Assembly (NCBI GenBank): GCA_003020965.1
Contig: PXRL01000003.1
Span: 1 to 64,000, forward strand
Length of the DNA: 64,000 bases
Reading direction: 5' to 3'
Source: Halobacteriales archaeon QS_4_69_225
Lineage (GTDB): Archaea; Halobacteriota; Halobacteria; Halobacteriales; Haloarculaceae
Shown: piece after piece, positions 1 through 64,000 of the stretch
Layout: every line of letters starts with the position of its first letter
How positions within the stretch are numbered: the first letter of the stretch is position 1
Position numbers and translations under genes: made by a program
Notes under the pieces: model-generated
Database searches by the model: none
What the model was told of the DNA's origin: nothing
What the model saw: the letters and a program-made list of their open reading frames with translations, nothing else

Positions 1-1481
1 GCGCTCGGGCGGTAGACGCCGTAGGGACGGCTGGTTTCCGGCGGCTCGAAGTACTGCCACGTCAGGGTGTAGCTGACGCCCGTGCTCCGGAACGGGTCGG
101 CCTCCAGGACGTACTCGCTGTCGAGGTCGAGCGCCGCGATGACCATCTCCGTCGTGTTGCCGGTTCCCTGCGTCGAGGAGGCGACGGCGTCGCCGTCCTC
201 GCCGCCCTGCCGCAGGAAGAGATCGAGGTCGTCGGTCGGCCGGTCCCAGGTCAACTGCGCCCGAACGAAGCCGGGAGTGGCGCCGCCGTCGGCGGTCGCT
301 TCCGGCGTCAGGTCGTAGAAGTCGCTCTGTCCGGTGTCCGGGCCGACGATGGTCGACCCGCCGGGGGCGAGCGTGCCCGTTTCCTCCTGCTCGCCGCTGG
401 CGGGTTCCAGGTTGTCGACGTCGGTCTGCCGCTTGAACACCTCCTGGTTCTCGAAGGCCGTCCGCCGATCGTAGTTGGTCTTGTAGTCCGGGTCGTCGCC
501 GTCGTAGTTCCCGGGGTCGCGGCCACGCGAGGAGAAGTCCGTCACCTCGCGGGCGTCGTCGGTCGCCGCCGACGCCAGCACGTGCGGTGCCTTCCCGTAG
601 TTCGAGAGCGTGTTCGTCCCCGGCCCGCCGTTGCCGGCCGAGAAGACGGGCACGATGCCCTCGCGGAACGCCTCGTAGGTGGCGACGTTCAGCGCGGCGC
701 TCGGACTGTAATCGGCGTCGTTGCCGCTGATGGGTCCGTAGGAGTTGTTCACGACCTGGATGTCGTGCCGTCCCTCGCGCTGCAGCTCGATCATGTGGTC
801 GTAGGCGCCGACCACGTTCAGGAGGATGCCGCCGCCGAGCGCGTAAACCGTGAGGTCGGCGTCGGGGGCCATCCCGCGGTGCTGGCCGTCGCTGGCACTC
901 CCCTCGCCGGTGACGGACCCGGAGACGTGTGTCCCGTGGCCGGTTCCGCCGGTGTTGGCGGGGCCGACGTCCGTCCACAGCGAGTCGTCGCTGTCCAGCG
1001 GGTTGGCGAACTGGTAGTTCGCCCGGAGACCGTTGGAGAAGTCGGGGTGACTCCCGTCGACCCCCGAGTCGATGACCGCGGCGTGGACCGACTCGCCGGA
1101 GTAGCGCCGACCGGTGGTCTGGACGGCCTCCGCTCCCGTCACCTCGCGGGCATCCTGGTTGTAGTACTCGATGTCGCGGTTGGCCTCGACGGATGCGACC
1201 GTCGAGAAACTCGAGACGCGGTCGATCTGTTCGCCCGTCATCCGGGCGTACGCGATGGGAAGCGCGGAGAAGGCGTGATAGCCGTCCACCAGGTCGAACT
1301 GGTCGAGGGTGTCCACGTTCTCCCGCCGGTAGAAAACGACCAGCACCTCCTGGACACCGCCGGTGGTGTCGAGCTGGGGGTCTACGGTTCGGTTCGTCGA
1401 TGCGGCGCCGGGGCCCGAGAACAACCCGGCGACACCGACAGTACCCGCTGTCTTGATGATATCTCGTCTGTCGTACGGCAT
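1..1481 (-). CDS. Secreted subtilisin-like (S8) serine protease, 3' end outside window
   Basis: Exported subtilase that would degrade extracellular protein; the C-terminal part lies beyond the left edge. It starts at ATG 1481 with a Tat-type signal (RRDIIK followed by a short apolar stretch ending near GAAS). The catalytic Asp is in VIDSGVDGSHPDF, the His in GHGTHVSGSV and the oxyanion Asn in FSAGNGGPG. After FSSRG, where the GTSMAAP serine block normally follows soon, there are about 100 residues that look like a PPC-type beta domain, ending near YGVYRPS. The active-site Ser must therefore lie outside the window. The family is clear. The inserted-domain reading is inference, and protease activity cannot be confirmed without the missing end. 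Confidence 0.88.
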   Translation of the reverse strand, partial: MPYDRRDIIKTAGTVGVAGLFSGPGAASTNRTVDPQLDTTGGVQEVLVVFYRRENVDTLDQFDLVDGYHAFSALPIAYARMTGEQIDRVSSFSTVASVEANRDIEYYNQDAREVTGAEAVQTTGRRYSGESVHAAVIDSGVDGSHPDFSNGLRANYQFANPLDSDDSLWTDVGPANTGGTGHGTHVSGSVTGEGSASDGQHRGMAPDADLTVYALGGGILLNVVGAYDHMIELQREGRHDIQVVNNSYGPISGNDADYSPSAALNVATYEAFREGIVPVFSAGNGGPGTNTLSNYGKAPHVLASAATDDAREVTDFSSRGRDPGNYDGDDPDYKTNYDRRTAFENQEVFKRQTDVDNLEPASGEQEETGTLAPGGSTIVGPDTGQSDFYDLTPEATADGGATPGFVRAQLTWDRPTDDLDLFLRQGGEDGDAVASSTQGTGNTTEMVIAALDLDSEYVLEADPFRSTGVSYTLTWQYFEPPETSRPYGVYRPS

Positions 1482-1640
1482 GGAATTAATTGGAGGGCGT
1501 CGCGTAAATACAGTTCGGACGAAGGCGTCCAGACGTCCCGGTCGTTCGCGCTCGTGCGGTACGTATCGCCCGCTCGATACATCTCGTTCCGTAGCGTCGC
1601 ACGCCGGCTACGCTGCCGCGCGCCGTGCACCGTCCTCTTC

Positions 1641-1859
1641 GTGGCGGCCGAAGCCGACGCCGTCCGGTGCGAGATCGTCGTCGACGACGGAAACGGCGAG
1701 AGGGACGGAAAGCACGGCGCCACCACCGCCGTCGAGACGTCCGACATCGTCGGGGCCTCGGGCGACGGGCCGACCGGGTGACGAGACGACCTCGGCGGCG
1801 AGGACACTCTCATCCGCGAGTTCGATCGGACGGCGCCGTCGCCGGAGCAGTCGGAGTGA
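1641..1859 (+). pseudogene. Possible decayed coding remnant with an in-frame stop
   Basis: The 381-base gap between the protease start and the sugar dehydrogenase end holds no intact gene. One plus-strand frame has normal haloarchaeal codon texture and acidic composition (for example AVRCEIVVDDG, then DDLGGEDTLIREFDRTAPS). It is broken by a TGA at 1779-1781 and ends at a TGA at 1857-1859. No start codon, ribosome site or recognisable domain is visible. This could be the tail of a lost gene or chance. I see no other feature in the gap apart from the protease promoter region just above 1481. Confidence 0.25.
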
Positions 1860-1862
1860 GCT

Positions 1863-3056
1863 TCAGGCCGGGGAGAGCCGGACCAGCGGCGCCGACTCGG
1901 CGTCGACGGCGACGTAGAGCCAGCCCGCGGGGTCGTCGGCGACGGACCGAACCCGCCACCCCCGGTCGGCCAGCAACGGCGCCCGCTCGTCGACCGTGCG
2001 GCCGTCGACCGACAACCGGCCGAGGTACTGGCCGGCGAGGTTGCCCGCGAGGAGGTCGCCCCGCCACGACGGGAAGGCGTCGCCGTCGTAGATCGTCGCC
2101 CCGGACGGCGGGAAGCCGCCGCCCCCGCACGGCCAGACGTGGACCGGCGCGGTGACGCCCTCGCGGTCGGCGTGGGAGACGCCGACCGGGTCGTCGGTGC
2201 CGTAGTTGCACGCCTCCGAGGCCACCGGCCAGCCGTAGTCGCCGCCGGCCTCGAGGACGTTCACCTCGTCGCCGTCCTCCTCGCCGTGTTCGTGCTCCCA
2301 CAGCGCCCCCGTCTCCGGGTGGACGGCCAGCCCCTGCGGATTCCGGTGGCCGTAGGTGAAGATGCCGTCCCGGACCCCCGGCTCGTCGACGAAGGGGTTG
2401 TCCTCCGGCGCCGACCCGTCGGGTGCGAGCCGTAGCACCGTCCCCAGCTCGTTCGAGCGGTCGCGGGCGACGTGGCCCGGCCCGAAGTCCTTGAACTGCC
2501 GGTCGCCCGCGGTCACGTAGAGGCGGTCGTCGGGGCCGACGACGACCCGGGAGCCGTAGTGGGCGTCGGAGTCGACGAACGGCTCGGCGACGTGCAGCCG
2601 CTCGAAGCCGGTCAGCCGGCCGGCCGCGGCGTCGAGCCGACCCCGCCCGAGGTGCGTCGCCGACCGCCCGGCGTCGTCGGTGGCCGCGTACGTCAGGTAC
2701 ACCTCCGGCTCCGACTCCGGCTCTGAGCCGCCGCGGACCGCCACGTCGAGCAGCCCGCCCTGTCCCGCGGCGTACACCTCGGGCGTCCCCGCGACGGTCC
2801 GGGCGTCGCCGGCCGCGGGGTCGACGAGCCGCAGCCGACCGGGCCGCTCGGTGACCAGCAGCCGCCCGTCGCCGAGGACGGCGATTCCCCAGGGGTGCTC
2901 GAGGCCGTCGACGACCGTCTCGACGGCGAACCGCTCGCCGCCGCTCTCGCCGTCCGTCGCCGGCCCGTCCGTCCCCGCCCCATCCGGCGCGCCGCCGGCA
3001 CAGCCCGCCAGCCCGGCCGCACCGGCGGCGACCGCCAGGTACGTTCGTCTTCGCAT
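1863..3056 (-). CDS. PQQ-dependent sugar dehydrogenase-like lipoprotein (YliI/GSDH family)
   Basis: Predicted membrane-anchored six-bladed beta-propeller oxidoreductase of the soluble aldose sugar dehydrogenase family, acting outside the cell. The 397-residue protein begins with a Tat-like RRR followed by an apolar stretch and a lipobox (GLAGCAGG), so Cys near residue 20 would carry lipid. Propeller hallmarks are HPWGIAVLGDGRLLVTERPG near residue 60, DAHYGSRVVVGPDDRLYVTAGD near 170, and HRNPQGLAVHPETGALWEHEHG near 235, which contains the conserved region around the catalytic His and PQQ contacts. Length is normal for the family. The substrate is unknown. The PH-domain pair is divergent. Confidence 0.87.
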   Translation of the reverse strand: MRRRTYLAVAAGAAGLAGCAGGAPDGAGTDGPATDGESGGERFAVETVVDGLEHPWGIAVLGDGRLLVTERPGRLRLVDPAAGDARTVAGTPEVYAAGQGGLLDVAVRGGSEPESEPEVYLTYAATDDAGRSATHLGRGRLDAAAGRLTGFERLHVAEPFVDSDAHYGSRVVVGPDDRLYVTAGDRQFKDFGPGHVARDRSNELGTVLRLAPDGSAPEDNPFVDEPGVRDGIFTYGHRNPQGLAVHPETGALWEHEHGEEDGDEVNVLEAGGDYGWPVASEACNYGTDDPVGVSHADREGVTAPVHVWPCGGGGFPPSGATIYDGDAFPSWRGDLLAGNLAGQYLGRLSVDGRTVDERAPLLADRGWRVRSVADDPAGWLYVAVDAESAPLVRLSPA

Positions 3057-3140
3057 GTGGCTCTCGGCGAGCGTTCGGCTCCCGGACGCTTATGCCCCGG
3101 CCTTCCGGCCGGTCCTGGCGGCGATCGACGTCCCGACCGC

Positions 3141-3149
3141 ATTTAATAT
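3141..3149 (+). promoter_or_regulatory. TATA-like box for the PH-domain gene pair
   Basis: An AT-rich TTTAATAT box sits about 25 nt before ATG 3171 in otherwise GC-rich DNA. This spacing fits a leaderless or nearly leaderless haloarchaeal transcript and supports the chosen start. Confidence 0.55.
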
Positions 3150-3170
3150 CTGTCCGGAGAATCCCCATTC

Positions 3171-3683
3171 ATGTCCGATGATCCCGCGACGCTCGGGTGG
3201 CTGACGCTCGACGAGGACGAGGAGCTGCTGTGGTCGAGCGGACCGCACAGGTACAGCCTCGTTCCGGCCCTGGCGGTCGGAATTCCGCTGTCGGTCGTCC
3301 TCATCGGGCTCCCCATCATCGCCGGAGCGTACCTCACCTACATGAACACCAGCTACGTCGTCACCAGCGCGGGCCTCTACAAGAAGACGGGCGTCCTCTC
3401 TCGCGACGTCCAGAAGATCGGCTTCGACAAGGTCCAGAACACCTCCTACAGCCAGAGCGCCGTCGGCTCGTACTTCGGGTACGGCGACGTCGACATCTCG
3501 ACGGCCGGCAGCGGTGGAACCGAGATGCGATTCCGGTCGGTTCCTGAGCCCGCGGAGGTCCAGCAACGGATCAACCGGCGGGTCAAGGACGCCGAACCGG
3601 GCGACGAGGGGAAGGCCGACGTCCTCGACGAGGTCCTCGAGGAGCTGCGTGCCATCCGCGCGGAACTGGAAGCGGACGGATGA
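3171..3683 (+). CDS. PH-domain (YdbT/bPH2-type) membrane protein
   Basis: A 170-residue protein of the bacterial/archaeal PH-like domain family. The N-terminal part has an E-E-LLWSSGP entry motif typical of these domains. Two close hydrophobic segments follow (about residues 32-60), then TSYVVTSAGLYKKTGVLSRDVQKIGFDKVQN, read in short pieces as the conserved strand pair with a lysine/arginine turn, and FGYGDVDISTAGS. The C-terminus is a charged helix. The stop overlaps the ATG of the next gene by 4 nt, so the two are co-translated and probably form a pair at the membrane. The molecular role of this family is not established; stress-linked membrane functions are only a guess. Confidence 0.82.
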   Translation: MSDDPATLGWLTLDEDEELLWSSGPHRYSLVPALAVGIPLSVVLIGLPIIAGAYLTYMNTSYVVTSAGLYKKTGVLSRDVQKIGFDKVQNTSYSQSAVGSYFGYGDVDISTAGSGGTEMRFRSVPEPAEVQQRINRRVKDAEPGDEGKADVLDEVLEELRAIRAELEADG

Positions 3684-4219
3684 CCGACGAGTGGCTCCGG
3701 CTCGAGGCCGGCGAGACCGTCCGGTGGGAGGCCCGCCCCCGGCTCGTGCGGGCTGCTCCGGGCGTGCTCGCCGGGCTCGCGATCGCCGTCGTCGCGGTCG
3801 CGGGCGGGATCGCCGTCGACCCGCTCGCCCTCGGGCTCCTGCTCGCGGCGCCGCTTCCGGCGGGCTACGCGTACCTCCGGGTCGTCAACACGCGGTACGC
3901 CGTCACCGACCGGGCGCTGTACCGGAAGCAGGGGGTCGTCGGCATCGACCAGCGGACGGTCGAACTGGGCCGCGTCCAGAACACCCGCGCGACGCAGGAC
4001 GTCACCGGAACGCTGTTCGGCCACGGAACCGTCGAAATCGAGGTCGCCGGCGGTCGCGAACTCCGGTTCGCCGACATCCACGATCCGAACGACGTCCGCC
4101 GGCGGATAGAGCGGCTGGGCGGCGGCACGTCGGCCGTCCCCGGAACCGTCGACCAGTGGCGGGCCATCCGCGACGAGTTACGCGCCATCCGCCGGTCGCT
4201 CGAGCGTCAGCCGAAGTAG
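3680..4219 (+). CDS. Second PH-domain (bPH2-type) membrane protein
   Basis: A 179-residue paralogue of the preceding protein, with the same order: short N-terminal strand region (WLRLEAGETVRWEARP), two hydrophobic helices at about residues 28-65, then NTRYAVTDRALYRKQGVVG and LFGHGTVEIEVAGG, which are the conserved PH-like strands. It ends in a basic/acidic helix that matches the C-terminus of its partner (AIRDELRAIRR versus LRAIRAELEA). It is translationally coupled to the first gene by an ATGA overlap. Its last 13 bases overlap the convergent redoxin gene. The tandem arrangement suggests a heteromeric complex. Confidence 0.82.
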   Translation: MTDEWLRLEAGETVRWEARPRLVRAAPGVLAGLAIAVVAVAGGIAVDPLALGLLLAAPLPAGYAYLRVVNTRYAVTDRALYRKQGVVGIDQRTVELGRVQNTRATQDVTGTLFGHGTVEIEVAGGRELRFADIHDPNDVRRRIERLGGGTSAVPGTVDQWRAIRDELRAIRRSLERQPK

Positions 4220-4734
4220 GCGTCGTAGTCGACGGTGACGTCCGGCGTCGCTCCCGGAGTGACCGACTCGACGGCGTCGGCGGCCCGCGCGACCGGCGAG
4301 GGGTCCGGGCGGGCAAAGACGTCGTCGGCCGACCACGCGAACCGCACCTCCCAGTCGGCGCCGACGAGAACCGCCGCCCGTCCGGGGACGCCGTAGTGGC
4401 CCTCCCACTCCTCGCGCCGGACGCCGTAGTGGTCGGCGGCGCTCCCGCCGTCGCCGAGCAGCGCCATCGGGAGATCGTACCGGTCGGCGTAGGCCGCCGC
4501 GGCGTAGATGCTGTCGGCCGTGACCGCCCACACCTGCAGGCCGTCGCCGTGCCAGCCGGCGTCGCCCATCGCGACCAACTCGGCGGTCACCGTCGGCAGG
4601 AAGGTCGCGGGCGCGAACCACAGCAACACGGCGTCGCCGCCCTCGACGGCCCGATGGAGGTCGTAGACGGCCGGCTCGCCGCCCTCGACGCCCGGCAGCG
4701 AGAAGTCCGGTGCCGTCTGTCCCTCGCGTATCAT
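4207..4734 (-). CDS. Peroxiredoxin-like protein lacking the catalytic cysteine
   Basis: A 175-residue thioredoxin-fold protein of the AhpC/TSA class: it opens with the family entry GQTAPDFSLPG, has the core strand VLLWFAP, and later VWAVTADS and the resistive-loop region. In true peroxiredoxins the segment after the core strand reads roughly P-x-x-F-x-x-x-C-T-x-E-L. Here it is PATFLPTVTAEL, with Val where the peroxidatic Cys should be, and the protein contains no cysteine at all. Peroxidase activity by the usual thiol chemistry is therefore unlikely. The gene starts at ATG 4734. Its 3' end overlaps the convergent PH-domain gene. Confidence 0.8.
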   Translation of the reverse strand: MIREGQTAPDFSLPGVEGGEPAVYDLHRAVEGGDAVLLWFAPATFLPTVTAELVAMGDAGWHGDGLQVWAVTADSIYAAAAYADRYDLPMALLGDGGSAADHYGVRREEWEGHYGVPGRAAVLVGADWEVRFAWSADDVFARPDPSPVARAADAVESVTPGATPDVTVDYDAYFG

Positions 4735-4881
4735 GCCGGCCCTTCCAGCGCGGTAGGCTTGTGTCTGCCGCCGGGGGGAAGCGCCGCGAGATTCCCGTCG
4801 GTCGCCGGGGGCGCCATCGAGAGCGAATCGCGTGGCGGCGGCCATCAAAAGGTTATTGTACCCCCGATTCTGGGTGCCGAT

Positions 4882-7143
4882 ATGTCCCGTCGAGAGGGAA
4901 ATCTCGGGGGAAGCGACGAGACGGAACGCGGAGGCGTGGACGTCAACTTGGCGGACCCGGTCCGGGCGCTGGTCGTCGACGACGACCCCGAGACGGCGGA
5001 GGTGGTCGGCAAGCACCTCCGGCAGGGGCTCGCGGTCGACGTCACGGTCGTCGCCGAGGAGACGGGACGGGCGGGGTTGGCCCGGCTCGAGGCCGACCGG
5101 TTCGACGCCGTGGTCGCGGACTACAGGATGTCCGGGATCGACGGGCTCGAGCTGCTGGACCGCGTCCGCGAGCTGCGCCCGCGGCTGCCGTTCGTCCTCT
5201 TCACCGGCCGGGGAGACGAGGACCTCGCGAGCCGTGCGATCTCGGCCGGTGTCACCGACTACGTGCCGAAGACCCCCGGCACCGAGGCGTACGAACTGCT
5301 GGCCCGGCGGCTGGCGTCGGCGGTCGCCAGACGGCGGGCCGAGCACGAGATCTCGGATCTGAACAGCATCAACCGGACGATACGGAAGACGACACAGCGC
5401 GCGGTCGAAGCCGACGGCCGCTCCGGAATCGAGCGGGCCGTCTGCCGGTCGCTCGCGGGCTCCGACCGGTATCTATTCGCCTGGCTCGGCCGGATCGACG
5501 GCGACCGCGTGGTCCCGGCCGCACGGGCCGGCGCCGAGGCCGGCTACCTCGACGACATCACCGTCAGGACCGACGGGAGTCCGGCCGGCTGCGGACCCGC
5601 GGGTCGTGCCGCCCGGACCGGCGAGCCGCAGGCGACCAAGGACATCCGCGAGGACCCCGACTTCGAGCCCTGGCGCACGGCGGCCGTCGAGCGGGGGTAC
5701 GCCTCGGCGGCGTCCGTCCCGCTGGAGTTCGACGACACCCGGTACGGACTTCTGAACGTCTACGCGGAGCAGGCCGACGCCTTCGACGACCGGGAGCTCG
5801 ACGTGCTCGAGGAGCTCGGAACCACGGTCGCCCACGCGATACACCGGGCGACGCTGACCGACCGTCTCGAGGACCAGTACGAGACGCTGTTCGAGGAGTC
5901 GCCCGTCATGGCCACTACCACCAGCGACGAGAACGGCGAGCCAGTCGTCGACAGCTGCAACCGGCTGTTCCTCGAGCGCCTCGGTTACGACCGCGGCGAG
6001 GTAGTCGGACGGCCGCTCGCCGACTTCTACACCGCCGACTCGGTCGTCAAACTGCTGGAGCAGGCCGGATACGACCGGGCCCGCTCCGGGGAGTTCGTGG
6101 AGGAGCGACGGACGCTGGTCGCCGACGACGACGAGCGCGTCGAGACGCTACTCCGGGCCGTCCCCCGGGTGGACGAGACCGGCGACGTCGTCGGAACCCT
6201 CGCCCTCTACGTCGACATCTCCGAGCGCGAGCGCCTCCAGCAGGAAAACGAGCGGCTCGACGAGTTCACCGGCGTCGTCAGCCACGACCTGCGGAACCCG
6301 CTGACCGTCATCAAGGGTCGGGCGGAGCTCGCCAGCGAGGCGCACGACAACGACGAGGACATCGACGCCATCGTCGAGGCCGCCGGACGGATGCAGGAGC
6401 TGGTGGACGACCTGCTCGACCTGGCCCGACACGGCGGGTCGGTCGAAACGACCGAGCCCGTCGAGCTGTCGTCGCTGGCGGCTGACTGCTGGGGGCTGGT
6501 CGACACCGACGCCGCGACGCTCGACCCGCGAGCCGACCTCGTCGTCGCGGCCGACGAACCCCGGCTCCGGCAGCTCTTCGAGAATCTCTTTCGGAACGCT
6601 GTCGAGCACGGCTCGACAAGCCCTCCTTCGCACGCTCAGGAGGACGCCGTGGAACACGGTTCCACGAGCCTTCCCTCGCAAGCTCGGGAAGACACCGTCG
6701 AGCACGGCTCGACGAGCCCTCCTTCGCACGCTCAGGAGGACACCGGAGGCGAGAACGCCTCCGAGCCCTCGGTCGCTGACGCTCCCGAGGACGCCGTCGA
6801 GCACGGCTCGACGAGCCCTCCCTCGCAGGCTCGGGAGGACACCGGGAGCGAAAACGCTTCCGAGTCCCCGATCGGCGGGTCGTCCGACGGGCTGACCGTC
6901 ACCGTCGGCGGCCTGGACGACGCCGAGGGCTTCTACGTCGAGGACGACGGCACCGGCGTTCCACCGTCGGCCCGCGGCGACGTCTTCGAGCCCGGCCACT
7001 CGACCGACCGCGACAACACCGGGTTCGGGCTCTCAATCGTCGAGGGGGTCGCCGAGTCACACGGCTGGACGGTCGAACTCACCGAGGGGACGGAGGGTGG
7101 CGCCCGATTCGAGTTCCGCGGTGTCGACGCGGAGCCGCTGTAG
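4882..7143 (+). CDS. Hybrid sensor histidine kinase (receiver-GAF-PAS-HisKA-HATPase)
   Basis: A 753-residue cytoplasmic sensor kinase. The receiver domain (residues about 25-140) has the acidic pocket VVDDDP and phospho-acceptor Asp80 in VVADYRMSG. A GAF domain occupies about 170-330 and a PAS domain about 335-455. The HisKA phospho-acceptor is His468 in VVSHDLRNPL. The ATPase N-box Asn572 lies in ENLFRNAVEHG and the G-boxes in DDGTGVPPS and GFGLSIVEGV. Directly after the N-box, about 95 residues of repeat (574-669) split the ATPase domain. ATG 4882 is chosen because it opens just before the receiver domain and follows an AT-rich box at about 4847-4858; the frame is open far upstream but that part is not coding-like. 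Confidence 0.9.
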   Translation: MSRREGNLGGSDETERGGVDVNLADPVRALVVDDDPETAEVVGKHLRQGLAVDVTVVAEETGRAGLARLEADRFDAVVADYRMSGIDGLELLDRVRELRPRLPFVLFTGRGDEDLASRAISAGVTDYVPKTPGTEAYELLARRLASAVARRRAEHEISDLNSINRTIRKTTQRAVEADGRSGIERAVCRSLAGSDRYLFAWLGRIDGDRVVPAARAGAEAGYLDDITVRTDGSPAGCGPAGRAARTGEPQATKDIREDPDFEPWRTAAVERGYASAASVPLEFDDTRYGLLNVYAEQADAFDDRELDVLEELGTTVAHAIHRATLTDRLEDQYETLFEESPVMATTTSDENGEPVVDSCNRLFLERLGYDRGEVVGRPLADFYTADSVVKLLEQAGYDRARSGEFVEERRTLVADDDERVETLLRAVPRVDETGDVVGTLALYVDISERERLQQENERLDEFTGVVSHDLRNPLTVIKGRAELASEAHDNDEDIDAIVEAAGRMQELVDDLLDLARHGGSVETTEPVELSSLAADCWGLVDTDAATLDPRADLVVAADEPRLRQLFENLFRNAVEHGSTSPPSHAQEDAVEHGSTSLPSQAREDTVEHGSTSPPSHAQEDTGGENASEPSVADAPEDAVEHGSTSPPSQAREDTGSENASESPIGGSSDGLTVTVGGLDDAEGFYVEDDGTGVPPSARGDVFEPGHSTDRDNTGFGLSIVEGVAESHGWTVELTEGTEGGARFEFRGVDAEPL
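6601..6888 (+). repeat. 48-bp tandem repeat units and hairpins inside the kinase ATPase domain
   Basis: Units of 48 bp (16 codons) begin at 6601, 6649 and 6697, and a fourth full unit is at 6796. Between the third and fourth is a 51-bp variant at 6745, and a partial variant follows at 6844. Each main unit encodes V-E-H-G-S-T-S and then P/L-P-S-H/Q-A-Q/R-E-D, and each contains a hairpin with 7-bp arms and a 3-nt loop (GTCGAGC-ACG-GCTCGAC or GTGGAAC-ACG-GTTCCAC). The arms differ between units but pairing is kept. The first four codons copy the N-box VEHG, so the array may have grown from the N-box itself. Confidence 0.9.
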
Positions 7144-7150
7144 CCGGACG

Positions 7151-8944
7151 CTACAGCACCGTGCCGTGTTTCTTCGAGGGCCGGTCCTTCTCGACGTCCT
7201 CGTAGAAGTCGAAGCGGGCGGCGAGCTGCTCCCGCAGCGACGACGGCGGAATCACCTCGTCGATGACCACCTCGCTCGCCATCCGTCGGACGTCGATGTC
7301 CTCGCGGTACTCCTCGCGGAGCCGTCGTTCCGTCTCCGCGCGCTCCTCGGGGTCGTCGATCTCGGCGAGCTTCCGGGCGTAGACGGCGTTGATGGCCGCC
7401 TCGGGGCCCATGATGCCGATCTCGCCGGAGGGCAGCGCGACCGTCGACTCGGGGTCGTAGGCCGGCCCCGACATGGCGTAGATGCCCGCGCCGTAGGCCT
7501 TCCGGACGATGACGCACTGCTTGGGCACGGTCGCCTCGCTGGTGGCGTAGATCATCTTCTTGCCCTGCTCGAGGATGCCGTCCTTCTCGACCTGGGAGCC
7601 GGCCATGAACCCCGGCGTGTCGCAGAGGTACAAAAGCGGGACGTTGTAGGCGTCGCACGTCCAGGCGAACCCCGCGGCCTTCTCGGCGGCGTCGGGGAAG
7701 ATGGCGCCGGCCCGCTGGGCGGGCTGGTTGGCGATGACGCCGACCGACCGGCCGTCGAGGTGGGCGAACCCGGTGAGGATTTCGGGGCCGTAGTCCGGCT
7801 GGAGCTCGAAAAACGAACCCCGGTCGACGACCCGCTCGATGACGTCCCGCATGTCGTAGCTCTTGTTCGGCTCCTGCGGGACGACGGAGTCGATGCCGTT
7901 GGGCTCGTACTTCGGCGGCGTCGGCGTCGCCTTGGGCGGCCGCTCGTCGCTGTTGTCCGGCAGATACCCGACGAGCTCGGCGACCAGCTGCCGGGCGTGC
8001 TGTTCGTCGCGGGCGACGAGGTCGGCGCTGCCGGACTCGCCGGCGTGGACGGCCGGCCCGCCGAGTTCCTGCAGGGAGATGTCCTCGCCGGTCACCATCT
8101 CGACCATCCGCGGGGAGGCGATGGCCATCGACGACATCCCCTCGACCATCACGGTGAAGTCCGCGAAGACGGGCGTGTAGGCGGCGCCGGCGATGCACGG
8201 CCCGTACAGCACGCAGATCTGTGGCACCCGCCCCGACAGCCGCGAGTGATTGTAGTAGTACTTGCCGATGCCCTCGCGGTTGGCGAAAAAGCCCGTCTGC
8301 TGGTCGATACGGCCGCCCGAGGAGTCCATCAGGTACAGCACCGGTTTGCCCGTCTTGAGGGCGCGCTGCTGCATCCGGAGGAACTTCTCGACGCCCTTCG
8401 CCGCCATCGATCCGCGCTTGACGGTGTAGTCGTTGGCCATGAAGTGGACGTCGCGGCCCTCGAACTCCGCGGCGCCGGTCAGCAGGCCGTCGGCCGGCAG
8501 CTGGTCGTCGGCGTCGAACTCCGCGAACGTGCCGTCCTCGAAGGCCAGGCCGTCGTCGCCGTCGCCGGGCTGCGCCCGGCTGCCCGAGGAGCGTTGCTCC
8601 TCGCTGTCGCCGGATTCCGTCCGGCTGCCTGCCGAGCTCCGCTCGGGATCGAACCACAGCTCCAGGCGGTCCCGGACGAACAGCTTGCCCGCCTCCGGGA
8701 GCTGTTCCTTGTACTTCTCGGGGCCGCCGGCCTTGATCGCCTCGATCTGCTCGAGCAGTTCCCTCTCGCGGTCGGTCGGGCCCAGGTCGTCCTCGACCGG
8801 CGAGCGGTCGGCCTCGCCGGTCGCCGCCGGCTCGTCGGCGTCGCCGACGTAGACCGACACGGCCGTCTCGGCGTGCGTCGCCATCGCCCGGGCGATGGCC
8901 TCCGCCTCCTCGACGCTCGCGTCGCCGCCGATGCGAATCTTCAT
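7151..8944 (-). CDS. Acyl-CoA (propionyl/acetyl-CoA) carboxylase carboxyltransferase subunit
   Basis: A 597-residue biotin-dependent carboxyltransferase of the AccD/PccB type, transferring CO2 from biotin to an acyl-CoA such as propionyl-CoA. The first ~35 residues (MKIRIGGDASVEEAEAIARA onward) look like the small epsilon/PccX-type domain fused to the front, which is inference. The N-terminal crotonase-like half holds MDSSGGRIDQQ and GPCIAGAAYTP. The C-terminal half holds QPAQRAGAIFPDAAEKAAGF and CDTPGFMAGSQVEKDGI, both family signatures. Residues ~98-128 are a hairpin-coded Ser/Gly/Glu insert between the two. No biotin carboxylase gene is adjacent. The stop lies 8 nt past the convergent kinase stop. 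Confidence 0.88.
   Translation of the reverse strand: MKIRIGGDASVEEAEAIARAMATHAETAVSVYVGDADEPAATGEADRSPVEDDLGPTDRERELLEQIEAIKAGGPEKYKEQLPEAGKLFVRDRLELWFDPERSSAGSRTESGDSEEQRSSGSRAQPGDGDDGLAFEDGTFAEFDADDQLPADGLLTGAAEFEGRDVHFMANDYTVKRGSMAAKGVEKFLRMQQRALKTGKPVLYLMDSSGGRIDQQTGFFANREGIGKYYYNHSRLSGRVPQICVLYGPCIAGAAYTPVFADFTVMVEGMSSMAIASPRMVEMVTGEDISLQELGGPAVHAGESGSADLVARDEQHARQLVAELVGYLPDNSDERPPKATPTPPKYEPNGIDSVVPQEPNKSYDMRDVIERVVDRGSFFELQPDYGPEILTGFAHLDGRSVGVIANQPAQRAGAIFPDAAEKAAGFAWTCDAYNVPLLYLCDTPGFMAGSQVEKDGILEQGKKMIYATSEATVPKQCVIVRKAYGAGIYAMSGPAYDPESTVALPSGEIGIMGPEAAINAVYARKLAEIDDPEERAETERRLREEYREDIDVRRMASEVVIDEVIPPSSLREQLAARFDFYEDVEKDRPSKKHGTVL
8564..8652 (-). repeat. In-frame hairpin array inside the carboxyltransferase gene
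   Basis: Four consecutive short inverted repeats: GCCGGGC-TGC-GCCCGGC (8564-8580), GAGGAGC-GTT-GCTCCTC (8586-8602), GCCGGA-TTCCG-TCCGGC (8609-8625) and CGAGC-TCC-GCTCG near 8634-8646. On the coding strand they specify a low-complexity linker rich in Ser, Gly and Glu (SSAGSRTESGDSEEQ and more). Close relatives would be expected to lack these residues, but that was not checked. Confidence 0.8.
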
Positions 8945-9004
8945 ACCTCAACGCTCCGGCGTACCGACTAAACCGTTTTCCATCCCCCCGACGACGGCGC
9001 AGAC

Positions 9005-9080
9005 GGTGCGGCGATGCGGACGGCGCGGTAGTGCGGACGGTGCGGCGGTGCGGACGGCACGGACGGCGCGGCGGCACGGG
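9005..9080. repeat. Degenerate GCGGACGGTGCGGC-type tandem repeat
   Basis: Between the carboxyltransferase start and the fructose-bisphosphatase stop, the motif GCGGACGGYGCGG recurs four to five times in imperfect tandem. It encodes nothing obvious and may act as a structured spacer. Confidence 0.5.
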
Positions 9081-9088
9081 CCCACCGG

Positions 9089-9940
9089 TCAGTTCAGCGC
9101 CGCCTCGAGGTCGTCGACGTAGCCGGGGTCGCCGACGAACAGCGGCGTCCGTTCGTGGAGCCGCTCCGGCGTCAGCTCCAGCAGCGACCGCTCGCCGTTC
9201 GAGGAGGCCCCGCCGGCGGTCTCGACGACGTGGGCGACCGGATGGGCCTCGAACAGCAGCCGGAGCTTCCCCTCTGGCCGGTCGCGCAGTCCGGGGTAGC
9301 CGAACACCCCTCCGTAGGTGAGCACCTGGGTGACGTCGCCGAGCATCGCGCCGCCGTACCGGAGCTTCAGCTCCCCGGCGACCCGGTCGGCGTAGGCGGC
9401 GAAGGCGTCGGTCCACTCGGAAACGCGGCCGCCGAAGCCGTAGACGGTCGGCTCCGCCGGCAGCGCGAGGTCCTCGTCTAACAGCCGGCGGTCACCGTCC
9501 TCGCCGTCGAGAACCCACTCGCGGACCCGCCCGTCGCGGGCGACGACCATCGTCGTGATCGGGCCGAAGAGGACGAACCCCGCGGCGACGAGCGCCGACC
9601 CCGGCGCCGGCAGCGGCGCCTCGTAGACGCCGAAGACCGTTCCCATCGTGTTGTTCGACCGCAGGTTCGAGGAGCCGTCCAGCGGGTCGCAGGCGACGTG
9701 AAGGCGCCCGTCGCCGCCGTCGACGACGGCATCCCGCTCCTCGCTGGCGTAGCTTCCGACGGCGTCGACGTCGAGCAGCCGCTCGCAGAGCAGCTCGTCG
9801 GCGTAGATGTCGGCGGCCAGCTGTCGCTCGCCGGAGGGGTTCTCCCCCTCGGCGTAGGCGCGGCGGTCGGCCAGCCCGTCGCGGATCTCCGGGGCCGTCG
9901 CCGCGACGACGTCGACGACCGCCCCGACCTCGTCGCTCAT
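9089..9940 (-). CDS. fbp: Class I fructose-1,6-bisphosphatase
   Basis: Gluconeogenic phosphatase of 283 residues that removes the 1-phosphate of fructose 1,6-bisphosphate. The metal/phosphate site is visible as YASEERD followed by CDPLDGSSNLRSNN, the classical D-P-L-D-G-S-S signature, and the C-terminal part has KLRYGGAMLGDVTQVL and GGVFGYPG. ATG 9940 overlaps the stop of the upstream aldolase by 4 nt, so the two consecutive gluconeogenic enzymes are translated as a coupled pair. Length is slightly short of bacterial class I enzymes but usual for haloarchaea as far as I know. Confidence 0.92.
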   Translation of the reverse strand: MSDEVGAVVDVVAATAPEIRDGLADRRAYAEGENPSGERQLAADIYADELLCERLLDVDAVGSYASEERDAVVDGGDGRLHVACDPLDGSSNLRSNNTMGTVFGVYEAPLPAPGSALVAAGFVLFGPITTMVVARDGRVREWVLDGEDGDRRLLDEDLALPAEPTVYGFGGRVSEWTDAFAAYADRVAGELKLRYGGAMLGDVTQVLTYGGVFGYPGLRDRPEGKLRLLFEAHPVAHVVETAGGASSNGERSLLELTPERLHERTPLFVGDPGYVDDLEAALN

Positions 9941-10734
9941 CGGCCGGCCGCCGAGAGGGCCTCCTCGACGCCGGCCTCCTCGAAGATGACCGCCTCCAGC
10001 GCATCGAGGATGCGGGTGGGGTTTTCCCGCTGCCAGACGTTGCGACCGACGGCCAGCCCCTTGCCGCCGGCGTCGATGGTCTGCTTGACTGACTCGAGGA
10101 ACTGTCGGTCGGTGGTCTTCGACCCGCCGGACATGACGACCTTCGTGCGGCCGGCCATCCGGACGGCGTCCTCCATGGCCTCGCGGGAGCCGGGGTGCTT
10201 CACCTTCGCGACGTCGGCGCCGAGCTCCAGCGCCAGCCGAGCGCCGTAGGCGATGGTGGAGGCGTCCCCGGCGTTCCGGAGCCCCTGCCCCCGGGGGTAC
10301 GACCACATCACGACCGGCAGGTCGTGCCGGCGGGCGGCCTCCTGTGCGTCGCGGAACTCCTCGACCATCTCGATTTCGTGGTTGGAGCCGCCGTAGACGG
10401 TGAAGCCGACCGAGGAGGCCCCCAGCTCCGCGGCGTAGTCGACCGTGCAGTTGACCGCCGAGTCCGGCTCCCCGCGCCAGAGATTCGACGTGCCGTTGAG
10501 CTTCACCAGCAAGTCGACGTCGTCCTCGTAACTGGGGTAGTAGGCCTCGGCGACCCCCTTCTGGACCGCGACGGAGGTGACCGCGGGGTGGGTCGCCGCC
10601 TCGAAGGTGCGCTCGGGGTCGGCGCTCTCCGGAACGTCGGCGAAGTCGACTGGCCCGTGCTCGAGGCCGTGGTCATACGCCAGGATGAGCACCTTCCCGT
10701 CTCGGCACAGCGGGGTGTCGTCGATGGGGATCAT
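9937..10734 (-). CDS. fba: Class I fructose-bisphosphate aldolase (DhnA-type)
   Basis: A 265-residue archaeal class IA aldolase forming or cleaving fructose 1,6-bisphosphate. It starts with MIPIDDTPLCRDGKVLILA, has the AYDHGLEHGP loop typical of the DhnA family, the Schiff-base Lys in ADVAKVKHPGS, and the phosphate-binding glycines in VVMSGGSKT and KGLAVGRNVWQ. It is the first gene of an operon with fbp (4-nt overlap). Its promoter lies in the 10735-10790 interval, and a MITE-like element begins at 10788, immediately upstream, so the insertion may affect expression. Confidence 0.92.
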   Translation of the reverse strand: MIPIDDTPLCRDGKVLILAYDHGLEHGPVDFADVPESADPERTFEAATHPAVTSVAVQKGVAEAYYPSYEDDVDLLVKLNGTSNLWRGEPDSAVNCTVDYAAELGASSVGFTVYGGSNHEIEMVEEFRDAQEAARRHDLPVVMWSYPRGQGLRNAGDASTIAYGARLALELGADVAKVKHPGSREAMEDAVRMAGRTKVVMSGGSKTTDRQFLESVKQTIDAGGKGLAVGRNVWQRENPTRILDALEAVIFEEAGVEEALSAAGR

Positions 10735-10787
10735 ACGTGCGGACGTGATGTGAGCGGCACAAAGAAGATTCTGGTAGTCCGGAACCG

Positions 10788-11165
10788 GCGGTGTTCAGAT
10801 AAGCACGGCGAGCCAGTCCGTTTCTGCCGGGGAACCAACCGAATCCTGGCGGACTGAAAGGGCGAGGCGCTCTCGGCGAACCCGGACGACGCAAGCCGCG
10901 AGGGACCGAAGGTCCCTCGGCCCGCTCGCGCGGCGCTGCCGCGCGAGGACACCACAGGGAGCAACGCGACCGAGGAGCGTGGTTCGAAAGACGCGACGCG
11001 TCTTTCGTCATTGCGGGAAATCGAAGATTTCCCGCTTGCAGTCAGAACGCCGTGCGTTCTGACGACATCACGAGAGAGCTCCGCTCTCTCGAACGACAGC
11101 GAGTCCCGGGAGCCGAGAGTGCCGAGGGCTTTCTCGACTCCGGAATCCTCATCTGAACACTATCT
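10788..11165. mobile_element. MITE-like modular hairpin element, copy 1
   Basis: Noncoding element filling most of the 478-base gap between the aldolase and hydroxyacyl-CoA dehydrogenase starts. Both ends read GTGTTCAGAT inward (10791-10800, and in reverse 11151-11160). The flanks carry an 8-bp direct repeat CGGAACCG at 10780-10787 and 11166-11173, read here as a target duplication. Inside are back-to-back hairpins, for example GAGGGACC-GAA-GGTCCCTC at 10900-10918, plus the motif TGGCGGACTGAAAGGGCGAG near 10848. Read in reverse it matches the element at 38165-38484 almost base for base outside the hairpin arms. No transposase is encoded. Confidence 0.85.
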
Positions 11166-11212
11166 CGGAACCGCGACGGAATCTTTAGGCCCGCGCCGGC
11201 CGCAGACGAGGT

Positions 11213-12067
<855 letters not shown>

Positions 12068-12122
12068 GCGGCCGGCGGGCGGTGCAGCGGGTCGTCCTCG
12101 CCGGGAGCGGCCCCGAGCCCCG

Positions 12123-13502
12123 TCAGTCGTCGTTCGGCGAGACGACAGTCCCGTCGCCGTCCGGCTGGCGGTCGAGTATCGCTCCGAGGGCACCCGTCCG
12201 GTCGGTCCGCGAGCGGCCGTAGCCGACGTACACCGCGGCGCCGCCGGCGATGATGCCGGCCGCTCCGAGCAGCGGCAGCCGGCCGATCTGCGTGAGGAAC
12301 ACGCCGCCGCCGACGACGCCGAACAGCTGGACGTACGGGTAGCCCGGGGCGACGAAGTCGGGGTCGTAGCCGGGGACGTCCGCCTCGCGGAAGGCCACCA
12401 GCGCGACGTTGATGATCGAGAACACGAGTATCTGGAAGGCGCTGGCGAGCTTCGCCAGCTCGATGACGGGGACGAAGGCGATGAGCCCCACCAGCACGAC
12501 GCCGGTGAGCACCACGGCGTTGCGGGGGGTCTTGAACCGCCGGTCGATGCGCCGCAGCCCCGGCGGCAGCAGCGAGTCGCGGCTCATCGCCAGCGGGAAC
12601 CGCGACGACGACAGCACCCCTGCGTTCGCCATGCTCGTCAGCGCCACCACCGCCACAACCGAGATGACGACGACGCCGACGCCGCCGAACAGCGCGCCGG
12701 CGCCGTCGGCCATCGGCGTCAGCGACGCCGTCCCGCCGGGGCCGCCGGTCTTCAGCGTCGTCGGGTCCGCGAGCGCCACCACCGCCGCCACCACGGCCAC
12801 GTAGATGACGACCATCAGCGCCAGCGACCCCAACATCGCCAGCGGGAGATTCCGGCTGGGGTTTTCGACCTCCTCGGCGACGCTCGCGATCTTTGTGACG
12901 CCGGCGTAGGAGACGAAGACGAACGCCGCGGCGGTGACGACGCCGAACTCCTCGCCGGAGACGAACGGCCTGAACCGGGCCGACTCCCCGACGACGGCGG
13001 CGTTGAGCGTGTACGCCGCCAGCCCGACCACGACGAGGCTCACGATGACCGCCTGGACGCTGCCGCTCAGCTTCGTCCCGGAGACGTTGAGCGCGACGAC
13101 CAGCACCGCCAGCCCGAGGGCGACGAAGACGACCGTCTCCTGCGACAGCGGCGCGAACAGCAGGAGATACGCCCCGAGCCCGACCAGGGCGAAGGCGCTT
13201 TTGAACACGAGCGAGAACCAGGCGCCGATGCCGGCGATGGTGCCGAACAGTGGCCCCAACGCCCGGTCGATGTAGAGGTACGTGCCGCCGGACTCCGGCA
13301 TCGCCGTCGCCATCTCGGCCTTCGACAGCGCCGCCGGCGTGACGACGACCGCCGCGAGGACGTACGCCCCGATCACCGCCGGGCCGACCTTCTTGAACCC
13401 GAGCGCCGGCAGCACGAAGATGCCGCTGCCGATCATCGCGCCCATGCTGATCATCATCGTCGGGAACAGCCCGAGGCTGCGTTCGAGGTCGTCGCCGGTC
13501 AT
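12123..13502 (-). CDS. APC-superfamily amino acid permease
   Basis: A 459-residue integral membrane transporter with about 12 hydrophobic helices. The first helix carries GAMIGSGIFVLPALG, the glycine-rich substrate-binding break of the APC fold, and the middle carries FVSYAGVTKIASVAEEVENPSRNLP, whose short pieces match the conserved loop after helix 6. The C-terminal tail is short and hydrophilic. Divergent from the Usp gene 95 bp away. Haloarchaeal amino-acid permeases often carry or accompany Usp domains, so this pair probably works together. The substrate is unknown. A small palindrome CAGAG-CGA-CTCTG lies directly upstream at 13508-13520. Confidence 0.88.
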   Translation of the reverse strand: MTGDDLERSLGLFPTMMISMGAMIGSGIFVLPALGFKKVGPAVIGAYVLAAVVVTPAALSKAEMATAMPESGGTYLYIDRALGPLFGTIAGIGAWFSLVFKSAFALVGLGAYLLLFAPLSQETVVFVALGLAVLVVALNVSGTKLSGSVQAVIVSLVVVGLAAYTLNAAVVGESARFRPFVSGEEFGVVTAAAFVFVSYAGVTKIASVAEEVENPSRNLPLAMLGSLALMVVIYVAVVAAVVALADPTTLKTGGPGGTASLTPMADGAGALFGGVGVVVISVVAVVALTSMANAGVLSSSRFPLAMSRDSLLPPGLRRIDRRFKTPRNAVVLTGVVLVGLIAFVPVIELAKLASAFQILVFSIINVALVAFREADVPGYDPDFVAPGYPYVQLFGVVGGGVFLTQIGRLPLLGAAGIIAGGAAVYVGYGRSRTDRTGALGAILDRQPDGDGTVVSPNDD

Positions 13503-13597
13503 GACCCTACAGAGCGACTCTGAGAAAAAATACTCATCGAACGGACCCCTCCCGCCCGGACCCCGGCCGTTTTTGCGCTTCCATCCGAAGGCCGACC

Positions 13598-14305
13598 ATG
13601 GCCGACACCATCCTGGTCCCGTTCGAACTGCCGGACCCCGAGCCGCTGTCGTCGGTGCTCGTCGAGGACCTCGCGTCGCTGGACGTCGTCCTGCTGGGAC
13701 ACTACGGGCTCCCGGAGCAGACGCCGGCCCGCGAGGCCCGCGAACAGTTCGGCGACGAGGCCGAGGCGACGATGGCGTCCCTCGCCGAGCCGTTCCGGGC
13801 GCGGGGGACGCCCGTCGAGACCCGGCTCGTCTTCGGGAAGGACCGGGCCGCGGCCATCGGCGCGGTGATGCTCGAGGAGGACTGCGCGGCGGAGCTGACC
13901 CCGGCGCCGACCGAGGGCATCGACCGCATCCTCGTGCCCGTGCCCGACGTCGCGGAGTTCGACCGGCTGCCGCGGTTCGTCGACGTGTTCTGCGAGGACT
14001 CGACGGCCGAGATCACGCTGTTCCACGTCGTCGAGGGCGAAGAGGCCCGCGAACGCGGCGAGACCATCGTCGAGGAAACTCGAACGGGGATCGTCGAATC
14101 CGGGTTCGGTGCCGATACGGTCGGCACGCGCACCGTCGAGTCCGACGCTCACGACGAGGAGATTCTCCGAGTCGCCGACGAGTACGACGCGGTCGTCATG
14201 TACGAGGCCGAATCCCGACTCGGCGACAGTATCTTCGGGACGCTCCCGGATCGTATCGCGAACGAAACCGACGACCCGGTCATCGTCGTCCGGCGGGACT
14301 ACTGA
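13598..14305 (+). CDS. Tandem universal stress (UspA-like) protein
   Basis: A 235-residue cytoplasmic protein with two Usp-like halves. The first opens ADTILVPFELPD and is reduced; the second opens DRILVPVPDVAEF and ends with ADEYDAVVMYEAESRLGDSIFG followed by DPVIVVRRDY, matching the Usp C-terminal nucleotide-binding strand, though the classical G-2x-G-9x-G-S/T motif is weak. Divergently transcribed from the amino acid permease, and a likely regulator or partner of it. TATA-like GTTTTTGCG lies about 25 nt upstream of ATG 13598. Confidence 0.8.
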   Translation: MADTILVPFELPDPEPLSSVLVEDLASLDVVLLGHYGLPEQTPAREAREQFGDEAEATMASLAEPFRARGTPVETRLVFGKDRAAAIGAVMLEEDCAAELTPAPTEGIDRILVPVPDVAEFDRLPRFVDVFCEDSTAEITLFHVVEGEEARERGETIVEETRTGIVESGFGADTVGTRTVESDAHDEEILRVADEYDAVVMYEAESRLGDSIFGTLPDRIANETDDPVIVVRRDY

Positions 14306-14324
14306 CGGTGACTGCTGCACCCGT

Positions 14325-14372
14325 CTGGCCAGTGTGACCGCACGGCTTCGTGTGGTCGAGACCGAGACGACA
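14325..14372. repeat. Hairpin repeat left of the MITE-like element
   Basis: GACCGCACG-GCTT-CGTGTGGTC forms a 9-bp stem with one wobble. A diverged direct copy with a perfect stem (GACCGCACG-CCGT-CGTGCGGTC) and similar neighbours lies at 15079-15120, on the other side of the element. The left copy could also serve as a transcription end for the Usp gene. Confidence 0.5.
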
Positions 14373-14436
14373 CGGCAGTTACCGCGAGACGGGCGCTTCG
14401 CTCCGGCGCTCGCGATTGGGCCCCTTCATACTGATT

Positions 14437-15056
14437 ACGAGGGTGTCATAGAACTATTCACAAGGTATTGACTTCATATAGACCCCGGTGAATTGGCTGG
14501 GAGGTAGACATGCGTATGGTACGGGTGGTTTGTACTGAATCGCTCTAACGGACCGCAACACCTCGAAAGCCCTCGCGGCGCTCGGGGGGCCGCGACTCGC
14601 TGCGCGCGCTCGCTTTGCTCGCGTGCTTGTTCCGGACGACTCCCTCACTCACGGCTCGCTTCGCTCACCGTTCGCGCATTCGGCGGCGCTCCCTGCGGTC
14701 GCGCTGCCCGTCGGTCGTCGTCCGACGTTCGCCTCACTTCGTTCGGCTCACCGTCGTCGGGGCACCACCGAGCGCCACTCGCCCTTTCAGTCCGCCAAGG
14801 CGCCGACTGGTCCACCGACTGTCCTTGGCGGACTGAAAGGGCGAGGCCGGCTCCGGAAAGCACGGCGACGCAAGCACTGAGGGAGCAGAGCGACCGAGGC
14901 GCGCAGCGAGCCGCGCGACCGGAGCCGGCCGAGGGCTTTCGAACCATCTACATCGGGGTGAGCGCAAGCTGACTCAATCACTCTATACACACCCTGTACT
15001 GACCGATTCAGCATAGCAGAATACAAGGTATGTGAATCGTTGTATGACACCCTCGG
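14437..15056. mobile_element. MITE-like element with 26-nt inverted ends and 5-bp target duplication
   Basis: This occupies most of the 876-base gene-free gap at 14306-15181. The ends are imperfect inverted repeats beginning CGAGGGTGTCATA (3 mismatches in about 26 nt) and are directly flanked by TGATT on both sides (14432-14436 and 15057-15061). The centre is a perfect 23-bp inverted repeat (14778-14800 and 14823-14845) around a 22-nt loop; each arm contains CGCCCTTTCAGTCCGCCAAG. Outer segments are packed with hairpins and bounded by GAAAGCCCTCG and its reverse. No transposase frame is visible, so a non-autonomous element is the best reading. Confidence 0.85.
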
Positions 15057-15078
15057 TGATTGTTGTGACTGTTTAGCC

Positions 15079-15120
15079 AATGCGACCGCACGCCGTCGTG
15101 CGGTCGATATCGAAATGAAT
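15079..15120. repeat. Hairpin repeat right of the MITE-like element
   Basis: Perfect 9-bp stem GACCGCACG-CCGT-CGTGCGGTC just outside the right target duplication, preceded by GCCAATGC. It pairs with a diverged direct copy at 14325-14372. Nothing else is visible between here and the small acidic gene ending at 15182. Confidence 0.5.
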
Positions 15121-15181
15121 CGCGGTAATCGCTATCGGGACAATCGCGAGAGAAATCGGGGGGTCGGCCGCGACCCGGTCG

Positions 15182-15397
15182 TCACCCGCCCTCGGGCGGG
15201 TCGTCCCGGTGCATGTCCGGATTGACTACCTCCTCGGCCTCCTCTTTGCGCTTCTCGGAGCGCTCCTTTTCGGCCTCGGCGCGCTCCTCTTGGGCCTCCT
15301 CGCGGGCCTCGAGATGTTCTTCGATTACCTCCTCCTCGTCCTCTTCGGGGACCTCCTCGGCCTCCTCCGGGAGGTCGTCCTCGGAGCTGTCGGTCAT
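15182..15397 (-). CDS. Small highly acidic coiled-coil protein
   Basis: A 71-residue protein of unknown function, about half Glu/Asp, forming one long predicted charged helix with a Glu/Ala/Arg-rich centre ([20 protein letters not shown]) and a short tail [16 protein letters not shown] 15397 is preceded on the same strand by the TATA-like AGATATAAC about 38 nt upstream, which supports expression. It is divergent from an acyl-CoA dehydrogenase. Acidic composition is extreme even for a halophile. No domain is recognised. Confidence 0.65.
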
Positions 15398-15508
15398 CGT
15401 TCCGGTCGAACGGTTGACGTTACGAGCCGTTATATCTGGTGGTCGACCGTGCAGTCCGCCTCCGGACGGGTGGGGAAGCATAAAGTGAGGCCGGCCGTAC
15501 CTGCCAGC

Positions 15509-16651
15509 ATGGATTTCAGCCTCAGCGCCGAACAAACGCAGATAACGGAGATGGTGGCGGAGTTCGTCGACGAGGAGGTGGTCCCCGTCGCCGACGAGAT
15601 CGACGCCGCCGACGAGTTTCCGGCCGAACTGATCGAGCAACTCGCCGACCTCGATCTGATGGGGATGCCGTTCCCCGAGGAGTACGGCGGCGCCGGCCTT
15701 GACTACCACACCTACCCCGCCGTCTTGGAGGAGCTCTCCCGCGGCTCCGGCGGGCTCGGCACCATCGTCGCCGCCCACATCTCGCTCGCGGGCAACATGA
15801 TCTACGCCTTCGGCACCGACGAGCAGAAAGAGGAGTACCTCACGCCGCTCGCGCAGGGCGACGACATCGGCGCCTTCGCGCTGTCGGAGGCCGGCGCCGG
15901 CAGCGACGTGCCGGCCATGGAGACGACCGCCGAGAAGGTCGGCGACGAGTACGTCATCGACGGCGGGAAGCTGTGGATCTCCAACGGCTCGGTCGCCGAC
16001 ACGGTAACCGTCTTCGCCAAGACCGACCCCGAGGCCGGCAACAAGGGCATCTCCTCGTTCGTCGTCCGGCCGGCGGAAGACGACGGCTTCGTCGTCGAGG
16101 GCACCGAGGACAAGCTCGGCGACAAGGGCTGTCCGACGGCCGAGCTGCGGTTCGACGACGTCACGATTCCCGAGTCGCGCCGGCTCGGCGAGGAGGGCCG
16201 CGGCTTCGTCCACGCGCTGAAGACGCTCAACGGCGGCCGCATCACCATCGCCGCCCGCTCGGTCGGCATCGCCCAGGCCGCCCTGGACGCCGCCCTCGAG
16301 TACAGCCAGGACCGCGAGCAGTTCGAACAGTCCATCTCGGAGTTCCAGACCATCCAGCACAAACTCGCGGACATGGACACGAAGACGCGGGCCGCGCGGC
16401 TGCTGATGCACGACGCCGCCGACAGGAAGATCCGCGGCGAGAGCTTCGCGAAGGAAGCCGCCCAGGCGAAGCTGTACGCCTCCGAGGTGAGCCGGGAGGT
16501 CGCGAACGAGGGCATCCAGATTCACGGCGGCTACGGCTACACCAAGGACTTCCCCGCCGAGCGGTTCTACCGCGACGCCAAGCTCAACGAGATCTACGAG
16601 GGCACCAGCGAGGTGCTACGCAACACCATCGCCGGCGAGTTGCTGAACTAA
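15509..16651 (+). CDS. Acyl-CoA dehydrogenase
   Basis: A 380-residue FAD enzyme of fatty-acid or branched-chain acyl-CoA oxidation, introducing the 2,3 double bond and passing electrons to ETF. It starts [19 protein letters not shown]. The flavin-binding segment [14 protein letters not shown] and [10 protein letters not shown] are typical, as is the C-terminal signature [20 protein letters not shown] and the [15 protein letters not shown] end. The catalytic Glu is expected in the EIYEGTSE stretch. ATG 15509 is chosen over an upstream in-frame start because a TATA-like CATAAAG lies about 27 nt before it. The 3' end overlaps the convergent PadR-like gene by 4 nt. Confidence 0.93.
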
Positions 16652-16914
16652 AGCCGCTCGCGCATCCACTCGAACTGCGCCTCGACGCCCTCGCGGCCGG
16701 CGTCGGTCAGCGCGTAGACGTCGTGGATGCCGTCGACCTCCCGCTCGACGAAGCCGGCGTCGATCAGGCGCTTAAGCGCACGCCGGAACCGGTCGGCGTC
16801 GACGCGGTCGCCGTAGCGGTCCTCGAGGGCGATCTTCAGTTGCTGTCGACGGTACGACTCGCCGGCCAATAGGACGCAGACGTCGCGCCGCAGGCCGCTG
16901 TTGAGCCAGCGCAT
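16648..16914 (-). CDS. PadR-like winged-helix regulator
   Basis: An 88-residue single-domain DNA-binding protein. Helix-turn-helix and wing are visible as [21 protein letters not shown], then [20 protein letters not shown] and [12 protein letters not shown], where the last matches the beta-wing and final helix of PadR/MarR-type domains. Ends convergently on the acyl-CoA dehydrogenase with a 4-nt overlap, and lies divergent to the next small gene. Its targets are unknown. Confidence 0.75.
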
Positions 16915-17027
16915 ACGGAAGCCGGCGCCGCGAGGGACTTCACGATTGCTCCGTCGTTCCGTGAGTGGCCGCCCGAGTGTTCGCCGGAACCGACAGCTTC
17001 CCGTTCGGCGCGACGTTTCGTTCGGAC

Positions 17028-17303
17028 ATGACCGACGCCACCGCCGAGGCCGCCGACGTCACCGCCCGGTACCGCGAGACCGACGAGGAGCGGCTGTTGA
17101 CGTTCGACCGCGAGGGCCGGACGGCCGCCGTCGCACAGAACATCGAGGGGTACGCCATGCTGAAGGTCCGGACGGCCGCCGACGGCGACGAGCTGGAACG
17201 GTACTACGGGTTCGACATGGCGCTGGACCACGTCGCGGAGCTGCTCGACGTCCGACCCGCCGAGCTCCCGGTCCCCGGCCCCGCCGAGGACATGGGGATG
17301 TAA
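17028..17303 (+). CDS. Small conserved-looking hypothetical protein
   Basis: A 91-residue soluble protein that I do not recognise. It reads MTDATAEAADVTARYRETDE at the start, has a strand-rich middle (RLLTFDREGRTAAVAQN, AMLKVRTAADGDE) and ends PAEDMGM. Codon use matches real genes. An upstream in-frame ATG at 16965 would add 21 residues, but ATG 17028 gives a typical acidic N-terminus and is preferred. It lies between a PadR-like regulator and a response regulator without obvious operon links. Confidence 0.6.
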   Translation: MTDATAEAADVTARYRETDEERLLTFDREGRTAAVAQNIEGYAMLKVRTAADGDELERYYGFDMALDHVAELLDVRPAELPVPGPAEDMGM

Positions 17304-17364
17304 CGCCGCCAGTGGCAGTATCATGGCTCGTATTCGCCGGAACCATTAACCTCGAATACCATTT

Positions 17365-18384
17365 ATGCACGACATGCCCAGCCCTATCCGCCTTCTCATC
17401 GTCGACGACGACCCCTCCCTTGCGGATCTGATGTCGGACCAGCTGTCGGAGCTGCGGGAGGAGTTTTCCGTCCGGGTCGAGACCGATCCCCACGACGCGC
17501 TGGACGCCGTCGAGGCGGGCGACATCGACTGCGTGCTCAGCGACTACCACATGCCCGAGATGGACGGTCTCGAGCTGCTCCGGTACGTCCGGGAGATGGA
17601 ACCCAGCATCCCCTTCATCCTCTTCACCTCCCGCGGCAGCGAGGAGGTCGCCAGCGAGGCGGTCTCGGAAGGGGTCACCGACTACTTCCGGAAGCGCCGC
17701 GGCACCGACCAGTGGGAGGTACTGGCCAACCGCATCGAGAACTCCGCGGCCCGCTACCGGGCCGAGCGGGCGGTCCAACGCCGGGAGGCGGCGCTGAACG
17801 ACCTCGCCAGGACGGTCATCGACAGCGTCTCCACGCCCGTCGAGGACCTCCTCGAACTCGGCCGGGAGACGCTCGCCCTCGAGTACGGCGCTCTGCTCCA
17901 GGGGGAAGGCGACGACGCGGAGGTGCTGGTCGAGGCCGCCGACAGCGGGGTCCCGTCGCCGGCCGACGGCGGCTCGCCGTTCGAGGAGTTCGAGGCCCTG
18001 ACCGTCGACGCCGGCAGCGTCGTCACCGGGACGGCCGACGAGGAGTCAGCCGGGTTCAGCATCTACGTCGGCAGCACCATCTACGTCGGCGACCGCCGGT
18101 ACGGGACACTGTGCTTCTGCGACCGCGAGGCCGACGGCGAGTTCTCCGAGTGGGAGCGGACCTTCGTCGAGCTGCTGGGCGACTGGCTGGCACACGAGCT
18201 GACCAGCGAGTGGGCCCGGGACCGCGACGAGGCGGTCCGGGCGGCCCGCCGACGCGTCGACGAGGTCCGGTCGGCCATCGACAACGACGACACCGAGACC
18301 GCCCGCGAGGAACTCGACGCCATCGCGAAGCTGCTCGACCAGGAGCCGCCCTCCGCGACGGCCGTCTCCGTCGAGCTCTCCTAG
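17365..18384 (+). CDS. Response regulator with receiver and GAF-like domains
   Basis: A 339-residue cytoplasmic signalling protein. The receiver domain spans residues ~5-125: acidic pocket [12 protein letters not shown], phospho-acceptor Asp in [13 protein letters not shown], the Ser/Thr at LFTSRGSEE and the Lys position at [12 protein letters not shown]-like sensory domain follows (residues ~150-275, with [11 protein letters not shown] and [10 protein letters not shown]), then a charged helix and Ala-rich C-terminus. No kinase or HTH domain is present, so output is probably by protein interaction, perhaps with bacterio-opsin-activator-like or other regulators. An internal ATG at 17374 is an alternative start. 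Confidence 0.85.
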
Positions 18385-19274
18385 AGCAGGTCGACGAACT
18401 GATTGGGGTGTTCGGCGTGCGGCAACAGGTCGGCGTCCTCGAAGACGACCAACTCGGCGTCGAGCCGTTCGGCGAGGTCGCGGCCGGTTTCCACCGGCGG
18501 CAGCTCGGCCGCCCGGCCCCAGACGATCGTCGTCGGGGCCGTCACGTCCAGCGCCGCCCCCAGGTCGACGTCGACGTCGAGGAAGCCGGCGACGAACGAC
18601 GCCGGCGCGAACCGGGCGCCCTCCTGGTGGGCCGTCCGCCAGTCGTAGTCGACCCACTCCTCCGGGATGGCGCCCGCGAAGCCGTGATCCGCGAGGAAGT
18701 ACCTGATCGACGGCTTCGAGGTCAGCAGATTGTACACCGCCTCCCCGGCGACCGGCGACCGCAGCAGCGACCGGAGCCACGTCCGCCGGCCCGGCACGGT
18801 CGAGGCCGTCGGGCAGACGAAGACGTACTCCGCGGCGTCGACGTCGGCCGCGGCGACGTAGGCCGCCGACAGCGACGAGGCGACGACGGTTGGCTCCGCG
18901 ACCAGCTCCCCGGCGAAGTCGTCGACGAAGGCCTCGTACAGCGACCCCGAGTACAGCAGCGGCGGCCGGTCGGAGTGGCCGAACCCGGGCAGGTCCGGCG
19001 CGAGAACGTGGTACTCCTCGGCCAGCGCGTCGACGACGTACCGGAACTCGTGGCTCGAGCCGGCGGCGTTGATGCCGTGTAACAGCAGCAGATCGGGGTC
19101 GTCGGGGTCGCCGGCCTCGGTGTAGACGACGTCGAAGCCCCGCCAACGGTACGTCTCGACCGGCCGCCCGAGCGGCGGCTCGAGGTCGTCGGGGTCGGCG
19201 CGCAGCGCCGCGTTGCCGACCGCGACCGCGCCGAGCGTCGCCGCGGTCCCGCCCAGGAGTCGCTTGACGTTCAT
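18381..19274 (-). CDS. Alpha/beta-hydrolase family protein
   Basis: A 297-residue hydrolase-fold protein. The N-terminal ~30 residues ([20 protein letters not shown]) may form a membrane anchor. The oxyanion loop is [12 protein letters not shown]. The nucleophile elbow reads [10 protein letters not shown], with Ser for the usual first Gly of G-x-S-x-G. An acid-containing [15 protein letters not shown] region follows, and the catalytic His is probably in [12 protein letters not shown]. Substrate unknown; ester or epoxide hydrolysis are possible. The stop overlaps the response-regulator stop by 4 nt (convergent). ATG 19295 is an alternative start. Confidence 0.8.
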
Positions 19275-19376
19275 GTTCGAGGCGACGACCGTCACGCGCT
19301 TAGCTTCTGCGGTGAGGATGCCGATATCCCTTCCTCCACGAAGCGACCGGAGGGAGCGGAGTAGGGAGGAGGATCG

Positions 19377-20420
19377 TCAGTTCTCGCGGGCCTCGCGGCG
19401 CTCGCGGACGGCCTCGGCGACCGGCGCGAGAATCTCGTCGGCGACGGAGTAGGGGTCGGTCTCCCGTGCGACGACGGCGTCGACGTACTCCTCGAGACCG
19501 CCGCGGGCCTCCAGTTCCTCCTCGACGAGGGCGGCGCTGTCGGCCCGCAGCAGCGTCCGTATCTCGTCGGCGTACCGCTGGCGGGCCCGGGCGTCCCGCT
19601 CGCCGGTCGCCTCCAGCCACTCGGCGTGGTCGGCCAGCACCGCCAGCAGTTCGTCGACGCCCTCGCCGGTCTTGGCGACCGTCTCGACGATGGGCGGCTG
19701 TCGCTCCTCGTCCCCGTCCTCGCCGTCGTCGATGCCGGACGGCCCGGCGCCGTGGTGGCCGGCCATCGGCGAGGCGTCCCGCATGTGGACCATCTCCCGG
19801 AGCTCCTTGACCGTCCGGTCGGCGCCGTCGAGGTCGGCCTTGTTGACGACGAAGACGTCGGCGATCTCGAGGATACCCGCCTTCAGCATCTGGACGTCGT
19901 CGCCGGAACCGGGCGGCACCAGCACCGCGACGGTGTCGGCCATCCGCACGATGTCGACCTCGTTCTGGCCGGCGCCGACCGTCTCGACGATGATGCGGTC
20001 CTTGCCGAAGGCGTCCAGCGCCTTCACCGCGTCCGTCGTCGACGTTGACAGCCCGCCCAGCGAGCCGCGGGCCGACATCGACCGGAAGAAGACGTCCATG
20101 TCGCCGACGTTGGACGCCATCCGGATGCGGTCGCCCAACACCGCCCCGCCGGTGTACGGCGACGAGGGGTCGATGGCGATGACGCCGACCGTCTCGCCGC
20201 GCTCGCGGTAGGTGGCGGCCATCTTGTCGACCAGCGTCGACTTGCCCGCCCCCGGCGAGCCGGTGATGCCGACCACCTGCGCCCGGCCGGTGTGGTCGTG
20301 CAGCCGCGAGACCAGCTCCCGGTGGCCCGGCGACCGGTTTTCGATCTTCGTGATGACCCGTGCCAGCGCCCGGTGCTCGCCGGCCAGCAGCTCGTCGATG
20401 AGCGACTCGTCGCCGCTCAT
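19377..20420 (-). CDS. meaB: MeaB/ArgK-type G-protein chaperone of methylmalonyl-CoA mutase
   Basis: A 347-residue SIMIBI-class GTPase that loads and protects adenosylcobalamin on methylmalonyl-CoA mutase. Walker A is GITGSPGAGKSTL at residues ~48-60; switch-region motifs are VIAIDPSSPYTGGAVLGDR and IIVETVGAGQNEVD; the base-recognition motif is VVNKADLDGAD. A His/Gly/Asp/Glu-rich loop (AGHHGAGPSGIDDGEDGDE) is inserted after MVHMRDASPM, probably a halophilic surface loop. ATG 20420 overlaps the stop of the upstream B12-binding subunit by 4 nt, making a chaperone-subunit operon. Confidence 0.93.
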   Translation of the reverse strand: MSGDESLIDELLAGEHRALARVITKIENRSPGHRELVSRLHDHTGRAQVVGITGSPGAGKSTLVDKMAATYRERGETVGVIAIDPSSPYTGGAVLGDRIRMASNVGDMDVFFRSMSARGSLGGLSTSTTDAVKALDAFGKDRIIVETVGAGQNEVDIVRMADTVAVLVPPGSGDDVQMLKAGILEIADVFVVNKADLDGADRTVKELREMVHMRDASPMAGHHGAGPSGIDDGEDGDEERQPPIVETVAKTGEGVDELLAVLADHAEWLEATGERDARARQRYADEIRTLLRADSAALVEEELEARGGLEEYVDAVVARETDPYSVADEILAPVAEAVRERREAREN

Positions 20421-20836
20421 CGATCCCGTGGGACGTGCTCCCGGACGAACTCGATGGTCTCCTCCATCGAGGAGCCTGGGCCGAATATCTCGGCGACCCC
20501 CATCTCGTACAGCTCCTCGCGGTCTTCCTCCGGGACGATGCCGCCGACGATGACCAGCGTGTCCTCGAGAGCGCCGTACTCCTCGAGCCCGTCGATGATC
20601 TTCGGCACGAGCGTGTCGTGGGCCCCCGACAGGATGGAGATGCCGAGGACGTCGACGTCCTCCTGGACGGACGCCTGGACGATCTCGTCCGGGGACTTGT
20701 GCAGCCCCGAGTAGATGACCTCGAAGCCGGCGTCCCGGAACGCCCGGGCGATCACGTGGGCGCCGCGGTCGTGGCCGTCGAGGCCGACCTTCGCCACCAG
20801 ACACCTGATCGCCCGCTGTCCCTGTTCCGTGCTCAT
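20417..20836 (-). CDS. Methylmalonyl-CoA mutase cobalamin-binding (small) subunit
   Basis: A 139-residue B12-binding subunit that works with a separate catalytic mutase subunit not found in this window. The D-x-H-x-x-G cobalamin motif is present as GLDGHDRGAHVIAR, with the further family motifs GISILSGAH and VIVGGIVPEED. The protein corresponds in length to split archaeal mutases. First gene of the operon with meaB. Together with the carboxyltransferase at 7151-8944 it supports a propionyl-CoA to succinyl-CoA route. Confidence 0.93.
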   Translation of the reverse strand: MSTEQGQRAIRCLVAKVGLDGHDRGAHVIARAFRDAGFEVIYSGLHKSPDEIVQASVQEDVDVLGISILSGAHDTLVPKIIDGLEEYGALEDTLVIVGGIVPEEDREELYEMGVAEIFGPGSSMEETIEFVREHVPRDR

Positions 20837-20975
20837 GCGGCCCCATTCCGCCGCGAGGCGTTTGACTCTAACGGAGCCTGTCGCCGCAACCGCGCGACCA
20901 TCGCGACCGTCGCGCCCGCGCCCGACGCCGGTCCGATGGGTTTATGCGTCGCACCCGGGTACTCTCGGGCGCCGC

Positions 20976-21047
20976 GGGCTCGTAGATCAGCGGTAGATCA
21001 TCCCCCTGGCACGGGGAAGGCCCCGGGTTCAAATCCCGGCGAGTCCA
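20976..21047 (+). tRNA. tRNA-Ala (anticodon GGC)
   Basis: A 72-nt cloverleaf: acceptor GGGCTCG pairs with CGAGTCC, the anticodon arm TCCCC/GGGGA encloses loop CTGGCAC with GGC at 21008-21010, and the T-arm is CCGGG-TTCAAAT-CCCGG. The third acceptor pair is G-U, the main alanine identity element. CCA is not encoded. The 3' end is copied several times downstream, as expected of a favoured integration site. Confidence 0.96.
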
Positions 21048-21127
21048 CTGAGTTTTTCCCGACGCAATACGGCGAGCGGCGCGGAGCGGCAGCGACGCGC
21101 CGCGAGCAACTCGCGTCGGGAAACGAG

Positions 21128-21220
21128 GTCGTCGACGCCCGGATTTGAACCCCTGGAAGACGCAGCGCCGAACGAAGTGAGGCGACCGTCTTCCTCCGGG
21201 TTCAAATCCCGGCGAGTCCA
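21128..21220 (+). repeat. 93-bp repeat A1 carrying the tRNA-Ala 3' end
   Basis: This segment is identical over 93 bp to 21345-21437. Its end copies the T-arm and acceptor end of tRNA-Ala (last 20 nt identical to 21028-21047). It also contains the T-arm in reverse (GGATTTGAACCC at 21141-21152). Together with GGAAGACG (21155-21162) against CGTCTTCC (21187-21194), it folds into one long stem capped by a small hairpin loop. Confidence 0.9.
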
Positions 21221-21344
21221 CTTCCTTCGCTCGCTACGCTCGCTCAGTCGTGGACTCGCCGACCCTCGCGAACGCTTCGCGTTCGCTCAGTCCCGGCGAG
21301 TCCATGATTCTGCGCCGCGAGCAATCCCGCGAGCGGCGCAGATA

Positions 21345-21437
21345 GTCGTCGACGCCCGGATTTGAACCCCTGGAAGACGCAGCGCCGAACGAAGTGAGGC
21401 GACCGTCTTCCTCCGGGTTCAAATCCCGGCGAGTCCA
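21345..21437 (+). repeat. 93-bp repeat A2 carrying the tRNA-Ala 3' end
   Basis: Exact second copy of 21128-21220, 217 bp downstream. The absence of any mismatch over 93 bp suggests recent duplication or gene conversion. Confidence 0.9.
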
Positions 21438-21664
21438 TTTCTGAACGCAGTGAAGAAATGGACGAGCCGACCGTTCCGCGAGCGGAGCGAGCGGAACCTC
21501 GGGAGACGAGCGACGCGAGTCTCCCGGTGTTCGCGAACGCCTTCGGCGTTCGCTCAGTCCCGAGAGACGCCTCGGCGTCTCTCAACCTTCGCGCCGTCTC
21601 CGACGGCGCTCAGTCCCGGCGAGTCCATCGGAGCGACCGAGTTTTACGAGGGAGCGAGAATGGT

Positions 21665-21760
21665 CGAGCCCGGATTTGAGCCCCTGGAAGTCACAGCCCG
21701 GGAGCGCAGCGAACGTAGTGAGCGAGCACCCCGGAATGTTTTCCTCCGGGTTCAAATCCC
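21665..21760 (+). repeat. Diverged third copy of the tRNA-3'-end hairpin repeat
   Basis: Same architecture as the two 93-bp copies: reverse T-arm CCCGGATTTGAGCCCCTGGA at the left, forward TCCGGGTTCAAATCCCG at the right. The central hairpin is changed, and the acceptor end is replaced by a GAGAGACGCC-TC-GGCGTCTCTC hairpin. Confidence 0.75.
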
Positions 21761-22053
21761 GAGAGACGCCTCGGCGTCTCTCGACCGTTCCGCGAGCGGT
21801 AGCGAGGCGTGAGCAAAGCGAACGCCTCGGACAGTCGAACGGTGAGCGGAGCGAACCGTGAGACGAAGCGAGCGGAACCTCGGGAGACGAGCGACGCGAG
21901 TCTCCCGGTGCTCGCGAAGCCTCCGGCTTCGCTCGGTCCCGGCGAGTCCGCTTTGATTTGTGGTTTGTTCGTCAGTCTGTGAGCGAGCCGACCGTTCCGC
22001 GAACGCTCCGCATTCGCTCGGTTCCAGCGGGTCCGGACCCCCCGTGTTCCACC

Positions 22054-22389
22054 TCAGAACGTCGTCAGCGTCCCCTCGTACCGGTGGACGCCGTCGACCG
22101 TCTCGGTGTACTCGTAGGCCGCCGGCGGCTCGACGCTCCAGGAGCGGAACCGCTCGTCGATCCCGTCGACGATCGTCGTCACGAACGAGCCGTAGGCCCG
22201 CAGCGTCGGCTTCGTCCGGGCGTGGTCCAACTCGTAGCGACAGCGGGCGCCGTCGTCGGCCCCCGCCGGGTCGACGGACAGCCGCAGGTCGCTCCGCAAC
22301 CGGGCGCCGAACGCCGACGCCTCCCCCGTGAGCAGCCCCTCGCCGAAGGCGTCGACCGCCGCCAGCGCCTCGTCCGGAACGTGGTTCAC
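22054..22389 (-). CDS. Small hypothetical protein (GTG start)
   Basis: A 111-residue soluble protein that I do not recognise. It reads NHVPDEALAAVDAFGEGLLT at the start and has alternating strand-like stretches such as LRLSVDPAGAD and GVHRYEGTLTTF at the end. GTG 22389 is chosen because the frame upstream is not coding-like and this start lies close to a divergent rhodanese promoter. Codon usage supports a real gene. Confidence 0.6.
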   Translation of the reverse strand: MNHVPDEALAAVDAFGEGLLTGEASAFGARLRSDLRLSVDPAGADDGARCRYELDHARTKPTLRAYGSFVTTIVDGIDERFRSWSVEPPAAYEYTETVDGVHRYEGTLTTF

Positions 22390-22482
22390 GCTGGAGGGTG
22401 GGGCCGCGCCGACTAATCGCCTTCGCGTCCGGCGGCCGGCCGCAGGCGCAGGTATTACCCGTCGCCAGCGCCGGAGGTCGGT

Positions 22483-23373
22483 ATGGACGACCGCGACGAT
22501 AACCGCGACACCGACGGCGACGTACCGACGCTGGTCGAGCCGGCGTGGCTCGAGCCGCGACTGGCGGAGCCGGACCTGCAGGTGCTGGACTGCACCGTCT
22601 ACCTCCGGACGGACGCCGAGACGGGCGAGTACCGCACCGAGTCGGGGCGCGACGACTGGGCCGACGGCCACGTCCCGGGCAGCGCCTTCGCCGACCTCGT
22701 CGAAGACCTCTCGGAGACCGATGACCCGGACTACCCGTTCCAGCTGCCGACGCCGGTGGCGTTCGCCGCGGCGGTCGGCGAGCTGGGCGTCGGCGACGAC
22801 ACCCGCGTGGTGGTGTACGACGCCGTCGACCGCCGGAACAACAACGAGTGGGCGGCCCGGCTGTGGTGGATGTTCCGGGTCTTCGGCCACGACCGCGTCG
22901 GCGTGCTCGACGGCGGCTGGCCGCGGTGGACCGCCGAGGACCGCCCCGTCTCGACGACGGCTTCGCCGCCGGAATCGAGGACGTTCACGCCCGACTACCG
23001 GCCGGAGCTGGTCGCCGACGCGGCCGACGTCGAGGCGCGGATGAACGACGCCGACGCTTGTCTCGTCGACGCTCTCCGGCCGGCCGACCACGCCGCCGAG
23101 CGGATCCCGGGCTCGGCGAACGTCCCCGCGGTCGGCGACGAGGCCGTCATCGGCGACGACGGTACGTACCGGTCGGCCGACGACCTGCGGGCACGATTCG
23201 ACGCGGTCGGCGCGCTCGACGCGGAATCGGTCGTCACCTACTGCGGCGGCGGCATCGCCGCCAGCAGCGCCGCCCTGGCGCTGTACCGCGCCGGCGTGGC
23301 CGACGCCGCCGTCTACGACGGCTCGCTGTCGGAGTGGACCGCCGGGGACCACCCGGTCGTCGGCGACGACTGA
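22483..23373 (+). CDS. Thiosulfate/3-mercaptopyruvate sulfurtransferase (tandem rhodanese)
   Basis: A 296-residue two-domain rhodanese moving sulfur from thiosulfate or 3-mercaptopyruvate to a thiol acceptor. The N-terminal inactive domain contains GHVPGSAFADL and RVVVYDAVDRRNNNEWAARL; the linker has VGVLDGGWPRW. The C-terminal domain has the active-site Cys in VVTYCGGGIAAS and ends SEWTAGDHPV. The CGGG loop differs from the classical CRKGVT and CGSGVT loops, so substrate preference is uncertain. Cytoplasmic, no signal peptide. Confidence 0.9.
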   Translation: MDDRDDNRDTDGDVPTLVEPAWLEPRLAEPDLQVLDCTVYLRTDAETGEYRTESGRDDWADGHVPGSAFADLVEDLSETDDPDYPFQLPTPVAFAAAVGELGVGDDTRVVVYDAVDRRNNNEWAARLWWMFRVFGHDRVGVLDGGWPRWTAEDRPVSTTASPPESRTFTPDYRPELVADAADVEARMNDADACLVDALRPADHAAERIPGSANVPAVGDEAVIGDDGTYRSADDLRARFDAVGALDAESVVTYCGGGIAASSAALALYRAGVADAAVYDGSLSEWTAGDHPVVGDD

Positions 23374-23474
23374 GCGGTCCCGTGGCCGTCCCGTCGCCGG
23401 CGGGTCACGACCGCCCGGTGAGGTGCCGTCGTACGTGCCGTCGGACTTTTGCCCGCGGGAGCCGACCTCCGGAC

Positions 23475-23810
23475 GTGCTGCAGATCTGTGGACTGGCGGG
23501 CGGGACGGGCACGACCGGGACGCTGTACGAACCGGGCGAGAAGCCGCCGTCGTACCGCGGGGCGCCGACGCCGGACGCTCCGTACGTCTGGGTGTGTGAC
23601 TCCTTCTACGCCGTCGAATCCGGCGGCCAGCGACTCGAGCTGGACGACCGGACCGTCCGAGTGGCCTTCGAGCGGCCGGCGCCGCGGGGGTTCGAGGGCC
23701 GCGAGCGGGCCATCGCCGCCGCCAAGCGCCACATCCGCCGACAGCTGGCGCGGATCGGCGTCCGCGCCGACCCGGAGTTCCACGTCGAGTCCACCGACCG
23801 CGAGGTCTGA
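23475..23810 (+). CDS. Hypothetical protein (GTG start)
   Basis: A 111-residue soluble protein of unknown function. It begins LQICGLAGGTGTTGTLYEPG, continues PYVWVCDSFYAVESGGQRLE and ends with an amphipathic, Arg-rich helix (RAIAAAKRHIRRQLARIGV). Two Cys residues near the N-terminus could bind metal or form a disulfide, but no pattern is convincing. GTG 23475 follows a TATA-like CTTTTGCC by about 25 nt. Convergent with the lipoprotein gene, with only 2 nt between the stops. Confidence 0.6.
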   Translation: MLQICGLAGGTGTTGTLYEPGEKPPSYRGAPTPDAPYVWVCDSFYAVESGGQRLELDDRTVRVAFERPAPRGFEGRERAIAAAKRHIRRQLARIGVRADPEFHVESTDREV

Positions 23811-23812
23811 CG

Positions 23813-24235
23813 CTACGACCGCCGCTCGACGCTGTCTTCGACCCGGGCGGCCAGCTCCTCGCGGTCGATGTCGCCGTCCAGGTACGACTCGATCCAGGCC
23901 CGCTCCATCCGCCAGACCGCGACGAGGTCGCCGTCGATCCGGACGCGGGCGTCGAGTCCAGCGGGCTTCCAACCCCCGTAGACGCGGTCGAAGAACGCCC
24001 GGGAGACGTCCTCGACGCTCGTCCTGACGCCAGCCTCCGTCGGCTCGGCCGGCGAGTAGACCAGCCGGACCCGGTCGTCGACCGACAGCGAGCGGACGGC
24101 GTGGCCCTCCCGTTCGACGGCCGTCCGGAAGGCCGTCCGGTAGGCGTCGCCGCCGTCCGTCGGCGTGTCGTCGGCACCCCCCGAGCAGCCGGCGACGGCG
24201 GCGGCCGCGACGACGAGCCAGCGGCGGCGCAGCAC
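23813..24235 (-). CDS. Small haloarchaeal lipoprotein
   Basis: A 140-residue exported protein with RRR, an apolar stretch and a lipobox AVAGCSGG, so Cys near residue 17 is probably lipid-anchored outside the membrane. The mature part is mixed (RLVYSPAEPTEAGVRTSV, FFDRVYGGWKPAG, then RVRIDGDLVAVWRMERAWIE in pieces) and resembles no domain I know. Likely a monocistronic surface protein. Confidence 0.7.
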   Translation of the reverse strand: MLRRRWLVVAAAAVAGCSGGADDTPTDGGDAYRTAFRTAVEREGHAVRSLSVDDRVRLVYSPAEPTEAGVRTSVEDVSRAFFDRVYGGWKPAGLDARVRIDGDLVAVWRMERAWIESYLDGDIDREELAARVEDSVERRS

Positions 24236-24332
24236 GGTCGATGGCTCGTCCCTCCGCGGCGTAAGCGTTCTGCCGACCGCCCACCGCCGGTCGGGGGGTC
24301 ACCTTCTTGCCTCCAGGACGAGAAACGCGGCC

Positions 24333-24524
24333 ATGTCGGCGACGGCGCGGTCGACCCTCGGGTGGCTGTGGCCGCTGGTCGGGACGGCGTATCTGGTCTA
24401 CCTGGCGCTACAGCCGCCGCCGGTCCGATACGTCGGGCTACTCTGTCTGACCGTCGTCGGGCCGCTGATGGTCGGGTGGCTGGCGGGCGGTATCCTCGGC
24501 GTCGGCCCCTGGGCCGGCGAGTGA
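24333..24524 (+). CDS. Small two-helix membrane protein
   Basis: A 63-residue protein with two hydrophobic segments (about residues 10-27, LGWLWPLVGTAYLVYLAL, and 35-56, with GLLCLTVVGPLMVGWLAGG). The hydrophilic N-terminus is very short. ATG 24333 is the first in-frame start after the divergent lipoprotein promoter. Function unknown. Confidence 0.6.
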   Translation: MSATARSTLGWLWPLVGTAYLVYLALQPPPVRYVGLLCLTVVGPLMVGWLAGGILGVGPWAGE

Positions 24525-24687
24525 TACTGCCGGCGCCGACGTTTTCGATCCGCGGTGCCGCGAGACGGCTCCCGTCGAACGGCTGCCGTCGAACGCCGCG
24601 AATCGATTTTCACGTAATCGCAGTCGGCAGTACGACCGGCCGCGGAGGCGCCGCTGGCCGGTCAAGTCCGCCGAGAAGGGGCTGCCG

Positions 24688-24786
24688 TCAGTCGGCGCCT
24701 TCGTCGCCGCGCTCCCAGACGTTCGAGACGGAGTCGCCGGTCGGTGGCACGTGACTGATGTCGCCCAGCGTGTCGTTGTCGTCCAT
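24688..24786 (-). CDS. Putative 32-residue acidic microprotein
   Basis: A short frame starting ATG 24786 that encodes MDDNDTLGDISHVPPTGDSV, then SNVWERGDEGAD. Composition and codon use are typically haloarchaeal. A TATA-like GTTAAGTACC lies about 32 nt upstream, which would give a leaderless message. No domain. It could be a chance frame, but promoter spacing and codon texture favour a real gene. Confidence 0.45.
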   Translation of the reverse strand: MDDNDTLGDISHVPPTGDSVSNVWERGDEGAD

Positions 24787-24931
24787 CGTGTCACATCGTA
24801 GCACGTAGGAGGTACTTAACGGTTACCTGAGAGGTCCTGTGACACATTATACTGTATTAACCTTCTCCGGACGGCGGCTCCGTTATTACTTTCGCGTCGC
24901 CGAGATCCGCTGACCGTCGAGCCGTCGGAGG

Positions 24932-25702
24932 CTACGTCAGCGTCACCCGGATCCTGACGCGGGCGACGGCCAGCCGGTCGACGTCGGCGGTGTCGTCGAA
25001 GCAGACGACCTCGACGGTGTCGTTACCGACGGTCGAGCGGCTGCAGGTCGGTGACCCGCCGGTCGCCGTCGCGAGCGAGTCGTTCAGGTACGCCTCCCAG
25101 ACGTCCGCGCGGTCGGGGTGGGTCTGCAGCCGTACCGTCACGTTCGACGTCGTGTCGCGGTTCGCGAGAACGGCGCTCTCGCGCCGTTCGGCCCGCACCA
25201 GCACCGTCGAGGCGGAGCCGCCGACCCCCTGACCGCTGCCCCGCGACTCGATGAACCTGACGACGACGTTGCCGTCCTCGAAGACGAAGTCCGGCTCCCG
25301 CCGCATGACGGCGCTGTCGCCGTCGGTTCGGATCACCGCGCCGTGCTCGTAGACGATGTTCGTGTTACCGTCGGTGTCGTACCGTATCGCGACGGGGCTG
25401 GCCCCCGTGGCGTTCATTCCGCTGGCGTTGATCGTCACCTCACGTCCGGCCGTCGTCGTCAGCTGTGCGTCGGCGAGCTTGATCTCCGTCGCCCGGTTCG
25501 GCGCCTCGCCGCGGCCCATCTGCTGGAAGTTGTTCGCCAGCACGTCGAAGGCGCGTTCGGCGTTGTTCACCCGCTCGACGTCGCGGGTACTGTCCAGCCC
25601 GGCGAAGCCGGCGGCGTAGACGAGCGAGACCGTCGTCAGCACCAGCGAGAACACCAGCACGAAGCCGACGACCTCGTTGGCCGCCCGGTCGTCACGTATC
25701 AC
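24932..25702 (-). CDS. Pilin-like secreted/membrane protein, last gene of the pilus operon
   Basis: A 256-residue protein with a type IV pilin-like N-terminus: DRAANEVVGFVLVFSLVLTT, a short charged stretch followed by the single hydrophobic helix typical of archaeal pilins/archaellins. The rest is an extracellular beta-rich domain with N-x-S/T sites and two cysteines late in the sequence (PTCSRSTVGNDTVEVVCF region). Overlaps the upstream gene by 11 nt. Family numbers of the DUF72xx kind probably apply but were not verified. Confidence 0.75.
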   Translation of the reverse strand: MIRDDRAANEVVGFVLVFSLVLTTVSLVYAAGFAGLDSTRDVERVNNAERAFDVLANNFQQMGRGEAPNRATEIKLADAQLTTTAGREVTINASGMNATGASPVAIRYDTDGNTNIVYEHGAVIRTDGDSAVMRREPDFVFEDGNVVVRFIESRGSGQGVGGSASTVLVRAERRESAVLANRDTTSNVTVRLQTHPDRADVWEAYLNDSLATATGGSPTCSRSTVGNDTVEVVCFDDTADVDRLAVARVRIRVTLT

Positions 25703-26153
25703 CCTCGACCACCTCCAAGTGGCCGGCCGACCGGTCGTACCGGACGATTATCTCGCCGCCGCCGACCTCCGACCCGGTGACGGCGGTCTCGTTGGCGATC
25801 CCCACCTCGACGGTCACCTCCGGCCGGACCGTCCGGAGTTCGAGGTACGCAGGGGTCGGGCCGCCGCCGTCGGTTCTGACCGCAACGGTGTACTGCGAGC
25901 CGACGGCCCGTTCGGGGGTCTGCCGGGTGATCTCCGTCCGTGTGCCGCCGCCGCTGCGGACGAGCCGGTCGGCGGCCGCGATGTCGCCGGAGACCTGCTG
26001 GCCGATGACCCGCAGCTCGCTGCGGCTCGTCAGCTCGCGCTGGTTGTCGACGAAACCACCCGCCGCGATGATGAGCCCCGACACCAGAAGCGTCGAGATG
26101 CCCAGCGTCAGCACGTAGCCGAACACCGCCGAGACGCCCCGTCCGGCGGTCAT
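25692..26153 (-). CDS. Pilin-like protein
   Basis: A 153-residue protein beginning MTAGRGVSAVFGYVLTLGIS, with the Gly-Val-Ser junction and hydrophobic helix of a type IV pilin-like class III signal. The rest is a strand-rich outer domain (TVAVRTDGGGPTPAYLELRT, then EVGIANETAVTG). ATG 26153 is preferred over 26168 because it overlaps the upstream stop in an ATGA, as do most junctions in this operon. Confidence 0.75.
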   Translation of the reverse strand: MTAGRGVSAVFGYVLTLGISTLLVSGLIIAAGGFVDNQRELTSRSELRVIGQQVSGDIAAADRLVRSGGGTRTEITRQTPERAVGSQYTVAVRTDGGGPTPAYLELRTVRPEVTVEVGIANETAVTGSEVGGGEIIVRYDRSAGHLEVVEGDT

Positions 26154-26407
26154 GCTACCTCGCTCCACCTTGCCCGGAGGTTCTCGTCGCGGTGGACGAC
26201 CGACCCGCTGCGGAACCCGGCGTCGACGCTGGCCTCGTAGACGACCACCCTCGCGCTCGGGTCGTCGCCGCTCGTTTCCCGCGTCGAGAGGTTCTCGGTG
26301 TAGACGGCGTCGTTGACGACCAGCGCCGGCCCCACGAACGACGTCGCCACGATCAGCGACGCGACGAGCGACATCCGGCCGCGCTCGCGGCCGGTCACAT
26401 CCGCCAT
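26150..26407 (-). CDS. Small pilus-operon membrane protein
   Basis: An 85-residue protein with one hydrophobic helix (MSLVASLIVATSFVGPALVV, residues ~12-32) after a basic N-terminus and a short exposed domain. It is probably a minor pilin or assembly factor. The gene overlaps its upstream neighbour by 13 nt and its downstream neighbour by 4 nt. Confidence 0.7.
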   Translation of the reverse strand: MADVTGRERGRMSLVASLIVATSFVGPALVVNDAVYTENLSTRETSGDDPSARVVVYEASVDAGFRSGSVVHRDENLRARWSEVA

Positions 26408-26985
26408 ACCGTCACCTCCACGCGGACCACGTTGTAGACGCTGTTGCCGCTACTGTCCTCCGGGACGGCCTCGTCGAAACTGTCGGCGTCGGCCGCCGTC
26501 GTCGTCGTTCCGGGCGCCGTCAGGTCGTCGTCGTCGTAGATGGTCACCGTCCGGCTGGCGCTGACGGCGTTGTCGCTCGGCTCCCCCCGGTACACCAGCC
26601 GGGTGGCGTCGGTGCCGTCGCCCGGGTAGACGAGGACGTTCACCGCCAGCCCGCGGCCGGCGAAGGCCCGTTCGGTGATGTTGCCGAACTCGTTCGGCGG
26701 GTAGTCGCTGGTGTAGTATTCACGCTGCCCGGCGTCGTGATACCGCTCCGCCGAGTCCGAGTCGTTCCAGTACAGCACGGCGTCCTTCAGGGCGCCGGCT
26801 TCCTGGGCGGCCGTCAGCACGCCCGACGCCGAGGCCCGCTGCTGATTTTCGATGTGCTGATTGGAGGTGCTGGCCGACAGCGGCGTCACCGCCGTCACCT
26901 GCAGGGCGAACACCAGACTCGACACCAACAGTACCGCGGTGATGACCGCCTCCAGCGTGTACATCTGTCCGCGCACGGTCACCAC
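26395..26985 (-). CDS. Pilin-like protein with N-terminal hydrophobic helix
   Basis: A 196-residue protein: VRGQMYTLEAVITAVLLVSS gives a short charged leader and a pilin-type helix with the conserved Glu at about position 5 of the mature helix. An exposed domain with Thr/Asp-rich stretches follows (DDDDLTAPGTTTTAADADSF), and the C-terminus ends RVEVTVWRM. Seven-base overlap with the upstream gene. Confidence 0.75.
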   Translation of the reverse strand: MVTVRGQMYTLEAVITAVLLVSSLVFALQVTAVTPLSASTSNQHIENQQRASASGVLTAAQEAGALKDAVLYWNDSDSAERYHDAGQREYYTSDYPPNEFGNITERAFAGRGLAVNVLVYPGDGTDATRLVYRGEPSDNAVSASRTVTIYDDDDLTAPGTTTTAADADSFDEAVPEDSSGNSVYNVVRVEVTVWRM

Positions 26986-27560
26986 ACCCGTACTTTCATG
27001 ATCGCGTCACACGACCTGACGCCGAACGAGCAGCCCGGTATCGTGACGACGCGCCGGGCGACGACGATGGAGCTGCTGTCCGAGGGCTCGTCGCCGACCG
27101 TGTACCGGACGTCGCAGCCGGTGCTGCCGTTCGCCTCGTGGACGACGCCGTGGGTATCGTCGTGACAGACCGTCCGGAACCGCGCGTCGCGGCTCGCATC
27201 GGGGTCGACCTGCTCGACGGTCACGTTGACCCGGAGCCGGTCGCCGTCGACGCCGACCCGCTCGTCGGTGTCGTCGCCGCTGTAGCCACAGCCCGACGGG
27301 ATGTCGCCGTCGTCGGTCGAGGCGTCGAAGAACACCGTCGCACACGTCTCGTTGACGACGAACGGGTCCGTCGGGTCGCCGAGGGCGCCCTCCGCGAGGT
27401 GACTCGCCACCCGGTCGGCCGTCGCGCTGCGGTCCTGGTTGCCCTCGACGAACGGCGCCGTCAGCGACGGGATGAAGGTGAACACGAAGGTGACGGCGAC
27501 GAGGAAGATCCCCATCGCGATGGCGAAATCCAGCGGCGACTGTGCACGGGTGTCGGTCAT
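26979..27560 (-). CDS. Pilin-like protein, cysteine-rich outer domain
   Basis: A 193-residue protein starting MTDTRAQSPLDFAIAMGIF, a short charged leader and hydrophobic helix like type IV pilin precursors. The outer domain has six Cys residues (NETCATVFF, PSGCGYSG, TVCHDDTHG, GCDVRY, GCSFGVRSC), an unusual number for a haloarchaeon, suggesting disulfides outside the cell. ATG 27560 overlaps the stop of the tadC-like gene by one base. Confidence 0.75.
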   Translation of the reverse strand: MTDTRAQSPLDFAIAMGIFLVAVTFVFTFIPSLTAPFVEGNQDRSATADRVASHLAEGALGDPTDPFVVNETCATVFFDASTDDGDIPSGCGYSGDDTDERVGVDGDRLRVNVTVEQVDPDASRDARFRTVCHDDTHGVVHEANGSTGCDVRYTVGDEPSDSSSIVVARRVVTIPGCSFGVRSCDAIMKVRVW

Positions 27561-29569
27561 TAGTTGATGAGCATGAACGCCACGAGCGCCAGCGTCGGCA
27601 GGACGACGACGAACTTCAGCCCGGCCCGGATGCTCACGTCGCGGATGTAGCCGGCGATGAGCCCCGAGATGATCGCCTGCAGCGTGACGGCGTGGAAGAA
27701 CAGCAGCGTCAACATCTCGATGTCGAGGCCGCCGGTGAACTGGTCGTTGCCGCTGTCGGCGGCCTGCTGGGTCAGCCCCGCCATCGTCTCGAGGAACCGC
27801 ACCTTCAGCAGCGCCATCACGCCCAGAAGCGTCACGTAGGTCATCAGGATGATGACCATCTGCATCCGGGTGCGGGACTTGCGGTCCCGCTCGATGTCGT
27901 CTTGGTTCTCGGAGGCCTGGGCGGCCGTCGACAGTACCCGCGTGATCTGGCTGGACGCCTCCTGTGCCTTGCTGATGAGCTTCACCGTCCGGGCCATCCG
28001 GGGGACGTGGTAGCCGTTGTTGAACTCCCGCAGCGCCGTCTTCAGGCTCGTCCCGTAGTTGACCTTCGCGTACATCGTCCGGAACTCCCCGGCCAGCTGG
28101 CCGGAGGAGGTCTCGGCGACGACGTTCAGCGACTCCAGAAGCGTCATCCCGGTGTCGTTGGCGCTGGAGAGCTTCCGGAGGTTGTCCGAGAGGTCGTTCG
28201 TGATGGAGCTGCGGGACCGGACGTTCCACTCGTGGAACACCATCAGCGGCAGACAGTTGACGTACAGCGGGACGTACACCCAGAAGAACGTCCCGCGGAC
28301 CGGCGCCGACAGCAGCCCGTCGACGGCGGTCGGCGCGAAGCCGGCCACGACCGAGCCGCCGACCAGGAGCAGCGACAGCGGTACCGTCAGCGGCAACACC
28401 GCGAGCGGGTGATCCCGGAAGAACAGATGCGGTGCCCGCAGGACGCTGCCGACGCGGTGGACGCCCTCCTTGGACTTCACCCGGTCGAACACCGAGTGCT
28501 CGCCGGCGTAGTCGTCGGCCAGCCCGAGGTCGAACATCCCCTCGGAGGCGCCGACGATCTCGCCGCGGTCGTCCCGGAGGTAGCCGTCGCCGACCTCGTC
28601 CTGGACGACCGTCGACAGTAGCACCAGAAAGCCCACCCCGATGAGCGGGATCAGCCCGTACACCGTCCCGTACAGCAGCATGTCGTTGGCTTCGCCCAGC
28701 ATCGACATGATGACGAGGATGATGATGAGCAACAGCGGGAACAGCGACAGCGTCATGTACATCTCGCCGAACAGCTCCAGGGTCTCCAAAACGAGTTCCT
28801 GTTCCTGCTTCGACGTTCGCATGTGCTTTTCCTTCTGGTCTTCGAGGAACTGCTCCATGTCGCCCCCGGAGTTGATGATCGACAGCATGTCGGTCAGGAA
28901 CTGGCTCAGTTCGTCGGACGGCGTCTGGGCGGCCTGGTTGCGGATGGCCGTCCGGTAGTCGGTGTCGAAGTACTCCGTCTCCAGGACGATGGACTGGAAC
29001 TCCTGGGCCACCTCGCCGTAGGTGTCGTCGGCCTTCGCCATCGCCTTCAGGATCTCCAGCTGGTTAAGCCCGCCGACCGACAGGGCGTACATGAAGGAGA
29101 CCGAATCGGACAACAGCACGTTTATCTCGCGTTTGCGGGCGCTGGAATCGAGATACGGCTTTCCCACCATGCCGCCGAAGCCGGCGCCGAAGCCGACCGA
29201 GCCGAACAGCAGCCCCGAGACGACGACGATGAACGGGAGCTTGAGGCGCTCGACGATACCCAGGTACGGCTCCGGCAGCGGGAGGTTGAGGAAGTTCGGC
29301 GGCTCCGTGACGAGGAAGGTGACGACCGCCCAGCCGACGGCGGTGCCGACGAGCCACAGCACGGCCCCGACGAGCACGCCGATTCCCAGCGCCCGCGAGA
29401 GGTATATCTCGACGGTCCGGGGGACCCGCGCCTCGGCGAGCTTCGTCTCGACGGTGCCGACGAAGTTGCTGTCGTCGCCGAACAGCCGGGCGTACAGCGG
29501 GTAGAACGCGTCCGCCAGGCGGTCGTCGCTCGACCCCGCACCGGTTCTGCCGGCCGACCGGAGGCTCAC
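27560..29569 (-). CDS. Type IV pilus/type II secretion inner-membrane platform protein (TadC/PilC-like)
   Basis: A 669-residue polytopic protein with two GspF-type domains, each a cytoplasmic helical bundle followed by membrane helices. The first domain (about residues 120-300) has LLSDSVSFMYALSVGGLNQ and SIINSGGDMEQFLEDQKEK; the second (about 440-610) has LSDNLRKLSSANDTGMTLLE and KVNYGTSLKTALREFNNGY. Several membrane helices occur at ~55-85, ~110-135, ~290-345, ~390-435 and ~590-665. It anchors the pilus base and transmits ATPase motion. It overlaps the ATPase gene by 4 nt. Confidence 0.9.
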   Translation of the reverse strand: MSLRSAGRTGAGSSDDRLADAFYPLYARLFGDDSNFVGTVETKLAEARVPRTVEIYLSRALGIGVLVGAVLWLVGTAVGWAVVTFLVTEPPNFLNLPLPEPYLGIVERLKLPFIVVVSGLLFGSVGFGAGFGGMVGKPYLDSSARKREINVLLSDSVSFMYALSVGGLNQLEILKAMAKADDTYGEVAQEFQSIVLETEYFDTDYRTAIRNQAAQTPSDELSQFLTDMLSIINSGGDMEQFLEDQKEKHMRTSKQEQELVLETLELFGEMYMTLSLFPLLLIIILVIMSMLGEANDMLLYGTVYGLIPLIGVGFLVLLSTVVQDEVGDGYLRDDRGEIVGASEGMFDLGLADDYAGEHSVFDRVKSKEGVHRVGSVLRAPHLFFRDHPLAVLPLTVPLSLLLVGGSVVAGFAPTAVDGLLSAPVRGTFFWVYVPLYVNCLPLMVFHEWNVRSRSSITNDLSDNLRKLSSANDTGMTLLESLNVVAETSSGQLAGEFRTMYAKVNYGTSLKTALREFNNGYHVPRMARTVKLISKAQEASSQITRVLSTAAQASENQDDIERDRKSRTRMQMVIILMTYVTLLGVMALLKVRFLETMAGLTQQAADSGNDQFTGGLDIEMLTLLFFHAVTLQAIISGLIAGYIRDVSIRAGLKFVVVLPTLALVAFMLIN

Positions 29570-31899
29570 GACTCCTCGCCTCCGAACTCGTCGTACTCGC
29601 CGTCGAAGAGGGCGTCACCGCCGTCGGTCGTCGCCTCGCCGTCGTCCGGCCCGTCGGTCTCGAAGGAGAAGCCGCCGTCGAGCCCGCCGTCGGCGTCGTC
29701 CGCCCCGGTGCTGGCGTCGGCGCCGAGGTCGGGCTCGGGCTCGATGTCGTCGGCGCCGTCGAGTTCGAGCGCGTCGGCGACGTCGGTCTCGACGGGCTCC
29801 TCGCGGTACTCCGACAGGAGGTCGTCGCCGTCCCGGAGGACGCCCTCGGCCTCGGCGAGCATCTCCTCGCCGGCCGTCGGCCGCGGCACCATCGCCTCCT
29901 TGTCCGGATCGATGTCGATCTTCACCGACTCCATCTCCCGGAGGTCCTCCAGGGACCGCTCCAGCTCTCCGGTGGCGATGAGCCGCAGAATCGAGTCGGG
30001 GTCGTTCATGAACGCCTGCAGCGTCGCCGCCACCTGGGTGTACGTGTTGAGGTCGTGTTTGATGAGATACGCCAGCACGATCCGCCGGATGAACACCTCG
30101 CGCTCGAGCCGCTCGCGGGACCAGCCGCGGTCGAACTGGATCTCGTCGAGGGTGTTGGACTCGCCCATCTGGAGGAACTCGTCGGTTTCGGCCTGCCACT
30201 GGTAGACGTCCTGGACGTTGATCTCGTCGTTCTCGGGGTCGTAGTGGTTGATCTCGGTCAGCACCTTGTTCCGCCGGACCTTGTTGCCCTGCACGCGCGT
30301 TTGGGTCTGGATGGACACCAGATCCAGCGCCGTGAACATCGTCTTCGAGACGTTGATCGGATCGGTGGTGAACCGCTTGATCACCTCGCCGACGGAGTCG
30401 GCGTGGAACGTCGTCAGCGTGGTGTGGCCGGTCGACATCACCTGGAACAGCGTCCGGCCCTCCTCGCCACGGATCTCTCCCATCACGATGTACTCCGGTC
30501 GCTGCCGGAGGGCGGCCTCCAGCAAGTCGAACTCGTCGACGTCGCCCTTGTCGCCCTCGCTGAACGACGGGCGGGTAACGGAGGCGATCCAGTTGCGCTG
30601 GGGGAGTTCGACCTCGCGGGTGTCCTCGATGGAGACGATCTTGGCCTTCGAAGGGATGAACAGCGACACGGCGTTCAGACTGGTCGTCTTGCCGGACGCC
30701 GTGCCGCCGGCGAAGATGAGACTCTTGTGGTTCTCGATCGACAGCCACAGGAAGGCCATCTCCTCGAGGGAGAAGGTGTGCCAGTTGATGAGGTCGACGG
30801 GCGTGAAGGGGACGTCCTTGAACTGCCGGATGGTGTAGTTCGTGCCGTGGTCCGACACCTCCCGGCCGAGCGTGAGCTGGGACCGCGAGCCGTCCGGCAG
30901 GGTCGCGTCGACCTGGGGGTTCCGTTTCGAGATGCCCTTGCCGGACCGCTGGGAGAGCTTCACCACGAAGTCGTCCAGCTCCTCCTCGCCGTGGTAGACG
31001 TTGGTGATGATCTGCTCGTAGTCGGAGTGGTAGACGAACACCGGGGAGTTGTAGCCGTCACAGGAGACGTCCTCGACGTTGATGTCGTGTTTGACCCCGT
31101 CGATGCGTTCGAAGCCGATGAAGTCCCGCTTCAACAGGTACAGCAGCTTCTCGATCTGGTACTCGGTGAGCGTCTCGGAGTCCTCCTCGAGGACGGCCGG
31201 CTCGGGGCGGGCCTCGACGCCCTGCAGCCCCTCGTCGTCGGCGTCGTCGCCGACGACGGCGCCCATGACGCCGCTCAACAGCCCGCCCTCGTCGGGCTGG
31301 GCGCCGTCGTCGTAGAGGTCGTACCGCTCCAGCAGCTCGTGGGTCTCCCGCTCGATGACGCCGGCCCGGGCGTCCTCGCTGCCCTGGACGACCACCTCGT
31401 CGCTGGAGTACTTGATCGCGGTTTTCAGCTTCCCGGAGAGGAACTCCCGGAGGTCGCCCTCGATGGGCGTGAGGTGCGGCTCGATGAGGTAGTACTTCTT
31501 TTCGTTTTCCTTCTCGGAGTGAAAGATGACGACGAAGGCGTACGGCTCGTTCACCCAGTAGCGTTCGACCTCCCGGAAGTGGCTCTTTTTCTCTTGCGGG
31601 ACGGACTTCTCGAGGTCGTAACGGTTGACGACGGTGGACGTGCCGCCGGGGCCGGTGAAGAAGTCGTCCTCGTCGAGCTCCGGGCGGACGTCGACGGTCA
31701 GCTCGTCGACGCGGTCGGCCAGCCGTGAGGCCAGCGTCCGGGCGCCGGCGACCAACGCGGCGTCGTAGTCGCCGGCGCCGGCCCGCTCTCTGAGCGCCTC
31801 GGGGTCGTGGTCGGTGCCGTCCGGCGATTCCCGGCCGGCCGCGGCCGACGCGGGCGGCTCGCTCGTCTCCATCGTCCCGTCCGCGTCATCGATAGCCAT
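29566..31899 (-). CDS. Type IV pilus assembly ATPase (PilB/VirB11-like)
   Basis: A 777-residue secretion ATPase that powers pilus assembly. The N-terminal part is acidic and variable. The core holds Walker A IFAGGTASGKTTSLNAVSLF, the Asp-box/Walker B region IVSIEDTREVELPQRNW, VMGEIRGEEGRTLFQVMSTG with the typical MGEIRG and His-box TGHTTLTTFHADS. The C-terminal ~150 residues are strongly acidic and low in complexity. ATG 31899 opens in a normal acidic N-terminus; upstream frame is not coding-like. It is the first gene of the seven-gene operon running to 24932. Confidence 0.92.
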   Translation of the reverse strand: MAIDDADGTMETSEPPASAAAGRESPDGTDHDPEALRERAGAGDYDAALVAGARTLASRLADRVDELTVDVRPELDEDDFFTGPGGTSTVVNRYDLEKSVPQEKKSHFREVERYWVNEPYAFVVIFHSEKENEKKYYLIEPHLTPIEGDLREFLSGKLKTAIKYSSDEVVVQGSEDARAGVIERETHELLERYDLYDDGAQPDEGGLLSGVMGAVVGDDADDEGLQGVEARPEPAVLEEDSETLTEYQIEKLLYLLKRDFIGFERIDGVKHDINVEDVSCDGYNSPVFVYHSDYEQIITNVYHGEEELDDFVVKLSQRSGKGISKRNPQVDATLPDGSRSQLTLGREVSDHGTNYTIRQFKDVPFTPVDLINWHTFSLEEMAFLWLSIENHKSLIFAGGTASGKTTSLNAVSLFIPSKAKIVSIEDTREVELPQRNWIASVTRPSFSEGDKGDVDEFDLLEAALRQRPEYIVMGEIRGEEGRTLFQVMSTGHTTLTTFHADSVGEVIKRFTTDPINVSKTMFTALDLVSIQTQTRVQGNKVRRNKVLTEINHYDPENDEINVQDVYQWQAETDEFLQMGESNTLDEIQFDRGWSRERLEREVFIRRIVLAYLIKHDLNTYTQVAATLQAFMNDPDSILRLIATGELERSLEDLREMESVKIDIDPDKEAMVPRPTAGEEMLAEAEGVLRDGDDLLSEYREEPVETDVADALELDGADDIEPEPDLGADASTGADDADGGLDGGFSFETDGPDDGEATTDGGDALFDGEYDEFGGEES

Positions 31900-31961
31900 T
31901 GACCCGGCGTACCGACCCGCCGGTAAAGAAGGTTCACTCGGTTTCCAGACCCGAGTCGACC

Positions 31962-33104
31962 CTACCCGAGGAACCGCTCGATGCGGTCCGTCGCCTCCCT
32001 CAGTTCGTCGAGCCCGGCGGCGTACGACGCCCGGAGGTGGCCCTCCCCGCCGGCGCCGAAGGCGGTGCCGGGCACCATCGCCACCGACTCGGCCGCCAGC
32101 AGCTCCTCGGCGAAGGCTTCGGCGTCGTCGCCGGGACACTCCGGGAAGACGTAGAAGGCACCGGTCGCCTCGAAGCAGTCGACGCCCATCTCCTCGAACC
32201 GCGACAGCACGAAGTTCCGCCGGCGGTCGTACCGTTCGCGCATCTCGGCGACCGCTTCCCGGCAGCCGTCCAGCGCCTCGATGGCGGCGTGCTGGGCGGT
32301 CGTCGGCGCCGACAGCATCGTGTACTGGTGGACGCGGTTCATCGCGGTGATCACCTCACTCGGCCCGAGCGCGTAGCCCAGCCGGAGGCCGGTCATCGCG
32401 TAGGCCTTCGAGAAGCCGTTGAAGACGACCGTCCGCTCGCGCATGCCGTCGAACGTCGCGATCGAGACGTGGTCGCCCTCGTAGGTGAGGTCGGCGTAGA
32501 TCTCGTCGGACAGCACCGCGAGGTCGTGCTCCCGGCAGAAGTCGGCGACGGCGGCCATCTCCGACCGGTCCATCGTCGCGCCCGTCGGGTTGTTCGGGTA
32601 ACAGTACAGCAGCAGGTCCGCCTCGTCGGCGCCCGCGGCCGCCAGCGCCGCCGGCGTGAGCGCGAAGTCGTCGGCCGCGCGGGTCGGCACGTCCAGCACC
32701 TCGCCGCCGGCGAAGGTGACCGCCGGCCGGTAGGAGACGTAACACGGCTGGGCGACGGCGACGGTGTCGCCGGGGTCGACCAGCGCCCGGCAGGCGACGT
32801 CGATGGCCTCGCTGGCGCCGGCGGTGACGAGCACCTCCTCGTCGGGGCCGTAGTCGAGGTCCCACCGCCGGGCGTCCTCGGCGATGGCCGCCCGGAGTTC
32901 GCGCTTGCCGCGGTTGGCGGTGTAGGAGGTCCGGCCCCGTTCGAGGGCGCTGATGGCGGCCTCGCGGGCGGCCCACGGCGCCGAGAAGTCCGGCTCACCG
33001 ACGCCCAGCGAGATGACGTCGTCTTTCTCCTCGGCCAGCTCGAAGAACCGCCGGATACCCGACGGCGGCACCGACCGCACGCGCTCGGAGGGGTCGAACG
33101 TCAT
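31962..33104 (-). CDS. Class I/II PLP-dependent aminotransferase
   Basis: A 380-residue aminotransferase of the aspartate/aromatic class. PLP-site motifs: TAGASEAIDVA (phosphate loop), CYPNNPTGATM (Asn), SDEIYADLTYEG (Asp/Tyr) and FNGFSKAYAMTGLRLGYA, with the Schiff-base Lys in SKAYAMTG. The C-terminal HLRASYA contains the substrate carboxylate-binding Arg. Its ATG overlaps the stop of the upstream Lrp-type regulator by 4 nt, so the regulator probably controls its own operon with the enzyme. The preferred amino acid is unknown. Confidence 0.91.
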   Translation of the reverse strand: MTFDPSERVRSVPPSGIRRFFELAEEKDDVISLGVGEPDFSAPWAAREAAISALERGRTSYTANRGKRELRAAIAEDARRWDLDYGPDEEVLVTAGASEAIDVACRALVDPGDTVAVAQPCYVSYRPAVTFAGGEVLDVPTRAADDFALTPAALAAAGADEADLLLYCYPNNPTGATMDRSEMAAVADFCREHDLAVLSDEIYADLTYEGDHVSIATFDGMRERTVVFNGFSKAYAMTGLRLGYALGPSEVITAMNRVHQYTMLSAPTTAQHAAIEALDGCREAVAEMRERYDRRRNFVLSRFEEMGVDCFEATGAFYVFPECPGDDAEAFAEELLAAESVAMVPGTAFGAGGEGHLRASYAAGLDELREATDRIERFLG

Positions 33105-33592
33105 GGCGTGACCGACAGACGGTCGTCGTCGTCGCCGTCGTCGAAGCGGTGACCGCTCTGCTTGTACGTCTCCATGATGTAGTGGGTGACCGTCTGGGTG
33201 ATCTCCGGCAGCGGCGCCACCTTGTCGCTGACGAACCGCGAGACCTCCCGCATCGAGTCGCGTTCCACCTCCAGGGCGAAGTCGTAGTCGCCGGAGACGA
33301 GCCGCAGCCCCTCGACCTCCGGGAAGCCGGCGAGCCGGCGGGCGACGTCCCGGTAGCTCGTCTCCCGGTCCAGCGTCACGTTGCACTCCACGTGCGCTCG
33401 GACCCGCTCGTCGTCGTCGACGACGGCGTCCCAGTCGACGACCGCGGTGTACCCCCGGATGACGCCGCGGTCCTCGAGGTCGGCGATGGCCTCCTCGACC
33501 GCCGCCTCCGAGCGGTCGGTCAGCCGCGCGATGTCCGCAGTCGAGTGCCGCGCGTCCTCGCTCAGCAGCTCGAGAATGTCTCGGTCGTCCAT
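33101..33592 (-). CDS. Lrp/AsnC-family transcriptional regulator
   Basis: A 163-residue regulator: winged HTH at residues 1-55 (DILELLSEDARHSTADIARL, then AVEEAIADLEDRGVIRGYTA) and a RAM/effector domain at 60-145 (AHVECNVTLDRETSYRDVAR, LVSGDYDFALEVE). Codon texture and HTH register support ATG 33592. Co-transcribed with the aminotransferase downstream, suggesting amino-acid-responsive control. Confidence 0.9.
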   Translation of the reverse strand: MDDRDILELLSEDARHSTADIARLTDRSEAAVEEAIADLEDRGVIRGYTAVVDWDAVVDDDERVRAHVECNVTLDRETSYRDVARRLAGFPEVEGLRLVSGDYDFALEVERDSMREVSRFVSDKVAPLPEITQTVTHYIMETYKQSGHRFDDGDDDDRLSVTP

Positions 33593-33728
33593 GTTCGACA
33601 CGACGGCACCGCAAACTAAAGGATTGGGCGGCCGCGCCCGTTCTTGCCGGCCGCCACGGCATACAAGGCCATGGGTTGGCATATTATCTCTCGATACTCT
33701 TATTATGTCCAGAAGTGCAGTCGGAGGT

Positions 33729-33917
33729 ATGCAGCAACACGCGCTGCGGACGGCACTGACCCTCTACGCCGACGGCACCCTGAGCCTGGAGACGGCCGCC
33801 GGACGGGCCGGCGTCGCTCCCGACCGGCTCCGCCGCGCCGCCGCCCGCCGCGGCCGCGACCGCGGCCGCGACCCCACGGTCACCGAGGCCGAACGCGTCA
33901 CCGTCGGCGCCGACTGA
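33729..33917 (+). CDS. Small HTH-like protein
   Basis: A 62-residue basic protein: LYADGTLSLETAAGRAGVAP then RLRRAAARRGR look like a short helix-turn-helix of the UPF0175-like type often found as antitoxins or small regulators, although no toxin gene is beside it. ATG 33729 is preferred because a TATA-like CTTATTAT at about 33699-33706 sits about 25 nt upstream; an in-frame ATG at 33705 would overlap that box. Function inferred only from fold-like pattern. Confidence 0.6.
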   Translation: MQQHALRTALTLYADGTLSLETAAGRAGVAPDRLRRAAARRGRDRGRDPTVTEAERVTVGAD

Positions 33918-33955
33918 ACGCAACGGGTTAATCCCGGCGGGCCGAACCCGCCGGC

Positions 33956-35170
33956 GTGTCGTCGCGCGCGCCGGTCGTCGTCGCCCTGGTCGCCGGCTCC
34001 CACGTCGTCAACCACGCCTTTCTGCTCCTCCTCGTCCCCGCCTTCCGGCCGCTGCGCGCGGAGTTCGGCGTCTCGCTGGCCGCCCTCGGGGTGGTCGTCG
34101 GCGTCGTCAACGCCGTCGTCACCGCAGGCCAACTGCCGCTCGGCCACGTCTCCGATAGCTACAGTCACGGCGCCGTCCTCGTCGGCTCGCTGGCCGTCGG
34201 CAGCGTCGGGGCGGCGCTGGCGGCCGTCGCTTCCTCCTACGGCGCGCTGGTCGGCGCCGCGGCGGTGATCGGTGCCGGCGTCGCCGGCCACCACCCGGCC
34301 CACTACCCGCTTCTCTCGGCGGCCGTTTCCGACACCTACCGGTCGCGGGCCTACAGCGTCCACGGCTTCGCCGGCGCCGTCGGCCTCGCGGTCCCGTTCG
34401 CGGCCGTCCCGGCGGTCGCCGCCGCCGGCTACGGCTGGCGGGCCGCCTTCGGCGCCGTCGCGGCCGTCGGCGGCTGCTACACGGTCGCCGCCGCCGTCGC
34501 CGTCCGGCGGCTCCCGCGCGAGTTGACCCGCGCCGGCGCCGAGACGAACGAGGCGGGCGACCGCCGGCCGCGGGCGCTTTTCGCCCGGCTCGGCGGCTAC
34601 CTCCGGTCGGTGGCCGGCGCGCCGCTGGTCCTGCTGCTGACGGCGCTGTGGTTCGTCAACAGCGCCGCCGTCTGGGGCGTCCGGACCTACGCCGCGACGG
34701 CGCTGGATGCCGGCTACGGCCTCGAGGCCGGAACCGCCTCGCTCGTGGCGGGCGCGATGCTGGCCGTCGGCGCCGTCGTCATGCTGGCCGGCGGCTCCCT
34801 CGGCGACCGTCTCGGGCCGACGCCGCTGCTGTACGTCGGCTACGGCTCGCTGGTCGTCCTCGCGGCCGCGGTCGGCTCCGGGCGGCTCCCGGTCGTCGGG
34901 GCCGTCGGCGTCGTCGTCCTGCTGGCGGCGACGATCGACCTCTCGCGGCCGGCGCGGGCGGCGCTGACCGACGTCGCCTCCGCCCGCGGCGACGTCGGCA
35001 AGAACTTCGCGCTGATGACCGTCGGCATCTCCGCCGCCGGCGCGGCCGCGCCGCCGCTGTACGGCTACGTCATCGACGCGGCGGGCGTCGAGACGGCCTT
35101 CCTGGCGGTCGCGGCGACGGCCGCCGTCGCGCTCGGACTGTCGGTCGCCGTCGCCCGCGCCGCCGGTTGA
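33956..35170 (+). CDS. Major facilitator superfamily transporter (GTG start)
   Basis: A 404-residue membrane transporter with about 12 helices in two halves. The loop between helices 2 and 3 has GQLPLGHVSDSYSHGAV, a variant of the MFS motif A, and the second half has GGSLGDRLGPTPLL at the corresponding loop. Helix 5 has VHGFAGAVGLAVPFAAVPAV, like motif C. The central loop is Arg/Glu-rich. GTG 33956 is the first plausible start and leaves a 38-base spacer to the upstream small gene. Substrate unknown. Confidence 0.87.
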   Translation: MSSRAPVVVALVAGSHVVNHAFLLLLVPAFRPLRAEFGVSLAALGVVVGVVNAVVTAGQLPLGHVSDSYSHGAVLVGSLAVGSVGAALAAVASSYGALVGAAAVIGAGVAGHHPAHYPLLSAAVSDTYRSRAYSVHGFAGAVGLAVPFAAVPAVAAAGYGWRAAFGAVAAVGGCYTVAAAVAVRRLPRELTRAGAETNEAGDRRPRALFARLGGYLRSVAGAPLVLLLTALWFVNSAAVWGVRTYAATALDAGYGLEAGTASLVAGAMLAVGAVVMLAGGSLGDRLGPTPLLYVGYGSLVVLAAAVGSGRLPVVGAVGVVVLLAATIDLSRPARAALTDVASARGDVGKNFALMTVGISAAGAAAPPLYGYVIDAAGVETAFLAVAATAAVALGLSVAVARAAG

Positions 35171-35173
35171 TCG

Positions 35174-36328
35174 TTACCAGCCGGCTTGGCCGTAGATGAG
35201 GTTCCGCTGGATCTCGTTGGCCCCCTCGTAGATGACGGGGATGCGGACGTCACGGTAGATCCGGGAGATGCGGTTTTCCGTCAGCACCGACCGGCCGCCG
35301 TGCAGCTGCATGCCGTGCTCGGCGCAGTCGGTGGCCGTCTCCGTCGCCTTGACCTTCGCCATCGCGGCCCAGAGGCCGGCGTCGTCGTTCGCGGCGACCC
35401 GGTCGGCGGCCTCCCAGGTGAGCGTCCGGGCGGCCTGGAACTCCGTCAACATGTCCGCGAGGCTGTGCTGGACCGCCTGGAACTCGGTGATGGTGCGGTC
35501 GAAGGCGGTCCGGCCGTGGGCGAAGTCGGCGGTCTCCTCGATGGCCGCCGCCGCCAGCCCGAGGCCGTGGCCGCCGACGACGACCCGGCCGTGGTTGAAG
35601 AACTCCGCCAGCACGTAGAAGCCGGTCCCCTCGGCGCCGATGAGGTTCTCCTCGGGAATCCGGGCGCCGTCCAGCTCGATGTGGGCCTGCTTGGAGGCCC
35701 GAAAGCCCATCTTCTCGGGGATGTGCTCGGCGTCGTAGCCGTCGACGTCCGTCGGCACGACGAACAGCGAGTAGTTGCCGTAGCGGTCGTCCGGGTCGTC
35801 GCCGGTCCTGGCGTACAGCGTCACCCAGTCGGCCTCGACGCCGTTGCCGACCCAGTACTTCTCGCCGTCCAGCACCCACTCGTCGCCGTCCTTCCGGGCG
35901 GCCGTCTGCATGCCGGCGAGGTCCGACCCCGTCTCCGGCTCCGAAACCGCGAGTCCCGACAGCATCTCGTGTTCGGCCACCGGCCGGAGGTACTCCTCCT
36001 TCTGGGTCTCGTCGCCGTACTCCTCGATGATCTTCGTCCCGAAGCTCGCCAGCTGCAGCGTCAGCGCGATGCCGGCGTCGGCGCGGTACAGCTCCTCGGC
36101 CATCGCCAGCAGCTCGTGGAGGTCGAAGCCGCGGCCGCCGTACTCCTCGCCGATGCTGCCCGCGACGAGACCGGCGTCCATGCCAGCCTCTAGCACCTCC
36201 CAGGGGTAGTCGCCGCGCTCGTGGTACTCCGCGGCGACCGGCTCGACGTGCTCCTCGGCGAACGCCCGCGTCTCCTCTTTGATGTCGTGTGCGTGCTCCG
36301 GCACCGGCCCGGTATCTAACAGTTCCAT
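35174..36328 (-). CDS. Acyl-CoA dehydrogenase
   Basis: A 384-residue acyl-CoA dehydrogenase. Family signatures include GLAVSEPETGSDLAGMQTAA (flavin site), LDGEKYWVGNGVEADW, and the C-terminal GMQLHGGRSVLTENRISRIY with VPVIYEGANEIQRNLIYGQAGW, where the catalytic Glu is expected (YEGANE). It is downstream of, and on the same strand as, the acyl-CoA ligase, with 86-89 bp between, so the two may be co-transcribed: activation then first oxidation of a fatty or branched acyl-CoA. Confidence 0.92.
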   Translation of the reverse strand: MELLDTGPVPEHAHDIKEETRAFAEEHVEPVAAEYHERGDYPWEVLEAGMDAGLVAGSIGEEYGGRGFDLHELLAMAEELYRADAGIALTLQLASFGTKIIEEYGDETQKEEYLRPVAEHEMLSGLAVSEPETGSDLAGMQTAARKDGDEWVLDGEKYWVGNGVEADWVTLYARTGDDPDDRYGNYSLFVVPTDVDGYDAEHIPEKMGFRASKQAHIELDGARIPEENLIGAEGTGFYVLAEFFNHGRVVVGGHGLGLAAAAIEETADFAHGRTAFDRTITEFQAVQHSLADMLTEFQAARTLTWEAADRVAANDDAGLWAAMAKVKATETATDCAEHGMQLHGGRSVLTENRISRIYRDVRIPVIYEGANEIQRNLIYGQAGW

Positions 36329-36417
36329 CCTACCTCGGACGGAGGGCTTCCAGCGTTAAATACCGACCGCCGTCAACTGCCGGTCGGAAACACGAGACGG
36401 GACGAAGCGTTCCGGGG

Positions 36418-38115
36418 TCAGTCGTCGTTCGGGGCGGCCTCCTCCGGCACCCGGCCCTCGACCAGCGACTCGTCGGTGTGCCGCTCGCGGATGTCCTTCT
36501 TCGAGAACTTCCCGGTCGCCGTCTTGGGGATCTCCTCGATGAACTCGACGTTGTCCGGCAGCCACCACTTCGGGTAGTCCTCGCCGAGCATTTCCATGAC
36601 CTCGGCCTCGAGCGTCGACTCGTCGGCGCCGTCGGCGGGGACGACGAACGCCACCGGTCGTTCCTGCCACCGCTCGTGGGGGACGCCGACGACCGCCGCC
36701 TCCGCGACGTCGTCGTGGGCCATGACCGCGTTCTCGAGCTCGACGGAGGAGATCCACTCCCCGCCGGACTTGATGACGTCCTTCGCGCGGTCGACGAGCG
36801 TGATGTACCCCTCCTCGTCGACGGTGACGACGTCGCCCGTCTTCAGCCACCTACCGGAAGACGTTCCGTCTTCCGACTCCCCGCTCGCTCCGCTCGCGGG
36901 GACTTCGAAGTCTTCCTCGTTGGCCTCCGGGCGCTTGAAGTACTCCGTCGTCACCCAGGGCCCGCGAACCCACAGCTCGCCGAACTCCTCGCCGTCCCAC
37001 GGCACCTCCCGGCCGTTTTCGTCGATGACCTTCATCTCCAGGCCGGGGGTGAGCATCCCCTGTTTGGCGCGGTGTTCGAGCTGGGTGTCGTAGTCGGCGT
37101 CCTGGAGACTGGACTTCAGATGCGACACCGAGCCGATGGGCGACATCTCGGTCATGCCCCAGGCGTGCAGCAGCTCGACGCCGCGGTCGTCGAACCACCG
37201 GATCATCGACTCGGGGGCGGCCGACCCGCCGACGACGACGGTGTCGAGCGCCGAGAGGTCGAGGTCGTTGTCCTCGGCGTACTCCATCAGCCCGAGCCAC
37301 ACCGTCGGGACGCCGGCGGTGATGGTGACGCCCTCGTCTTCGATGAGCGCGGCGACGTCCGCGGGGTCCGGCGACGGCCCCGGGTAGACGTGCTTGGCGC
37401 CGCCGGCCGTCGCGGTGAAGGGCATCCCCCAGGCGTTGACGTGGAACATCGGCACCACGGGCATCACGACGTCGTCGTCGGCCATCGGGATGCCCTGCGG
37501 CGTCAGCGTCGCCATCGTGTGACTCCACAGCATCTCGTGGGTGTACTCGACGCCCTTCGGGTTGCCCGTCGTCCCCGAGGTGTAGCACATGCCGGCAGGT
37601 CGCTCCTCGTCCAGCACCGGCCAGTCGTACGCCGTGTCGTGGCCCTCGAGGAACGACTCGTACGGCGTCGCCTCGACGGCGTCGGTCTCCGACGACGACA
37701 TCACCACGAAGTCGACGCCCTCGAACTCGGAAGCGTCGGCGGCCGCCGACGCCAGCTTCGGCGCCAGCGACTCGTCGACGAAGATCAGCTCGTCGTCGGC
37801 GTTGTCGACGATGTACCGGATGTGCTCGTCGGGCAGCAGCGGGTTGATGGTGTGCAGCTGGGCGCCGATGGTCGGCACCGCGAAGTACGTCTCGAAGTGC
37901 CGATGGTGGTTCCAGCAGAACGTCCCGACGCGGTCGCCGGCCTCGATGCCGTGGGCCTCGAGGGCGTTGGCCAGCTGTGCCGTCCGGTCGTCGTACTCGT
38001 CGTACGTGTACCGCTCGACGCCCTCGTGGGTCCGGGAGACGATCTCCGTGTCGGGGTAGAGGTTGGCGGCGCGCCACAGGAAGGGTCGAAGGGTCTGGTC
38101 GGTTGCTCCGGGCAT
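36418..38115 (-). CDS. Acyl-CoA ligase (AMP-forming, medium/long-chain type)
   Basis: A 565-residue adenylate-forming ligase activating a carboxylic acid to its CoA thioester. Motifs: [17 protein letters not shown] (P-loop), [13 protein letters not shown], and ending [22 protein letters not shown], then [14 protein letters not shown] and [15 protein letters not shown] with the catalytic Lys. Residues ~400-424 are an in-frame hairpin insert immediately before the conserved W-L-K-T-G-D motif. ATG 38115 is chosen over the in-frame GTG 38124. A MITE-like element starts at 38165, about 50 bp upstream. Confidence 0.92.
36856..36912 (-). repeat. In-frame hairpin array inside the acyl-CoA ligase gene
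   Basis: Successive inverted repeats: GGAAGACG-TTC-CGTCTTCC (36856-36874), a CCCCGC/GCGGGG stem at about 36878-36900, and the perfect palindrome GACTTCGAAGTC (36901-36912). The encoded peptide is a Ser/Gly/Glu linker ([15 protein letters not shown]). The GGAAGACG/CGTCTTCC stem also occurs, with a different loop, in the 93-bp repeats downstream of tRNA-Ala. Confidence 0.8.
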
Positions 38116-38154
38116 CGACCGCACGTACGGCGACTCGTAACTTGGGTCTTGTCA

Positions 38155-38164
38155 CCGTCCCGCA
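38155..38164. repeat. Left 10-bp flanking repeat of MITE-like copy 2
   Basis: CCGTCCCGCA occurs here and again at 38485-38494, just outside the two ends of the element, as expected of a target-site duplication. Confidence 0.6.
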
Positions 38165-38484
38165 GGTAGTGTTCAGATGCGAATTGAAGAATCCGGAAAG
38201 CCCTCGACACTCTCGGCTCCCGGGACTCGCTGTCGTTCGAGAGAGCGAAGCTCTCTCGTGATGACGAAAGACGCGTCGCGTCTTTCGAACCACGCTCCTC
38301 GGTCGCGCTGCTCCCTGTGGTGTCCTCGCGCGGCGCTGCCGCGCGAGCGGGCCGAGGGAGCCGACGGCTCCCTCGCGGCTTACGTCGTCCGGGTTCGCCG
38401 AGAGTGCCTCGCCCTTTCAGTCCGCCAGGAGTCAGTTGACCGGCCGGCAGAAACTGGCTCGTCGGCCAGTGTTTATCTGAACTG
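38165..38484. mobile_element. MITE-like modular hairpin element, copy 2
   Basis: This fills the 385-base gap between the ligase start and the O-methyltransferase stop. Left end GTGTTCAGAT (38169-38178); right end the reverse, ATCTGAAC (38475-38482). Outside lie perfect 10-bp direct repeats CCGTCCCGCA (38155-38164 and 38485-38494). The body matches copy 1 (10788-11165, reversed) in its linkers (GAAAGCCCTCG, ACTCGCTGTCGTTCGAGAG, TCGAACCACGCTCCTCGGTC, CGCCCTTTCAGTCCGCCAGG). Hairpins differ but still pair: GAGGGAGCC-GAC-GGCTCCCTC (38354-38374) replaces GAGGGACC-TTC-GGTCCCTC (reading copy 1 in reverse). It lacks two hairpins present in copy 1. No protein is encoded. Confidence 0.88.
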
Positions 38485-38500
38485 CCGTCCCGCACATGCG

Positions 38501-39157
38501 CTATGTGACCCGTCGGCTGACCGCCAGCCCCTCCCCGAGCGGCAGCAGCGTCGTCTCGAAGGCCGGCTCCGAGCAGACGTGTTCGAGATAGTCTGCGACG
38601 CCGCGGGCCGCCTCGCCGCCCTCGTCGCCGTCCTCGAGGACCCGGTCGTATATCTCCCCGAAGTCGAAGGGTCCCGCCGTGATGTTGTCCGCGACGACGA
38701 CGCCGCCGACGGGCACCGCCTCGCGGGCGGCCTCGAAGGCCTCGACGTAGCGGTGCTTCTCGTTGTCGATCAGGACGACGTCGAAGGGGCCGTCGTAGTC
38801 GTCGACGGTCTCGATGGCGTCGCCGAGTTCGAACCGCACCGTCGCGTCGAAGTCGCCGCGGGCGAGGTAGTCGCGGGCGTCGGCCAGCTCGTCGGCGTCG
38901 ACCTCGGTGAGGACGAGCTCGCCGTCGGCACCCAGGCCGCGGGCGAACCAGTAGCCGGAGTAGCCGAAGCCGGAGCCGAACTCGAAAACGCGGTCGGCGC
39001 CGACGAGCCCGACCAGCTGCTGGAGCCAGCCGCCGACGGCCGGCCCGACGGTCGGAAAGCCCGTCTCGGCGGCCCGGTCGTCCATTTCGTCGAGAACGGC
39101 GTCCGGCTCCGGCCCGACCGCCGCCGCGAACGTCTCCACGTCGTCGGACACGGTCAT
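38501..39157 (-). CDS. SAM-dependent O-methyltransferase
   Basis: A 218-residue methyltransferase of the COMT-like/caffeoyl-CoA O-methyltransferase family. The SAM-binding motif is VFEFGSGFGYSGYWFA, followed by LTEVDADELADARDYL, the metal/acid region VVLIDNEKHRYVEA, and VGGVVVADNITAGPFDF. ATG 39157 gives a normal acidic N-terminus (TVSDDVETFAAAVG); the frame extends upstream but is not coding-like. Substrate unknown. The MITE-like element ends 17 nt before the stop. Confidence 0.88.
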   Translation of the reverse strand: MTVSDDVETFAAAVGPEPDAVLDEMDDRAAETGFPTVGPAVGGWLQQLVGLVGADRVFEFGSGFGYSGYWFARGLGADGELVLTEVDADELADARDYLARGDFDATVRFELGDAIETVDDYDGPFDVVLIDNEKHRYVEAFEAAREAVPVGGVVVADNITAGPFDFGEIYDRVLEDGDEGGEAARGVADYLEHVCSEPAFETTLLPLGEGLAVSRRVT

Positions 39158-39222
39158 ACCGGCCACGTCGCGGCCGCGCCGCAAAAGCGCTCGGCTGCCG
39201 TCGCCTACTAAAATCACCGGAT

Positions 39223-39423
39223 ATGTGCCCCGATACGCTCAGGTACCCTCCGGTCGAACGAGAGATCGGGGGAAAAGGGATGCAGGAAGAACTACTGCGG
39301 TCCATCGACGACCGCCTTGACGAACTCCGTACCGAGACGAACGAGAAACGGTCCCGTGAGATCAGACAGCTCCAGCAGCTGGTCGTCGGCGTCCGCGAGG
39401 CCGACGAGCGGGACGGCGACTGA
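39223..39423 (+). CDS. Small charged helical protein (uncertain)
   Basis: A 66-residue frame. The C-terminal two thirds form a charged amphipathic helix (MQEELLRSIDDRLDELRTET, then RSREIRQLQQLVVGVRE), plausible as a short coiled coil. An internal ATG at 39280 starts exactly at this helix and may be the real start. Codon use in the helix part is coding-like. No family is recognised. Confidence 0.45.
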   Translation: MCPDTLRYPPVEREIGGKGMQEELLRSIDDRLDELRTETNEKRSREIRQLQQLVVGVREADERDGD

Positions 39424-39537
39424 GCCGGCGGCGCGACCGGCCGTTCGCGGACCGCCATAGCGGCCGGTAACGGAGAATTCGGCTCTGAACGGCCGGTAAG
39501 TACTTAACAACCCGCTAGATAACTCCAGAAGCTGAGC

Positions 39538-40386
39538 ATGAGCGATAACCCAGACCCGAACGAGCCGAACACCTCGACCGACGAGGAGTTCGACTTCGAA
39601 GAGGAATCGTCCAGCCAGGGGGTTCGAGACGAACAGGAGCGCCGCCTCGAGGAGATGGAACAACGGCTCGAGCGGAAGGAATCGGAGCTCGACGAGCGAG
39701 AACAGCGGCTCGAGCGGGAGGCGTCCGAACTCAACGAGCGGGAGGACGACCTGCTCGAGCGCCGCGAGGAGGTCGTCGGGCTCCGCGAGGAGGTCGAGTC
39801 GCTGGAAAGCGACATCGAGGACCGCAAACAGCGGCTCGACGAGCGGGAGGTGTCCATCGACGAACAGGAACGGGAGCTCGAAGAGCGGAGCGCCGAGCTG
39901 GCCCGAAAGGAGCAGACCCTCCAGAACTACGTCGACGACCAGCTGGCGGGTCTCGAAGACGAGCTGGCCGAGACCGTCCGGACGGCCGTCGACTCGTCGA
40001 TGCAGAACGTCGAAGGCGGCGACGTCGACGAGGAGAGGCTCACCCGAACCGTCCGGAGGGCCGTCGACTCGTCGATGCAGAACGTCGAGGGCGGCGGCGT
40101 CGACGATGAGACGCTCAGCCGGACCGTCCGCGAGAGCGTCGACTCCGCGATCGACGGCCGCGACCTCGGGGCGAACGGCAGCGCCTTCGGCGCCGTCCTC
40201 GGGTCGCTGCTGGCGTTCCTCGGCATCCTGCTCGTCGCCGGCGGCGTTTCCAACGCCCTGCTCACCTTCCTCGGCGAGGGCGGACTCACCATCCTCTCCG
40301 CCGACTCGACGAACTACATCGCCTCGTCGGGGCTCGTCATCATCGGCTTCGCCGCCAACCTCGCCGCCGCGGCCGGCCGAGTGTAA
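39538..40386 (+). CDS. Long coiled-coil protein with C-terminal membrane anchor
   Basis: A 282-residue protein of unknown function. Residues ~30-135 form a continuous coiled coil built of Glu/Arg/Leu heptads (EEMEQRLERKESELDERE and similar). Residues ~147-200 contain two 25-residue repeats, then a degenerate third (TAVDSSMQNVEGG, RAVDSSMQNVEGG, ESVDSAIDG). The C-terminus has two hydrophobic helices (AVLGSLLAFLGILLVAGGVS and YIASSGLVIIGFAANLAAAA). The coil is predicted to face the cytoplasm. A TATA-like AAGTACTTAACA precedes it. Resembles no known family; a role as membrane-attached scaffold is speculative. Confidence 0.72.
   Translation: MSDNPDPNEPNTSTDEEFDFEEESSSQGVRDEQERRLEEMEQRLERKESELDEREQRLEREASELNEREDDLLERREEVVGLREEVESLESDIEDRKQRLDEREVSIDEQERELEERSAELARKEQTLQNYVDDQLAGLEDELAETVRTAVDSSMQNVEGGDVDEERLTRTVRRAVDSSMQNVEGGGVDDETLSRTVRESVDSAIDGRDLGANGSAFGAVLGSLLAFLGILLVAGGVSNALLTFLGEGGLTILSADSTNYIASSGLVIIGFAANLAAAAGRV
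39976..40125 (+). repeat. Two tandem 75-bp repeats in the coiled-coil gene
   Basis: Units 39976-40050 and 40051-40125 each encode 25 residues and share GTCGACTCGTCGATGCAGAA and the following VEGG codons; a diverged third unit follows. Repeats of whole codons keep the frame. Confidence 0.85.
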
Positions 40387-40507
40387 GGACGACCTACCCT
40401 CGACGGCTTCTTGAGACGCACTCCTCGACAGCTGCCGGCCTCGCGGCTCCCCCGAACGACGCCCTCCGTCGGCGTATCGATGCCGCTCCGGCCGTCGCAG
40501 GCGACGA

Positions 40508-41779
40508 TCACGCCCCGGCGAGATCGGCCACCGCGCCGGCCAGTACGCGAGTCGCCGCCGCGCAGTCGGCCCAGTCGGTCCACTCCCGCGGATTGTGGGA
40601 GACGCCGTCCCGCGAGGGCGCGAACACCATCCCCGCATCGGTGACGTCGGCGACGTGCATCGAGTCGTGGGCGGCCCCCGAGTGTAGCGACCGGGTCGCG
40701 ACCCCGGCCCGGTCGCCGGCCCCGTGGAGCGCGTCCCGGCACCGGTCGGCCATCGGCGCCGGCGGCAGGTCGAACGGCCGAGCGAACGCGGTTTCGACGC
40801 CACGCTCGTCGGCCACCTCCTCGAGGCCCGCTCGAATCGCGGCGACGATCCGCTCGATCGAGTCCGCCTCGACGCTCCGGACGTCGATGCCGAACTCGAC
40901 CCGGCCGGGGACGACGTTCGTGGCGTTCGGCGCGACCTCGAGGCTGCCGACCGTGCCGACGGCAGCGGGGTCGACCGCGGCGCGGTCGGCCGCGGCATCC
41001 TCGACGGCGAGCACGACGTCGCTCGCCGCCGCGAGGGCGTCCGTCCGCTCGCCCATCGGCGTCGTCCCGGCGTGGTTCGCCTCGCCCTTGACCGTCACCT
41101 CGCAGTGGGTGATGCCGGTGACGTCCGTCACGACGCCCGCCGGAACCCCGGCCTCCTCGAGCTGCGTGTCCTGTTCGACGTGGAGTTCGAGCCAGGCGCC
41201 CCACCCGGCGGCGTCGAGCCGACCCTCGCCGCGGAAGCCGACGGCCTCCAGTGCCGCCTCGAGGGTCCCGCCCTCGTCGTCCGTCAGCGCGAGCCCGTCC
41301 TCGACGGGCCGGGCGCCCGCGGCCACCGACGAGCCGAGCAGGCCGTCGGCGAACCGTCCGCCTTCCTCCTCGGTGAACGACACCACCTCGACGGGCCGGG
41401 CCGGCTCGGCGCCGGCGTCCTGCATCGCCCGGACGGCCTCCAGGGCCGCGTAGACGCCGAGCGGCCCGTCGAAGATGCCGCCTTCCGGCACCGAATCCAG
41501 GTGGCTGCCGGCAGCAATCGGCGCCGCGTCCGGGTCGGCCGACGCGGGCGTCCACCGGCCGGACACGTTGCCGACCGCGTCGATCCGAACCTCGCAGCCG
41601 GCGGCCTCGAGCTGGTCGCGGAGGTGCTCGCGGGCCCGTCGGTTGGCGTCGGTGCCACACCGGACGGTCCGGCCCCACCGCTCGGGCGGGTCCCGGACGG
41701 TCGCGCCGAAGCTCCCGGTCGTCTCGAGGTCCTCTCGCAGGCGGTCTCGGTCGACGGCGTCGGCGACGGGTGCATCCAT
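40508..41779 (-). CDS. M20-family amidase (N-carbamoyl-amino acid/allantoate amidohydrolase-like)
   Basis: A 423-residue zinc metallohydrolase. Metal ligands are visible as the His in AAGSHLDSVPEGGIFDG, Asp in the same block, the Glu pair in SFTEEEGGRFADGLLGS, and the His in LELHVEQD and HSGAAHDSMHVA. The dimerisation domain holds TVKGEANHAGTTPM. Family: hydantoinase/carbamoylase branch, which includes allantoate amidohydrolase and ureidoglycolate hydrolase; the true substrate is not evident. It is monocistronic and divergent from the Tat-exported protein. Confidence 0.9.
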   Translation of the reverse strand: MDAPVADAVDRDRLREDLETTGSFGATVRDPPERWGRTVRCGTDANRRAREHLRDQLEAAGCEVRIDAVGNVSGRWTPASADPDAAPIAAGSHLDSVPEGGIFDGPLGVYAALEAVRAMQDAGAEPARPVEVVSFTEEEGGRFADGLLGSSVAAGARPVEDGLALTDDEGGTLEAALEAVGFRGEGRLDAAGWGAWLELHVEQDTQLEEAGVPAGVVTDVTGITHCEVTVKGEANHAGTTPMGERTDALAAASDVVLAVEDAAADRAAVDPAAVGTVGSLEVAPNATNVVPGRVEFGIDVRSVEADSIERIVAAIRAGLEEVADERGVETAFARPFDLPPAPMADRCRDALHGAGDRAGVATRSLHSGAAHDSMHVADVTDAGMVFAPSRDGVSHNPREWTDWADCAAATRVLAGAVADLAGA

Positions 41780-41864
41780 GCCCCGACGTTCGCGTGGGTC
41801 GGTGAAGAGTTGTGGCCCTGCCGGCTCGAATACGTGTACTTGATTTCGCGTCCCCTGATGTGAG

Positions 41865-41891
41865 CACAATTGGACGGATTTGTCACAATTG
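41865..41891 (+). promoter_or_regulatory. Two CACAATTG direct repeats upstream of the exported propeller gene
   Basis: CACAATTG occurs at 41865-41872 and 41884-41891, 19 bp apart (about two helical turns), immediately before the TATA-like CTTTATC at 41893-41899. It is a plausible operator for a dimeric regulator. No regulator is identified. Confidence 0.5.
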
Positions 41892-41926
41892 TCTTTATCC
41901 GTCCCGAGCCACCGCCGGCCGAGTTC

Positions 41927-43993
41927 ATGACACGGCAAGACGACGGCGCGACCGACGGCACCGGCCTCGAACTCGACAGACGCAGCCTCATCCGGGCGAC
42001 GGGCGCCGCGGCCGGCGCGGGACTCGCCGGCGTCGGTGCGAGCGGGGCAGCGACCGCGGACGCCGAGTACGGGCCGCGGTATCCCGCCGAGATCGACGAA
42101 GGAATCGAGAAGCCGACGGCGACCCGGACCTTCCCGGTGTACGATTACCGGGACGGCGAGTACGTCCGGGACGGCTCGCGGACGTGGCGAACGATCAAGG
42201 ACACCGGCAACTGCTGTGAGAACTACCTCGCCACCTCGCCCGACGGCCGCATCTTCGACATGGGCGGCGACTACCTCCGGGTGACCGCCGACGACGGCGA
42301 GACGTTCAAGGAGATCTCGGCGCCCGGGCCGTACCCCTACGCGGCCTCGGAGGGCGCGGTGTCGGCGGCGCCCAACGGCGACGTCGTGGTGATGGACTGG
42401 GAGCCGTACTCGGGCGACCACGTGGTGGCGTACAAGTACGTCGCCGACGAGGACGCCTGGTACTACGCGGAGTCGCCGGTGAAGACGCCGTTCTACGACC
42501 GCCCGTGGCTGGCCGTCGTCCCGGGGCCGTTCACCGTCGCCGGCGAGGAGATTCCCTACATCGTCATCCAGCGCGGCGGCTACCCCAGCGACGACGAACT
42601 GTACGTCAGCTTCGACGGCCTGAATTACATCTACGCGTCGACGCGGTTCGTGGAGGGCCTGGTCAACGGGAGCGTCGAGACGTACCTGGAGTTCGGCGAC
42701 CGGGACGCGGCGATACTGGACTGGGTCCAACCCCACACGGAGACGTACATCAACCCCCTCGGCGGCGGCCGCGCCATCGCGGACGAGTCGGTGGCGACCG
42801 CCGAGGTATCGTTCTTCGAGTTCGGCTGCGACCACGCCATTCTCGGCGAGGTCGAGGGCGACTCGATCCCCGGCTCGGACCTGCAGTGGTCCTGTTTCGA
42901 CACGCCGACCGGCTACGAGAAGACCCGCACCCAGACCGACGGGAAGGGCCGCATCCACCAGGTCGAGTTCCCGACCGAGGAGGAGTTCGTCTACCGCGTC
43001 AGCGACGACGGCGGCGAGACGTGGGCACGGCACCGCCAGCCGATGCCCGGCGACTACCGGCTGGCGTCGGGCCTCGCGCTGTACGACTTCAAGGTTCTCA
43101 CCACCGAGGCGAAAAACGCCGGCGTCGACGAGGACGTCGTCGCCGTCGCGGTCCACGCCACGTTCACGTCCGAGGAGGAGGGGTCGCTCCCCGAACCGGC
43201 CGAGGAAGCGGCCCCGGAGCCGGTCAAGGAGACCGCCGAGAAGGCCGAGGAGGAGGTCAGGGAGAGCCCGGCCGGCCCCGGAGAGGACGACGACGGCGGC
43301 GACGTCGAGCAACCGGACATTCCGGCCGACCAGGACATGCTCTTTCGGTTCAGGGACGTGGACGCGGGCGGGCGGGCCGTCGACCCCGAGGTGGAGGTGG
43401 CGTTCGTCGGCTCGGCCGACGCCTCCTACGTCTCGGGGGTCAACACCGCCGAACGGTTCGACTTCAGCACGCTCGCGGTCGCGCCCGACGGCCGCGTCGT
43501 CCTGTCGTTCGCCGACACGACTGACTCGAACCCGATGATGGCCGTCGAACTCGACGAGAAGCCGCCGGTCGACGAACTCGAGCGGTTCGTCATGCCCGGC
43601 GGCGAGCGGGTCGACGACGCCGGCGTCTTCACCGGCGGCCAGACCGACCAGATCGAACTCACGGTCAACCCCAACCTCGTCCCGGCGGAGGGCGCGACCG
43701 TGGCGGTCCGGGACGTCATCCCTTTCGAGTGGGACGTCGCCGGCGGCGACGTCGACGAGTCGGACGTCACCGCGGACGAAGAGGCGGGCCTGAAGTACGT
43801 CGACCTCGGCACGCTCCCGGGCGACGGCGAGGGCGAGTACACCTACTTCGTCGAGGCGCCGTCCGGCGCCGACGCCACCGGTCAGTACGAGTTCGGCCCG
43901 GCACAGATCGAGTTCGACGGCGAGTGGTACGACGCCGAGAACACGAGCGACACGAACCGCGTGGTCGGCCCCTCGACCGACACCGGCGAGTAA
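41927..43993 (+). CDS. Tat-exported beta-propeller (BNR/sialidase-like) protein
   Basis: A 688-residue exported protein. Signal: LDRRSLIRATGAAAGAGLAG, a Tat motif with an Ala/Gly-rich core, processed near ATADAEYG. The mature N-terminal ~360 residues have repeated short motifs (SPDGRIFDMGGDYLRVTADDG, AAPNGDVVVMDWEP, VSDDGGETWARHRQP), which are BNR/Asp-box-like S/D-x-D-G-G-x-T-W. An acidic linker rich in Glu/Pro/Ala (residues ~420-465) and a further strand-rich region with AVAPDGRVVLSFAD follow. Long gene with its own promoter and possible double operator. Activity unknown; a glycan- or protein-binding role is plausible. Confidence 0.8.
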   Translation: MTRQDDGATDGTGLELDRRSLIRATGAAAGAGLAGVGASGAATADAEYGPRYPAEIDEGIEKPTATRTFPVYDYRDGEYVRDGSRTWRTIKDTGNCCENYLATSPDGRIFDMGGDYLRVTADDGETFKEISAPGPYPYAASEGAVSAAPNGDVVVMDWEPYSGDHVVAYKYVADEDAWYYAESPVKTPFYDRPWLAVVPGPFTVAGEEIPYIVIQRGGYPSDDELYVSFDGLNYIYASTRFVEGLVNGSVETYLEFGDRDAAILDWVQPHTETYINPLGGGRAIADESVATAEVSFFEFGCDHAILGEVEGDSIPGSDLQWSCFDTPTGYEKTRTQTDGKGRIHQVEFPTEEEFVYRVSDDGGETWARHRQPMPGDYRLASGLALYDFKVLTTEAKNAGVDEDVVAVAVHATFTSEEEGSLPEPAEEAAPEPVKETAEKAEEEVRESPAGPGEDDDGGDVEQPDIPADQDMLFRFRDVDAGGRAVDPEVEVAFVGSADASYVSGVNTAERFDFSTLAVAPDGRVVLSFADTTDSNPMMAVELDEKPPVDELERFVMPGGERVDDAGVFTGGQTDQIELTVNPNLVPAEGATVAVRDVIPFEWDVAGGDVDESDVTADEEAGLKYVDLGTLPGDGEGEYTYFVEAPSGADATGQYEFGPAQIEFDGEWYDAENTSDTNRVVGPSTDTGE

Positions 43994-44060
43994 CGGCGGG
44001 GACACAGGACCTCGGGGCCGGCCGTCCCGACACCGTTGCGCGATCGAGACGGGTGCGGGC

Positions 44061-44633
44061 TTACTCCCGCCACTTGATCGAGCAGCCGCGGGCGGGCCGG
44101 AACGCCTCCGCCGGCGTCTCGCCGGCGAGAACGGCCTCGACCGCCGCGCGCATCTCGAAGCCCGGCTCGCCCGACGGCTCGGCGTCGGGGCTCGTGGCGT
44201 CGTCGAACCGGCCGTGGTATGCCAGCCGGAACTCGCCGTCCTCGCGTCCGAAGAGGAACGGGTCGGGCGTGCAGACCGCGCCGTAGGCCCGCGCGACGTC
44301 CTGTGACTCGTCCCGGAGGTAGGCGGTGACGTCGATCTCGCCGGTTTCGACGTAATCGACCATCCGCTCGAAGGAGTCTTCCGGGTACGCCTCGGCGTCG
44401 TTGGGGTTGATCGCGACGACGGCGAGATCGTCGTAATCGGCGGCGACGGCGTTCATCGCGTCGTACGTCGCCTGCGCGTACGGACAGTGGTTGCAGGTGA
44501 AAACCACGAGCAGCGCCTCGTGGTCGCCGAACTCCGCGAGCGTGTGCGTCTCGCCGTCGGTTCCCGGCAGTTCGAAGTCGGGCGCGGCGTCGCCGGTTTC
44601 GAGGGCGTCGGACTCGGATTCGAGCGCGACCAT
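44061..44633 (-). CDS. Thioredoxin-family (thiol-disulfide) protein with CxxC motif
   Basis: A 190-residue thioredoxin-fold protein. It opens with GDAAPDFELPGTDGETHTL, then the redox motif LLVVFTCNHCPYAQA with Cys-Asn-His-Cys, and VVAINPNDAEAYPEDS, EIDVTAYLRDES and VCTPDPFLFG, features of the AhpC/TSA/thioredoxin-like 'redoxin' group. The long N-terminal extension is acidic. Predicted cytoplasmic, no signal peptide. Divergently followed, 6 nt beyond its start, by an IS605-type solo end. Confidence 0.88.
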   Translation of the reverse strand: MVALESESDALETGDAAPDFELPGTDGETHTLAEFGDHEALLVVFTCNHCPYAQATYDAMNAVAADYDDLAVVAINPNDAEAYPEDSFERMVDYVETGEIDVTAYLRDESQDVARAYGAVCTPDPFLFGREDGEFRLAYHGRFDDATSPDAEPSGEPGFEMRAAVEAVLAGETPAEAFRPARGCSIKWRE

Positions 44634-44639
44634 ACCGGC

Positions 44640-44684
44640 CTTGACATCCTCCCCGCCCTAAAGGGCGGGGCTTTCTCCTCGTAC
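44640..44684. mobile_element. Solo right end of an IS200/IS605 (IS1341-like) element
   Basis: The motif CTTGACATCC, followed by the hairpin CCCCGCCC-TAAA-GGGCGGGG (44651-44670) and CTTTCTCC, matches what I recall as the right-end hairpin of haloarchaeal tnpB-type IS200/IS605 elements, also the source of the omega-RNA scaffold. No tnpB or left end follows, so this is a stand-alone remnant or a short palindrome-associated element (PATE-like). Orientation would put a lost tnpB to the right. Confidence 0.75.
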
Positions 44685-44705
44685 TTTCTTAAAGCCGCCC
44701 GCGAC

Positions 44706-45060
44706 GGCGTCCGAAACGGCCGGGGGGAGTACGTCGACTGCCGGCCGTCCTCGGGCGTGGACCTAGAATTGGACCCAGACCCGGACCCGGACCTGGACCT
44801 GGAGCTTACGCAGCGGACCGTCGCGATCGGCGCTGCGGTCGTCGGGGTGTCGACGCTGCTCCCGACGGCGGGCGCAGTCGCGGCCGTCCACGGCGGCCGC
44901 GGGTCGCCGGCACCGACGGCGCCTTCGGCGAGATCACGGCGGAGACGGCGGCCGTCGGGACCGACGGCGAGACCGGGCGGGTCCCCCGGCGTTCCGCTCG
45001 ACGGACCGGGCCGTCGTCCACGGCGGCCGACGAGGGGGGTTAACCGTCGCCGGCCGCAAC
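44706..45060 (+). pseudogene. Probable decayed coding region next to the IS605-type remnant
   Basis: Fills the rest of the 434-base gap. One frame reads an odd acidic Asp-Pro repeat (ELDPDPDPDLDLELTQ) followed by a hydrophobic stretch (TVAIGAAVVGVSTLLPTAGA), then loses coding character; a neighbouring frame then reads DGAFGEITAETAAVGTDGET with normal codon texture. This pattern fits a frameshifted exported or membrane protein whose start was removed by the IS605-type insertion. A TATA-like CTTTCTTAAAG precedes it. Chance is possible. Confidence 0.35.
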
Positions 45061-45067
45061 GGCCGAC

Positions 45068-45859
45068 ATGGACGTGCACCTGCTCGACAGGGGACGCATC
45101 CACGCCGACCTGAACTTCGCCCTCGACGGGACGGCCGTCGCGACCCACGACGACCGCAACCCAGACCTCGAGTACGCGACGTTCGCGGTCTGGAACCTGC
45201 TGATCGACGGGCCGGAGGCGACGGTTCTGTGGGACACCGGCTCCCACCCGGCGGCGGCCGACGGCCACTGGCCGGCGCCGCTGTACCGGGCCTTCGCCCA
45301 CCCCGACGCCGCCGACCGGGACCTCGAGACCGCCCTCGGGGAGGTCGGCTACGCGGTCGACGACGTCGACGTCGTCGTCCAGTCGCACCTCCACCTGGAC
45401 CACGCCGGCGGGCTCCACCACTTCGAGGGGACCGACGTACCCGTCTACGTCCACCGCCGGGAGCTGGAACACGCCTACCTCTCGGCGAACACGCCGGCCG
45501 GCGGCGACGCCTACCTCGCCGCCGACTTCGACCGCGAGTTGGACTGGCGCGTGGTCGACCGGCGCCGCCGCCACCTCGTCGACGGCGTCGAACTGCTCCA
45601 CGTGCCGGGTCACACGCCCGGCCTGCTCGGCGCCCACATCGAGCGGGACGACGCCGCGGATCTGTTGATCGCCGGCGACGCCGCGTTTCTCGAGGCCAAC
45701 TACGAGGCCGAACGCTCGATGGGCGCCAGCCTGCTGTCCGACTCCCGGGCGGCCGCCGACAGCATCGCCTTTCTCAAGGACGTCGAGCGGCGCCACGACG
45801 CCCGGGTGATCTACGGCCACGACCCCGAGCAGTTCGAGCGATTGCGCGGGTCGCTCTGA
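45068..45859 (+). CDS. Metallo-beta-lactamase-fold hydrolase, lactonase-like
   Basis: A 263-residue MBL-fold enzyme. The metal-binding motif is VVQSHLHLDHAGGLHHF (H-x-H-x-D-H), with further ligands His in ELLHVPGHTPGLLGAH and Asp in LIAGDAAFL and a C-terminal VIYGHDPEQF. Size and motifs resemble the AttM/AiiB N-acyl-homoserine-lactonase branch, though the true substrate is unknown and other MBL activities are possible. TATA-like GGTTAACC about 25 nt upstream supports ATG 45068. Confidence 0.85.
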   Translation: MDVHLLDRGRIHADLNFALDGTAVATHDDRNPDLEYATFAVWNLLIDGPEATVLWDTGSHPAAADGHWPAPLYRAFAHPDAADRDLETALGEVGYAVDDVDVVVQSHLHLDHAGGLHHFEGTDVPVYVHRRELEHAYLSANTPAGGDAYLAADFDRELDWRVVDRRRRHLVDGVELLHVPGHTPGLLGAHIERDDAADLLIAGDAAFLEANYEAERSMGASLLSDSRAAADSIAFLKDVERRHDARVIYGHDPEQFERLRGSL

Positions 45860-45917
45860 GGGGCTCGGCTCCGTCGGCGTCCGCCGCGAGCCGGTGGGAC
45901 GGACGTACGGCGGCGGT

Positions 45918-46316
45918 TCAGCCGAAGAGCTCCGGGACGAGTCCGGCCACGGCGGCGACGGCTAGTGGCCCCGTTATCGCCGGTGTCGTGGCGCCGACCC
46001 CGGAGACGACCACGAGATACACCCCGCCGACAGCGACGGTACCGACCGGGACCGCGACCCGGACCGCGAACCGCCGTGACGATTCCGTCTGTGAGCTTGC
46101 AACCGCGTCGGCCAGCAGGACGCCGCCGACGGCGGCGACCAGGAGGGCGGCGACCGACAGGAACAGCGGGACGAACAGCTCGTAACTCCCGAGGAGCGCC
46201 TCGACGGCGAAGAAGGGCGGGTAGGCGGCGACGAGACCGACGAACGCGACCGCGACCAGTAGCCCGCCGACGTCGCCGGCGCCCACGGCGGTCGGTCTTC
46301 GTTGTGCGCCGTCCAT
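45918..46316 (-). CDS. Small polytopic membrane protein
   Basis: A 132-residue protein with four hydrophobic helices (LLVAVAFVGLVAAYPPFFAV, then ELFVPLFLSVAALLVAAVGG, VAVPVGTVAVGGVYLVVVSG and ITGPLAVAAVAGLVPELF). The loop after helix 2 has SSQTESSRRFAV. No family recognised. ATG 46316 is chosen; the longer frame would start with TTG at 46343. Unlinked to the downstream RND operon. Confidence 0.65.
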   Translation of the reverse strand: MDGAQRRPTAVGAGDVGGLLVAVAFVGLVAAYPPFFAVEALLGSYELFVPLFLSVAALLVAAVGGVLLADAVASSQTESSRRFAVRVAVPVGTVAVGGVYLVVVSGVGATTPAITGPLAVAAVAGLVPELFG

Positions 46317-46395
46317 GGTGGTAATAATTCGGTCGTTCGGCAAGTACCTTCGGGTGGGCTCGACGCGCCGTCGTGCTCCGGGCGCCGGCCCGCTC

Positions 46396-46956
46396 CTAGC
46401 GGTCGTACCAGCCGTCGGGGGTGTCGTCCGTCTCGGCGGCGTCGATCCGGAGGCGGTCGCGCTCGACGTCGATGCGGCCGTCGAACACCTGTGCGAAGGT
46501 GTGGACGACCTGTTCCTCGTGGGCCGGCGGCGTCATCAGGAACAGTCCGAGCCCGTCCTGCCGGCGGATGTGGGCGGTGAGGACGCTGAGAAAGCGGAAG
46601 ACGGCGGCCTCGTCGGCGTAGTACAACAGCGTCGTCACGGAGTCGACGACGAGCGTCGGCTCCGCGACGGAGCGGAGGAACTCCGAGACCGGCATCGAGA
46701 CGCCGGTGAGGTCGGCCGGCGAGGCGATGCTGCCGGTGCCGCCGGACTCGGTCGGCGAGCAGTCGACGACGGCGGAGACGTCGGACAGCGCCTCCCGGCG
46801 GAGCCGTTCGAGACCCCGCCGGCCGGCGACCAGAAGCGTCTCGCCGTCGCGGGTGCCGCCGACGGCGTCGACGAACGAGGTCGTCCCGGCCAGCGGCGGT
46901 GCGTGCACGACGTAGCTACCCCCCGTCTCGGCGAACCAGTCGTCGACGTCGGCCAC
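46396..46956 (-). CDS. RecA/KaiC-superfamily-like protein without an evident Walker A
   Basis: A 186-residue protein. The pattern of alternating strands and the sequence EPTLVVDSVTTLLYYADEAA and RFLSVLTAHIRRQDGLGLFL resembles the Walker-B strand region of KaiC/RadA-like P-loop ATPases, but the G-x-x-x-x-GK-T loop is missing (the corresponding position reads PPLAGTTSFV). I believe related haloarchaeal proteins are grouped as DUF7504, not verified. It is separated from the RND transporter stop by 8 nt and is the last gene of its operon. Confidence 0.6.
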   Translation of the reverse strand: MADVDDWFAETGGSYVVHAPPLAGTTSFVDAVGGTRDGETLLVAGRRGLERLRREALSDVSAVVDCSPTESGGTGSIASPADLTGVSMPVSEFLRSVAEPTLVVDSVTTLLYYADEAAVFRFLSVLTAHIRRQDGLGLFLMTPPAHEEQVVHTFAQVFDGRIDVERDRLRIDAAETDDTPDGWYDR

Positions 46957-46964
46957 GGTTTCGG

Positions 46965-49454
46965 TTAGACCCCCCGGTCAAAAGCCGTTTCGACGTCCTC
47001 ACCGGCCGTCACCCGCGCCCACAGCACCAGCACCGACGGCAGGACGAACAGCGATGCCAGATAGGCGTAGAAGACGCTCAGTGCCGTCAGAAGGCCGAAC
47101 TGTCCGATGGCGGGGAACGGCGACAGCACGAGCACGCCGATGCCGAACACGGTCGTCAGCATGCTGCCGGTGAGCGCGCCGCCGGTGCCGGCGACCGTCC
47201 GGTCGATGGCCTCGTACAGCTCGACGCCCTCTTCGACGTACTCGTCGGCGAACCGGTGGGTGATGTGCACCGAGTAGTCGACGCCGAGCCCGATGGTGAT
47301 GGCGAGAAGGGTCGCGGTGAAGGCGTTGAACGACAGCCCCAACAGTCGCATCGAGGCGGCGACGAGACAGACCGTCACGAGGATGGGAACGACGTTGGCG
47401 ACGCCGAGCGACGCCCGTCCGAGCAGGAGCCGGTAGGCGACGAGCAGGAACAGCGCCGCGCCGGCGAGCGCGACGACGAGGCTGACCAGCGCCGACCGGA
47501 GGATGACCGAGGAGACGGCCTCGAAGACGACCGTCTGGCCGGTGGCCGTCGCCTCGAACCGCTGGTCGTCGGCCAGCGTCCGCGCCGCGTCGGTCACCGC
47601 CGCCTGGCTCGCGTCGGCCTTCACCGTGTAGACGACGCGCGTGCTCCGGCGGTCCTCGGTCATGTACTGCGCGGCGCGGTCGCCGGCCGGCGAGTCGAAC
47701 AGCGCGTCGTAGACGTCCGGGAGGTTCCGGTCGGGAATCCCGTCGCCGTCGCGGTCGTTGCGGTCGACGAGCCGGCCGAACGCGGGATTGCGGGCCGCGT
47801 GGTCGCGGATGACGGTGACGATGCTCGTCGCCTCCGCCCGCCGGTCGTCGGCGACGACCGCCGCCGGCGGGTCCCGGCCGGCGCGGTCCAGCGACTCCAG
47901 CGCCGAGGCCCGCTCCATCGGCCCCTCGACGTACACCGTCACGGTGTCGGACCCCCCGGTCTCGAAGTTCGTCTCCAGGAACTCCAGCGTCGCCGCCACC
48001 CGGTAGTCGCCGGGGGCGAACGGCTCCGGCAGCGCGTCGTAGTAGTCCGGCCGGTCGGACGGCGGCAGGAAGTCCTCGTCGTCGAAGCTGGTGTCGACGC
48101 CGGTCGCGTAGCCGGCGGCGGCGCCGCTGACGACGAGCAGGGCGACGACGACCAGCAGCGGCGCGGTCTCGGCGATCCGGCCGCCGGCGCGCTGGAACCG
48201 CCCCAGAGCGGACTCGCCGGCGCCGAGCGGCGTCGTCCCGAACGCCGGAATCGGGTAGCGGTCGCGGGCGCGGTCGAGCAGTACCTTCGCCGCCGGCAGG
48301 AACACCCCGAAGACCGCGAACGTGAAGAGGACCCCGACGGCGGCGACGACGCCGAACTCCCGGATCGGCGGCAGCTCGCTGGCGAGGTTCGCCCCGAAGC
48401 CGATGACGGTCGTTCCGGCGACGATGAAGAACGCCACGAGCACCTGGTCGGTGGTCGCCGTCATCGACTCGCCGACGCCGCGGCCCGCGGCCCGCTCCTC
48501 GCGATAGCGGTTGACGGCGTGGATGCCGAAGTCGATGCCGACCGCAAGCAACAGCGGCGGCACCGTGATGAGCACCTGGCTGAACGGGATGCCGGCGAGT
48601 CCCATGAAGCCGAACGTCCAGACGAGCGCCATTCCGAGGGCGACGACCCCGAGCAGCAGGTCGATGGGGTCGCGGTACGCCACCGAGAGGAACAGCGCGA
48701 TGAGCAGCACCGCCGCCGGGACGACGATGGCGAGGGTGTCGCCGATGACCGCCGAGAACTCCGCGGAGATGATGCCGGCGCCGAACACCGTGATGTCGCC
48801 GCCGCCGGCGTCGGCGACGGCGGCGACCTCCTGCTGAATCGGCGTCAGCGGGCTGGAGCCGCCCTGGCCGGCCCCGCCGGAGATTCCGGCCGGCAGCTCG
48901 TGGGTGACGACGCCGATGGTCGCCGACGCCGACGCCGACTCGCGGTTGTAGTCCGACGACACCAGCTCCGAGAACCGCGGGTTCGTCTCCTCGGCCGCCC
49001 GGACCGCCCGACGTAGCTCGGCGTCGGTCGCCCCTTCGACGGCCCGCCGCTGTGCCGGCAGGCTCTCGGCGCCGGGCTCGAGCTGGCGGGCGACGATGCG
49101 GGCGGCGCTTTGGGTGCTTTCGACGCGCAGCCCCGGCCGGTCGACCAGCCGCTCCTGCAGTTCCAGCATCCGCAGCAGCGCCGGCCGCGAGAGGACGTTC
49201 CCGCCGCGCTGGATCAGCTGGGTGCCCCCGGTGTCGGCCGCGAACGTCGGCGCGAACTTCGCGTTGACCTCGTCGAGGGCCTCCTGGGCGGGGAGGTCCT
49301 GTGCGAACTGCTGGGTGCCGGCGGTCGTCGAGATGCCGCCCAGCCCGACGCCGAACAGCGCGGTCGCAAGCAGGAACGCGACGACGACGGCCCCCGGTCG
49401 GTCGGTGATGTAGCCGTCGACGGCGTCGACGTACGGCTGGTAGTCGAACGGCAT
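46965..49454 (-). CDS. RND-superfamily (MMPL/HAE3-type) transporter
   Basis: An 829-residue membrane protein with the 12-helix RND layout: helix 1 (PGAVVVAFLLATALFGVGLG), a large exposed loop to residue ~220, a sterol-sensing-domain-like block of five helices (residues ~225-385, with LGVVALGMALVWTFGFMGLAG, then PPLLLAVGIDFGIHAVNRYRE), a second exposed loop, and a second helical half with AITIGLGVDYSVHITHRFAD. The Asp residues within GIDFGIHAVNR and GVDYSVHITHR are likely proton-relay residues. It abuts the upstream COG1361 gene with no spacer. Export of lipids or small molecules is likely. Confidence 0.92.
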   Translation of the reverse strand: MPFDYQPYVDAVDGYITDRPGAVVVAFLLATALFGVGLGGISTTAGTQQFAQDLPAQEALDEVNAKFAPTFAADTGGTQLIQRGGNVLSRPALLRMLELQERLVDRPGLRVESTQSAARIVARQLEPGAESLPAQRRAVEGATDAELRRAVRAAEETNPRFSELVSSDYNRESASASATIGVVTHELPAGISGGAGQGGSSPLTPIQQEVAAVADAGGGDITVFGAGIISAEFSAVIGDTLAIVVPAAVLLIALFLSVAYRDPIDLLLGVVALGMALVWTFGFMGLAGIPFSQVLITVPPLLLAVGIDFGIHAVNRYREERAAGRGVGESMTATTDQVLVAFFIVAGTTVIGFGANLASELPPIREFGVVAAVGVLFTFAVFGVFLPAAKVLLDRARDRYPIPAFGTTPLGAGESALGRFQRAGGRIAETAPLLVVVALLVVSGAAAGYATGVDTSFDDEDFLPPSDRPDYYDALPEPFAPGDYRVAATLEFLETNFETGGSDTVTVYVEGPMERASALESLDRAGRDPPAAVVADDRRAEATSIVTVIRDHAARNPAFGRLVDRNDRDGDGIPDRNLPDVYDALFDSPAGDRAAQYMTEDRRSTRVVYTVKADASQAAVTDAARTLADDQRFEATATGQTVVFEAVSSVILRSALVSLVVALAGAALFLLVAYRLLLGRASLGVANVVPILVTVCLVAASMRLLGLSFNAFTATLLAITIGLGVDYSVHITHRFADEYVEEGVELYEAIDRTVAGTGGALTGSMLTTVFGIGVLVLSPFPAIGQFGLLTALSVFYAYLASLFVLPSVLVLWARVTAGEDVETAFDRGV

Positions 49455-51044
49455 CTATCGCCGCCGGAGCAGGGCGGCGGCCGGGGCGAGCAGCGCGACG
49501 ACCGCGGCCGCCCCGAGCGGCACCACCGACAGCGGACCGCCGTCACCCTGTTCGACGGTCACCGGCCGGCGGTAGCTCTCCGAGAGGCGCGTCTCGCCGC
49601 CGGCGTCGACGTACTGGAAGTCGACGGCCACGGGGTAGTCCTTCGCCAGCGCGTCGCCGTCGGCGCCGACGCGGAACGGCACCGTGACGGTCTCGCCGGA
49701 ATCGAGGGCGGCGACGTACGCCTCGTCGTCGTCGGCCGACAACGGGCTCGAGGCGAACAGCTTCGCCGAGACGTCCGTCACCCGCTCGTCGCGCTGGTTC
49801 GTCACCGCCAGCACGACGCGGGCGTCGCCGCCGGCGGTCACCGTCGCGTTCCGCGCCTCGACGGCGAAGGCGTCCCGTCCCTCCCGCACCGCGACGTCGA
49901 ACTTCACGGAATCGACGCTCTGCGTGCCGTCCGCCTCGTACTCCGTCTCGAGGGCGAACTGCCGGCTTCCTGCACGGGCGGCGTCGGCGGCCTCGACGTC
50001 GAAGCCGACGGTCGTCGACGCGCCGGCCTCGAGGTCGCCGACGGCGGCCTCCGGCTCGATGACCTCGACGTTCGACGACGGCGGTCGCAGCCGCACGACG
50101 GCGTCCGACAGGGCCGTCGGCCCGTCGTTGCGGACCGTCACCCGGAGTTCGCCCTCCTCGGAGACCCGGAGCGACGACTCGACGTCGTCGACGGCGACCG
50201 ACGCCTCCGAGCGGGGTATCAGCGCCAACGACAGGTTGCCCTCGGCGCCGGCCAGGCCGTCGGCGTCGTCGTAGGTGACCGTCGCCGACATCGGGAACGC
50301 CCGGACGGTCACGTCGTCGGCGACCGCGACGTCGTACCGCGTCGTCGCCGTCTCGCCGGCGCCGACCCGGCCGACGGCCGCCCGGGCGCTCGAGGCGCCG
50401 CCGACGGTTACCTGTCGACTGCCGGACTCGACGGTCACCGCGACGTCGTCGGCCGGCTCGTCACCGACGTTCGTCACCGCGACGGTCGCGGTCCCGGCGC
50501 CGCCGACGCCGACGTCCGTCTCGACGGTCCGGGCCTCGAACCGCGGGCCCGACTCGACGACGACGTCGACGGTCCGGGTGACCGTCTCCGTTCGCTCGCT
50601 CGTCCGCTCGATGAGGGGAAACACCCGATCCGTGTAGGAGTACGTCAGCTCGACGTCGAGTTCGTAGCTCCCTGGCTCGATGCCGTCCGGCACCTCGAGG
50701 GCGACGGTCGCCGATTTCGGGCGGCTCTCGGTGACGGAGCCGACGGCCTGCCGCCCGCTGCGGACGGTCAGCGGCGTCCCGTCGGCGTCGGCCTCGAGCT
50801 CGACGCTTCGGGCCGTCGTCACCGCCTCCCGGGCCGGCGGGACGCCGGTCGTCACCGCCCCGTCGTTCGCGACCTGTAGCGTCAGCGAGGCGCGCTCGCC
50901 GGGCACCACCGTCGGCGACGGCGCCAGCACGTCCAACTCCGGTTCGCCGCCGTAGCCGCCGGTCTCGCTCTGTGCGGCGACGGCTCCGGTGAGCGAGCCG
51001 ACCGACACCACCAGCACGACCACGAGGACGGCGCTACGACGCAT
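49455..51044 (-). CDS. Exported COG1361-type (S-layer-like) beta-sandwich protein
   Basis: A 529-residue surface protein with a signal peptide (VLVVVLVVSVGSLTGAVAAQ) and a C-terminal membrane anchor followed by Arg residues (VVALLAPAAALLRRR). The body consists of repeated CARDB-like beta domains (VAVTNVGDEPADDVAVTVES, VTVRNDGPTALSDAVVRLRP and VLAVTNQRDERVTDVSAKLF are clearly related). It is translated immediately before the MMPL transporter, suggesting an external partner of it, as often seen with COG1361 plus MMPL pairs. First gene of a three-gene operon. Confidence 0.88.
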   Translation of the reverse strand: MRRSAVLVVVLVVSVGSLTGAVAAQSETGGYGGEPELDVLAPSPTVVPGERASLTLQVANDGAVTTGVPPAREAVTTARSVELEADADGTPLTVRSGRQAVGSVTESRPKSATVALEVPDGIEPGSYELDVELTYSYTDRVFPLIERTSERTETVTRTVDVVVESGPRFEARTVETDVGVGGAGTATVAVTNVGDEPADDVAVTVESGSRQVTVGGASSARAAVGRVGAGETATTRYDVAVADDVTVRAFPMSATVTYDDADGLAGAEGNLSLALIPRSEASVAVDDVESSLRVSEEGELRVTVRNDGPTALSDAVVRLRPPSSNVEVIEPEAAVGDLEAGASTTVGFDVEAADAARAGSRQFALETEYEADGTQSVDSVKFDVAVREGRDAFAVEARNATVTAGGDARVVLAVTNQRDERVTDVSAKLFASSPLSADDDEAYVAALDSGETVTVPFRVGADGDALAKDYPVAVDFQYVDAGGETRLSESYRRPVTVEQGDGGPLSVVPLGAAAVVALLAPAAALLRRR

Positions 51045-51149
51045 ACGACGCCTCCGGCCGGGCGGCCAGCCGACGGCCGCTCGTGTCGGTCCGGCCGCGA
51101 GGCCGAGCCGCGAGAGAAGCTTCCATCGCCCACAACGAGGACTCGCGAA

Positions 51150-51168
51150 TGAATAAACTCTTTGTTCA
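51150..51168. promoter_or_regulatory. Probable TetR operator between the transporter operon and its regulator
   Basis: TGAATAAA-CTC-TTTGTTCA is a 19-bp palindrome with one mismatch, in the divergent region between the transporter operon start (51044) and the TetR gene. AT-rich against a GC-rich background. By its position it could control both promoters. Confidence 0.65.
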
Positions 51169-51221
51169 CGAGTTCCCGAACGGAGTGTGGCGACGACACC
51201 GACCGCCGACCGGGAGGCAGC

Positions 51222-51833
51222 GTGACGGGGTTCAGCGACGAGGAGCGCGACCGCATCCGGGAGGCGCTGCTGGAGGCCGGCCGGGAGCTGTTCGGCCGGG
51301 TTGGCCTCGAACGGACGCGCATCGCCGACCTCACCGACGAGGTGGGCATCGGAACGAGCACGTTCTACCAGTTCTTCGACTCCAAGGAGGCGCTGTACCT
51401 GTCGATTCTCGTCCGCGAGCGCGAGCGGGTCGCCGAGGAACTGGACGCGGAGCTGGCGGCGGCGCCGGACGTCCGGGCGGAGGTGCGGCTGACCGTCGAG
51501 CGGTTTCTCGCGGAGCTGTCGTCGAACCCGCTGTACTACCGGCTGCTCATCGACGACGAGCTACGGCTGCTCCGCGAGCAGCTCCCCGAGGCGGCCGTCG
51601 AGAGCCACTTCCGGGAGGGGATGCAGGCCCAAAGCGAGCACCTCGAGCGGTGGGTCGCTGACCCGTCGTTCCGGGTCGACGACCCCGAGCGGCTCCAGGG
51701 GCTGTTCCGGCTGTTGGGGTTCACCGTCGCCGCCCGCGAGGAGCTGTTCGAGCCGGCCGGTGCGGTCGACCTCCACGATTCGAGCCAGGAACTGCTCGTG
51801 GACATCGTCGTCGACGGGCTGTTCGAGGGGTAA
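51222..51833 (+). CDS. TetR/AcrR-family transcriptional regulator (GTG start)
   Basis: A 203-residue regulator. The HTH occupies residues ~10-55: IREALLEAGRELFGRVGLER, TRIADLTDEVGIGTSTFYQF and the TetR-typical FFDSKEALYLSIL. The C-terminal effector domain is helical (residues ~60-200), ending DIVVDGLFEG. GTG 51222 gives the correct HTH register at residue ~9; an ATG at 51162 would lie inside the palindromic operator and is rejected. Divergent from the COG1361/MMPL operon, which it probably represses, with ligand possibly the transported compound. Confidence 0.88.
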   Translation: MTGFSDEERDRIREALLEAGRELFGRVGLERTRIADLTDEVGIGTSTFYQFFDSKEALYLSILVRERERVAEELDAELAAAPDVRAEVRLTVERFLAELSSNPLYYRLLIDDELRLLREQLPEAAVESHFREGMQAQSEHLERWVADPSFRVDDPERLQGLFRLLGFTVAAREELFEPAGAVDLHDSSQELLVDIVVDGLFEG

Positions 51834-52556
51834 CTACTGTGGCTCCAATAGCCCGTAGGTCGATTCCAGGTGGTCGATGATCCAGTCGACGGTCGAGGGG
51901 TCGTACGTACAGAAGCCGTAGAAGCCACGGGACGCCCGCTCTTCGGCCAGCAGCGCGCACTTGTTGACGTCGGCGCCGCCGCCGTCATAGACGACGAACC
52001 ACGACCGCTCGATTTCGTCGGCCCGCTCGACGTGGATGGTGAGATCGGTGTCGTGGCCGGGGACGTCGTCGTCCGGGGCGGCGTAGGCGTGGACGTCGAG
52101 CCCCCCGTCGGCCAGCCGTCCGTAGACGTCCAGCTGCTCGTCGAGCACGGAGAGCCGCTGGAAGCCGGAGTACAGCGTCCCCTCTCCAACTCGCCAGGCG
52201 CGGTCCTCGATCTCGCGGGAGGCGGCGACCATCTGGTCGCTGTGGTAGGAGGTAAACAGCGTCTCGTCGAGGTGGTCGAGAATCGGGCGGTAGGCCTCGT
52301 CGTCGAACGCGGGGTCGGCCCCGTCGTCCGGCGACGCGAGTACCTCCTCCACGCCGGCTGCCGTGACGAACTCGCCGTTCTCGGACAGTACCGCGAAGGC
52401 CGCCGGGCGGCCGCTGGGGGTCCGCTCGGCGGCCACCGTCAGGTTCCGGTCGCGGAACTGCTCGCGGAGGCTCTCGACGCGGCCGTCGTCCGCGTTGAAC
52501 ACCCGCAGGGTCTTCTCGTGAGCCTCGACCCCGGCGATGAGCTCGGTCAGCGACAT
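51834..52556 (-). CDS. DICT-domain sensory protein
   Basis: A 240-residue cytoplasmic protein that matches the DICT (diguanylate cyclase and two-component) sensory domain: opening SLTELIAGVEAHEKTLRVFN, mid-part EDRAWRVGEGTLYSGFQRLS, and DLTIHVERADEIERSWFVVY towards the end. No output domain is attached, so it may act with a separate kinase or regulator. Tail-to-tail with the TetR gene; stops abut. Signal sensed unknown. Confidence 0.82.
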   Translation of the reverse strand: MSLTELIAGVEAHEKTLRVFNADDGRVESLREQFRDRNLTVAAERTPSGRPAAFAVLSENGEFVTAAGVEEVLASPDDGADPAFDDEAYRPILDHLDETLFTSYHSDQMVAASREIEDRAWRVGEGTLYSGFQRLSVLDEQLDVYGRLADGGLDVHAYAAPDDDVPGHDTDLTIHVERADEIERSWFVVYDGGGADVNKCALLAEERASRGFYGFCTYDPSTVDWIIDHLESTYGLLEPQ

Positions 52557-52607
52557 CCGGTTGAGGGTACCATGACACTGTCCGTAATAAACCTGTGCCC
52601 GAGTCCG

Positions 52608-53110
52608 GCGATAGTGTTCGGCGAGGACGAAGTGGCGCCGTTCGGCGGTGATGGCGGTGTTTCCGAACGCCCCCTCCCGCCCGCGGGCCGTGGCTCACGA
52701 ATCGGCCACTCGCGGCTCCCCTGCGGTCGCCGGCAGAGCTTCGCTCTGCCGAGCCCTCGCTCGCTTCACTCACGAGGACGCCGTGGAGCATAGCTCCACG
52801 AGCCCTCCTTCGCAGGCTCAGCGGCTCGACCGAGGCTCCCCTCCGGTCGGCCTCGCAGGTCGCGTCTCGTTACTGCTCGCTGTCTCCGGAAATCAAAGAG
52901 TTTCGGGAGTGAGCGGATCGGAGATCCGCGATCTACGGAAGAGCTTCACTCTTCCGGTATGACGAAAGACGGCTCCGCGAGCCGTCTTTCAAACCACGCT
53001 CCCGTGTCGTCGCCCACGTCGCTCCTCCCGCTCGCTCCTCCCGCTCGGCCTCGCCCCGCGAGCGGTCGGCCCCGTTCGAGGTCCCGCCCGACGCCGGCCG
53101 ACCGGCCGGC
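52608..53110. repeat. Hairpin-array repeat region, related to the MITE-like elements
   Basis: Occupies most of the 711-base gap between the DICT gene start and the broken sensor. It opens near ATAGTGTTCGGCGAGG, similar to the ends of the MITE-like copies (ATAGTGTTCAGATGAGG), but no clean opposite end was found. Inside: CGGCAGAGC-TTC-GCTCTGCCG (52731-52751), GTGGAGC-ATA-GCTCCAC (near 52783-52799), GCGGATC-GGA-GATCCGC (near 52913-52929), and GACGAAAGAC...GTCTTTCAAACCACGCTCC around 52961-53000, the same linker as in copy 2. At 52774-52821 it matches the 48-bp histidine-kinase repeat. No gene seen. Confidence 0.78.
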
Positions 53111-53267
53111 TCTCGCGTAGCGAAACACGGCCCTCCACGGCTCGTCGCCCGACGGCCGCCGTTAGTTAAGCCTCGGCCACGTGGTCGCCGGGGCCACGCG
53201 ACCGCTGGCCGATCATACCCCGTAGACGTGTGCGTATCGGACTCGGCGTTCGACCTGATCGAATCAG

Positions 53268-53929
53268 ATGAATCTCGACGGGATCGACCTCGGCGGCGTC
53301 GCGGTCGTGGCCTTCGCCCATACGATCACGCGGACGCTCGTCACCGCGGCCGTCGGATCGGGTCGGACTCTTCCGGCTTCGCTCCGGTGGCGATGGGGCT
53401 GTCGCTGACGGCCGTCGGCGTCGCTCTGGTGGGGGCCTTCCCCGGGCGCTACGCCGACACGGTCGCGAGGTACGTCTACGTCGGCGGGGTCGGGGCGCTC
53501 GTCACGCTGGCGGCGGCCTCGCTCGTCGGCCGGGCCGAGATGTGGCTCCTCGGCGACGCCGGGCTGGCGTCGGCGATGTCACCGGTCGGGGGCCTCGGCG
53601 GCGCCGTCCTTGAGGGCCGCGTCGCCGTCGGCGATCGTCGGAGCCGGCCGCTCGGCATCCGGGTGCGGTTCGACGAGCCGGCGAACGAGCGGCTCCGCCA
53701 CGAGGTGTTCGACGCCGCGACGGTCATGGACAGGATGACGGAGACGGCGACGACCGGACCATCGACAGTATCGGACGCCGTCGGGCGGCCGGAGACGACG
53801 GTCGACGCCGTCGCGGGCCACTGTGGCGGCGACGAGCGGTCGCGGCTCGCACCGCCACGCTACGTCGGGGTCCGCTCGCGCGACGGGCCACTGCCGGCGG
53901 GGTTACCGTACCACCTATTACAGTATTGA
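53268..53929 (+). pseudogene. Frameshifted membrane sensor (4TM-type) remnant
   Basis: ATG 53268 opens MNLDGIDLGGVAVVAFAHTI and runs in one frame to about 53360-53385. Coding texture then continues in another frame with hydrophobic helices (GLSLTAVGVALVGAFPG, ARYVYVGGVGALVTLAAASL) and a soluble end (GIRVRFDEPANERLRHEVF). The joined order, membrane helices then a soluble segment, resembles the N-terminus of haloarchaeal sensor kinases with a 4TM input domain. The first frame stops at TGA near 53416. It is either a pseudogene or a sequencing frameshift; no kinase domain remains downstream. Confidence 0.5.
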
Positions 53930-54077
53930 GTGTACGAACGTATGGATAGAAAAGACTTAATTGTACTATCTGCCGTCTTTTCACCGTGAAACGAGAACTA
54001 TCCGTACTGACGGACAGAGAGGGCCGAGCCGTGCGCCGCACGCCGACGGAGAGTGCCGGCCGCGAGGCTCCGGGCGG

Positions 54078-54950
54078 ATGATCGGCGCGGTCGACGACGT
54101 CCCGGAGCTGACGTTCCGGACGGAGGCGGCCGAACTGGAGTCGCTCCGGGAGGAACTGGTGGCGTTCGTCCGGGAGACGGTCGGGGCGGCGGACGCCGAC
54201 GGTGTGGTGGTGCTGGTCAGCGGCGGCGTCGACTCGGTGCTGACGGCGGCGCTCTGCGTCGAGGCGCTCGGCGCCGACGCCGTCACCGCGCTCGTACTGC
54301 CGTGCACGCTGGCCGACGCCGAGGAAGCCATCGACGCGGAGTCGACGCTGGAGGGGCTCGGCGTCGACCCGACGACGGTCCAACTCCAGCCGCTGGTCGG
54401 CGTCTTCGAGGATACGGTCGCTCCGAAGATATCGACCGAGACGGCCCGGCTCGCGGTCGGCAACGCCGTCGCCCGCCTGCGGATGGTCGTCGCCTACTAC
54501 GCCGCCAACGCGACCGGCCGGCTCGTCTGCGGCACCCTCAACCGAACGGAGCTACTCCTCGGGTACCACACCAAACACGGCGCCGCCGCCGCTGCGGATC
54601 TGCGACCGATCGCGGGGCTCTACAAGACCGAGGTGCGGGCGCTGGCGCGGCACATGAACGTACCGACGGCGGTGGTCGAACGGACGCCGACCGCCGGGCT
54701 ATGGGCCGGCCAGACCGACGAGGCCGAACTCGGCGCGCCGTACGGCCTGTTGGACGTCCTTCTGCACGAGCTCGTCGAGCGGGACCTCGGGATCGCCGGG
54801 GTCGCCGACTCGCTGGGCGTCGACGAGTCCTTCGTCGCCCGCTACGCCCACCGGATCGTCGAGAACCGCCACAAGCGCGAGCCGGCGCCGTCGCCGAACG
54901 CCGAGGAATCGGGCGCCGCGCTCTTCTTCGAACTCGAGAATCGAGTCTGA
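54078..54950 (+). CDS. nadE: NAD+ synthetase (ammonia-type)
   Basis: A 290-residue enzyme forming NAD from nicotinic acid adenine dinucleotide, ATP and ammonia. The ATP-pyrophosphatase P-loop is VVLVSGGVDSVLTAALCVEA; later GTLNRTELLLGYHTKHG and IAGLYKTEVRALARHM are NadE signatures, and TPTAGLWAGQTDEAELG forms the substrate loop. The sequence after the P-loop is less conserved than usual, with GTLNR where many NadE have GTGNR/K. ATG 54078 is chosen because the upstream extension of the frame lacks coding texture. Downstream is a quinone oxidoreductase, 82 bp away. Confidence 0.88.
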   Translation: MIGAVDDVPELTFRTEAAELESLREELVAFVRETVGAADADGVVVLVSGGVDSVLTAALCVEALGADAVTALVLPCTLADAEEAIDAESTLEGLGVDPTTVQLQPLVGVFEDTVAPKISTETARLAVGNAVARLRMVVAYYAANATGRLVCGTLNRTELLLGYHTKHGAAAAADLRPIAGLYKTEVRALARHMNVPTAVVERTPTAGLWAGQTDEAELGAPYGLLDVLLHELVERDLGIAGVADSLGVDESFVARYAHRIVENRHKREPAPSPNAEESGAALFFELENRV

Positions 54951-55032
54951 GCGGCCGTCGCTCGCGCCGTGGCCGTCGTCTGCTCGTCGGGCCGGGGTCG
55001 CACTCATAAGGTCGGCGCCCGCAGGTCGGAAC

Positions 55033-56010
55033 ATGACGACGAGAGCCGTCGAGGTCACGGAGTTCGGCGACGCCGGGACGATGACCGTCCGCGAGGTCGA
55101 GCCGCCGGAGCCGGAAGCGGGCGAGGTCCGTGTCGAGGTGCGGGCCGCGGGGATCAACTTCGCCGACATCATGCAGCGCCGCGGCCACTACCACGGCGGC
55201 CCGGAGCCGCCGTACCGCCCGGGCATGGAGGTCGCGGGTGTCATCGACGCCGTCGGCGAGGGCGTCGACCGCGAGGTCGACGAGCCGGTCGTCTCGCTGG
55301 TCGACGGCGGCGGCTACGCCGGGTACGCCGTCGCGGACGCCCGCGGCCTGCTCGAGATCCCGGGCGAGATGGGCTTCGAGGCGGCCGCCGGCTTCCCCGT
55401 CCAGTGGCTCACCGCCCACAACTGTCTCTTCGAGTGGGGCGACGCCGAGGCCGGCGAGACGGTGCTCGTCCACGCGGCGGCGGGCGGCGTCGGCTCGGCG
55501 GCGGTCCAGCTGGCCGACGAGGCCGGCGCCGAGGTGATCGGCACCGCCTCGACCGACGAGAAGCTCGCGATGGCGAGCGACCTGGGGATGGACCACGGGA
55601 TTCGCTACACCGAGACCGACTTCGTCGACCGCGTCGACGAGATAACCGACGGCGAAGGCATCGACCTCGTGCTGGACGGGATCGGCGGCGAGACGACCGA
55701 CCGGAGCCTCGACGCGCTCCGGTCGTTCGGCCGGATGGTGTCGTTCGGCGCCGCCGCCGGCGAGCCTGGCCGGCCGAACACCGCCGACCTACTCTTCGGC
55801 AACAAGACAGTCATCGGCTATCACCTCGGCCGGGCGCTCCGGCAGCAACCGATGCGCGTGATGGGCGCGGTGCCGGAGCTGACGGGGCTGCTCGGCGACG
55901 GAACCCTCGAGGTGCAGGTCGGCCACACCTTCGACCTCGCGGACGCCGCTGAGGCCCATCAGTTCATCGAGGACCGCAAATCCAGCGGCAAGGTCGTCCT
56001 GGTGCCGTAG
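55033..56010 (+). CDS. Zinc-free medium-chain quinone oxidoreductase
   Basis: A 325-residue NAD(P)H-dependent reductase of the MDR superfamily, quinone oxidoreductase branch. N-terminal catalytic domain: EVRAAGINFADIMQRRGHYH and PPYRPGMEVAGVIDAVG, with the expected loss of the catalytic Zn ligands. Nucleotide-binding domain: LVHAAAGGVGSAAVQLADEA (A-x-x-G-x-x-G) followed by IGTASTDEKLAMASDLGMDH and VLDGIGGETTDRSLDALRSF. Ends KSSGKVVLVP, typical of the family. Cytoplasmic; electron acceptor unknown. Confidence 0.92.
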   Translation: MTTRAVEVTEFGDAGTMTVREVEPPEPEAGEVRVEVRAAGINFADIMQRRGHYHGGPEPPYRPGMEVAGVIDAVGEGVDREVDEPVVSLVDGGGYAGYAVADARGLLEIPGEMGFEAAAGFPVQWLTAHNCLFEWGDAEAGETVLVHAAAGGVGSAAVQLADEAGAEVIGTASTDEKLAMASDLGMDHGIRYTETDFVDRVDEITDGEGIDLVLDGIGGETTDRSLDALRSFGRMVSFGAAAGEPGRPNTADLLFGNKTVIGYHLGRALRQQPMRVMGAVPELTGLLGDGTLEVQVGHTFDLADAAEAHQFIEDRKSSGKVVLVP

Positions 56011-56172
56011 CTACGGCTCGTCGTCGGTGTCGCGTCTGGCGACCCGCTCGGCCTCCTCGCGGCTCATCTCCTCGCGGCGGTCGTGTTCGGCCCGGACCGC
56101 GGCGTACAGCGCCAGCGGCGCCAGCAGGCCGACGAGCACGAACACCACGAACACGGCGCCGTGGCCGGTCAT
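56011..56172 (-). CDS. Small single-helix membrane protein
   Basis: A 53-residue protein with one hydrophobic helix near the N-terminus (GAVFVVFVLVGLLAPLALYA) and a charged tail (EHDRREEMSREEAERVARR). Its ATG overlaps by 1 nt the stop of the zinc-ribbon gene upstream, so the two are co-translated. It looks like a small accessory membrane subunit; function unknown. Confidence 0.65.
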   Translation of the reverse strand: MTGHGAVFVVFVLVGLLAPLALYAAVRAEHDRREEMSREEAERVARRDTDDEP

Positions 56173-56384
56173 CAGCCGAGGAAGACGTCGACGATGTCGC
56201 CGGAGCCGGCGGTGTCGTCCCGGTACAGCTCCGAGTAGCCGCAGTTCGTACAGGAGACGATCTTGAAGCTGTTCGTCTGGATGTCGAACATCTTGCTCAG
56301 GCCGCCGCCCGTCGTCGAGATGGTGCCGACCTCGGTGTCCGTGTGCCCACACTTGTCGCAGCCGTCGTCGGTGTCGGAGGACAT
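56172..56384 (-). CDS. Zinc-ribbon protein
   Basis: A 70-residue protein with two Cys pairs, GCDKCGHTD and SCTNCGYSE, spaced as a zinc ribbon. Nucleic acid-binding proteins of this size often occur in archaea. The segment between the pairs (TISTTGGGLSKMFDIQTNSF) is polar with few charges. Operon with the downstream membrane protein. Target unknown. Confidence 0.8.
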   Translation of the reverse strand: MSSDTDDGCDKCGHTDTEVGTISTTGGGLSKMFDIQTNSFKIVSCTNCGYSELYRDDTAGSGDIVDVFLG

Positions 56385-56435
56385 ACTCGCGCTTATGCGA
56401 CGGGTGTAAAGTGTCTTCTCCCGGTTGCTCGTACA

Positions 56436-57122
56436 CTACCTCCACGGCAGCTCGAGTCCGTCGCGGCGGCCGTCGAGCGGGTCGAACCGCTCGCCGCGGC
56501 GGCGCTCGAGCCAGTACAGCAGCCGTCCGGCCCACCTGAGCTTGCGGGCCTTCTCGGCGCCGACCGAGGGGTCGTCGAGGTCCCAGCCGGCGAGGACGAG
56601 CCGGTCGGCGCCGCAGGCGTCCGCCAGGAAGGCCGCCCGGTCGCCGTCGGTGAAGCCGCCGGGGTTGACCACCGGCGGCCGCGGCTCGGTCTGGGTCGTC
56701 GGCAGGACGGTCGCCGGCTCGAGGTCGGTGACCACCCGCCGGACGGCGTCGACGTTGTCGCCGTGGCCGTGGACGGCAACCGGCGTGCCGTCGGCCGCCA
56801 GCTCGCGGGTCGTGTCGGGGTTCTTGTCCAGGTCGGTGACCATGCAGTCGACGGCGACGCCGGCCTCCCGGAGGATGTCGACGGCCGTCGAGGCGGCGAC
56901 GACGGCGTCGGCGCGCCGCGGTACCGACAGCTCCTCGGCCAGCGACGGGCCGGCGCCGCAGACCGCGACGATCCCCGACAGTTCGAGGTCCTCGACGGCC
57001 AGCGGTCGCCCGTCGCCGAGGGCCGCCAGAAGGGCGTCGCGGCCCCGCCGGTCGCCGGCCTCGCCGTAGCCGAACGCCGCCAGTATCGCCTCGTAGGCCG
57101 GTCGCCACTCCTCGTATCGCAT
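56436..57122 (-). CDS. mptE: 6-hydroxymethyl-7,8-dihydropterin pyrophosphokinase, archaeal type
   Basis: A 228-residue DUF115-family enzyme that pyrophosphorylates 6-hydroxymethyldihydropterin in archaeal folate or tetrahydromethanopterin synthesis. It is diagnosed by GIVAVCGAGPSLAEELSVPR (nucleotide site), VDCMVTDLDKNPDTTRELA (the acidic metal-binding block), VHGHGDNVDAVRRVV and the NPGGFTDGDRAAFLADACGA/RLVLAGWDLDD stretch. Length is normal. A TATA-like ACTTATA on this strand near 57216-57222 would give a short leader before ATG 57122. Confidence 0.88.
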   Translation of the reverse strand: MRYEEWRPAYEAILAAFGYGEAGDRRGRDALLAALGDGRPLAVEDLELSGIVAVCGAGPSLAEELSVPRRADAVVAASTAVDILREAGVAVDCMVTDLDKNPDTTRELAADGTPVAVHGHGDNVDAVRRVVTDLEPATVLPTTQTEPRPPVVNPGGFTDGDRAAFLADACGADRLVLAGWDLDDPSVGAEKARKLRWAGRLLYWLERRRGERFDPLDGRRDGLELPWR

Positions 57123-57174
57123 GCTACCGGAGTTGAAGACTGGGTCCCGAGGGCACCAAGGTACCCCTACCCGG

Positions 57175-57440
57175 ATGCGCCCTCAGGACATCCACCGGAA
57201 CATCCAACCGCTCTGGTATAAGTTTTCTCGTCGCGTCCGTCGCCCGTCGGTCGGTCGTCGGACGATTCCGGTCCGTCGACGGCCCGCTCGCGGGCGCGGA
57301 CGGCCGTCCCGGGAGCATCGACGGCCTCCCGTAGCGAGCGGAAGGCGGCGGTTCCGACGGCCGACGGTCTCGCCGGCCGACTCCAAGCCAGCATCGACGA
57401 CGTCGGGACCTCGTCGACGAGCCGGTCGTCGCCGGGGCCG
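57175..57440 (-). other. Gap 57123-57562 with possible decayed coding sequence
   Basis: In the 440-base gap between mptE and the TrmJ operon, one minus-strand frame has fair coding texture (DDRLVDEVPTSS, then EAVDAPGTAVRARERAV and PESSDDRPTGDGRDEKTY) but no start codon and a TGA just upstream. It may be a decayed gene fragment or chance. The rest holds the two promoters, including CGCTTATGAG near 57531 for the plus-strand operon. Confidence 0.25.
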
Positions 57441-57562
57441 GGGCCGGTCGTGCCTGCCGTTCACGCACCTGCGGTTCGGCCGGCGGCGGCCGAAGCCGTC
57501 CGGGTCCGGAGGGTAGCCCGCGGACGGACGCGCTTATGAGCGGTGGCCACGAAGCGTCGAAC

Positions 57563-58078
57563 ATGGGAAAGGTCTCCATCGCGCTCCGGGGGTGGCGCTT
57601 CGACGAGACGGAGGTGTTCGACGACGACGGCGAGCTGCGGCCGCTCGAGGAGGTGAGCGAGGAGACGCGACGACGGCTCGTCCGGCTGCGGGTCGTCGCC
57701 GGCGAGCCCTGCGACATCTGTTATCTGCTCAACGGGAGCAAATCCGACTGCAACGTCGCCCGCATCGTCTACGGCGAGCCGCTCGGGGAGGTGCTGCTGT
57801 GTCCCGACCACGAACCGGAGTTCCTCTACTGGTACCGCGAGGCCGGCGGCAGCGACCACCGCGGCGAGGAGCGGTTCGCGGACATCTTCCACGAGTGGTT
57901 CGCCGAGGGCAACCGCGCGCCCGAGGGGTACGGCGGGCTCGACCACGTCGACACCGAGCCCGACCGCGTCCCCGCGCCCGACGTCGACGAGGACGTCCCC
58001 GAACTCGAGGAGGCCATCGAGGAGCTCGACGACGAGGACCTGGACGCCCTGGGAGCCGACTACTCGAGCGTGACCTGA
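57563..58078 (+). CDS. Conserved-looking hypothetical with Cys cluster, coupled to trmJ
   Basis: A 171-residue protein I do not recognise. It begins MGKVSIALRGWRFDETEVFD and has four Cys/His positions in the middle (EPCDICYLLNGSKSDC, then LLCPDHEPEF) that could bind zinc. The C-terminal 60 residues are strongly acidic (DVPELEEAIEELDDEDLDAL). ATG 57563 is preferred: a TATA-like TTATGAG is about 30 nt before it, while an in-frame ATG at 57536 would sit within that box. The stop is followed after 1 nt by trmJ, so a role in RNA modification or translation is likely by context. Confidence 0.7.
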   Translation: MGKVSIALRGWRFDETEVFDDDGELRPLEEVSEETRRRLVRLRVVAGEPCDICYLLNGSKSDCNVARIVYGEPLGEVLLCPDHEPEFLYWYREAGGSDHRGEERFADIFHEWFAEGNRAPEGYGGLDHVDTEPDRVPAPDVDEDVPELEEAIEELDDEDLDALGADYSSVT

Positions 58079-58079
58079 G

Positions 58080-58844
58080 ATGCCCGAGCTGGCCGTCGCC
58101 GTCGTCGACGCCGAGACACCGGGCAACGTCGGCAGCATCGCCCGCGCGATGAAGAACTTCGGGCTGTCGGAGCTGTACCTCGTGGACCCACCGGAGCTGG
58201 ACCCCGACGGCGAGGCCTACGGCTTCGCCGGCCAGGCCCGCGAGGACGTCCTGCCGGACGCCCGCGAGGTCGGATTCGACGTTCTCGTCGAGAACTTCTA
58301 CACCGTCGGAACGACCGCCGTCACCAACGAAAACGCCACCAAGCACGTCCGGTACCCGTTCGTCCGGCCGGCGGAGCTGGCCGACGAACTCGGCGGGCTC
58401 GACGCCGACGTCTGCGTCGTCTTCGGCCGCGAGCGGGTCGGCCTCACCAACGACGAGCTGGCCCGGCTGGACCGCGTCTGTTCGGTGCCGGCCGACGAGG
58501 ACTACCCGGTCATGAACCTCGCACAGGCCGCGACGGTCGTGCTGTACGAACTCCGGGCGCTGACCGTCGAGGAGGTCCAACACCCCGACGACCCCCACGA
58601 GCGGGCCGACGAACGCGAAATCGAGGGGCTGTACGACACGTTCGACGGCTACCTCCGGGCGGTCGACCATCCCGAGGAAAAGGTCGACAAGACCGAGCGG
58701 CTGTTCCGCCGGCTCGTCGCCCGCGGGCAGCCGACCGGCCGGGAGGCCCGCACCCTCCGCGGCGTGCTGCGGCGCGGCGCGATGATCGCGACGGGCGAAA
58801 TTCCGCGACCGGACGGCCGGAGTGACGACGGCGACGACCGCTGA
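58080..58844 (+). CDS. trmJ: tRNA (cytidine/uridine-2'-O-)-methyltransferase, SPOUT family
   Basis: A 254-residue SpoU/TrmJ-type enzyme that 2'-O-methylates tRNA, probably at position 32. The trefoil-knot motifs are ETPGNVGSIARAMKNFG (motif 1), VFGRERVGLTNDEL (motif 2) and YPVMNLAQAATVVLYEL (motif 3). The C-terminal helical extension is typical of archaeal TrmJ. ATG 58080 directly follows the stop of the upstream gene, so the two form a tight operon. Confidence 0.92.
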   Translation: MPELAVAVVDAETPGNVGSIARAMKNFGLSELYLVDPPELDPDGEAYGFAGQAREDVLPDAREVGFDVLVENFYTVGTTAVTNENATKHVRYPFVRPAELADELGGLDADVCVVFGRERVGLTNDELARLDRVCSVPADEDYPVMNLAQAATVVLYELRALTVEEVQHPDDPHERADEREIEGLYDTFDGYLRAVDHPEEKVDKTERLFRRLVARGQPTGREARTLRGVLRRGAMIATGEIPRPDGRSDDGDDR

Positions 58845-58925
58845 CACTCACTCCTATACGTCCGTTCTGGGCGGCATCCAAGCTTTCGGCGGGGTATCTC
58901 GTTCAGTGACCTTCTGTCGGTCAGT

Positions 58926-60137
58926 TCAGGACGCCCTGCCGGAGACGCCAGCGGCAACTACGTACGCGGCGATGAACCCGATCATCATCACAGCGATTCC
59001 GCCGAAGAGGTCCGACAGCAGTTCCAGGCCGGTAGAACGGCCGACCGCTTCGGCTCCGAGCAGGAACCCGAGCCCTCCGGCGGCTCCACCGCCCACCAAG
59101 ATGGCCCTCGGACGAATCGCTTCGGGAGCGATGTACCGGGCGGCCCCAAGGATAGCAATCGACTGGGCAATCGCCGCGGCGGCGACGATAACCGGCGAAA
59201 ACGGTAGGAATATCAGCGCGCCAACCGCCTGGACGACGAGGACGACTGCGAGTGTTACGAATACCTGGGTCGGGACCGTCCCGTCGGCGTCCGTCGCCGC
59301 GTCGGACGGTTTCCCACCCGTCACCGTGGACGGTCCCTTGCCGGGCTCCGCGCCGTCTACCGTCGAAGTACCGAGCTGCTGTTTCGTCTCAATCTTTCGG
59401 CTGTCGTACAGCAACGTCGCGCAGTGACCCGACACACAGGCCGCGATATATAGTGCTATGAATGTGACGAGTCCGCCCCAGGAGAGGATATCGATGACCA
59501 GGATTAGCCTCCGAATGAGAGCGACGATCAGAATCAATGCCGGGACGCCGACGAGGCCGAGAACGAACGGTCCGGCGAAGATGTACCGCATATGCTGCGA
59601 AAGCGGACGGAGAGAGGTCGTATCGGTCGCCGTTCGGACCGATTGGACGAAGCCGACGGCGAGTAACAACCCGAGAAACGCAGGGATAAATGTGGTGTTG
59701 AGCTGGGTGACGCCGAAGACGGTCACCGGTGCCGCAAGAGTGACGACTGCGAGCCAGCGTCGGGTTCGATCGGGAAGCGGCGCGTCGGCCCACTGCTCGG
59801 CCGCCTCGGGGTCGTCGACCGTATTGTAGACGAACTCCCGGCAACATGCGTACATCCCCAGCCCATTAGCGGTTGGATCTTTGAGGTAGACGATGTAGAG
59901 CCATGTCAGCCCCGTTGCGCTGGGGATGAGTGTGAGTGTGAGCACGAGTATCAGGTCGGGGACGGACTCGGCCGACACTTGTCCGTCGAGAATGTAGAAC
60001 GGAGCCGCTACGAGTCCCAGCCCAGCGGTCAAAGCACCGATGAGTAAGAACGCATGACGGAGGACGATCAAGAAAACGCTCACAGTCGCATTAACTCCGT
60101 GTACGTCACGAACGCCTTCCGGCATGTCCGAGGTCAT
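58926..60137 (-). CDS. Polytopic membrane protein of unknown family
   Basis: A 403-residue protein with about ten hydrophobic segments in two blocks (residues ~20-75, ~120-225; then ~280-400) separated by a polar Thr/Gly/Lys-rich loop (TSTVDGAEPGKGPSTVTGGK). An early loop has CCREFVYNTVDDPEA. Codon use and GC are visibly less biased than in flanking genes, suggesting acquisition from a relative with different composition. ATG 60137 is chosen; an internal ATG at 60125 is possible. It resembles no transporter family I recognise; a Yip1-like or similar role is a guess. Confidence 0.65.
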   Translation of the reverse strand: MTSDMPEGVRDVHGVNATVSVFLIVLRHAFLLIGALTAGLGLVAAPFYILDGQVSAESVPDLILVLTLTLIPSATGLTWLYIVYLKDPTANGLGMYACCREFVYNTVDDPEAAEQWADAPLPDRTRRWLAVVTLAAPVTVFGVTQLNTTFIPAFLGLLLAVGFVQSVRTATDTTSLRPLSQHMRYIFAGPFVLGLVGVPALILIVALIRRLILVIDILSWGGLVTFIALYIAACVSGHCATLLYDSRKIETKQQLGTSTVDGAEPGKGPSTVTGGKPSDAATDADGTVPTQVFVTLAVVLVVQAVGALIFLPFSPVIVAAAAIAQSIAILGAARYIAPEAIRPRAILVGGGAAGGLGFLLGAEAVGRSTGLELLSDLFGGIAVMMIGFIAAYVVAAGVSGRAS

Positions 60138-60181
60138 GATGCTGTTCCAGTCGTCCCGTGGTTCGAGCCGATACGAACCGC

Positions 60182-62245
60182 TCAAGCGCGCTTTCCGATG
60201 GCCTCCCGCAGCAGCTCCGAGACGACCTCGCCGTCGGCCTTCCCGCGCAACTCGCCCATGCACTCGCCCATCAGCCCCGAGAAGGCGCCCATCCCCTCGC
60301 GTTCGACCTGGTCGGCGTTGCGCTCGACGACGCCCTCGACGACCTCGCGGACGGCCTCGCGGTCGGCGCCGCCGACGCCGGCGGCCTCCATCGCCGCCTC
60401 GGCGTCCAGCGAGGGGTCGTCGGCCAGCGCCGACAGCACCGGCCCGATCCCTTCGTTGGGCAGCTCGCCGTCGGCGACGAGCTCCAGAACCGACAGCAGG
60501 TGGTCGTCGGCCAGTCGCCCGACGGGGACGTCGTCCCGGCGGAGCTCGGTCAGCGTCCCTTCGAGGGTGTCGGCGGCGGTCGTCGGGTCGACGCCCCGCG
60601 CGACGGCGGCCTCGAAGGTCGGCATGTGCTCGCCGTAGGCGACCTGTTCGGCCAGCCTGGCGTCGAGGCCGTGTTCGGCCCGGTATCGGTCGATCTTCTC
60701 GGTCAGGAGCTCCGGCGGCTCGATCGCCGAGGGGTCCGGCTCCACGGGCGGAACGTCCGTCTCGGGGTACATCCGGGCGGCGCCGGGCAGCGGCCGCAGG
60801 TACCGCGAGGTGCCGTCCTCGTCGGCGCCGCGGGTCTCCTCGGGGACGCCCGCGATTGCGGTCTCGGCACGGTCGGCGACGGCGTCGATCGCGCGCTCGG
60901 CGACGTCGGCGTCGGCGGCCACCAGCGCGACGGCGTCTCCTGCTTGCGGCTCATCGCCGTCTTCTCGCGGGCCGCGGGACGGCTCTGCCGTCCCGTTCGA
61001 GGCGGTTTCACCGCCTCGCTGCCCGCTCGAACGGTCCGCGGAGTGGTTCGAAGATGACCGCTGGCTATCTTCGTCATCACGAGAGACGGCGTCGCCGTCT
61101 CTCGAACGACTTTGCTCCGCGCTACTCGCACCGTTCGAGGCGCTCTGCGCCTCGCGCGCGTCGACAGCCTCGCGCAGGGCCGACACCTCGGTCTCGGTGA
61201 CGCCGTAGGCCGGCAGCTCGTCGGTGTGGAAGATTCCGCCGGCGCCCTGGCGCGTGGCGTGGTCCGACAGCTCCGTGCCGAGGCGGCGGTCGGGCTGTAT
61301 CTCCCGGCCGACGAGGCCGTCGAAGCCCGCCAGACGGACGGCCGCGACCGACTCGGCGCCCGATATGACGCCGCTGTCGGTGTCGGCGAAGACCTCGGTG
61401 ACGTCGACCGGGTCGCCGACGGCGGCGTTCCGGGCCCGCAGCTCCTCGGCTATCTCCAGAAGTTCGACCTGACGCCGCACCTCGTTTTCGACGATGTCGT
61501 CGATGTCGTCGAGGCTCTGGACGCCCTTCAGCTCGACGCGGGCGCCGGCCTCGATGGAGACGTTGACGTCCTGGCGGATGGTACCGAGCCCGCGCTTCAC
61601 CCGGCCGGTCGACCGCAGCAGCATGCCGATGCGCTCGGCGGCCTGCTTGGCCTGTGCGGGCGTCCGGATGTCGGGCTCCGTTCCGATCTCGACCAGCGGC
61701 ACCCCGAGGCGGTCGAGGCCGTAGGTGACGCCGTCCGCCCGGTCGTCGATCCGGGCGGCGGATTCTTCCTCCAGCAGGAGGTCGGCGATACCGACGGGGC
61801 CGGCGTCGGTCTCGATCTCGCCGTCGGTCGCCAGGAGCGCCGACCGCTGGAAGCCGGAGGTGTTGGAGCCGTCGACGACGATCTTCCGCATCACCTGTGC
61901 TTGGTCGACGATCGTGCAGTCCAGCAGGGCGGCGATCTCCAGGGCAACTTCGAGGGCCCCCCCGTCGAGGCGGTGGGGCGGCTCGTCGTCCTCCTCGACG
62001 AGGCAGGTGGAATCGAAGGCGAGGTACTCGAACTCGCGGTCGACGCGGGACTCCTCGAGGGCGGCCTCGTCGAGCTCGCCGAGTTCGGACTTCGTCGGGT
62101 GGAGATACCGGGTGAACGACCGGACGGAATCGGCGGGGTCGCGGCGCTCCGTCGGGCAGTTACAGAACAGCTTCGTCGCCGTGTCGAGCTGCTGGTGGAT
62201 CTCCAGCCCGGCGACGAGTCCCAGTTCCTCGTAGTCGTAGCTCAT
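60182..62245 (-). CDS. gatE: Glutamyl-tRNA(Gln) amidotransferase subunit E
   Basis: A 687-residue archaeal GatE, which with GatD converts Glu-tRNA(Gln) to Gln-tRNA(Gln). The N-terminus GLVAGLEIHQQLDTATKLFC, PHRLDGGALEVALEIAALLD, and VDGSNTSGFQRSALLATDGE are core motifs, as are GLGTIRQDVNVSIEAGARVE and the C-terminal helical tRNA-binding YqeY/GatB-like tail (KVSADGEVVSELL-like). Length exceeds the usual ~620 residues because of a ~70-residue hairpin-coded insert at residues ~361-432, a Ser/Glu/Asp-rich stretch. GatD is not in this window. Confidence 0.9.
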   Translation of the reverse strand: MSYDYEELGLVAGLEIHQQLDTATKLFCNCPTERRDPADSVRSFTRYLHPTKSELGELDEAALEESRVDREFEYLAFDSTCLVEEDDEPPHRLDGGALEVALEIAALLDCTIVDQAQVMRKIVVDGSNTSGFQRSALLATDGEIETDAGPVGIADLLLEEESAARIDDRADGVTYGLDRLGVPLVEIGTEPDIRTPAQAKQAAERIGMLLRSTGRVKRGLGTIRQDVNVSIEAGARVELKGVQSLDDIDDIVENEVRRQVELLEIAEELRARNAAVGDPVDVTEVFADTDSGVISGAESVAAVRLAGFDGLVGREIQPDRRLGTELSDHATRQGAGGIFHTDELPAYGVTETEVSALREAVDAREAQSASNGASSAEQSRSRDGDAVSRDDEDSQRSSSNHSADRSSGQRGGETASNGTAEPSRGPREDGDEPQAGDAVALVAADADVAERAIDAVADRAETAIAGVPEETRGADEDGTSRYLRPLPGAARMYPETDVPPVEPDPSAIEPPELLTEKIDRYRAEHGLDARLAEQVAYGEHMPTFEAAVARGVDPTTAADTLEGTLTELRRDDVPVGRLADDHLLSVLELVADGELPNEGIGPVLSALADDPSLDAEAAMEAAGVGGADREAVREVVEGVVERNADQVEREGMGAFSGLMGECMGELRGKADGEVVSELLREAIGKRA
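60960..61160 (-). repeat. In-frame hairpin array inside gatE
   Basis: On the plus strand in order: GGGACGGC-TCT-GCCGTCCC, GAGGCGGT-TTC-ACCGCCTC, an imperfect GAAGAT...ATCTTC hairpin, GAGAGACGGC-GTC-GCCGTCTCTC (61081-61103) and GAGGCGC-TCT-GCGCCTC. The linkers GTGGTTCGAA (near 61043), TTCGTCATCACGAGAG and TCTCTCGAACGA are the same as in the MITE-like element at 10979-11095. All hairpins keep the reading frame open. Confidence 0.9.
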
Positions 62246-62295
62246 TGCCGGCGACTGCGGCGGCGAGCGTCAAAAAAGACACCATCCGTCGGGCG

Positions 62296-62775
62296 TCAGG
62301 AGAAGTCGCCGTCCTCGAGGGCCGCCTGGAACGCCAGCCCGAGGGCGATGTGCTGGCGGGCGGACTCCGAGACCAGCTCCCGGGCGGCCTCCTCGTCGCT
62401 GATTTCGTACTCCTTCGTCCGGACGAGCTCCCGCTGTTCGAGCAGTCCCTCGTCGCAGAGATCGTGCAGCCGGGGGTAGACGGTGCCGGGGCTGAGCCGC
62501 GTGTCGAACTCCTCGGAGAGGTCCTCGATGAGCTGCTGGCCGTGGGTCTCGGAGGTCCGGGCGCCGACGAGCGTCACGAGCAGTTCGTCGAGCGACCCCT
62601 TGACGCGCTCCTCCTCGAAGGCGAATCCGTCCGTGAACAGCGAGCGGTCGGCCGCCGCCGCCAGCTCGGACACGACCGCGCCGCTACCCGCGCCGGCGTC
62701 GTCCAGTTCCGCGTGTAGCCGGGAAACGGCCCCGTCGTCGGTCAGCTCCACGAGTCGGTCCTCGTTCGATGACAT
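62296..62775 (-). CDS. PadR-family transcriptional regulator
   Basis: A 159-residue regulator. Winged-helix core at residues ~60-135: DELLVTLVGARTSETHGQQL, IEDLSEEFDTRLSPGTVYPR and LHDLCDEGLLEQRELV, with the PadR-typical Pro-Gly-Thr-Val-Tyr-Pro at the recognition helix. The acidic N-terminal extension of ~55 residues is unusual for the family. TATA-like GATTTATCAG lies about 27 nt upstream of ATG 62775, and another, CGTATATAAAG, near 62850. Confidence 0.88.
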   Translation of the reverse strand: MSSNEDRLVELTDDGAVSRLHAELDDAGAGSGAVVSELAAAADRSLFTDGFAFEEERVKGSLDELLVTLVGARTSETHGQQLIEDLSEEFDTRLSPGTVYPRLHDLCDEGLLEQRELVRTKEYEISDEEAARELVSESARQHIALGLAFQAALEDGDFS

Positions 62776-62862
62776 ACCGACACGGAGGACCCCGACTGAT
62801 AAATCACGGACGGGCGTCCGCAGATACCGGAACCGCGCCGGGACCTTTATATACGAGTTCGC

Positions 62863-64000
62863 TCAGTCCTCGCCGAGGATGTCCCGCTCGGTCATCGCCG
62901 CCGGGTCGAGCACCTCGTCGGCCTCGGCCTCGGTGAGGTGGCCCTCCTCGACGGCGACCTCGCGGACGGAGCGGTTCTCCGCCAGCGCCCGCTTTGCGAC
63001 CGTCGAGGCCGCGTCGTAGCCGATGGCGGGGTTCAGCGCCGTCGCCAGCGCCATCGACCGCTCGACCCGCTCGCGGCAGTAAGCCTCGTTGGCCTCCAGG
63101 GCGGCGACGAACCGCTGGGCGAAGGTCTCGGCGCCGTTGGCGATCAGCCGCGCGCTCTGGAGGAAGTTGTACGCGACGACCGGCTTGTAGAGGTTCAACT
63201 CGAGCTCGCCGCGGGCGGCGCCGGCCGACACCGTCGCGTCGTTGCCGATCACCTGCGCGTGAAGCTGGTTGACCGACTCGGCGACGACCGGGTTGATCTT
63301 CCCCGGCATGATCGACGACCCGGGCTGGTTCTCCGGCTGTTCGATCTCGCCGAGGCCGTTCCGCGGCCCCGACGCCAGCAGCCGGAGGTCGTTGGCGATC
63401 TTGTTCATCGATCCCGCGACGGTCCGCAGGGCGCCGTGGGCCTCGCTCATCGCGTCGTGGGCCGCCTGTGCCTCGAAGTGGTCGTCGGCCTCGCGGAACT
63501 CCAGGCCGGTCTCCCCGGAGATGGACTCCGCCGCCAGCGCCGGGAACTCGGGGTGGGTGTTGAGCCCCGTTCCCGTCGCCGTTCCGCCCAGCGCCAGCTC
63601 CCCGAGATGCTCGCGGGTCGCGGCGACCCGCTTGATGCCCTTCTCCACCTGGGTGCGGTAGCCGCCGAACTCCTGGCCCAGACGGACCGGCGTGGCGTCC
63701 TGCAGGTGCGTCCGGCCGGTCTTGACGATACCGTCGAACTCCATTTCCTTGGCCTCCAGCGCCTCCGCGAGCGTCTCCAGCGCGGGGATGACGTCCCGCT
63801 CGACGGCCTCCAGCGCCGCGACGTGCATCGCCGTCGGAATCACGTCGTTGGACGATTGGCCGTAGTTGACGTCGTCGTTGGGGTGGATCTCCCGGGAGCC
63901 GAGTTCGCCGCCGACGAGCTCCGTCGCCCGGTTGGCGATGACCTCGTTCGCGTTCATGTTCGAGGAGGTGCCGGAGCCGGTCTGAAACACGTCGACCGGG
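62863..64000 (-). CDS. fumC: Class II fumarate hydratase, 5' end outside window
   Basis: TCA-cycle fumarase interconverting fumarate and malate, cut by the right edge; the frame is open to base 64000. The class II signature is GSSIMPGKINPVVAESVNQL with catalytic Ser/Lys positions. Further motifs: TGSGTSSNMNANEVIANRAT, HPNDDVNYGQSSNDVIPTAM and KTGRTHLQDATPVRLGQEF. It ends AMTERDILGED, a normal C-terminus. An adjacent aspartase cannot be excluded from family alone, but the TGSGTSSNMN and SNDVIPTAMH sequence favours fumarase. Confidence 0.9.
   Translation of the reverse strand, partial: PVDVFQTGSGTSSNMNANEVIANRATELVGGELGSREIHPNDDVNYGQSSNDVIPTAMHVAALEAVERDVIPALETLAEALEAKEMEFDGIVKTGRTHLQDATPVRLGQEFGGYRTQVEKGIKRVAATREHLGELALGGTATGTGLNTHPEFPALAAESISGETGLEFREADDHFEAQAAHDAMSEAHGALRTVAGSMNKIANDLRLLASGPRNGLGEIEQPENQPGSSIMPGKINPVVAESVNQLHAQVIGNDATVSAGAARGELELNLYKPVVAYNFLQSARLIANGAETFAQRFVAALEANEAYCRERVERSMALATALNPAIGYDAASTVAKRALAENRSVREVAVEEGHLTEAEADEVLDPAAMTERDILGED

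Follow-up and report, generated by a model that had tools for sequence, protein, structure and literature searches.

Two-palindrome modules in tandem after the N-boxes of haloarchaeal histidine kinases have coding arms that change in pairs

Introduction

The haloarchaeal DNA analysed here (64,000 nucleotides, hereafter the window) raises the question of what kind of repeat can follow the N-box of a sensor histidine kinase and also lie in noncoding DNA. Such a sequence could be a repeat of the protein, a functional nucleic-acid structure, an element moved by a transposase, or a DNA module that has come to use coding sequence as one of its arms. The answer is sought in the anatomy of the units, in how their arms change, and in where they have been inserted.

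The repeat array of the window kinase

A gene encoding a sensor histidine kinase of REC-GAF-PAS-HisKA-HATPase_c architecture (Pfam) lies at 4882..7143 on the forward strand, as do the repeat units described below, and specifies 753 aa from the ATG at 4882. Its HisKA (1.3e-16) and HATPase_c (3.4e-14) domains, together with its N-box, place it among the sensor histidine kinases; the HATPase_c match starts only downstream of the repeat insert. The N-box codons NAVEHG occupy 6595..6612, where GTCGAGC (6601-6607) is the 5ʹ arm of a palindrome whose 3ʹ arm lies inside the insert. The original prediction placed four 48-bp units coding for VEHGSTS-type repeats after the N-box, and these are indeed found in the kinase frame directly behind ...ENLFRNA. 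Unit 1 (6601..6648) contains palindrome 1 at 6601-6617 and palindrome 2 at 6622-6643; unit 2 (6649..6696) differs from it by compensated pairs in both palindromes (GTGGAAC/GTTCCAC and CTTCCC/GGGAAG); units 3 and 4 occupy 6697..6744 and 6796..6843. Absent from the prediction were a 51-bp variant between units 3 and 4 (6745..6795; GGAGGC-GAGAAC-GCCTCC plus CCTCGG...CCGAGG), and a second, decayed copy of this variant at 6844..6876. The kinase frame accordingly reads ...ENLFRNA-VEHGSTSPPSHAQEDA-VEHGSTSLPSQAREDT-VEHGSTSPPSHAQEDT-GGENASEPSVADAPEDA-VEHGSTSPPSQAREDT-GSENASES..., in which GGENASEPSVADAPEDA is encoded by the 51-bp variant. As DNA, the array folds 4.9 sd better than dinucleotide shuffles, none of 200 shuffles equalling it.

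The insert had been assigned to the ATP lid, a location ruled out by a structure model of the catalytic piece (302 residues, 47 sequences). The model instead places the insert ahead of the G1 box, between the N-box helix (residues 108-126 of the modelled piece) and the strand that follows (221-226), and renders it as a low-confidence coil (residues 127-220; pLDDT about 43-59, compared with 84-96 for most of the ATPase core). Because an alignment of insert-bearing kinases shows no variation at the H-box, N-box and G-box residues, these enzymes look intact, and the protein may tolerate the units as a disordered polar loop.

A noncoding copy reported near 52774 is real, although its boundaries shift: positions 52774-52782 are the junction GAGGACGCC, and the unit proper, a copy of the 48-bp VEHSSTS unit, runs from 52783 to 52823. 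It carries the different but perfect hairpin that had been noted (GTGGAGC-ATA-GCTCCAC) and is truncated, with palindrome 2 broken at its 3ʹ arm. A noncoding variant unit (GGCAGAGC-TTC-GCTCTGCC plus CCTCG...CGAGG) occupies 52732..52782, within an intergenic composite repeat that has many copies in the genome. This composite repeat of many hairpins spans 52600-53140; its central unit was retrieved from 14 more places in the same genome, and similar copies are present in three congeneric genomes (G010, G011 and G012). The reading of the 52774 copy as a relic kinase was rejected: the overlying ORF gives no match to Pfam even at a threshold of E 1, and the unit sits inside the intergenic composite repeat. 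The motif is not confined to kinases either, as units are found in unrelated genes. A search of the window genome with a palindrome-2 pattern returned 23 copies, and the reversed-pattern control returned 0. The window also contains a second dispersed sequence, unrelated to the kinase repeat, in the form of a long inverted repeat pair at 10815-11165 and 38164-38459 that is 87-93% complementary over about 300 bp.

Unit anatomy and arm pairing

Each unit comprises, in order, palindrome 1 (GTCGAGC-ACG-GCTCGAC; 7-bp stem, 3-nt loop), GAGC, palindrome 2 (CCTCCC-TCGCAGGCTC-GGGAGG) and ACGCC. Unit size ranges from 45 to 51 bp, equivalent to 15-17 aa. The 51-bp variants, a type also present in an ornithine cyclodeaminase/mu-crystallin (OCD) family gene and in other arrays, follow the same plan with other stems (GGAAGC-GAAAAC-GCTTCC plus CCTCGG...CCGAGG), and 45-bp units have a second palindrome of the type GTCGGCC-GGA-GGCCGAC. 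In kinases, the 5ʹ arm of palindrome 1 consists of the Val-Glu-His codons of the N-box itself and the 3ʹ arm falls within the insert. Many arrays finish with a second VEHG and the ordinary strand (e.g., ...QDAVEHGGESVTVTV); because of this return, the insert amounts to n units with the N-box end duplicated.

The two arms of palindrome 1 are matched well beyond what the encoded residues demand. In both the Val and the Ser codon the third position can take any base, which makes the pair doubly synonymous; these positions are complementary in 253 of 291 distinct units (Val3/Ser3; shuffle mean 122.5, maximum 150 over 10,000), and those of Glu3/Gly3 (Gly/Ser) in 266 of 291 (shuffle mean 145.2, maximum 179 over 10,000). 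Even in first units, in which the N-box is the 5ʹ arm, the two synonymous pairs are complementary in 117 and 118 of 124 cases. Perfect 7-bp stems occur in 232 of the 291 units, with six arm types. Palindrome 2 behaves similarly: across 170 distinct 48-mers, Watson-Crick pairs are formed by bases 25:40 in 164, by 26:39 in 141 and by 27:38 in 154, where shuffles average 82.7, 54.4 and 64.8, and a covariation test on 48 of these 170 gave 95.7% paired and a value of 0.406, compared with at most 0.077 when partners were slid. Among 60 distinct palindrome-2 strings from the pattern matches across genomes of the order, free bases pair in 107 of 120 instances (shuffle maximum 71). A GAGC/GCTC pseudoknot around palindrome 2 was also considered and discarded, its covariation being no higher than in shuffles.

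This pairing reaches into the protein. Residue 9 is P, R, H or Q mostly when residue 14 is Glu, and A, D or G when it is Gln, a covariation that arises because base 25 pairs with base 40. On the evidence of these sequences, the matching of DNA palindromes dictates part of the protein sequence. Contact prediction from repeat-bearing alignments (e.g., window 6601-6843) would be misled, as residue covariation there mirrors base pairing. An ordinary protein tandem repeat, grown by slippage, useful to or tolerated by the kinase and with incidental palindromes, would agree with the runs of identical units in some arrays (L092 and L108) and with the finding that nearly all copies sit in kinases. It is contradicted, however, by the covariation seen in noncoding copies and at sites synonymous in both codons, and residue 9/14 covariation that tracks base pairing also counts against it, leaving this explanation very improbable.

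The strength of the pairing, in coding and noncoding copies alike, might instead reflect palindromes that are functional nucleic-acid structures, such as protein-binding DNA hairpins or RNA elements, maintained by stepwise compensatory selection. Under selection on sense RNA, G.U would be expected as the tolerated mismatch, yet over the six variable pairs A.C-type mismatches are commoner (44, versus 10 of G.U type), which argues against mRNA folding. Since some of the six pairs are under amino-acid constraint, the synonymous Glu/Gly pair offers the cleaner test, and it displays no wobble preference (6 G.T, that is, G.U-type, and 8 A.C mismatches). A reading of the units as mRNA hairpins was set aside for want of a wobble excess. 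Furthermore, Rfam matches in the window are limited to a tRNA, and the freedom of the arm sequence makes a sequence-specific binder unlikely. Selection for a functional structure is accordingly regarded as an improbable source of the pairing, if a better candidate than a protein repeat.

Insertions and empty sites

Recent movement of whole modules into other genes is evident at three sites outside the N-box, each of which bears a unit-multiple insert (99, 96 and 147 bp) and is empty in relatives. In the window genome, the OCD family gene (Pfam 1.4e-85) carries a 99-bp insert (51+48) that is missing in 19 of 19 congeners; with the closest of these, identity is 95.8% across 918 bp on the upstream side and 96.9% across 130 bp on the downstream side. 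A Natrinema gene, whose protein has no Pfam match, holds a 96-bp insert (2 x 48) that is missing in 12 of 12 relatives, one of them partly aligned. The third insert, of 147 bp (48+51+48), lies in the REC-PAS linker of another sensor, where G010 is empty and reads GACGCCGTCGAC. Insertions in the window genus rest on metagenome-assembled genomes (MAGs) that are 72-89% complete (G000, the window genome, and G010, G011 and G012). A fourth copy outside the N-box is a 48-bp unit in an intergenic repeat at GAGGACGCC (L010). The predicted independence of the repeat from kinases is thus borne out by units in the OCD family gene, the Natrinema gene, the REC-PAS linker and intergenic DNA. Together, synonymous covariation and insertion into unrelated genes, the latter a further point against a protein tandem repeat, identify a palindromic DNA repeat with coding potential rather than a repeat at the protein level. 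In the REC-PAS gene of G011 (L308), a unit of 41 nt that carries a new, perfect palindrome (CCTGGG-TCG-CCCAGG) shifts the frame between REC and PAS; if this is not a MAG error, the palindrome was kept and the protein lost.

The insertion sites resemble the unit junction (G/A)ACGCC, with the empty Natrinema relative reading AAGGCG, and the kinase N-box AACGCCGTCGAGCAC resembles it likewise. Of the orthologues at one N-box, L257 and L264 lack units, and L260 contains a 45-bp insert with a 3ʹ arm matched to the arm of the host. No target-site duplication was found at the empty/filled sites, where the overlap is at most the 3-bp GAC of the OCD family site; in a comparison with MITEs, which have terminal inverted repeats and target-site duplications, the empty sites show exact unit multiples and the same overlap of at most 3 bp.

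Exact-unit insertion with no clear duplication, the hairpins in every unit and the intergenic copies would also suit non-autonomous elements mobilised in trans by a hairpin-reading tyrosine transposase, either REP-associated or of the IS200/IS605 type. However, of 7 genomes searched for Y1_Tnp (PF01797), 3 contain it; it was not detected in the window genome (G000) or in three relatives (G010, G011 and G018), yet G000, G010 and G011 have 31-42 model matches each. The genomes are incomplete, so this absence is weak evidence. The insertions, moreover, follow similarity to GACGCC or the N-box. No enzyme for unit movement was found, and transposition in trans is considered doubtful, slightly more so than a functional structure. 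The exact unit lengths and the sites themselves support recombination at short homology.

Concerted arm change and array turnover

Neighbouring units commonly differ in their arms while each remains matched. Arm type differs in 112 of 145 adjacent pairs and is the same in 33 (22% expected by chance); of these 112 pairs, 85 have full matching in each member. In Halosimplex aquaticum (L173), for example, neighbours with identical spacers have the stems GTCGAGC/GCTCGAC and GTGGAAC/GTTCCAC. Across 43 identical-spacer pairs, 19 differ by compensated changes only, 8 by a single uncompensated change and 7 otherwise, with 9 showing no difference. For palindrome 2, in 72 pairs with identical palindrome 1 and loop, changes are exclusively compensated in 30 (2 to 8 bases), include some uncompensated change in 39 and are lacking in 3.

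The array at one kinase site also turns over between near-identical relatives; orthologous kinases of G000 and G012 bear different arrays. In one such pair (L275 in G000 and L274 in G012), the preceding 60 bp are identical and both arms of the N-box palindrome differ. Correction is not universal, since L108 and L092 (GTAGAAC/GTTCCAC) have long runs in which mismatched arms are unchanged across copies.

These paired arm changes are better explained by block exchange between units or by hairpin-templated copying than by stepwise change. For the arm swaps, gene conversion between units is as good an explanation as template switching. Loops that are reverse complements of one another (GTC in 8 and GAC in 5; GAA in 6 and TTC in 4) are suggestive of template switching, judging from their sequences. 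A loop inversion between orthologues was also sought; in the one clear orthologous intergenic pair found, the loop is the same in both members.

Distribution across haloarchaea

A two-unit protein query had matches in 127 of 392 genomes of the order and in 40 of 95 genera, with carriers including Halorientalis, Halosimplex, Natrinema, Halorussus, Halobacterium, Natrialba, Haloterrigena and Halomicrobium. The original prediction had proposed mapping VEHGSTSP-type repeats relative to the N-box, and across haloarchaea they lie overwhelmingly at kinase N-boxes: 120 of 128 arrays follow N..EH (loci L009-L012 and L044-L232), one of the 120 being in the OCD family gene and not a kinase. Four of the remaining 8 (L129, L130, L137 and L219) come from further along an array, behind EHG units. 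Both the protein query and one genome-contig pattern start with the N of the N-box and therefore favour N-box copies, making the share outside N-boxes a lower bound. Within the genus, about 12 of the 28 kinases whose N-box was inspected, drawn from 30 loci, carry an insert.

Palindrome 2 belongs to a wider hairpin class that extends beyond kinases. Its pattern matched in 100 of 392 genomes, with zero control matches in every listed genome; G090 and G125 have 5 copies of this class each, yet no match to the two-unit protein query. On viral contigs, 33 stretches fitted a repeat pattern and none was confirmed; among plasmids, a single record (Natrinema thermotolerans CP031304.1) matched, in an annotated PAS sensor kinase. 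A bacterial record titled Salinivenus sp. MAG (L203) holds a typical haloarchaeal repeat-bearing kinase and is probably a mis-binned contig.

The original prediction offered two alternatives, that N-box codons seeded the repeat or that the repeat captured the N-box. That the N-box codons belong to the unit stands, but no clean choice between the alternatives emerges. Units that code for VEHG are widespread at N-boxes but seldom occur elsewhere, which favours an N-box origin for palindrome 1, whereas palindrome 2 is of the wider hairpin class described above.

Proposed mechanism and implications

Modules stand in tandem after many kinase N-boxes, with the N-box codons as one arm, and their arms change in pairs. 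The preferred reading, held at roughly 60%, is that these are haloarchaeal 45-51-bp two-palindrome modules that spread by recombination as unit multiples and whose arms are re-matched by hairpin-templated synthesis. Recombination would take place between the junction (G/A)ACGCC-GTCGAG and similar sequence, for which N-boxes would provide a ready-made, many-copy target and GACGCC would serve elsewhere. Mismatched arms would then be re-matched by hairpin-templated DNA synthesis, that is, template switching, a process known to homogenise inverted-repeat arms as described in PMC8604942. Such re-matching would allow palindromes to persist with no need of a function, and the modules are most likely selfish or mutation-driven.

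A bolder proposal, advanced tentatively, is that a self-spreading module adopted the N-box codons both as an arm and as integration homology, such that hairpin-templated correction, and not protein selection, writes part of the protein sequence. If so, every kinase gene of a haloarchaeal genome would be a standing target, with arrays expanding and reshuffling within the catalytic domain, and the residue covariation would be without protein meaning.

The modules are a clear and widespread example, from archaea, of DNA structure prevailing over protein sequence within a conserved enzyme domain, and they show a route by which signalling proteins gain fast-changing loops beside the ATP site. Additionally, hundreds of units with paired synonymous sites could serve as natural replicates for weighing template switching against selection in palindrome matching.

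Comparison with known systems

Protein-coding palindromic repeats are already known in Rickettsia, Wolbachia, Methanocaldococcus jannaschii and the palindromic amphipathic repeat coding elements (PARCELs). In the non-subscription literature searched, no description of the haloarchaeal kinase repeat was found, and the main text of an archaeal REP survey (PMC12306157) contains no word beginning with Halo. REP sequences, tagged GTAG or CGTC, and their RAYTs are described as short interspersed palindromes, some within genes (PMC3733652); the haloarchaeal units, in contrast, are without a clear transposase partner, and their palindrome 2 is preceded by GAGC rather than GTAG or CGTC. In mitochondria of Nematomorpha, coding inverted repeats of up to 284 bp are reported, in which palindrome and protein constraint coexist (PMC6649704); unlike those long repeats, the haloarchaeal units are mobile tandem modules. 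The palindromic repeats with coding potential of M. jannaschii (Suyama 2005, as cited in PMC2229807 and PMC2996958) are likewise archaeal and fused into protein genes, though in another lineage.

PARCELs are tandem in-frame coding repeats with DNA dyad symmetry (PMC2996958), and the haloarchaeal units share these features. However, PARCELs are described there as 25-aa amphipathic DUF285-type repeats of membrane proteins with imperfect symmetry, whereas the haloarchaeal units are 15-17 aa long, modelled as coil, located in kinases and near-perfect in their palindromes, and the kinase has no DUF285-type Pfam match. Rickettsia palindromic elements (RPEs) come close as well: they are palindromic, have an open frame and occur both between genes and, in frame, inside unrelated ones; one enzyme bearing an RPE insert is reported active (PMC2229807). 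Like RPEs and those of Wolbachia, the haloarchaeal copies occur in frame in unrelated proteins and in noncoding DNA. By the same account, an RPE is a single element of 105-146 bp that folds into a long stem-loop, unlike the tandem haloarchaeal modules of 45-51 bp with two short hairpins each. As far as the descriptions can be compared, the haloarchaeal modules differ further in that they centre on a single catalytic motif, the codons of which make up one palindrome arm.

Follow-up and report, generated by a model that had tools for sequence, protein, structure and literature searches.

Double-hairpin modules with constant linkers and variable paired arms in haloarchaeal IS6-type MITEs and coding genes: probable mobile units

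How can two copies of one repeat share their linkers while the hairpin arms between these linkers differ and still pair perfectly? This question is raised by a stretch of 64,000 nucleotides from Halobacteriales archaeon QS_4_69_225 (contig PXRL01000003.1), which is referred to as the window. Positions 10788-11165 (minus strand) and 38165-38486 (plus strand) align in the same order through all four linkers that had been named in a first-pass annotation. As described there, the arms are different and perfectly paired, GAGGGACC-TTC-GGTCCCTC in one copy versus GAGGGAGCC-GAC-GGCTCCCTC in the other; they differ in the loop and by a base pair that is inserted in one of them. Copy 1 contains two further hairpins, GTCAGAACGC.. 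and GCGGGAAATC.., and the ends of the copies read GTGTTCAGAT. The analysis yielded a concrete and testable answer, namely that the linkers would belong to small mobile hairpin modules.

Orthologous presence and absence of modules in one MITE family

The likeness of the two copies is not due to chance. The draft genome of the host (G000, 2.95 Mb) contains about 40 related places (best E 5.6e-197), and a structural scan found 13 double hairpins in the window, compared to 0-1 in order-2 Markov controls. The annotation had proposed a non-autonomous element, and this was borne out: both copies belong to an IS6-type MITE with 8-bp duplications and the ends GGTAGTGTTCAGATAAG..CTTATCTGAACACCGCC. In 16 of 22 two-ended copies, at least six of the eight flanking bases match (shuffled mean 1.0, maximum 5). 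Minimal copies comprise about 200-220 bp and have no transposase of their own; the oriented copies in G000 span the range from these forms of about 200 bp to about 690 bp. No insertion sequence with the MITE ends and no DDE_Tnp_1 (PF01609) transposase was found in G000. Because this genome contains only broken IS6-type relatives of about 36% identity, the autonomous partner was sought in related genomes. There, in L386, L387 and L392, GTAGTGTTCAGATAAG ends bound elements of about 696 bp with ORFs of 211-212 amino acids, and one 211-aa protein was assigned to the IS6 family transposases (NCBIfam NF033587, above cut-off) with a DDE_Tnp_IS240 domain (Pfam). These dimensions correspond to the archaeal ISH14 group (696-698 bp, 211-aa transposase, 8-bp duplication; PMC6807381). 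Given the IS6-type ends in relatives and the 8-bp duplications, the host element is therefore classified as an IS6-type MITE, the core of which is palindromic. Folded as DNA, this core, or minimal element, has a z-score of -5.4.

The features of the window that bear on the MITE are the following.

10788..11165, minus: MITE copy 1 with IS6-type ends GATAGTGTTCAGATGAG..CTTATCTGAACACCGCC, which match the elements of about 696 bp in relatives; 8-bp duplication GGTTCCGA/GGTTCCGG
10896..10949, minus: module U3 of copy 1, TC-[CTCGCGCGGC..]-CGGGC-[CGAGGGACC TTC..]-CGG; double hairpin in the scan; absent from the G013 ortholog
10980..11096, minus: module U1 of copy 1, TCGTTCGAGAGAGC..CGAACCA, carrying the nested U1'; boundaries as in copy 2; absent from the G013 ortholog
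11009..11065, minus: nested module U1', the two extra hairpins of copy 1; presence varies among copies
38165..38486, plus: MITE copy 2; 8-bp duplication GTCCCGCA at 38157-38164 and 38487-38494
38233..38292, plus: module U1 of copy 2 with a length of exactly 60 bp, flanked by CTCGCTG and CGCTCC; these 60 bp are cleanly missing from the minimal MITE at the G013 locus
38323..38378, plus: module U3 of copy 2 with a length of 56 bp, placed with an uncertainty of one G; these 56 bp are likewise cleanly missing at the G013 locus
52700..53120, plus: larger degenerate conglomerate from the structural scan with a U1-like part at about 52880-53000; absent at the G013 locus

Direct repeats of 8 and 10 bp had been reported at the flanks. 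Repeats are indeed present at both copies. That of copy 1 reads CGGTTCCG and corresponds to a 7/8 match in the frame of the family. The 10 bp of copy 2, CCGTCCCGCA, have to be read as the 8-bp duplication plus two chance bases, which were added because the right end of this copy is 2 nt short.

The minimal MITE copies of G000 lack the hairpins that had been compared between copies 1 and 2. The extra hairpins of the longer copies occupy fixed slots in the form of double-hairpin units (U1, U1', U2, U3, U4 and U5; modules were counted in sampled stretches of the genome). In each module of about 45-68 bp, short fixed linkers join and flank two hairpins, which are perfectly paired and have loops of 3 nt. 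The DNA of the sister species G013 is about 95% identical to that of G000. At the copy-1 locus, it contains the same MITE without U1, U1' and U3, and at the copy-2 locus the two genomes differ by exactly the 60 bp of U1 and the 56 bp of U3. Note that indels inside ordinary coding sequence were ignored in this comparison, as they may be assembly gaps of the draft G013. The differences probably reflect module gain in G000 and not precise loss in G013, a direction that is only partly polarised by outgroups.

Since both the minimal copies and the sister loci lack the modules, the arms of copies 1 and 2 most likely differ through the separate arrival of module variants. The annotation had assumed that hairpins are exchanged or converted as units. 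They do behave as units and stay paired; in-place swapping of arms, however, is not the main event, given the minimal copies and the G013 loci without these hairpins. Conversion among the MITE copies may also have contributed, above all at copy 1. Here, the whole apical segment including the apical hairpin of the core differs from G013, so that one conversion tract could bring several modules. The checks proposed along with the annotation gave the following results: a linker search of genomes found many further copies with the same linkers, the arms are not decaying through uncompensated mutation, related genomes have empty sites instead of the same sequence without duplication, and the transposase search led to the IS6-type elements that share the MITE ends.

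Several observations concern the surroundings of these elements. The 3' motif of the core is present in many Halobacteria, in several of the cases inspected without a visible IS6-type end nearby. In Halosimplex and a related MAG (L080, L084, L105), the 5' part of the core (GAAAGCCCTCG..) forms tandem arrays with units of about 60-70 bp that end in one full core copy. The core had no match in phages and was matched only partially in plasmids (nine haloarchaeal records); as a part of the TnpB right end it was rejected, because its motif had no match at sampled TnpB 3' ends. Within the window, positions 20976-21760 contain a tRNA gene followed by repeated copies of the tRNA 3' end and hairpins with other linkers (TCAGTCCC, AACCTTC); in this region G000 is longer than G013 by hundreds of bases. 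At about 40000-40150, a coiled-coil-like gene contains a coding tandem repeat of 75 bp (ACGTCGA.GGCGGCG..), at which the alignment of both genomes breaks. Further hairpin inserts lie in the region 6600-6900 and measure 48-51 bp in G000 and 87 bp in G013.

U1, a module with many arms and mostly perfect pairing, widespread in Halobacteria

The best-defined module is U1 with the layout TCGTT-hp1-TGATGA-hp2-AACCA and a length of 54-68 bp. A pattern that contains linkers only, CGTGATGACG N10-26 CGAACCAC, was found in 204 of 292 Halobacteria genomes and 66 of 77 genera, whereas the reversed pattern was absent from the same 292 genomes. In other classes of the phylum, represented by 164 genomes, no match occurred. 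The 38 matches in viral contigs served as a chance control; the free part was paired in only one of them, and they thus provide no evidence for viral carriage of U1.

Among 83 unique instances in Halobacteria, the free part hp2 forms a perfect hairpin in 77, and 29 arm sequences are represented. Hairpin hp1, which lies outside the search pattern, is perfect in 72 of 77 instances, and the 5' linker TCGT[TAC] is present in 72/77. The base preceding U1 is a G in 74/77; the C that follows is part of the search pattern and is also usual when not required. With shuffled 3' arms, perfect pairing fell from 41 to 13 of 51. Within a module, the arms of hp1 were never identical to those of hp2 (0/51 versus 5.7 expected). 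Triloops of the type GNA/TNC were found in 82 of 125 hairpins (66%), compared to 68 of 377 single hairpins of the same genome (18%; p=2e-22). C-GNA-G triloops give rise to unusually stable DNA minihairpins, and this DNA-type signature suggests that the substrate is single-stranded DNA. Both orientations of a loop are found (TTC/GAA, TCC/GGA), and U1 folded as DNA has a z-score of -3.9. Further double-hairpin families with the linkers CGCACA and GGCA, whose arms vary with perfect pairing, were seen in L221, L234 and L236.

Insertion at loop edges and in coding genes

U1 inserts between G and C without target duplication. A stem of at least 6 bp surrounds the insertion point at 13 of 64 distinct sites, a frequency well above the 3.6% obtained for random G^C positions (p=5e-7), and among the stem-bearing sites the insertion is usually located exactly at the loop edge. 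Several sites, distributed over several genomes, are IS605/IS1341-like end hairpins (GGGG^CTTGACCCC), again without duplication. The point of insertion thus coincides with a clear short hairpin in only a fifth of the U1 sites; most of the others lie in the MITE/PATE-like core. Another double hairpin was found inside the terminal hairpin of a TnpB 3' end.

Besides the MITE and the IS605/IS1341-like end hairpins, modules appear to have entered even essential protein genes; they were found in gatE, in gltB and in a carboxylase gene. The inserts located in the window are listed below.

60944..61150, minus: in-frame palindromic insert of about 70 codons in gatE (ORF 60182-62245, GatE match); missing from 18 congeners and shorter in G013
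61044..61109, minus: 66-bp U1 in gatE at the loop edge of CGCGGAG(CAAAG)CTCCGCG, where G013 has the bare hairpin; a few bases differ from the gltB copies
60974..61018, minus: 45-bp double hairpin in gatE at the tip of GCGGGC(AGA)GCCCGC, where G013 has the bare hairpin
8561..8647, minus: in-frame palindromic insert of about 87 bp in an acyl-CoA carboxylase gene (ORF 7151-8944, Carboxyl_trans domain); residues 100-128 are missing in the orthologs of congeners

The gatE genes can be arranged in a series that leads from the 18 congeners without insert via the outer hairpins of G013 to G000, where two modules have been added in the hairpin tips, in frame. An in-frame 66-bp U1 is also present in gltB of G000 and G013. 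Only a few of its 66 bp differ from the U1 of gatE, and this near-identity suggests a spread from gene to gene. In the open-access literature, no report was found that describes modules of this kind within coding genes of haloarchaea. The inserts in gatE, gltB and the carboxylase gene extend to archaea the in-frame insertion of palindromes, which is best known from Rickettsia.

Proposed mechanism, alternatives and known systems

We consider it probable that these double hairpins are independently mobile modules, which insert into folded single-stranded DNA and have been collected by IS6-type MITEs. They would mostly enter elements that already fold into hairpins; nesting would arise because the insertion is often exactly at the stem-loop edge. 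Linkers would be common to the copies because they are the fixed parts of the module, arms would differ because different variants were inserted, and the variants would stay paired because recognition depends on the folded form. The moving form is presumably folded single-stranded DNA from the lagging strand or a replication gap; a nuclease or transposase that recognises structure and acts in trans may cut and join it at the linkers. Pairing of the arms would be kept by selection for mobility and may be helped by template-switch correction, as template switching perfects inverted repeats (PMC6649704, discussion). A far-reaching version of this proposal, which we regard as rather doubtful, would postulate a class-wide set of protein-free DNA elements of about 60 bp that are conserved only in linkers and double-hairpin shape, move in folded single-stranded form into stem-loop edges (self-nesting and loop-targeted) independently of Y1 proteins, and spread in frame from gene to gene.

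A natural candidate for the enzyme is a Y1 transposase. The modules might then be minimal IS200/IS605-type (Y1/HUH) elements, a haloarchaeal counterpart of REPINs or PATEs that is moved by TnpA or a RAYT-like protein; IS200/IS605-derived elements would carry subterminal hairpins that TnpA recognises, with fixed cleavage sites and guides. The two hairpins, the lack of a duplication and the insertion into IS605-type palindromes are in agreement with this alternative, which is conceivable but less likely. Moreover, Y1_Tnp is more common in U1-bearing genomes (156/204) than in other Halobacteria genomes (45/88; Fisher p=3e-5), an association that is, however, confounded by phylogeny and the general load of mobile elements. 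Furthermore, no Y1_Tnp was detected in 48 U1-bearing genomes. These include G000, which contains recent insertions and approximately 12 strict matches to U1; in this genome, which is 89% complete, no Y1 transposase was detected. It contains 26 TnpB-like genes over the Pfam cut-off. That the modules do not transpose at all, and that homologous recombination in the form of ectopic gene conversion carries the segments containing them from one dispersed MITE copy to another, is conceivable but on balance unlikely. The MITE copies are about 85-90% alike, and the deviating apical segment of copy 1 could represent a conversion tract. Haloarchaea are polyploid and readily undergo gene conversion. This explanation is opposed by the sharp boundaries of 60, 56, 66 and 45 bp and by identical module ends in unrelated hosts that lack flanking homology, namely gatE, gltB and the IS605/IS1341-like ends, in many genera.

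It is improbable that the hairpins are a mere product of mutation, with template switching during replication at quasi-palindromes growing, perfecting and inverting the tips. Such a process would be in line with the fact that variation is greatest in tips and loops and that loops occur in both orientations, and it is known to perfect inverted repeats. Nevertheless, the recurrence of 16 identical linker bases (TCGTT..TGATGA..AACCA) at numerous sites in 66 genera cannot be produced in this way, and neither can a nearly identical 66-bp unit in two genes, although template switching may still keep the arms paired. The strong folding of the minimal element and of U1, calculated for DNA, would be in favour of structured regulatory RNA elements or terminators that are under selection and spread by recombination. 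This reading is nevertheless highly improbable: the loops are of the GNA/TNC type, the position relative to genes is not conserved, and the modules are found within coding genes and nested in other repeats. A search of Rfam gave no match; a sub-threshold hit of CRISPR-DR20 in a palindrome was taken as chance.

The archaeal IS6-type elements and MITEs of the ISH14 group and MITEHarch3 (PMC6807381) share GG ends and 8-bp duplications with the host MITE; they account for the host element only and not for the modules. The Rickettsia palindromic elements, of about 150 bp, lose the identity of their arms over time (PMC10969869, PMC6649704). They resemble the modules in being palindromic repeats that are inserted in frame in unrelated metabolic genes, as is the case for gatE, the carboxylase gene and gltB. 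In contrast, the modules are smaller, their arms stay paired, they can insert at a hairpin tip, and their host is an archaeon. Fungal mitochondrial double-hairpin elements and the repetitive hairpin-forming elements of sponges likewise consist of two tandem hairpins, are mobile and occur also within genes. They are, however, organellar and unrelated in sequence, and in sponges the stems are conserved and the loops vary (PMC2800124), whereas on the archaeal chromosome the linkers are conserved and the stems vary with pairing. The fungal elements are accordingly a structural analogy only. REP/REPIN sequences with their RAYT proteins (PMC3733652, PMC3116915) form doublets of short hairpins whose stems vary with complementary changes. 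U1 differs from them in that it has no GTAG/CGTC tag at the foot of the hairpin and in that its two hairpins are never the same. As to mobilisation by a RAYT (Y1) protein, none was detected in G000 (89% complete), and some Y1_Tnp is present in 156 of 204 U1-bearing genomes. The Rickettsia, fungal/sponge and REPIN systems are therefore functional parallels and not families to which the modules belong.

In behaviour, the nearest relative is SMR-A of Haloquadratum walsbyi (HqIRS42/43/55), which is set beside the modules here by its description. These elements of about 110 bp are more than 95% identical within a type, and their mobilisation has been called enigmatic (PMC3119063). Like the modules, they are short, have inverted ends and many copies, cause no target duplication and reside in near-terminal palindromes of IS605-type transposons and PATEs; U1 matches them in the lack of a duplication and in its insertion into such palindromes. 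The modules differ by their length of about 45-68 bp, the two hairpins, the fixed linkers and the freely varying paired arms (for U1, 54-68 bp and 29 hp2 arms), and they are also found in MITEs and in frame in genes, with U1 spanning the class. For the question of how small mobile repeats are mobilised, the two sister species offer a system with exact empty and filled sites and a search pattern that consists of linkers only.
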